A DNA stretch of 20,448 bases, from positions 1 to 20,448 of the IMG/VR virus record IMGVR_UViG_3300022888_000404; one strand, written 5' to 3'. The stretch comes from a virus. Positions 1 to 20,448 of the stretch are shown in pieces; positions within the stretch are counted from its first letter, which is position 1; every line of letters starts with the position of its first letter. The notes under the pieces are model-generated. The model had not been told where the DNA came from. It saw only the letters and a program-made list of their open reading frames with translations, and ran no database searches. The translations under genes were made by a program, and so were the position numbers.

Positions 1-165
1 ATGAGATACACCATACAATCCCAAATGAGACACACCAAACCATCAATAAATCTCATTCCACCATACCACCATACCAAACCATCAATGATGAATGAATCAA
101 AACCATCAATAAATCCCAAACCATCAATAAATCCCAAACCATACAATCCCAAAAATCCCAAACCA
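1..165. repeat. 18-bp direct repeat array (window edge)
   Basis: Two perfect tandem copies of AAACCATCAATAAATCCC lie at about 100-136. Partial or degenerate copies lie on both sides: the AACC core occurs at 38, 77, 101, 119, 137 and 161, with steps of 39, 24, 18, 18 and 24. A related piece, ACCATACAATCCCAA, occurs near 10 and near 138. Read on the minus strand the unit begins with GGTTTGGGATTTATTGAT. A plus-strand reading frame across the array would encode only a Lys-Pro-Ser-Ile-Asn-Pro repeat and is probably not a gene. The array may continue left of the window. Function unknown; an origin, a protein-binding array or recombination-prone DNA are all possible. Confidence 0.75.
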
Positions 166-255
166 TCAGACACCCATGAACAGTATCATGATTGATGCAG
201 TGAAAACAATACTAATCATGACAATCAAATACACAGAAACAATAATTTCTCCCAT
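166..255 (-). CDS. possible 29-residue hydrophobic peptide
   Basis: A short leftward reading frame encodes 29 residues starting MGEIIVSVYLIVM. Nearly the whole peptide is apolar (Ile, Val, Leu, Met, Phe), consistent with one membrane-spanning helix. An AAGGA Shine-Dalgarno-like stretch lies about four bases before the ATG. The stop codon abuts the 18-bp repeat array. It is too short for recognition by homology. Tiny membrane peptides are common in phage early regions, but a frame of this length can arise by chance, so support is the ribosome site plus the composition only. Confidence 0.35.
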   Translation of the reverse strand: MGEIIVSVYLIVMISIVFTASIMILFMGV

Positions 256-598
256 TTTTCCTTCAATCTCATTTACAACCCAAATAAAACAAAAAATTTG
301 AAAAATTCCCCATTATCTTTCATTTTATCAAGCATCCTATCCAATTTTCCCTCATCCTTTTAACGGTCTTATTCATCCCATTCATGCAATAATGTGTATT
401 CCTACGATCCATTTTATTCAGCAGTGGGTTCGACCCTTAAAAGTATTTCAGTGTCTGGATCATGTGTTTCTGTGTCTCTCATAGGTATGTTCTGCACCGT
501 GTAATAAGCATTCTTTCAGCTCACTTATCAAATCATTAGTGTCATTCCTACATGAACTTCATGTATCCCATATCCATAGATTCCACTTCCAATCAATA
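256..598. other. gene-poor stretch with tiny leftward frames
   Basis: This 343-bp stretch after the stop of the 599-1237 gene holds no confident gene. Minus-strand frames at 320-412 (30 residues, MDRRNTHYCMNG...) and 414-482 (22 residues, MRDTETHDPDTEILL...) are only two bases apart (stop TAA, then ATG), but neither has a clear ribosome site. A third frame at 460-531 (LISELKECLL...) overlaps the second in another frame, and the pair may be a frameshifted gene remnant (described separately). No tRNA, promoter or terminator could be supported. Confidence 0.5.
414..531 (-). pseudogene. possible frameshifted remnant of a small gene
   Basis: Two minus-strand frames look like the two halves of one small protein. 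The first (531 to 460, TTG start) reads LISELKECLLHGAEHTYE and runs to a stop. The second (through 482-414) reads RDTETHDPDTEILLRVEP. Joined by a one-base shift near 470-485, they would give a helix with the pattern LI-ELK followed by DP-TE-LLRVE. This resembles the start of the neighbouring gene at 1212-1445 (QLIKELQKMEPESEVVVM). A decayed paralogue, a sequencing indel, or chance are all possible. No convincing ribosome site was seen. Confidence 0.25.
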
Positions 599-1237
599 TT
601 ATATGTGCTTACATAATCCATCCAATATCAACGCATCATACCTATCCAGTTTGGTTCGTATATCCTCCAACACATCACGAAGCGCATATACATCTACAGG
701 TTTGATTCTAGCACCCATAATTGGCTCTACTCCACCCACTAACAATCTAACAGTATCCGATAATTCACCCGATGCTCTCAACATTCTCTTGAGTTTCTTT
801 ATCTCATCATCCATACATACTTTCTCATTTAAATCATCATCACATACCTCAAGTAAAACAGGTGATGAGTTGTATGTATTATGATGAGACTTTGGTGGAG
901 AAACTCCTATTCCAGTAGTTTTTGGAATTGGTGGTAATTTTTCATTCATCGTTGAATCCTCTTCCTCATTCTTTTTTATTATCAGTTCTCGATTCATCGA
1001 CACCTTTTCAATTTTGAGATTTTGATAATGACCATATTCAACATGCTTGAACTCTAAAACCTCTCTACCTTTACCTTTACCTCTCTCCATTGTCACTATC
1101 TTATCATTTTGTTCCACAAAATACCAAGCCTCGTTACAGTTTGTTATATGGTTCCCAACCATCACCTTATCACCAGCTTTTAATCCACCCATTTCATACT
1201 CCTTCCTCTGTTTAGCGGTAAAATCTTCTAACTCCAT
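599..1237 (-). CDS. hypothetical protein (212 aa)
   Basis: A leftward gene of 212 residues that I do not recognise. Residues about 18-90 contain several beta-prone, basic stretches (GLKAGDKVMVGNH, WYFVEQNDKIVTMERGKGKG), which could form a small SH3-like barrel; that is inference only. A Pro/Ser/Asn-rich linker follows at about 100-125. The C-terminal third (about 140-212) is charged and helical (DDEIKKLKRMLRASGELSD ... ALRDVLEDIRTKLDRYDALI), suggesting a helical bundle or coiled coil. It overlaps the end of the upstream gene (1212-1445) by 26 bases, so the two form one transcription unit. The ribosome site is weak, consistent with translational coupling. No signal peptide or membrane segment. 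Confidence 0.75.
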   Translation of the reverse strand: MELEDFTAKQRKEYEMGGLKAGDKVMVGNHITNCNEAWYFVEQNDKIVTMERGKGKGREVLEFKHVEYGHYQNLKIEKVSMNRELIIKKNEEEDSTMNEKLPPIPKTTGIGVSPPKSHHNTYNSSPVLLEVCDDDLNEKVCMDDEIKKLKRMLRASGELSDTVRLLVGGVEPIMGARIKPVDVYALRDVLEDIRTKLDRYDALILDGLCKHI

Positions 1238-1445
1238 GCTTCACATCTTCAAAATCTTCTCCAATTCCAATCTTACACTTACCTTTAATAACCGACATCA
1301 AACTAATCATGTGTTTTTTAAGAGTCACATACTTTTGAGTCACTGAAATTTTGTCATGACTGATTTTGCGTTTGGTCTGCATCACCACCACTTCTGATTC
1401 TGGTTCCATCTTCTGTAGTTCTTTAATCAACTGATACACTTTCAT
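1212..1445 (-). CDS. small hypothetical protein (77 aa), phage MKV-ELI type N-terminus
   Basis: A 77-residue leftward gene with a strong Shine-Dalgarno site (AAAGGGAG, about seven bases before ATG). Its N-terminus, MKVYQLIKELQKMEPESEVVVM, follows a pattern often seen in short uncharacterised phage proteins: a helix, then an acidic turn, then a Val-rich strand. The rest is basic, ending HGVRRFYR. It is the first gene of a two-gene unit with 599-1237 and overlaps it by 26 bases. A 10-bp palindrome and repeat patch lie directly upstream, so expression is probably controlled there. Function unknown; a small DNA- or protein-binding role is plausible but unproven. Confidence 0.75.
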   Translation of the reverse strand: MKVYQLIKELQKMEPESEVVVMQTKRKISHDKISVTQKYVTLKKHMISLMSVIKGKCKIGIGEDFEDVKHGVRRFYR

Positions 1446-1468
1446 TTCAGTCTCCCTTTACATCACAT

Positions 1469-1478
1469 ACAAATTTGT
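1469..1478. promoter_or_regulatory. 10-bp palindrome ACAAATTTGT
   Basis: A perfect 10-bp palindrome about 24 bases upstream of the ATG of the 1212-1445 gene. The position fits an operator overlapping a promoter or 5' leader, but no convincing -10/-35 pair was found beside it. A palindrome this AT-rich is not rare by chance. Confidence 0.25.
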
Positions 1479-1504
1479 CTTCCATATGAAAGCATTGAAT
1501 AGGT

Positions 1505-1635
1505 GGTTATCATTCTTTCTATGAATCACTTAATTTTTGGTTATCATGTGTCTAGTGGTTCACTATATGGGCATCATTACATGATTTGGTTCAATTTTCT
1601 GTTGTGGTTATTCTTAATAGAAAATGGTTAATCAC
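1505..1635 (+). repeat. degenerate 18-bp GGTT repeats, patch 1
   Basis: Units beginning GGTT start at 1505, 1539, 1557, 1588, 1606 and 1626. The commonest step is 18-20 bp; the longer steps of 34 and 31 leave room for one decayed unit each. Two forms are seen: A, GGTTATCAT (1505, 1539; variant GGTTATTCT at 1606), and B, GGTTCA followed by CT or AT (1557, 1588; degenerate GAATCACTT at 1523). A followed by B makes a composite unit of about 36 bp. The patch fills the gap between the 55-residue gene (stop at 1628) and the start of the 1212-1445 gene. Its frame contains stops, so it is not coding. Confidence 0.65.
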
Positions 1636-1795
1636 ACATACTATGTTTGGATACTTCATTCAGACTACGTGCCAACTCAAAAACCTCTGTCCCATATACT
1701 TCTCTGAGTACATCCTTGACAGATTTTGAATTAGTCACGTTTTCAATTTTGCCGAGAACTCTTGACAACAGCCTTATTTCATTCATACTTAGCAT
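1628..1795 (-). CDS. hypothetical protein (55 aa), coupled to upstream membrane protein
   Basis: A 55-residue leftward gene beginning MLSMNEIRLLSRVLGK. The frame stays open further upstream (to 1879), which would give 83 residues, but that extension runs across the 48-residue gene in another frame. I chose the ATG at 1795, which overlaps the stop of the 48-residue gene in the seven bases ATGCTAA, a standard translational-coupling arrangement. An ATG three codons later is a second option. The product is charged and helical with no membrane segment (NSKSVKDVLREVYGTEVFEL). No family recognised. It probably acts with, or is simply co-translated with, the membrane protein upstream. Confidence 0.6.
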   Translation of the reverse strand: MLSMNEIRLLSRVLGKIENVTNSKSVKDVLREVYGTEVFELARSLNEVSKHSMCD

Positions 1796-1935
1796 ATCAA
1801 TCCCAAAAGCATACCAATCCCAAAAGACAGAAGTACCCAAAATACTAATTCTGAATAATTGACTGTTTTTCCAGGACATATCATGGATGATGCATCATCC
1901 ATTTCTCTTCTCTCAGATTTTCTTCTCTCATCCAT
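1789..1935 (-). CDS. small single-span membrane protein (48 aa)
   Basis: A short gene with the best ribosome site in this stretch: AAGGAGA, then four bases, then ATG. It encodes 48 residues. The first 28 are charged and polar (MDERRKSERREMDD...), and residues about 30-48 form one apolar segment (LVFWVLLSFGIGMLLGLIC). The topology is therefore probably a cytoplasmic basic N-terminus with a C-terminal membrane anchor. Its stop overlaps the start of the 55-residue gene. A likely promoter lies at 1965-1993, and the repeat array lies just beyond it. No family is recognised. Small phage membrane proteins of this shape include superinfection-exclusion factors and holin-like proteins, but nothing here decides between them. 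Confidence 0.65.
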   Translation of the reverse strand: MDERRKSERREMDDASSMICPGKTVNYSELVFWVLLSFGIGMLLGLIC

Positions 1936-1964
1936 TTTGTCTCCTTCTCTCATTAAATAATTTA

Positions 1965-1993
1965 ATTATCATATACGCTGGTTCTATTGCCCA
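1965..1993 (-). promoter_or_regulatory. candidate sigma70-type promoter for the 48/55-residue genes
   Basis: On the minus strand, TGGGCA (1993-1988), a 17-bp spacer and GATAAT (1970-1965) match the -35 and -10 consensus at 4/6 and 5/6 positions. Transcription would start near 1958, leaving a leader of about 23 bases that includes the AAGGAGA ribosome site. Repeat units at 1980 and 1998 overlap or touch the -35 region, so a protein binding the array would affect this promoter. Confidence 0.45.
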
Positions 1994-2165
1994 GTATGGT
2001 TATCATCACGATGATGTTTCAATTCAGTGATACCTCCATAACTCAATGGAAGGTGGTTATCATGCGTATAATGGTTCATTCTATTAAGATGGTTGTCATT
2101 CATTGTGATGACTCAATTAAGTATTGTGGTTACCATATTTGACAGTGGTTCACTTCTTAATGTTG
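1980..2165 (+). repeat. degenerate 36-bp composite (A+B) GGTT repeats, patch 2
   Basis: GGTT-type units start at 1980, 1998, 2055, 2073, 2091, 2128 and 2147, with degenerate units at 2016 (GTTTCAATT) and about 2109 (TGACTCAATT). Steps are 18 or 19 bp, or multiples of this, apart from a 57-bp stretch (1998-2055). Form A is GGTTATCAT (1998, 2055), GGTTGTCAT (2091), GGTTACCAT (2128). Form B is GGTTCATTC (2073), GGTTCACTT (2147) and the two degenerate ones. Forms alternate A-B, so the true period is 36-37 bp (2055, 2091, 2128). Only about nine bases of each 18-bp unit are conserved. This is the layout of an iteron or operator array and is not a CRISPR. Confidence 0.7.
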
Positions 2166-2219
2166 GATATTATATGACTCCTTAGTTCGTTAGCTTTAGT
2201 GAGTATTGTTGTATCATGA

Positions 2220-3113
2220 CTACACAATCATTCCCCTACTATATTCATTTCTGCACCCAGGTTGAGAACGAGGATTATCTTCTGCCTTAATCCATTCAGG
2301 TGGAGCCACATAATCCTTATGTCCTAAAATGTCAATAACATATGGCATTGGTGGTGGCTTCCCATGTGACAAGGTATAGTAAACTTCAAAGAAATGACTC
2401 AAAAACATTTTTGTTGCATACCTTTTCGCCCTCATGTGTATATGTCCATCAGAAAGTTTACCAGAGGCATAGGCTTTGTAGGTTGGACAGTTTGTGTCTT
2501 TGAATGTCTTTTTCCTTAGTATTCCCTTTGCCTGATCTTTATAATCAAAGTTGTTATTTTTCCCAATCTCATATTCTTTTCTACGTCTATAGATGTCTTG
2601 GTAAAAGCTGTTACTGCTCTTGACAAATACCTCTCCTATATTGAAGCACAATTTTTTGACATCAGGATTCCATTTTATCTTTTCATTCCTTTTTCGTTCT
2701 TGTCCAGGAACTAAACCAGCATATGATATAAGTTGTCCTGCGCTGTTGATCTTGTTTATGTCTACATAGGCTACCATTCCAGCGATTATGATTGGACCAA
2801 GTCCTTTAACATTAACAGCCCATTCTGTCCATATGGGTTGTTGTTCAACCCACTTCTTCAAAGCTTTCTTGATCTGGTTCTCAAATTTCTCAAACTCATT
2901 AAAAGCCCAAGTCCAGAATTGATTTGGCATCTGTTCCTTCAATAGAGCTTGGTATCTATTGCTGACTTGAATTCTAGTCTCCTGTATTATATAATATGTT
3001 TGAACAAGAAACTTGACCTCTTTGTCTGTCATGCTTTGCATGGATTGTAGAATATCTTTTGATAGTTTATCTACTCCACCAAATACTTCCTTCATATCAT
3101 CTTTGTCATACAT
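2220..3113 (-). CDS. IS110-type Transposase_20 domain protein without DEDD domain (297 aa)
   Basis: The central part matches the C-terminal (Transposase_20) domain of IS110/IS116/IS902 transposases. A helix-hairpin-helix, VKGLGPIIIAGMVAYVDI, lies at about 102-119, followed by the family signature SAGQLISYAGLVPG at 124-137, then the basic stretch and helix (KRNEKIKWNPDVKKLCFNIGE). A later segment (HMRAKRYATKMFLSHFFEVYY, 226-246, then GKPPPMPYV and LGHKDYVAPP) ends the domain. IS110 enzymes also have an N-terminal RuvC-like DEDD nuclease domain. Here residues 1-100 are helical and lack it, and the QSG serine motif usually following GL-P appears replaced by GQER. It is therefore probably a DNA-binding domesticated relative and not an active transposase. 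The ribosome site AGGAGGAAAACA is excellent. It is third in an operon with a regulator and a 39-residue gene. Confidence 0.8.
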   Translation of the reverse strand: MYDKDDMKEVFGGVDKLSKDILQSMQSMTDKEVKFLVQTYYIIQETRIQVSNRYQALLKEQMPNQFWTWAFNEFEKFENQIKKALKKWVEQQPIWTEWAVNVKGLGPIIIAGMVAYVDINKINSAGQLISYAGLVPGQERKRNEKIKWNPDVKKLCFNIGEVFVKSSNSFYQDIYRRRKEYEIGKNNNFDYKDQAKGILRKKTFKDTNCPTYKAYASGKLSDGHIHMRAKRYATKMFLSHFFEVYYTLSHGKPPPMPYVIDILGHKDYVAPPEWIKAEDNPRSQPGCRNEYSRGMIV

Positions 3114-3134
3114 TGTTTTCCTCCTGTAGTTTAC

Positions 3135-3254
3135 TTATTTATTCTCATACCATTTCAACTCATACTCAAGTTGTTTGAGCAAGTTTTTTGTATTTAGTAT
3201 TTGATTAACTGCACAAGTTCTACCCTTCTTCAATTCATCCATGTTTCTACTCAT
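3135..3254 (-). CDS. small hypothetical protein (39 aa)
   Basis: A 39-residue gene starting MSRNMDELKKGRTCAVNQ and ending ELKWYENK. It has a strong ribosome site (GGAGGAAACT directly before ATG), and its ATG overlaps the TGA of the regulator gene upstream as ATGA. The next gene (IS110-domain protein) starts 21 bases after its stop. The peptide is charged and predicted helical, with a Leu-rich half (LNTKNLLKQLEYELKWY), so it may form a small coiled coil or bind a partner. The tight placement between regulator and IS110-domain protein suggests a shared role. No family recognised. Confidence 0.7.
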   Translation of the reverse strand: MSRNMDELKKGRTCAVNQILNTKNLLKQLEYELKWYENK

Positions 3255-3838
3255 AGTTTCCTCCAATATAAAATTGTCTTCTCTACTTTCAGTTCAACGA
3301 TATTTTCCTCCTGTAGCTTACCAAGCTGTCTTCTTATTGTTTCTTGACACATTGGTAATCTATTGGATATCTGACTTGTGGAGATAAAACTGGTCTTTGG
3401 AACACAGTTCATTATCATCTCTATCTTCTGTTTTTCTGTTCTTCTTCTATTATAACCCATGTTCTCCTCCACCTTTTGTCCAAAATCAGTTGGAATTTCA
3501 ATTTTTATGTAGTTAAACCCTTCATCACAAACCATGTCACCTGAAAAAACTAGTATATTATTATCTAGGATCAATATGTTATTGTTGTTCATAAACTCAA
3601 TATCTGGTTTTATCATTCCTCTTATCTTATTCACATATTCCATTCTGATCTTTTGTATTGTGAAGTGTTCTTCCAGTTTTTTGAATATATATAAATACCT
3701 CAACTCCACTTCATTAAATACCATCGTCCTGGTTTTACGTGAAACTGGCTTTAAGAATCCATAACTAACATATCTTCTGATCTTGTACCCAGGGATTTCA
3801 AACATACCTGAGGCTTGAGTACACGTCAAATACTGCAT
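3251..3838 (-). CDS. two-domain DNA-binding regulator, MerR-like N-terminus and winged-helix C-terminus (195 aa)
   Basis: The chosen start (MQYLTCTQASGMF) has the ribosome site AAGGGAG six bases upstream and lies 22 bases from the predicted transcription start. A longer frame to 3895 would run through the promoter. Residues about 3-50 (LTCTQASGMFEIPGYKIRRY, then SYGFLKP and FNEVELRYL) follow the MerR-type helix-turn-helix and wing pattern. Residues 50-75 are helical. The middle (about 80-130) is Asn/Ile-rich with strands. Residues about 133-195 look like a winged helix (STSQISNRLPMCQETIRRQL, then LQEENIVELKVEKTILYW). It probably controls transcription, possibly of its own operon. Its stop overlaps the 39-residue gene (ATGA). 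No metal-binding cysteine pattern typical of classic MerR sensors is evident. Confidence 0.7.
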   Translation of the reverse strand: MQYLTCTQASGMFEIPGYKIRRYVSYGFLKPVSRKTRTMVFNEVELRYLYIFKKLEEHFTIQKIRMEYVNKIRGMIKPDIEFMNNNNILILDNNILVFSGDMVCDEGFNYIKIEIPTDFGQKVEENMGYNRRRTEKQKIEMIMNCVPKTSFISTSQISNRLPMCQETIRRQLGKLQEENIVELKVEKTILYWRKL

Positions 3839-3866
3839 ATATTCTCCCTTTTCTGTAAAAAAAGCT

Positions 3867-3895
3867 ATTATAACGCCCCAACCACACAATAGCAA
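3867..3895 (-). promoter_or_regulatory. sigma70-type promoter of the regulator/IS110-domain operon
   Basis: On the minus strand, TTGCTA (3895-3890), a 17-bp spacer and a perfect TATAAT (3872-3867). The start of transcription would be near 3860, with the regulator ATG at 3838. It closely resembles the promoter at 4505-4533, including the flanking bases GTTATAATA. Confidence 0.8.
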
Positions 3896-3960
3896 GCATT
3901 ATTAGCGTTTATTGTAATGATTTCTGTGGTTTTGTATTAGGATGCCTTTTAGAGAAGACA

Positions 3961-4161
3961 TCAAGATTTAGGGGTGTATTTCAGGTTCCTGGAAATGAAT
4001 CTAACTAAGTCAGTGACTGTCTTTTCCAGCCTGACAACTCTTTCACCCAGTTCATCTATCTCCATTTCAAATTCGATGCCCCTTGCCTCTTCCTCAATTA
4101 TACTACATGAGTTAGGGTCAGGGTATTTATCATCGTGGTAAGATGCCATCTTATTCTTCAT
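3961..4161 (-). CDS. small coiled-coil protein (66 aa)
   Basis: A 66-residue leftward gene whose ATG overlaps the TGA of the DUF4031-like gene as ATGA, so the two are co-translated. The N-terminal part is polar (MKNKMASYHDDKYPDPN). Residues about 22-60 are acidic and show a heptad-like spacing of Ile, Leu, Val and Phe (EFEMEIDELGERVVRLEK, then TVTDLVRFI), indicating a coiled coil. No family recognised. It is the last gene before the next promoter at 3867-3895; no clear terminator separates them. Confidence 0.7.
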   Translation of the reverse strand: MKNKMASYHDDKYPDPNSCSIIEEEARGIEFEMEIDELGERVVRLEKTVTDLVRFISRNLKYTPKS

Positions 4162-4478
4162 TTTCTGCCTCTCGTTCTGACAGAATTATCATACTCGAAG
4201 AAACCGCTCCATTGCCTCAGTGGTCCACCAACCCTTTCAGGTGCAATGATGGATTTCATCGTACAGATTGCAGATAATAGAGTTTTCCAGTGGACAAGTT
4301 TAGCCCCATATCTAATGGACTGTTTAGCTTCCTCTATAGATAGTGGTATGTGAAAGAAGTTAAAATCCTCTATAATAGTTGAGTCTTCTAGCTTGAGTCT
4401 TATTGCAAATCTTCTTAACTCCATTCTGGAATTGGCGAATAATTTTGGTTTCCTAACCGAACTGATGTATACAGTCAT
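4158..4478 (-). CDS. DUF4031-like protein (106 aa)
   Basis: The N-terminus MTVYISSVRK, then ELRRFAIRLKLE at about 20-31, HIPLSIEEAKQSIRYGAKLV at about 43-62 and HWKTL follow the layout of DUF4031 proteins, small conserved proteins common in phages and bacteria with no established activity. The C-terminal part (about 70-106, with RVGGPLRQWSGFF) extends beyond the usual domain. The ribosome site AAAGGAG lies seven bases before ATG. A clear promoter (4505-4533) lies just upstream, so this is the first gene of a two-gene unit with the coiled-coil gene. The family assignment is from remembered pattern and should be confirmed by profile search. Confidence 0.65.
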   Translation of the reverse strand: MTVYISSVRKPKLFANSRMELRRFAIRLKLEDSTIIEDFNFFHIPLSIEEAKQSIRYGAKLVHWKTLLSAICTMKSIIAPERVGGPLRQWSGFFEYDNSVRTRGRK

Positions 4479-4504
4479 TGTTGCTCTCCTTTGTTTATGT
4501 GCTT

Positions 4505-4533
4505 ATTATAACCCACCAACGTTGGAGTTGCAA
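4505..4533 (-). promoter_or_regulatory. sigma70-type promoter of the DUF4031-like operon
   Basis: On the minus strand, TTGCAA (4533-4528), a 17-bp spacer and a perfect TATAAT (4510-4505). It lies about 30 bases upstream of the DUF4031-like start. The palindromic AACGTT within the spacer is another possible control point. Confidence 0.8.
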
Positions 4534-4536
4534 GGA

Positions 4537-4737
4537 CTATTTCTTTCTCCAGACTATGTCTACGCAGTCATAGTCTGGAGAGTTTTCATATGTCAAGAGA
4601 ATTTTAGTTGGGTGTTTTTCTCTTATCATCCTCATCAGTTCTTTAGTTAAGGATTTTTCTTGGATGCCATTTTCCTTCTGGTTCTCCTGACTTTGGTTGG
4701 CTTTGGTTTTTCCACTGATCTGAGAAATCTTGCCCAT
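4537..4737 (-). CDS. possible small protein (66 aa, or 32 aa from an internal start)
   Basis: A leftward frame whose first 30 codons overlap the end of the 192-residue gene in another frame. From 4737 it would make 66 residues; a GAGGAAA sequence about nine bases upstream could act as ribosome site. An internal ATG at 4635 would give a 32-residue product starting MRMIREKHPTKILL and lying almost entirely beyond the overlap. The overlap region is Gln/Lys/Asn-rich (shadow-like), whereas the end (LLTYENSPDYDCVDIVW) looks more like real protein. The last codons form half of a 13-bp inverted repeat. No family recognised; the shorter form or no gene at all are both possible. Confidence 0.4.
   Translation of the reverse strand: MGKISQISGKTKANQSQENQKENGIQEKSLTKELMRMIREKHPTKILLTYENSPDYDCVDIVWRKK
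4546..4581. promoter_or_regulatory. 13-bp perfect inverted repeat with 10-base loop
   Basis: TCTCCAGACTATG (4546-4558) is repeated exactly in inverted orientation at 4569-4581, with a loop of ten bases. On the minus strand it lies at the 3' end of the 4537-4737 frame and 13 bases upstream of the -35 box at 4528-4533. There is no run of T after either arm, so it does not look like a standard intrinsic terminator. It could be a terminator or processing hairpin for the upstream unit, or a dimeric operator for the promoter. Confidence 0.7.
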
Positions 4738-5225
4738 ATGTATCTTTCCTCTCCATCACTTGTTCTTCTTATGATGTATGACACACCATCAGATTCGATG
4801 ACTATACCTTGCACACTCACTGTTGGATCATTGAGTGATTCAGATACATTGAATATATATTCTTCACCAATCAACACTTCAAAATCATCTGTGGTCTTCT
4901 CTCGCATCATCTCATTAAAGAATGCAAATGTGAATTCACTTAAGAACTCAATCATATCTGCTTTCTTCTTTGGCAAGTCTTTTACAGCGCATTTGAACAA
5001 TTCATCTAGCAGCTCTTTTGTAGGTATAGGCATAGTTGGGTCTTTCTCCGCATCCATTCTACCAGCCAGAGTCCTTGTTTCCATGCTGATGTTGGATATT
5101 TTTGAGTTTGTGGTGTTCATCCAGTTTTGTAATATACGTTCAAGCTCATCTAATCTGGCTATTGCGATCTTCCCATTCTTGGAAGAGGTATTAACCATGT
5201 TGACTACTGTTTGATATTCATTCAT
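4647..5225 (-). CDS. hypothetical protein (192 aa)
   Basis: A leftward gene with a strong ribosome site (AGGAG, eight bases before ATG) and a one-base overlap (TAATG) with the gene upstream. Residues 1-60 are helical and polar (LDELERILQNWMNTTNSKIS). Residues 65-115 form a second helical part. Residues about 118-170 look beta-rich (FEVLIGEEYIFNVSESLND, GVSYIIRR, EERYIWARFL). The last 20 residues are strongly basic (KPKPTKVRRTRRKMASKK), suggesting binding to nucleic acid. No family recognised. An opposite-strand frame of similar length is rejected because it is hydrophobic shadow sequence without a ribosome site. Confidence 0.75.
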   Translation of the reverse strand: MNEYQTVVNMVNTSSKNGKIAIARLDELERILQNWMNTTNSKISNISMETRTLAGRMDAEKDPTMPIPTKELLDELFKCAVKDLPKKKADMIEFLSEFTFAFFNEMMREKTTDDFEVLIGEEYIFNVSESLNDPTVSVQGIVIESDGVSYIIRRTSDGEERYIWARFLRSVEKPKPTKVRRTRRKMASKKNP

Positions 5226-5431
5226 TAAATTACTCCTATCTCATCTATATCCACCAATCTTGCTCCTGTGTCTCTCTGAAATTCATGGAATGTGAGATAA
5301 CACCTTGCCCTTTTAGAACCAACCTGTAGTACCACCACTGCAAACCACACATCATTCCCAGACCTAATGTCATAGAAATAGTGATTTGGACCCTTCTTCA
5401 ATCGAAAAAGGTACTTCATTTGTATCTTCAT
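5225..5431 (-). CDS. hypothetical protein (68 aa)
   Basis: A 68-residue gene. I chose the ATG at 5431, which overlaps the TGA of the upstream gene as ATGA. A TTG nine bases earlier (5440) sits only two bases from the GGGAG site, too close for initiation, whereas the ATG is about eleven bases from it. The product starts MKIQMKYLFRLKKG and alternates strands and charged turns (HYFYDIRSGNDVWFAVVVLQ, ARCYLTFHEF), so it is probably a small beta-rich domain. No family recognised. It is part of the overlapping 6413-4647 cluster. Confidence 0.65.
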   Translation of the reverse strand: MKIQMKYLFRLKKGPNHYFYDIRSGNDVWFAVVVLQVGSKRARCYLTFHEFQRDTGARLVDIDEIGVI

Positions 5432-5799
5432 CTTCTGCAATTCTCCCTTATGAATTCTATTAGGTCAGGTTGCTCTATACTGAATTTAGAGTTTTTGGAC
5501 ATTTCTTCAAAATCTTTTGAGCACCATCTCCATACACTATGTTCTGTAAGTATGGCTTTCATCTTATAGACTTCACTGTATATTTTAGGGTCGTGCTGTC
5601 TTATGATTGAAATCCAAGGAATTAAGCACCAATCTATGTATGACAGCCCAAGGTATTTTATTAGGGTATTCTTGCACAGGTGCTCATTTATAGAAGGAGA
5701 AATTGACTTGAATAGTTCCCTACAATAATTAGTTGGAATCCCACCAACTATAAGTCTGTTTGGATTCCATCTGGTCACACTCCTTGATTTCTTCCCCAT
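5428..5799 (-). CDS. hypothetical protein (123 aa)
   Basis: A leftward gene overlapping the upstream 212-residue gene by 25 bases, with a GAGGT ribosome site about seven bases before ATG. It encodes 123 residues, basic at the start (MGKKSRSVTRWNPNRL), Trp- and Cys-containing in the middle (LSYIDWCLIPWISIIRQHD) and helical at the end. Cysteines occur at scattered places and do not form an obvious zinc site. No membrane segment long enough to call. No family recognised. Tight overlaps on both sides suggest the cluster is made as a set. Confidence 0.7.
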   Translation of the reverse strand: MGKKSRSVTRWNPNRLIVGGIPTNYCRELFKSISPSINEHLCKNTLIKYLGLSYIDWCLIPWISIIRQHDPKIYSEVYKMKAILTEHSVWRWCSKDFEEMSKNSKFSIEQPDLIEFIRENCRR

Positions 5800-6413
5800 T
5801 CTACTACCTCTTCATCTATTGTTCCAGCGTTGTTCATCATTGAATGTAAATCCCCTAAAGTGTTTGGGTCTTTATTGAGGATAATTGTTATCCCCCTGCT
5901 TCTCATTAAGTTTATGTGTCCCCATACCATGTCCACAGATTTGATGGTTGATGGTTTTGATGTCTGCATTCTTATTAGTACGCCTCTATCCAAAAGAATT
6001 CTAATTTTACTTGTTATATCATATACTAGGTGTTTGTTGTTAGTTACCCCACTATTGTCATATATCAATGTGTTGTACCATGCTGTCATGTGGTCGTCAA
6101 GACACACTAATTTGACTCTGATTTTGGACAGACCCGAGTTTATCATGTCATTCAGCGCATTAGATAGCATCAGTATTAGGCTCTCATTTATTGGGGTTTC
6201 GTAGTTAAACATGAAATGTTTCAGCTTTTTAGATGTGTACTTACAGGTGTAAAACTTAGTTCCCTCAAATGTGTAAGTGTTTATGATGTGGTACACAACT
6301 CCTGGTCCACTCGATCCCCCTTTCTTTACATTCCAATTATACGCCAACCTCTTTAATGTCTGTCTGTGGTTTTTTGACAGAAACTCAAATATGATATCGT
6401 TTGGTTGTTGCAT
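5775..6413 (-). CDS. hypothetical protein (212 aa), first gene of the leftward cluster
   Basis: The first leftward gene after the divergent junction. It starts MQQPNDIIFEFLSKNHRQTL and has 212 residues. Visible patterns are alternating strands and helices (VVYHIINTYTFEGTKFYTCK, KIRVKLVCLDDHMTAWYNTL) and an acidic end (GTIDEEVVEWGRN). No family recognised. No Shine-Dalgarno site precedes the ATG; instead the ATG abuts a 7-bp inverted repeat. The next in-frame Met is deep in the protein, so this start is probably right and could be leaderless or weakly translated. Its promoter must lie in the 31-bp gap or within the start of the terminase gene. Confidence 0.7.
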   Translation of the reverse strand: MQQPNDIIFEFLSKNHRQTLKRLAYNWNVKKGGSSGPGVVYHIINTYTFEGTKFYTCKYTSKKLKHFMFNYETPINESLILMLSNALNDMINSGLSKIRVKLVCLDDHMTAWYNTLIYDNSGVTNNKHLVYDITSKIRILLDRGVLIRMQTSKPSTIKSVDMVWGHINLMRSRGITIILNKDPNTLGDLHSMMNNAGTIDEEVVEWGRNQGV

Positions 6414-6434
6414 TGGTCTGTAATTTTAGACCAA
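6413..6434. promoter_or_regulatory. 7-bp inverted repeat between divergent arms
   Basis: TTGGTCT (6413-6419) and AGACCAA (6428-6434) flank an 8-base AT-rich centre. This fills most of the 31-bp gap between the leftward and rightward gene blocks and touches the start codon of the leftward gene. The ribosome site AAAGGA of the small terminase gene overlaps its right arm. It could be an operator controlling both arms, or an RNA hairpin occluding the terminase ribosome site. No convincing promoter pair is visible in the gap. Confidence 0.55.
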
Positions 6435-6444
6435 AGGAATACTT

Positions 6445-7119
6445 ATGGATTTAGAAAAAATAAAAAATATGATAAGTGAAAGTGTGGTTGAGACTACTGA
6501 AATGGTAGTTGAGACAAAAGATGAAGTGATGACTGAGAATCTATCAAAGGTGGTTGAGTGGTATTTGTCTGGTGGAACCTATGCCAGAAAGAGGATGAAT
6601 AAAGTAAAACTAGCCGAGCATCTAGGCATAACTATAGACCAATGTAAAGCTATGGTTGTGTTTGCGAAGAAGCAGGTTAGCTTGAACATGACACAAACAG
6701 GTAGAGCTGAATTCGCATCATCCCAACTTGGTCTCGTTGCATCAGATGTTGAAAGAAGTATGGCAGATTTATACCCTGTGTTGATGAAGCTCAGGGATGA
6801 AATAATTGCATATGAAGGATCATTTGCCACAGAAGAGGGATTCATGTTAATCCGTTCTTTTGACTCACTACTTAACACCAAGAACTCATTTCTAGGCAGG
6901 AAGATGGATATAATAAGAACAGTGTTTGGCACTCAGAATCCTAAGACCAATCCAATATTTGACATGTTTGAACAGCTAGGAGAAGGAGTCAGACCTCTTA
7001 CCTCAACAGAAGCCATAGAGTACCTAGACAAGAAAGATGGAAGTGGGCTTGACAAATCAACAGGAAACCAAAACCTGGATTACCACAAGTTCATGGAAAT
7101 GAAGGCCAAGGGTAAATAG
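6445..7119 (+). CDS. terS: terminase small subunit (224 aa)
   Basis: The protein probably recognises phage DNA and helps load it onto the large terminase for packaging. Evidence is position directly before the large terminase and the general layout: a helix-turn-helix-like segment at about 50-75 (RMNKVKLAEHLGITIDQCKA), a long helical middle (about 95-150), and a polar C-terminal tail (DKKDGSGLDKSTGNQ). The ribosome site AAAGGA lies about eight bases before ATG. Its stop TAG overlaps the GTG start of the large subunit (TAGTG). Sequence identity to known small subunits is not obvious, which is normal for this fast-evolving family; the call rests largely on context. Confidence 0.7.
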   Translation: MDLEKIKNMISESVVETTEMVVETKDEVMTENLSKVVEWYLSGGTYARKRMNKVKLAEHLGITIDQCKAMVVFAKKQVSLNMTQTGRAEFASSQLGLVASDVERSMADLYPVLMKLRDEIIAYEGSFATEEGFMLIRSFDSLLNTKNSFLGRKMDIIRTVFGTQNPKTNPIFDMFEQLGEGVRPLTSTEAIEYLDKKDGSGLDKSTGNQNLDYHKFMEMKAKGK

Positions 7120-8687
7120 TGACACAGTTCCTAAGTACAGAACAACTTGATGAGTGGGTAAAGTGTCGGGATAATCCAATTTATTTTGCCAAAAAATTTT
7201 GCTACATATTTGATCCTGTGCGTGGAAAAATGAAGTTTGATTTGTATAAGTTCCAAGAGTTTGTGTTGTACTCATGGTGGACCTGTAGGTTGAATGTCAT
7301 GAAGAAACCTAGACAGATGGGTATAACATGGTGCGCTTCTGTCTATGCTTTGTGGTTTGCCCTGTTCAGAAGCTACAAGAACATACTCATCATATCCATT
7401 AAAGAGAAAACTGCCATAAGATTTTTGGGCAGGATAAAATTCATATATAGAAGCCTTCCAGAGTACATGAAGAAGAAGATTGTCAACGGAAAAAAGGGTG
7501 ATGATGGCACAAAAACAGAAATAGAATGGAGTGATGGCAGCAGAATTGAATCTGTTTCAAGCTCTGAGGATGCTGGGCGTTCAGAAGGTGTGTCATTAGC
7601 CATGATAGATGAGGCTGCATTCATTCAGCACATGGAAGCGATATGGAAAGCCATATTTCCTACCTTGTCTGTTGGGGGCGATATGATTTTATTTTCAACT
7701 ACAAATGGAGTTGGTAATAGGTATCATAAGGTATGGCAAGATTCCAAAGCCAATAAGAATGGATTCAATCCAATACTCCTGGATTGGAGAATGCACCCCG
7801 ACAGGGATCAAGCATGGTATGACCAGCAAAGAGAAGCATTGGGGGCTAGAGGATGCGCCCAAGAAGTAGATGGAGAGTTCTTAACCTCTGGTGATAATGT
7901 GTTTGATCTGATTACACTGCGAAACATGGAAGATGACATGGTAGAAAACCCAGTGGAACATCTACCAATAAATCCATTCCTCACTTATATGAAAAGAATT
8001 GAGGCTGTTCAGAAAGAAGCATACTTGATAAGTCCATCCCTGAGTGAGCCAAAAGTCTTGAGGAATTCAGAATTTGCATCTAATGAGATGCTTATATTTG
8101 AATACCCTGATGCCAGTTCCAAATATGTATTGGGGGCGGACACAGCCAAGGGCAAGGCAGGAACAGGCGATGAGAGTACAATAGTCGTACTTGATGACAT
8201 CACAATGAAGACAGTGTTTGAGTATTCGGGTCAGATTTCCATAGACTTATTTTCAACTCTGGTGGTGAGGGTTGGGGAATGGTACAATTTGGCTAATCTG
8301 TGCATAGAGAATGTTGGTATTGGATTGGCTACTGTTAAAGGTGTAAGAGACCAAGGATACCCAATTCAGAATATGTATAAGGAACAAAGACCCAAAATAC
8401 AAAGGAAGAATGAGTATGTGTCTTCTCAGACTGATTTAGGATTCCCTATGAATGTCAGGACCAAGCCAATAATGATAGCTGATCTGATAGAAGCATTACA
8501 AGACGGGTCACTAACTCTAATTTCAAACAAAGCTATTCAACAATTCCAAACTTACATAACCAACACGACTGGTCAAATGGAAGCGGCTGACGGCTATCTT
8601 GATGACCTAGTGATAGGTTATGGTCTTGCTATACAATGTAGGACTATGCAAAGATTCAGTGGTGGTCTGGTGATGCACGTATCATAA
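7119..8687 (+). CDS. terL: terminase large subunit (522 aa)
   Basis: The ATP-driven DNA packaging motor and headful or end-cutting nuclease. The N-terminal ATPase shows an atypical Walker A, KPRQMGIT (63-70), Walker B LAMIDEA (160-166) and the coupling motif FSTTNG (192-197). The C-terminal RNase H-like nuclease has GADTAKG with Asp341, IEN with Glu397, and LDD with Asp495/496, the expected acidic metal ligands. Length fits the family. Translation starts at GTG overlapping the terS stop, so expression is coupled. The portal gene starts two bases after its stop. Assignment is secure; the exact packaging type (cos, pac) cannot be judged from the sequence alone. Confidence 0.95.
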   Translation: MTQFLSTEQLDEWVKCRDNPIYFAKKFCYIFDPVRGKMKFDLYKFQEFVLYSWWTCRLNVMKKPRQMGITWCASVYALWFALFRSYKNILIISIKEKTAIRFLGRIKFIYRSLPEYMKKKIVNGKKGDDGTKTEIEWSDGSRIESVSSSEDAGRSEGVSLAMIDEAAFIQHMEAIWKAIFPTLSVGGDMILFSTTNGVGNRYHKVWQDSKANKNGFNPILLDWRMHPDRDQAWYDQQREALGARGCAQEVDGEFLTSGDNVFDLITLRNMEDDMVENPVEHLPINPFLTYMKRIEAVQKEAYLISPSLSEPKVLRNSEFASNEMLIFEYPDASSKYVLGADTAKGKAGTGDESTIVVLDDITMKTVFEYSGQISIDLFSTLVVRVGEWYNLANLCIENVGIGLATVKGVRDQGYPIQNMYKEQRPKIQRKNEYVSSQTDLGFPMNVRTKPIMIADLIEALQDGSLTLISNKAIQQFQTYITNTTGQMEAADGYLDDLVIGYGLAIQCRTMQRFSGGLVMHVS

Positions 8688-8689
8688 TT

Positions 8690-10108
8690 ATGGTAAAAAA
8701 CAAGAAATTCATACAGAAAAAACCCAAACCTAGAGATAAGCGGATTTCAACTGATAAGTTATTACCTGCCACTCCATCATCTGCGTTAATGCCATCAAGC
8801 TATATCCTACCTCCATTTGATATGAAAATGCTTGAGTTCTTAGAGAACTACAGCTTGACATTTTCCGACTTTTCTCAGGCAGTCGCAAACTTACAATTCA
8901 CACCAACCCTACTCCCTAGAATTGATATTGAATTCTATCCCAATACTTCCGATAAGCAGAAAGAAGTATTGGCGATGCAGGTTGGGGAAGTGTTTGATGA
9001 TTTTTGGGAAAGGATTTACCCATCAAGTGGGGCGGGACTTGGTCTTGATGTTATTGGACAAATCGCCAGGGGTGGTGCTGCTTCTGTTGAATGGGTATTG
9101 AACAAAGAAGAGAATAAAGTCAACAGAGCAGTCTTAGTTCCAATAGATGATATAAGATTCAAATCAAGAAAAGATGGGAGTTATTATCCAATACAATGGA
9201 TCCCCATGAAGGAGTTAGGCAAGCCTGGAAACTCAAAAGCCAAAGAAACTCCTGGTGAATTGTCACTTGACTACCCAACCTATAAGTATGTACCTCTTGA
9301 AACTGTGGGTGGAAGTCCTTATGGGATGCCTCCTTTTATATCAATCTTGAAGAAACTACAGACACAAGATAATATAATGGAAAACATAGATGACATAACA
9401 AAGAAGCTGGGATTACTAGGCTTCGTCAGTGTCATGGCAGATGCCCCTCCAAAGACTCCTGGTGAGTCAGAATCGGCTTACTCTACACGACTACAAACTA
9501 ATGCGGATGATTGGGCAAAAAGATTCAATGACAACATGAGCAAGGGTATGGTGTTTGGATACAGGGACTTGATGGAGATGAATTATAATGCCGTAGCTGG
9601 TGATGCAAGAGGTGTTCAACAGGTAGTGCAGGTTTTGGAAGAGCAGATCATATCGGGATTTAAGCAAGACCCTGCCATGTTTGGAAGAACCTACTCAACT
9701 ACCGAAACTTATGCAGGTGTTGTGTATGACAAATTCATTAATATGTTAGAGCATTATATGACTATTGTTTCCACTGTTATGAAAACAGGGATAATGATGC
9801 AGCTAAGGTTCTCAGCCATAAGGGTTAAGAATCTTGGCATCGTATATGAGCCACCAAAATCTTTAACTGCTAAAGTTGATGCAGAAGCAGAAAGAATAAG
9901 GTGCGAAACTACTATTTTGAAGAGAGACAATGGTATTATTGATCAGGTACAAGCTGCAAGAGAAATGGGGTATGATAGACCAGCAGCAGCAGGTCCAATT
10001 GTGCCAGATGAATCTTCTGACTCATCTGGGAATGATAGTGCCAAAACCACTTCAAATAATGTTTCTTTTGAGTTCAGTAAAGAAAAACGTAGATGGGTTT
10101 GGAGTTAG
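8690..10108 (+). CDS. portal protein (472 aa)
   Basis: Forms the dodecameric ring at the capsid vertex through which DNA is packaged. The call rests on the place directly after terL, the usual length and family-like segments: SPYGMPPFISILKKLQTQDN (about 205-224, start of the clip/stem region), a long helical part, and GFKQDPAMFGRTYSTTETYA (about 323-342) followed by a long helix, as in many portals. The N-terminus is basic (MVKNKKFIQKKPKPRDKR). The C-terminal tail is Ser/Asn-rich and ends RRWVWS. No strong ribosome site; translation is probably coupled to terL. The overlapping next gene begins three bases after the stop. Confidence 0.88.
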   Translation: MVKNKKFIQKKPKPRDKRISTDKLLPATPSSALMPSSYILPPFDMKMLEFLENYSLTFSDFSQAVANLQFTPTLLPRIDIEFYPNTSDKQKEVLAMQVGEVFDDFWERIYPSSGAGLGLDVIGQIARGGAASVEWVLNKEENKVNRAVLVPIDDIRFKSRKDGSYYPIQWIPMKELGKPGNSKAKETPGELSLDYPTYKYVPLETVGGSPYGMPPFISILKKLQTQDNIMENIDDITKKLGLLGFVSVMADAPPKTPGESESAYSTRLQTNADDWAKRFNDNMSKGMVFGYRDLMEMNYNAVAGDARGVQQVVQVLEEQIISGFKQDPAMFGRTYSTTETYAGVVYDKFINMLEHYMTIVSTVMKTGIMMQLRFSAIRVKNLGIVYEPPKSLTAKVDAEAERIRCETTILKRDNGIIDQVQAAREMGYDRPAAAGPIVPDESSDSSGNDSAKTTSNNVSFEFSKEKRRWVWS

Positions 10109-10110
10109 AT

Positions 10111-10302
10111 ATGAAGAGAAAACGTAAATTTGTTTCAAAAGAACAGTCAAAGAAACTTATTGAGGAAATGAATATATCACAGCCACAGATTGAGCCAGGG
10201 AAAACCAGATTTGAATTGATTGTTGATGTTAGTATCTTGGAGGATATAAAAAATGAAAACAAGGAAGAAAGTCACAAAAAAGCAAGCTCAAGAATACATT
10301 GA
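10111..10302 (+). CDS. small basic hypothetical protein (63 aa)
   Basis: A 63-residue gene beginning MKRKRKFVSKEQSKKLI just after the portal stop. A GGAG site lies seven bases upstream, so I prefer this ATG to the one at 10093 inside the portal gene. It is highly charged and predicted helical, with a central strand (TRFELIVDVSIL). Its last 50 bases overlap the start of the protease-scaffold gene in another frame, and the ribosome site of that gene (GGAGG) lies inside it. No family recognised. The place between portal and protease suggests a minor head or assembly role, which is inference. Confidence 0.55.
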   Translation: MKRKRKFVSKEQSKKLIEEMNISQPQIEPGKTRFELIVDVSILEDIKNENKEESHKKASSRIH

Positions 10303-11407
10303 GAAGTTTGGCATAAAGAAGGCATACACGGACAACACTTCCTTGAAGCAGTTCATTGTGTTGAAAGCCAGTAGTCTTCAATGTGGTATAGCCATAAGTA
10401 AAAAATCTGAGGTTGAAGCAGACGCACACAATGAAGATGGAGACGCAGAAACCAAGCGTCCTGTTTTTCGGATGCTGTCTAACACCACCGTTCAAGAGGT
10501 TTATGACTTTACAGAAGTAAGCCTTGAAAAGCATATTGATTTATTCTCCCATACGAAGCTGATGAAAGACCACACCCACACTATTGATTCAATTATTGGC
10601 ACAGTGGGAGTTGCAAGTTTTGATGAAGCACGTGGTAATGAGGATGATAAAGATTTTATCCCCAGTGGTGTGAATGCAGAACTTATTATAGATGAGGAAT
10701 TTGGTGCAACTGAAAAGAAGAAAGTCGCCAAAGGACTTATTGATTCAGGTTCAGTAGGGATAAATTTTGAGTCTGTTCCTTCACACGAATTTGAAGACCC
10801 TTGGGACTTCTACTGGTTACTTGGAACAGAAGTGGATGGAGAGCTGGTTAGATTTGTTGTCACTGATATATTGGAGATCAAAGAATTTAGCTTAGTTTGG
10901 TTGGGTGCTGACCCTTTTGCAAAAGACCAAAGCACACAAGCATCCAATGATAGCGTGTTTGAGTTCAAAAAGCAACTCGACAAGTCCACTGACGAGTTAT
11001 CAACTGTATCTCTTGAGCTTAAAGAGAGCAAATCAAAGCTGGAACTCGCAGATGAGAAAATTCGAGTGTTTGAAGAGAATAGTCAAATCATACTAAGTTT
11101 AGTGAATGATTTTACAGAAGCAAGTAAAATGATTAAACTTGGAAAACAATTCATCAGTGAATTGAAGCAAGATGTTAAGGACACATTCATAAAAGCTAAT
11201 ATGAAGTCGGATGAAGAAATGAATATCATCAATGATACGACTGATATTGCACAATTAAAATTATATCTAACTATGGCAAAGTCCAAAGTTGGTGAATTAC
11301 CTAACGGCCAACTGTCTGTTGGTCGCACCTCTAATGGTACAGGGTCTATGTTGACGTTGAACAGCAGTGGTGATACAATCAATTTGAAACCTATTGCAAA
11401 GGAGTAA
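10253..11407 (+). CDS. fused prohead protease and scaffold protein (384 aa)
   Basis: The N-terminal part (about 30-225) resembles prohead maturation proteases: a His motif KDHTHT (105-110, candidate His107) and a Ser motif LIDSGSVGINFE (162-173, candidates Ser165 or Ser167), then a strand-rich region ending FSLVWLGADPFAK. The C-terminal part (about 235-330) is a long charged coiled coil (KKQLDKSTDELSTVSLELKE), typical of an internal scaffold. The tail (about 345-384) is Gly/Ser/Asn-rich. Such fusions guide capsid assembly and then cleave scaffold and themselves. The ribosome site GGAGG lies nine bases before ATG. The order portal, protease-scaffold, decoration, capsid is canonical. Confidence 0.8.
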   Translation: MKTRKKVTKKQAQEYIEKFGIKKAYTDNTSLKQFIVLKASSLQCGIAISKKSEVEADAHNEDGDAETKRPVFRMLSNTTVQEVYDFTEVSLEKHIDLFSHTKLMKDHTHTIDSIIGTVGVASFDEARGNEDDKDFIPSGVNAELIIDEEFGATEKKKVAKGLIDSGSVGINFESVPSHEFEDPWDFYWLLGTEVDGELVRFVVTDILEIKEFSLVWLGADPFAKDQSTQASNDSVFEFKKQLDKSTDELSTVSLELKESKSKLELADEKIRVFEENSQIILSLVNDFTEASKMIKLGKQFISELKQDVKDTFIKANMKSDEEMNIINDTTDIAQLKLYLTMAKSKVGELPNGQLSVGRTSNGTGSMLTLNSSGDTINLKPIAKE

Positions 11408-12132
11408 TGATGGGTGGTCAAAAACAATACAAATATCCTTCTGGTGAGGGTATTGTAGTCAAGTCGGGCTTTACTCCAAGCCGTAATGATTTTGTGGAAT
11501 TGGAACTAGGCACTGGCTCAGCCATGCAACCAGTTGACTTTTCTGATAAGATCGCTGGTTTGGTGGGAGTTCCTACTACGGGGTTACTCCAACAACCTAA
11601 TGAGACGACCATCGAGCCTATGGCCTCCTATCGTCAAAATAAGGTTGCTGGTGAAATCATCAAGGGTGGTGCGCCAGTTATGTTGAAGCCCTCGGATGGA
11701 AAAGTATACACGTTTCTACCAGTATTTGCGGATGCAGGTGGAACCATAACGTTTACCACAACCGCTACAGGCGGAACTCACACAATCACTATTGGAGGTT
11801 TTTCAATACTTCTTGTAGTGACTACTGAGACCGTTAATGCAGCAGCTACGGCAATGGCAGTAGCTTTGAATGCAGATTCAGGGTTCAAGGCTCTAGGGCT
11901 TTTTGCTTCTGCAACTACTAATGTGGTGACGGTGAGTGGAAAACGGGGAGCATTGGATAATGCAATTACGTTGACCGAATCAACCACGGATGCTGCACAG
12001 TCTATGGCTGTAAGTGCGGCTACCTTGACTGGCGGTTTTGGGTATCCCGATGGTTCCAAATTTGGAATTGCGATGTCAAATGCAGCATCAGCGGCTACGC
12101 TTGATGTGCTAGTATTTGGAAGGGGTGTGTAA
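11407..12132 (+). CDS. capsid decoration-type protein with inserted beta domain (241 aa)
   Basis: Residues about 3-107 (GEGIVVKSGFTPSRNDFVEL, VAGEIIKGGAPVMLKPSDGK) and about 211-241 (GFGYPDGSKFGIAMSN, LDVLVFGRG) together look like a small capsid-stabilising or head-fibre-base protein, as is often found just before the capsid gene. Between them, about 109-210, is a Thr/Ala-rich insert (GGTITFTTTATGGTHTITIG ... VVTVSGKRGALDNAITL) of the kind found as added Ig-like beta domains in phage structural proteins, probably exposed on the capsid surface. The AAAGGAG site favours the second ATG (11410) over the first, which overlaps the protease stop. The alternative is a minor head protein; the context is strong. 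Confidence 0.65.
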   Translation: MMGGQKQYKYPSGEGIVVKSGFTPSRNDFVELELGTGSAMQPVDFSDKIAGLVGVPTTGLLQQPNETTIEPMASYRQNKVAGEIIKGGAPVMLKPSDGKVYTFLPVFADAGGTITFTTTATGGTHTITIGGFSILLVVTTETVNAAATAMAVALNADSGFKALGLFASATTNVVTVSGKRGALDNAITLTESTTDAAQSMAVSAATLTGGFGYPDGSKFGIAMSNAASAATLDVLVFGRGV

Positions 12133-12133
12133 G

Positions 12134-13465
12134 ATGGGCAAAAAACTAGAAAACCTGATTGTTGGAGGGCTTGATCCCATCAATAATAAAGCAGATGGTT
12201 TAGTTACAAGACGTAATTATGGTGCCGCTGTAATGGGCGATGTCAAGCAAGAAGATACTGGTGAAATGGTGTCTCAAATGGTTGGTGTTGACTACAACAG
12301 CAAAGAAAGTGAAAATTTTGTTTTGAAGAACAAGGATCTTTTAGCTCCTAATCTCAAAATTGATAATTCTGGTACTGTGTATGGACATGATGTACTTTCT
12401 TTTGAGCATATGGGTATTGAAATTGCATCAAAGAGACGTCAAGGAATTGACTGGGGAGTGGATGAGTATTTCAAAGAGTTCCAACATGTGACCAGTAATG
12501 GTGACCAGTATACCTTTGATATTCTACTTAAGAAGCTTGGCTTTGACAAGAAAAAACATACCCTGTCCTTCTTTCTTGATACTTCTATTGGGGACTCTCG
12601 TAGGTTCTTAATTCCCGAAGTCATCAGGGACGTTGTATTTAGGGCTATGATTCAAGCTCCAAGGTTTGGATTACTTACTGGCGGACGCAACATTGCAGTT
12701 GACCTACCAGAAGCAAAATTACCAGAGGTTTTATACTCAGGTGATGAGCTTCTGATGGAAGACATTGGTGAAGCGGAGAACTTGCCAGAAGTCACGATTG
12801 ACTTTTCGGAACGTACCATCAAGATTTATCGACGTGGTATTCGAGTTCCAATCAATGCAGATGTCATTAAGTATGTTCGGTATCCTATTTTGGAAAGAAC
12901 TCTTGAGCAGATTGGATGGAGACTGGGTAATCAATTATCTGATCTTGCTATTCTAACCTTACTCAATGGTGACCTTCCTAATAGTGGTTATCCTGCTGGT
13001 GTAATGGGGGTATATAATACCACCAATAAGATCAAGCATAAGGATATCATCAGACTATCAACTCGATATATGCAAACCATGTATCGACCTAATGCTATTT
13101 TGGCTAATGAAGCTGAATGTATTAGGGTCAAAGATGATTCGGATTTCAAGCCTAGCCCTAACGTAGCAGATCCATTGTTCCGGTACAAGGACATCAATGG
13201 TGAAGATATGGACACGGCTACTCTTGTTCCATCAGATCAAATTGCTAATGATAAACAACTATGGGTTGATACCAGTAGGGCTTTATCACAGCTAACCCTT
13301 GAGGGAATGACTGTTGAGAATGAACGACACGCACGCACCAATCAATGGGAATACTACATTAGACTTGCAACTGGTTTTCAGAATGAAGATCAACAAGCTA
13401 AGGTACTCCTTGATGGTGGTTCTGCCTTCACAGCCTTTCCGTCTTATCTTGATCTTGTAAAGTAG
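12134..13465 (+). CDS. major capsid protein (443 aa)
   Basis: The main shell protein, expected to take the HK97 fold. Evidence is the place after protease-scaffold and decoration genes, suitable length, and a strong dedicated terminator directly after it. The N-terminal 100 residues are polar (DGLVTRRNYGAAVMGDVKQE) and could act as delta domain or be removed by the protease. The rest has the pattern of HK97-type proteins, including a long helix (YPILERTLEQIGWRLGNQLS, the spine-helix position) and GVMGVYNTTNKIK and LWVDTSRALSQL segments. I chose ATG 12134 (MGKKLENL, with AAGGGG upstream) over a TTG at 12116 inside the previous gene. Direct family identification would need a profile search. Confidence 0.82.
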   Translation: MGKKLENLIVGGLDPINNKADGLVTRRNYGAAVMGDVKQEDTGEMVSQMVGVDYNSKESENFVLKNKDLLAPNLKIDNSGTVYGHDVLSFEHMGIEIASKRRQGIDWGVDEYFKEFQHVTSNGDQYTFDILLKKLGFDKKKHTLSFFLDTSIGDSRRFLIPEVIRDVVFRAMIQAPRFGLLTGGRNIAVDLPEAKLPEVLYSGDELLMEDIGEAENLPEVTIDFSERTIKIYRRGIRVPINADVIKYVRYPILERTLEQIGWRLGNQLSDLAILTLLNGDLPNSGYPAGVMGVYNTTNKIKHKDIIRLSTRYMQTMYRPNAILANEAECIRVKDDSDFKPSPNVADPLFRYKDINGEDMDTATLVPSDQIANDKQLWVDTSRALSQLTLEGMTVENERHARTNQWEYYIRLATGFQNEDQQAKVLLDGGSAFTAFPSYLDLVK

Positions 13466-13479
13466 AGATTTGACAGGCT

Positions 13480-13520
13480 AAATGGGTGGCAGTCTTTTCA
13501 GACTGCCACCCATTTTTAAC
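13480..13520 (+). terminator. intrinsic terminator after major capsid gene
   Basis: A 16-bp perfect stem (13480-13495 with 13500-13515), GC-rich in the middle (GGGTGGCAGTCT), with a 4-base loop and a run of T at 13513-13517. It follows the capsid stop by 14 bases. This is a textbook rho-independent terminator and should yield abundant capsid messages while letting a fraction read into the tail genes. Confidence 0.93.
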
Positions 13521-13535
13521 ATTATGGAGATTCAG

Positions 13536-13838
13536 ATGAGGTTTTTTAAGACAAAGAAAAAAGATGCTACTTGGACTATGAGAATTGGAAACACAGATGA
13601 GTATTTCTTCTTTACTAACGTGATAAGTTCATGTGAAGAGGCAGGAACATCTGTTGAACGTGCATTGGCAAGAAATGTACTAGAAGAGATCAACTCTAAT
13701 AACGCATCAGAAGATGAGGCTAAGTATGTTTTGGGTGTAATCTCAAAAGAAGATACGCCAATATGGAATACTTGCTTCATTAAGCACAATTTGATAGAAC
13801 TTCCCAAAGCCAAAGTTAGAAGAAGTTCAGCTAAATAA
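13536..13838 (+). CDS. small hypothetical protein, head-tail region (100 aa)
   Basis: A 100-residue gene starting MRFFKTKKKDATWTMRIGN. The frame is open from 13482, but that start lies within the terminator stem. The ATG at 13536 has GGAG six bases upstream and is preferred; ATG 13524 has no ribosome site. The product has a basic start, a beta-prone part (DEYFFFTNVISS), a helix (EEAGTSVERALARNVLEEI) and a basic end (KVRRSSAK). No family recognised. It may be a minor head or neck protein, as it overlaps the first connector gene (TAATG). Confidence 0.7.
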   Translation: MRFFKTKKKDATWTMRIGNTDEYFFFTNVISSCEEAGTSVERALARNVLEEINSNNASEDEAKYVLGVISKEDTPIWNTCFIKHNLIELPKAKVRRSSAK

Positions 13839-14299
13839 TGCCTACCATCTCAACTATAGTCCAGATGTACAGCTCTGGTTCAAAGAAACTAATTGATCCT
13901 ACCAATGCAAGTCCAAACTACACCTCTCTGTTGACCACTGCAATAGAAATCAGCCTTAATTACTATGGGTTCACATCTGAAGGTTCAATCACTGAGAATG
14001 TTGAGATAAATAGACAATTAGTAGCCTTGAAAGCTATGGAACAGTTACTAATAACTGTTTCAATGAATGTGATTCTTATACCAACCACCCGAACTGGTGA
14101 CTCCAATGTCAAAGCAGAGTATGAGGCAAGACAAGCACACCTGAAAAACCTAGAGAAATTCTTATCATCTAGGATAGAGGTTTTGGAAAAGAAGCTATCT
14201 ACAATGGGTTCTACACCTGGACCTTACCTAGCGGTGGCAAAAGTGGATAAATCAAAGAAATACGACATTTACGGTGATGAGATAGAGGTAGTGTCTTAA
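13838..14299 (+). CDS. probable head-tail connector (adaptor-like) protein (153 aa)
   Basis: A 153-residue, mainly helical protein immediately after the head genes. The first half (TTAIEISLNYYGFTSEGSI, then VEINRQLVALKAMEQLLIT) is helical, and the second half has a charged helix (EARQAHLKNLEKFLSSRIEV) and a Tyr/Asp-rich end. Adaptor proteins that sit beneath the portal are of this size, helical, and occupy this place in phage gene order. The call is from position, not sequence match. It is joined to both neighbours by one-base TAATG overlaps. Confidence 0.5.
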   Translation: MPTISTIVQMYSSGSKKLIDPTNASPNYTSLLTTAIEISLNYYGFTSEGSITENVEINRQLVALKAMEQLLITVSMNVILIPTTRTGDSNVKAEYEARQAHLKNLEKFLSSRIEVLEKKLSTMGSTPGPYLAVAKVDKSKKYDIYGDEIEVVS

Positions 14300-14628
14300 T
14301 GCTTATCGTCCACAACCTACATAAACTCAGATCACTAATGCAAGACCCAAAGGATTCATTAAACAATCACAAAATATTGGATGATGATGATTATACATCT
14401 TTGCTAAATGACCAATCACTAAATCCATTTGAGGCTTATATAGTTGGTAGTCTAGCCCAAATCCAAGCCGCCAGGGTGCAGGTGTTTACCATGATAGCAG
14501 GTAATCCAGAATTGACGAAAAGATTCAAAGAGGTTATGAATGAGGAAGGTGAATGGGACGTCCATAATCATATACGCCATCTCAAAATAGAGTTAAGCTC
14601 ATTAGAGAATGATGTGTTTGGTTACTAA
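14299..14628 (+). CDS. hypothetical protein, head-tail connection region (109 aa)
   Basis: A 109-residue acidic, helical protein (ILDDDDYTSLLNDQSLNPFE; AYIVGSLAQIQAARVQVFTM). A GAGGT site lies about nine bases upstream, and both ends overlap the neighbouring genes by one base (TAATG). I do not recognise it. The place between the adaptor-like and stopper-like genes suggests a neck or connector component, without sequence support for a particular role. Confidence 0.6.
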   Translation: MLIVHNLHKLRSLMQDPKDSLNNHKILDDDDYTSLLNDQSLNPFEAYIVGSLAQIQAARVQVFTMIAGNPELTKRFKEVMNEEGEWDVHNHIRHLKIELSSLENDVFGY

Positions 14629-14981
14629 TGTCAATTCTATCACCAACTCATTCTATCACTGTGGACAGGAATGATGATGCGTCACCAAACCTATATTCAG
14701 TTTTGATAGGTGTGTTCAAGGGTGGTTTCAGCCCTTCATCTTCTTCTGTTAAAATCAGTGAGTCACTGAATAGAATGGATGTAACAGCAAAAGGGTATGT
14801 CTCAATCTCACATAAGTATATTGATCCACTGGCACTAAGACCAGAAATTCTTGACAGGGTTATGGTGAAGAACAGACATAATGAAGTTGAGGGTGTATAT
14901 ACTTTACTACAAATGATAGATCAACGCAGGTCTATGGTTTATGTTTTGGGTGAATATAATGGCCCTAAAAATATCAGTTGA
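14628..14981 (+). CDS. probable head-closure (stopper-like) protein (117 aa)
   Basis: A 117-residue protein with a beta-rich second half: IDPLALRPEILDRVMVKNRH, then EVEGVYTLLQMIDQRRSMVY and VLGEYNGP. This layout, in which a phrase setting limits on measured or defined quantities is followed by strands ending in a short sheet, resembles small beta-barrel head-closure proteins that plug the portal. The first half is Ser/Thr-rich. It overlaps the previous gene by one base and the next by 23. The call is tentative and based on size, place and beta pattern. Confidence 0.45.
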   Translation: MSILSPTHSITVDRNDDASPNLYSVLIGVFKGGFSPSSSSVKISESLNRMDVTAKGYVSISHKYIDPLALRPEILDRVMVKNRHNEVEGVYTLLQMIDQRRSMVYVLGEYNGPKNIS

Positions 14982-15471
14982 GAGTAATCTGAATGAGTAC
15001 ATAGATGGATTCACTTGGGTTATAAGATACATTCATTATAAATCTATTGAGTATGCTGCTGATAAATTCTCCAAGAAACTGTTAAGAGTCGCCAACACTA
15101 AAGGCTCCACAAAAGATCCATACACCGACAGAACAGGTAAGTTGAGGAAGACAGCCAAAGTAGGACAAGGGACAATAAAAAGAGACACAATAACATTCAA
15201 GGGTAATGTGGGATCAAGAGTCCCATTAAACTCTAAGGGAAAACCTTATGGTAAGTATGTCAATAGGTGGGTGCAGAACAAATACCAAATAGAAACAGAT
15301 TTTGGAAACGCTTATATATTGGGATACTACGTACAGGACAGAAGATTGATGGATGAGTTTTGGGTTGACTATGCAATTAAGAAGGCACAACTGGAAGCCA
15401 CATATTCAAATCCATCCCTACAACAAATTGGTGCATTGAGAAGAATGGCCAAGAAGTGGTTTTTCGCATGA
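14959..15471 (+). CDS. tail completion / HK97 gp10-like protein (170 aa)
   Basis: A 170-residue gene. I chose the ATG at 14959 (MALKISVESN) with GGGTGA upstream; an ATG at 14941 lies inside the previous gene without a site. An N-terminal helix with a long basic part (AADKFSKKLLRVANTKGSTK, then DRTGKLRKTAKVGQGTIKRD) followed by a core containing NVGSRVPLNSKGKPYGKYVN and YYVQDRRLMDEFW matches the general pattern of gp10-type proteins found between head closure and tail terminator genes. They help join or complete the tail. Its stop overlaps the next start as ATGA. Confidence 0.55.
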   Translation: MALKISVESNLNEYIDGFTWVIRYIHYKSIEYAADKFSKKLLRVANTKGSTKDPYTDRTGKLRKTAKVGQGTIKRDTITFKGNVGSRVPLNSKGKPYGKYVNRWVQNKYQIETDFGNAYILGYYVQDRRLMDEFWVDYAIKKAQLEATYSNPSLQQIGALRRMAKKWFFA

Positions 15472-15875
15472 TAATTACATCGAGACTGATTGCAACAGGG
15501 TTGAGAAATGATGTGGCAATTCAAGCCATTAGTGGTTTGAAAGTTTATCAACGACAGTTTCCCCACAAGCTAGAAGACTTCCCATTCATAATGGTCACAG
15601 ACGAGACTATTGATTCAGAGGGGGAAGATATTTCAGTTCAAATAAATAATTTAACTGTTACTATATTCACAATGAGGAACACGGACGATGAGCTTGAAGC
15701 AATAGCATCAGCAGTACAAAATGTAGTGAATGGAAAATCATTCAGTGATGCAATTACAGGATCGAAATTGACCTGTAGGTTTCAAAGGACTCTTGAGGTT
15801 GAGACAGGCGAACTAAAAATGGCACCAAAGCCAAGGGCTGTAGCCCTAAGATATTATGTAATCAAGGTTGATTAA
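15468..15875 (+). CDS. probable tail terminator protein (135 aa)
   Basis: The ATG at 15468 overlaps the previous TGA (ATGA) and is preferred to an upstream GTG. The 135-residue protein alternates helix and strand: an N-terminal helix (SRLIATGLRNDVAIQAI), a strand (LKVYQRQFP), a central strand (ISVQINNLTVTIFTMRN), a helix (DDELEAIASAVQNVV) and C-terminal strands (ALRYYVIKVD). This order is that of tail terminators, which cap the tube and set its length along with the tape measure. The place just before the tail tube gene agrees. Confidence 0.6.
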   Translation: MIITSRLIATGLRNDVAIQAISGLKVYQRQFPHKLEDFPFIMVTDETIDSEGEDISVQINNLTVTIFTMRNTDDELEAIASAVQNVVNGKSFSDAITGSKLTCRFQRTLEVETGELKMAPKPRAVALRYYVIKVD

Positions 15876-15885
15876 GGAGAAGAAA

Positions 15886-16431
15886 ATGGGTTTAGCAGCA
15901 AGCGGCTTTATGATGGGTGCAAGGGATTTAGAGATAACTCCCATTACGGCAGACACAACCGTATCAGATTCATATGCAATCGGTACTATGACCTCAGTAA
16001 AAGGATTGACTCAAGCTAATTGGTCTATGCCAGTTGAATCGTTTGAGCATAGAGGTGATGACCAGTTATTGGAAATCTCTAATACACAAGATGGCATCAC
16101 TGTTGATTTACAGTTGACGGGGTTAAGTCCTGAGATTTTAGCTCTTGTCATGGGCGGAACCTTCAATAACAGTTTGTGTGGTGGTGAAGCATTTCAACAT
16201 GATTTGAAAGATGTCAACATTGGCAATACGGGATATTTCCGTGTAACATTCTTATGTAAAATGGTTGATGACTTTGACATGCAAGTTATTGTGAACAAGG
16301 CAAAGGTTTCAACAGGACCATCCTCAACTCACCAAGACAAAACGCCCCAAAGTCTTACTTTACAGATTCGTGGTGTAACTCCACATGATCCCTCAGTCAA
16401 TGGATTAACCGTTCTTAGAAAAACCTCTTAA
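15886..16431 (+). CDS. major tail (tube) protein (181 aa)
   Basis: Forms the tail tube. The ATG at 15886 has AAGGAG six bases upstream; an upstream TTG (15868) lies within the previous gene. The 181-residue protein is beta-rich (SVKGLTQANWSMPVESFEHR, GITVDLQLTGL, YFRVTFLCKMVDD, QVIVNKAKVS), with a helix (SPEILALVMGG) in the middle, as in siphovirus tube proteins. A strong hairpin follows its stop, as expected for a high-copy product. The next genes (chaperone with frameshift, tape measure) confirm the tail context. No contractile sheath gene lies beside it. Confidence 0.72.
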   Translation: MGLAASGFMMGARDLEITPITADTTVSDSYAIGTMTSVKGLTQANWSMPVESFEHRGDDQLLEISNTQDGITVDLQLTGLSPEILALVMGGTFNNSLCGGEAFQHDLKDVNIGNTGYFRVTFLCKMVDDFDMQVIVNKAKVSTGPSSTHQDKTPQSLTLQIRGVTPHDPSVNGLTVLRKTS

Positions 16432-16453
16432 TCTAGTTGTTTCCAGTCTTGAT

Positions 16454-16490
16454 ATAAAGGTAGACCATATTAAGGTCTACCTTTATTGTC
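16454..16490 (+). terminator. terminator-like hairpin after tail tube gene
   Basis: A 13-bp perfect stem (16454-16466 with 16474-16486), GC-containing core GGTAGACC, and a 7-base loop. The following bases (TGTCATT) are only weakly T-rich, so termination may be partial, or the hairpin may protect the 3' end of the upstream message. It lies 22 bases after the tube stop and just before the ribosome site of the chaperone gene. Confidence 0.7.
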
Positions 16491-16502
16491 ATTAGGAGAA
16501 AA

Positions 16503-17132
16503 ATGGAAAATAATGTATTTGATGAGACAAAATTACAAGTAATGATTGAATTCCCCACACCTGATGGGTCTGCCCAACGCCAGTTAAAACCACTAAAGTT
16601 GATTAGGTTCTTTAGAGAATTAGAGATACTGTGGTCTTCAAAGACTGATATAATTGTGGCAGGTGTTAAGAAAGTTGAAAGTGAGATTGAGTCTGAGACC
16701 AAAGCCCTTAAAAGAGAATGGGAAGAAAAGAGGGACACACTAGAAACTCGTATTGATGAAATAAACTCTATGGGTGAAGTTGCGAAGGAATCATTGTCTA
16801 TATCTAATCCAAATTATTTTGATGATCTATTAGACTCTATGGATGAAATTGAATCTGAGATAGCTAATATAGATTCATCTATGGTGAAGAAACGTATTGA
16901 GAAATACGCATTATTCATTGTGACCACTGCTCCTGATTTTTTAGCAGACATTCTAAAGTTAATGTTTCAGGATGATGGTTTCTCTGCTGAAATGATCGAT
17001 GGTCTATCCATTCCTAGAATGAAATTTATCTTTGGGAAGTTTAAGGAAATAAATGATATTGATTTCTTACTGAATAACCCCACCCTCAAAAAGCTGATAA
17101 AGACTGTCCAACAACCAGCTTTTGGGCAATAA
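16503..17132 (+). CDS. tail assembly chaperone, short form (209 aa)
   Basis: A chaperone that binds the tape measure protein during tail assembly (lambda gpG-type). The start is clear: AGGAGAAAA before ATG. The N-terminus is beta-like (KLQVMIEFPTPDGSAQRQLK), then a charged coiled coil at about 50-120 (ESEIESETKALKREWEEKRD), then a helical part ending NNPTLKKLIKTVQQPAFGQ. Its place between tail tube and tape measure genes is diagnostic. It is longer than many gpG proteins because of the coiled coil. The -1 frame is open from 17078 through its stop, allowing a longer frameshifted product (separate entry). Confidence 0.75.
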   Translation: MENNVFDETKLQVMIEFPTPDGSAQRQLKPLKLIRFFRELEILWSSKTDIIVAGVKKVESEIESETKALKREWEEKRDTLETRIDEINSMGEVAKESLSISNPNYFDDLLDSMDEIESEIANIDSSMVKKRIEKYALFIVTTAPDFLADILKLMFQDDGFSAEMIDGLSIPRMKFIFGKFKEINDIDFLLNNPTLKKLIKTVQQPAFGQ

Positions 17133-17332
17133 TATACCGTTGGCTTCTATCACTAGGGTTTGATGTTGATTTTATCAACAACGACCTGACTATTGCTCAA
17201 TTCTGCGCTCTGAAAAGATTGGCAGAGCATGATGCAAAAGAGATGGACAAATTAAGTGGCTCCCCATCGGGCTACACAGAACCAACTTCTGATGAGTTCA
17301 TGTCTATGATAAACAAAACGGGGATGACATAG
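16503..17332 (+). CDS. tail assembly chaperone, -1 frameshift long form (about 276 aa)
   Basis: The reading frame one base back is open from 17078 to TAG at 17330-17332 and has no good start codon of its own: the first ATG in frame is at 17243 with no ribosome site. It encodes FWAIIYRWLLSLGFDVDFIN, then LTIAQFCALKRLAEHDAKEM, then a Pro/Ser/Gly tail. This is the G-T arrangement of tail chaperones. The best slip site in the 17078-17132 window is C AAA AAG at 17087-17093, where the A-site codon re-pairs perfectly. T TTT GGG at 17120 is a weaker option. Slipping at 17093 gives 197 + 79 residues. The tape measure gene starts one base after this stop. Confidence 0.72.
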
Positions 17333-17333
17333 T

Positions 17334-20300
17334 ATGCCAGCTACATTCAAAGTCAAAACAGACATAACTCATTCTGAGGTAGCACTCAACAAACTCAATA
17401 CGTTGACTACCAAGTTCAATAAAACCCTAAAAGACATCAAGGTCAACACTCAAGACAAAAAATTTAGTGGTTCAATTCCTGTATTAAATGGGGAATTGAA
17501 GAAAATTGTTGACATTACAAAACGGGCAAAAAACAATTTTCATTTACTGGGTGAGAAAGGAACACAGGATTTACTCAATCTTACAAAGAGGGTTCAAAAT
17601 CTAACCCGTGATATGAAAGAAATGGGGTTTAATGACAAGGCTGTGTCAAGTGCCAGATTATTGAATTCCCAACTAAGAAAAATGAAGGGAGATTTACGAA
17701 CCCAACTTAGAATGCACAAAAGCATACATGAAGTTGAGTTCAGACGTGAAAATACAGTAAGGCGAAGGGTTGAAAAAGAAAAAATTGAGCTTTCATTAAT
17801 TAGTGCCATCAGAAGAAATGAGTCTATCAATGCAGGTGGAGGAAAAAACTGGTTGCGTCAACTCAAGATGCAGGAATCCCATCTGAGAGGCATTGAGACA
17901 AGAGTCAAAAAAATAAGGGATGAAACTGGTTTGCTATCTGATGTAGAGGCAGAAAGACTACTAAGCAAAGTCAGGAAGATTAGAGCATCAACCAAGAATC
18001 CACTTGAGCAGAAGTTTAGACCTGTGCAAAGAAACCTAATTAGGACTAGGCAGTTATTACTAACTCTGGGGGCTGTCATAGCTGGTATAACCCTTCCATT
18101 AGCGTTAGTGACACGTTCAGCCTCGGAAGCAGAGAAAGCCTTAAATTCATTAGGTAGAGAGGCTAGGGTGAATGGTGTCTCTGGCAGACAAGCCACTAAT
18201 TCAGTTAAGAACTTAAAACTTGTGAAGGATGGAATTCTTTCATTAAGTGCGGCGGCGAGAGCCACTAAGCTGGCTATGAGGATTGGGTTGAATCTGGATG
18301 AGGCTATTGCAACGGTCAAGAATATGACTGCTGTTGCAATTGAGAATAAGCAAGCAGCGTTGACTTTGAATCAGGCAGTTGTAAATGCGTTTGAGGGATT
18401 CAAACAAGAACTATCAACCTTGGCTGATGCCGCTGGTATAACAAAAAATATATCAATCATTTACAAGGAGTATGCAGACTCAATTGGGACCACAGTAGCC
18501 AAGTTGAATAAATCTCAAAAAGCACATGCAATAATGAATGAGGTACAACTGGAAGCCACCAAATCAGCAGGTGCATTGGAGGATGCACAGTTTACATTAT
18601 CAGGCTCAATTGACAGATCAAGAGGCTCTGTTGAGATATTTTCACAAGAGCTTGGATTATCATTAAGCCCTGTTATACAGCTTGTTTTGGATGGATTCAC
18701 ATCAGTAGTGAAATCAGTCACTCAATTCATAGCTGATAACTCAGCACTGATCAGATCAATCTCAGCGGCGACATTGGCGTTTGGTGTATTCGTGGCAACA
18801 TTGGTTGCTTTGGCAGCAGCGTTATTAGTTATTGGATCTATTATATCTTTTGGTGCTGTCATTGGTGCATTGTTCACAACAGCAGGCGCAGCAGGAACTT
18901 TGGGTGTGTCATTGGCAACATTGGGCATAACAGGCACCAACGTCACAGGTGTTTTTGCAGGTTTGGCAGCCATCATGGGATTGTCGGGTTTAGCAGCCGG
19001 ATTGATGGATGAGAAGATGGAGTCCATAGGCAGAACTATGGGATCACTAAAGAAGCGAATACGTGACACCCACATTGAAGAAAGCAACAGAAACAAGGTA
19101 TTGAAAGATGCCTTGTATTTGATAAACCAAAACAAAGAATTCACATTGGGTGATAAAGATGCGAGGCTTGGTGTTAATGATGCACTTAGAAAAATGATCC
19201 CAAATCTTGATCTTGAGATAGAAGCTCGAACCAGATTGAAAGGACTGATAAACTCTAACGCCACTGACTATGAGGAGTTGGCTAGACAAATGGAAAGAGC
19301 TGTCAAAGCGCAGAATCAGCACAAAATTGATGAATTGAGAGCTTCTACCAAATCACAGATAAAGAAACGTGTAGAAGAAAAAAATGAATTTGATAAAAAA
19401 CCGCTCAGTAACAGTGGATTTTTTTCTGGTGGTACTCCATTATCTGATAAGATGTCTAATAAGCTAGATACTGTTGTAGGGCTTGACATTAAAAAAGGTG
19501 AAGAGTACACCCGAACTGGTGAGATGCCTTTTAAGCAGTATACAAGAAAGGGTAGAAGGAATTTAATCTTCAAATACAAAATCAAAGAAAAGAGTGTGGA
19601 AGAACTTAGACAAATCACTAATGACATAGACACACTAATATCGAACTTGCACGTAAAGGAAGAAGCAAACATACATGGAACTGTTTTGCGTGACAATATA
19701 CATGAAGGGACTGCATTTTTAGACTATTCTAATGCCATTACTAGACTGAGTGAGTCAACAGGGCTTTCAAAGGATATGCTTGGAAGCTCAGATACTAAAG
19801 CATGGCTACGAGATACCAGTACTGTGATAAGAGAAATAATAGAAACTAGTGATGCGCTCGGCGCTGATATATTAAAGCTAGAAAAGGCATTGAAAAATAC
19901 TTCGGATAAGGTCATGGAAGCTAATGCTGAGAGAAGAAAGTTGGCAGGTGAAATAGAGAGTTTCTCATCTGCTCAGAATCTTACTGACAATCTTCCAACT
20001 AATCCAGCAATAGCAAAAGATTCACTCACCAAACTCATAACCTCAATGAGTGCATTTATAAAGAGTGATGTTGATAAAGCAATCAAAACCATCAAATCAA
20101 ACACATCTAATGAAGAAGAAGAGGAGTTGGCTAAGACAGTCAAAAGGAAGAACACCGAGCGTTTAGCATTCATAAAGAAAATAGTGGGCGTTAATGAAAA
20201 TGGAGTTGGGTTCAAGCTGACCAAAGAAGATTTCAAAATGTTCACAGAAGCGGACAGTTTGATGAATGACTTTACTAAGTTGGTATTAAAGCAATTCAAA

Positions 20301-20448
20301 AAACAGATAGTGGCGATTGATGACTTGGATGACGATTTCAAGAAAATAAAAAAATCCTCATCCCTTGCTAGACAGTTGAATGAATCTGATCCAATACAAG
20401 AACAACAGAAGAAAATATTTGAAATGTTCAAATCCAGAAAGGTACTCC
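17334..20448 (+). CDS. tape measure protein, 5' part (at least 1038 aa; open at window edge)
   Basis: Sets tail length and is later ejected with the DNA. The frame stays open without a stop from 17334 to the window end, 1038 codons. Residues 1-235 are charged and coiled-coil-like. A first apolar segment at about 239-258 (LLLTLGAVIAGITLPLALVT) precedes a region typical of tape measures: ASEAEKALNSLGREARVNGV, then helices with GITKNISIIYKEYADSIGTT and LSGSIDRSRGSVEIFSQELG (about 360-450). A second apolar block lies at about 476-560 (LAFGVFVATLVALAAALLVI and after). The rest is charged helix. The ribosome site is weak; translation probably couples to the frameshift product, whose stop is one base upstream. 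No hydrolase domain is seen within the visible part. Confidence 0.9.
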   Translation, partial: MPATFKVKTDITHSEVALNKLNTLTTKFNKTLKDIKVNTQDKKFSGSIPVLNGELKKIVDITKRAKNNFHLLGEKGTQDLLNLTKRVQNLTRDMKEMGFNDKAVSSARLLNSQLRKMKGDLRTQLRMHKSIHEVEFRRENTVRRRVEKEKIELSLISAIRRNESINAGGGKNWLRQLKMQESHLRGIETRVKKIRDETGLLSDVEAERLLSKVRKIRASTKNPLEQKFRPVQRNLIRTRQLLLTLGAVIAGITLPLALVTRSASEAEKALNSLGREARVNGVSGRQATNSVKNLKLVKDGILSLSAAARATKLAMRIGLNLDEAIATVKNMTAVAIENKQAALTLNQAVVNAFEGFKQELSTLADAAGITKNISIIYKEYADSIGTTVAKLNKSQKAHAIMNEVQLEATKSAGALEDAQFTLSGSIDRSRGSVEIFSQELGLSLSPVIQLVLDGFTSVVKSVTQFIADNSALIRSISAATLAFGVFVATLVALAAALLVIGSIISFGAVIGALFTTAGAAGTLGVSLATLGITGTNVTGVFAGLAAIMGLSGLAAGLMDEKMESIGRTMGSLKKRIRDTHIEESNRNKVLKDALYLINQNKEFTLGDKDARLGVNDALRKMIPNLDLEIEARTRLKGLINSNATDYEELARQMERAVKAQNQHKIDELRASTKSQIKKRVEEKNEFDKKPLSNSGFFSGGTPLSDKMSNKLDTVVGLDIKKGEEYTRTGEMPFKQYTRKGRRNLIFKYKIKEKSVEELRQITNDIDTLISNLHVKEEANIHGTVLRDNIHEGTAFLDYSNAITRLSESTGLSKDMLGSSDTKAWLRDTSTVIREIIETSDALGADILKLEKALKNTSDKVMEANAERRKLAGEIESFSSAQNLTDNLPTNPAIAKDSLTKLITSMSAFIKSDVDKAIKTIKSNTSNEEEEELAKTVKRKNTERLAFIKKIVGVNENGVGFKLTKEDFKMFTEADSLMNDFTKLVLKQFKKQIVAIDDLDDDFKKIKKSSSLARQLNESDPIQEQQKKIFEMFKSRKVL

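What the first reader, a model, noticed from the sequence alone, without database searches (positions are those of the whole stretch)
2220..3113. IS110-type C-terminal domain on a phage protein that lacks the DEDD nuclease
Residues about 100-250 carry the helix-hairpin-helix and the SAGQLISYAGLVPG signature of IS110-family transposases, but the first 100 residues are helical and contain no RuvC-like DEDD pattern. The SG serine motif after GL-P appears replaced (GQER). IS110 enzymes are RNA-guided recombinases needing both domains, so this gene may be a domesticated nucleic-acid-binding relative. It sits in a well-formed operon and not in a mobile element, with a perfect ribosome site and no visible terminal repeats.
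Basis: partly seen in the sequence, partly recalled or inferred. Interest (0 to 1): 0.62.

Follow-up and report, generated by a model that had tools for sequence, protein, structure and literature searches.

The report
Phage TIGR-TasA RNA-guided DNA-binding system

Summary
The sequence observation holds, but the interpretation changes. The 297-aa protein (2220-3113, minus strand) scores 5.9e-53 (180 bits, cut-off 100) to NCBIfam's TIGR-Tas model. It scores only 2e-7, below cut-off, to IS110. Its predicted structure (pLDDT 90) matches TasH and TasR (Z 19-20) well ahead of IS110 recombinases (Z 13). It has about 28 residues before the Nop domain, so no RuvC, DEDD or HNH domain fits: it is a TasA.

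It lies in two segments (about 2152-1979 and 1634-1504) around two small ORFs. An alternating chain of six repeats is found; 500 shuffles never exceeded three. Most of the 57 newly found viral relatives also carry such arrays.

Likely mechanism: TasA plus tigRNAs bind and bend matching DNA without cutting. One spacer pair joins, by the published A+rc(B) rule, into 19 nt spelling "LGNHDE", the metallophosphoesterase signature. It matches three distinct viral phosphoesterase genes exactly, with no gap. This is a suggestive candidate target.

It is a new member of a known kind.

The parts
2220..3113 (-). tasA: 297-aa solo Nop-domain protein. Helices 4-27, 30-59 and 65-90 (coiled-coil region); RNA-binding C-terminal part about 100-276; no nuclease domain
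   Evidence: NCBIfam NF052498 5.9e-53 at residues 34-244; AlphaFold model pLDDT 90.4; Foldseek/VIA match to TasR and TasH
1979..2152 (-). TIGR array segment 1: edge repeats at 2152-2146, 2115-2109, 2078-2072, 2045-2039 (degenerate), 2021-2015, 1986-1979; loop repeats at 2135-2127, 2098-2090, 2062-2054, 2005-1997
   Evidence: repeat matches; alternating chain of 6 repeats against a maximum of 3 in 500 shuffles
1504..1634 (-). TIGR array segment 2: repeats at 1634-1625, 1593-1587, 1562-1556, 1546-1538, 1528-1522, 1512-1504; partly degenerate (one 5-nt spacer)
1987..2014 (-). Spacer pair U5: A = TCATCGTGA (2014-2006), loop TGATAACCA (2005-1997), B = TACTGGGCAA (1996-1987). A + rc(B) is the reverse complement of codons for LGNHDE (metallophosphoesterase signature)
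   Evidence: exact 19/19 match, gap 0, to three distinct phosphoesterase genes in IMG/VR contigs; reversed-order control gave one unrelated hit
1628..1935 (-). Two small ORFs between the array segments: 48 aa with a hydrophobic C-terminal helix (1935-1789) and about 55 aa (ending 1628); no convincing family match; link to the system unknown
   Evidence: read from the sequence; Pfam scan

Best explanation
The gene is tasA of a phage-borne TIGR-Tas system with a dual-repeat TIGR array. Inferred working: the array is transcribed with or after tasA and cut at the edge repeats, by an unidentified host RNase with TasA's help, into tigRNAs of about 34-37 nt (half edge, spacer A, loop, spacer B, half edge). 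A TasA dimer holds the edge and loop repeats through their UG...CCA boxes. Spacer A pairs with one strand and spacer B with the other strand of an adjoining DNA stretch, so TasA opens and bends the target without cutting it, because it has no nuclease. The likely effect is to block transcription or replication of foreign DNA (host or rival virus). One guide pair may be aimed at the conserved GNHDE codons of a metallophosphoesterase gene.
For: Family: NF052498 5.9e-53, 180 bits over a 100-bit cut-off, and no above-cut-off hit in 14 control genomes. PDB sequence match to TasR 9mty 8e-29 and TasH 4e-10. Structure: the best 11 Foldseek hits are all TasR/TasH; Z 20.2 TasH, 19.2 TasR, 13.5 ISCro4, 13.3 IS621. 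No nuclease: 28 residues before the Nop start, against 57-71 in TasH relatives, and TasR aligns only from its residue 111. Array: TGRYAACCA occurs 6 times, all in the array and on one strand, expected 1.1 in the whole window; chain of 6 alternating repeats against a maximum of 3 in 500 shuffles. Relatives: most of the loci found have arrays of about 36-nt units beside tas. Mechanism from Faure et al.. Target.
Against: Transcription, processing and DNA binding were not tested. The array is short and irregular (spacers 5-11 nt, one degenerate unit), so it may be decaying. Only one of the three spacer pairs scanned in viral contigs gave a coherent candidate target, and the true target genome is unknown. 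In Faure et al. a TasR in E. coli did not stop phage or conjugation.
Confidence: 0.9

Rival explanations
1. A domesticated or decayed IS110 recombinase that lost its DEDD domain and keeps only nucleic-acid binding.
For: Transposase_20 match at 102-139, 4.2e-5; PHROG 'transposase' annotation; fold similarity to IS621 and ISCro4 at Z 13.
Against: TIGR-Tas score is far higher, IS110 is below its cut-off, Tas structures match better, a guide array lies next to the gene, and the nearest relatives are viral TasA proteins with arrays.
Confidence: 0.03
2. A TasA whose array has decayed, so the protein is now non-functional or works in trans with another array elsewhere in the phage or host.
For: Repeats are imperfect, spacer lengths vary from 5 to 11 nt, one unit is degenerate, and the array is split by two small ORFs.
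Against: The tasA frame is intact with a good ribosome site. The closest relatives L011 and L012 carry long arrays that are also irregular, so irregularity seems normal for this branch. Boxes UG and CCA are kept in most repeats.
Confidence: 0.12
3. TasA is an RNA-guided regulator of the phage's own genes.
For: No nuclease; gene regulation is among the possible roles named by Faure et al..
Against: No spacer pair matches the window convincingly better than shuffled spacers. In relatives, 369 pairs against 0.72 Mb of phage contigs gave 0 exact and 9 one-mismatch hits, the same as shuffled partners. The window is only a fragment of its genome, so its own case is not settled.
Confidence: 0.1

Closest known systems
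TIGR-TasA with dual-repeat array (Faure et al. 2025, e.g. Flavonifractor plautii FpTIGR)
   Same: Solo Nop protein; adjacent array of alternating edge and loop repeats; split spacers; many are virus-borne
   Different: Edge repeat 7 nt against the published 8-12 nt; more irregular array; spacers mostly 9-11 nt (one of 8, one of 5) instead of a steady 9
TasR (PDB 9mty) and TasH (PDB 9vzx, 9w04, 21kl)
   Same: Same Nop fold (Z 19-20); same UG and CCA box motifs as TasR arrays
   Different: They carry N-terminal RuvC or HNH nucleases; this protein has none
IS110 family recombinases (IS621, ISCro4)
   Same: Related RNA-binding fold (Z 13); short Transposase_20 motif
   Different: They have a DEDD domain and a bridge RNA; no DEDD domain is present here and the guides are in a TIGR array

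Membership tests
TIGR-Tas (TasA) | Nop-domain protein of the Tas family | tested here: met
   NF052498 5.9e-53 above cut-off; structure match to TasH and TasR
TIGR-Tas (TasA) | Adjacent array of two alternating short repeats separated by short spacers (usually 9, up to 12 nt) | tested here: met
   Chain of 6 alternating repeats spaced 8-11 nt against a maximum of 3 in 500 shuffles; the array is irregular and one spacer (5 nt) is outside the range
TIGR-Tas (TasA) | Edge and loop repeats share box D (UG in TasR arrays) at the start and box C (CCA) at the end | tested here: met
   TGAACCA and TGATAACCA; some copies end in TCA, ACA or TTA
TIGR-Tas (TasA) | No nuclease domain (TasA as against TasR or TasH) | tested here: met
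   28 residues before the Nop start; all-helical N-terminus; TasH aligns only from its residue 64 and TasR from 111
TIGR-Tas (TasA) | Array processed to tigRNAs bound by Tas | not testable with these tools
   Needs expression and small-RNA sequencing
TIGR-Tas (TasA) | Tandem-spacer recognition of opposite DNA strands | tested here: inconclusive
   One pair fits the A + rc(B) rule on a conserved gene motif; the two other pairs scanned and the reversed control gave 0-1 hits each
IS110 recombinase | N-terminal RuvC-like DEDD domain | tested here: not met
   Residues 1-90 are three helices; the IS110 model matches only positions 202-263 of 343, below cut-off
IS110 recombinase | Mobile element with bridge RNA next to the gene | tested here: inconclusive
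   No Rfam match at 1400-2300 and no element ends seen; bridge RNAs need not all be in Rfam

The most novel reading that the evidence does not exclude
A nuclease-free phage TasA carries a tigRNA aimed at the catalytic-signature codons (LGNHDE) of a metallophosphoesterase gene of LpxH or similar type, so that the phage silences a phosphoesterase of its host or of a rival virus by RNA-guided DNA binding at a site that cannot easily mutate.
Probability: 0.3. Interest if true: 0.75.

Novelty: new member of a known kind. Interest (0 to 1): 0.45.

Why it matters
Natural targets and the biological role of TIGR-TasA are unknown (Faure et al. say genuine spacer targets are hard to identify). This locus gives a concrete target hypothesis that can be tested with one binding assay. 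The relatives gathered here also show fast change of guide spacers next to nearly identical TasA proteins, which bears on the open question of how TIGR arrays arise and change.

Tried and rejected
- Self-targets in the window: best matches have 3-5 mismatches, in general no better than shuffled spacers; U6 was the lowest at P = 0.03 among nine tests, in the wrong orientation.
- U1 21-nt pair in viral contigs: no hit. U3 18-nt pair: one hit in a hypothetical phage gene, taken as chance.
- BLAST of joined targets against named phages: nothing useful.
- Single-protein searches for close kin of TasA (viral and genome contigs) and of the terminase (viral contigs): none. Bacterial genome contigs with the three-sequence profile: none.
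- Stem-loop type array: the array RNA folds no better than shuffles (z -0.46 and -0.44), so the dual-repeat type was kept.
- Plasmid collection: no TasA relative. PADLOC: no match for TasA.
- Bacterial genomes could not be searched for the U5 target because no genome handle was available.
- Structures of Z about 8 and below (OPA1, a CRISPR effector and others) match mostly the long helices and were ignored.

Full report
What was claimed. The sequence facts are right: the ORF 2220-3113 (-) is intact, it has an AGGAGG ribosome site, Transposase_20 matches residues 102-139 at 4.2e-5, and the first 90 residues are helical.

What it is. Against NCBIfam the protein matches 'TIGR-Tas system RNA-guided endonuclease' at 5.9e-53 (180 bits, cut-off 100), residues 34-244 over model positions 2-213 of 215. 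The IS110 model scores 2.1e-7, under its cut-off. That Tas model covers only the Nop part, so its word 'endonuclease' does not imply a nuclease here; the 241-aa Microcystis phage protein, too short for an added nuclease, also passes it. PDB sequence search gives TasR 9mty at 8.3e-29 and TasH at 4.1e-10. An AlphaFold model built on 36 family members (pLDDT 90.4, pTM 0.85) matches TasR and TasH first, with Z 20.2 (TasH), 19.2 (TasR, 31% identity over 195 residues), 13.5 (ISCro4) and 13.3 (IS621). Only about 28 residues precede the Nop domain, against 57-71 in TasH relatives. It is therefore a TasA in the terms of Faure et al. 2025 (PMC12045711).

The missed array. On the same strand, starting about 70 bases after the tasA stop codon, repeats TGAACCA and TGATAACCA alternate with short spacers. 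TGRYAACCA occurs six times in the window, all here and all on the minus strand; shuffles give 1.1 on average and at most 4. An alternating chain of six repeats spaced 8-11 nt is present; the longest in 500 shuffled windows was three, seen in 6 of them. Both repeats begin with UG and most end with CCA, the box D and box C of TasR arrays. The array is in two segments with two small ORFs between them. It is irregular: spacers are mostly 9-11 nt, one is 8 and one 5, and one unit near 2038-2022 is degenerate. The RNA does not fold better than shuffles, so it is of the dual-repeat and not the stem-loop type. Salicola phage CGphi29 (the published SpTIGR) and a Microcystis phage show the same layout.

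Relatives. Two profile searches of IMG/VR gave 7 and 57 loci. Most have arrays of about 36-nt units next to tas. The window protein sits in a 12-member group (support 100/99) with L011, L012, L013, L016, L019, L022-L026 and L030. The arrays of L011 and L012 are long and also irregular, so irregularity alone does not show decay.

Targets. Rule used: the target's top strand reads spacer A followed by the reverse complement of spacer B, with a gap of 0-2 (orientation derived here from the reported 8-nt 3' overhangs and the C-5 rule in PMC12045711). No pair matches the window convincingly. In IMG/VR, U1 gave no hit and U3 gave one unremarkable hit. U5, whose spacers had been set before the scan, gave four stretches with exact 19/19 matches, all with gap 0. 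They represent three distinct genes (two of the four stretches are the same DNA, and two of the three genes are homologues at 79% DNA identity), and in all of them the site is the codons for LGNHDE or LGNHDD. The proteins match Metallophos, PF00149. The same halves in reverse order gave one hit in an unrelated sequence. That the join of two spacers reads through in frame into this well-known signature is unlikely by chance (my rough estimate is 0.001 to 0.01 after allowing for many possible motifs and pairs; this is not a computed P value). The matched contigs need not be the real targets: any phosphoesterase gene with these codons would match.

Self-regulation test. 369 spacer pairs of relatives were compared with 0.72 Mb of TasA-bearing viral contigs, their own included where fetched: 0 exact hits and 9 with one mismatch, against 4-9 one-mismatch hits (and one exact) for shuffled partners and 8 for reversed order. 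So there is no sign that these arrays aim at TasA-bearing phages or at their own genomes.

Mechanism. Shown here: family, fold, lack of nuclease, array grammar. From the literature on TasA, TasR and TasH: tigRNA processing, dimer, dual-strand pairing, DNA bend. Inferred: binding without cutting, giving a block of transcription or replication of foreign DNA; the phosphoesterase target.

Verdict. A new member of a known kind, filed as TIGR-TasA with high confidence, with a suggestive natural target.

Noticed in passing
L030 5005-6239 and L033 2117-3489: TasA proteins are 97.5% identical, yet of 33 and 39 parsed array units only one is identical (four within 3 mismatches): very fast spacer turnover without known adaptation genes.
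   Followed up: partly
L032 2827-3194 and L036 4813-5540: TasA 94.6% identical and flanks 85-89% identical in DNA, but 10 and 18 units share one identical pair.
   Followed up: partly
L011 4880-5030 and L015 785-870: L011 carries a 72-nt (two-unit) tandem duplication in its array that L015, from a closely related phage, lacks: arrays can grow by unit duplication.
   Followed up: partly
L016, L019, L030 N-termini of TasA: These TasA proteins have a short N-terminal stretch with CxxC pairs, like a zinc ribbon, before the Nop domain.
   Followed up: no
window 100-147 and 1791-1826: Two short tandem repeats (units AAACCATCAATAAATCCC and AGCATACCAATCCCAAA) share a similar ATCCCAAA word; meaning unknown.
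   Followed up: no
window 3251-3847 (-): Protein upstream of tasA with a weak N-terminal MerR-like and a C-terminal helix-turn-helix match, possibly a regulator.
   Followed up: no
L026 904-987 and L029 3854-3920: The tas reading frame overlaps the array (repeated RNP/SEP or CIP/CEP residues in translation), so the array begins inside or abuts the open frame.
   Followed up: no
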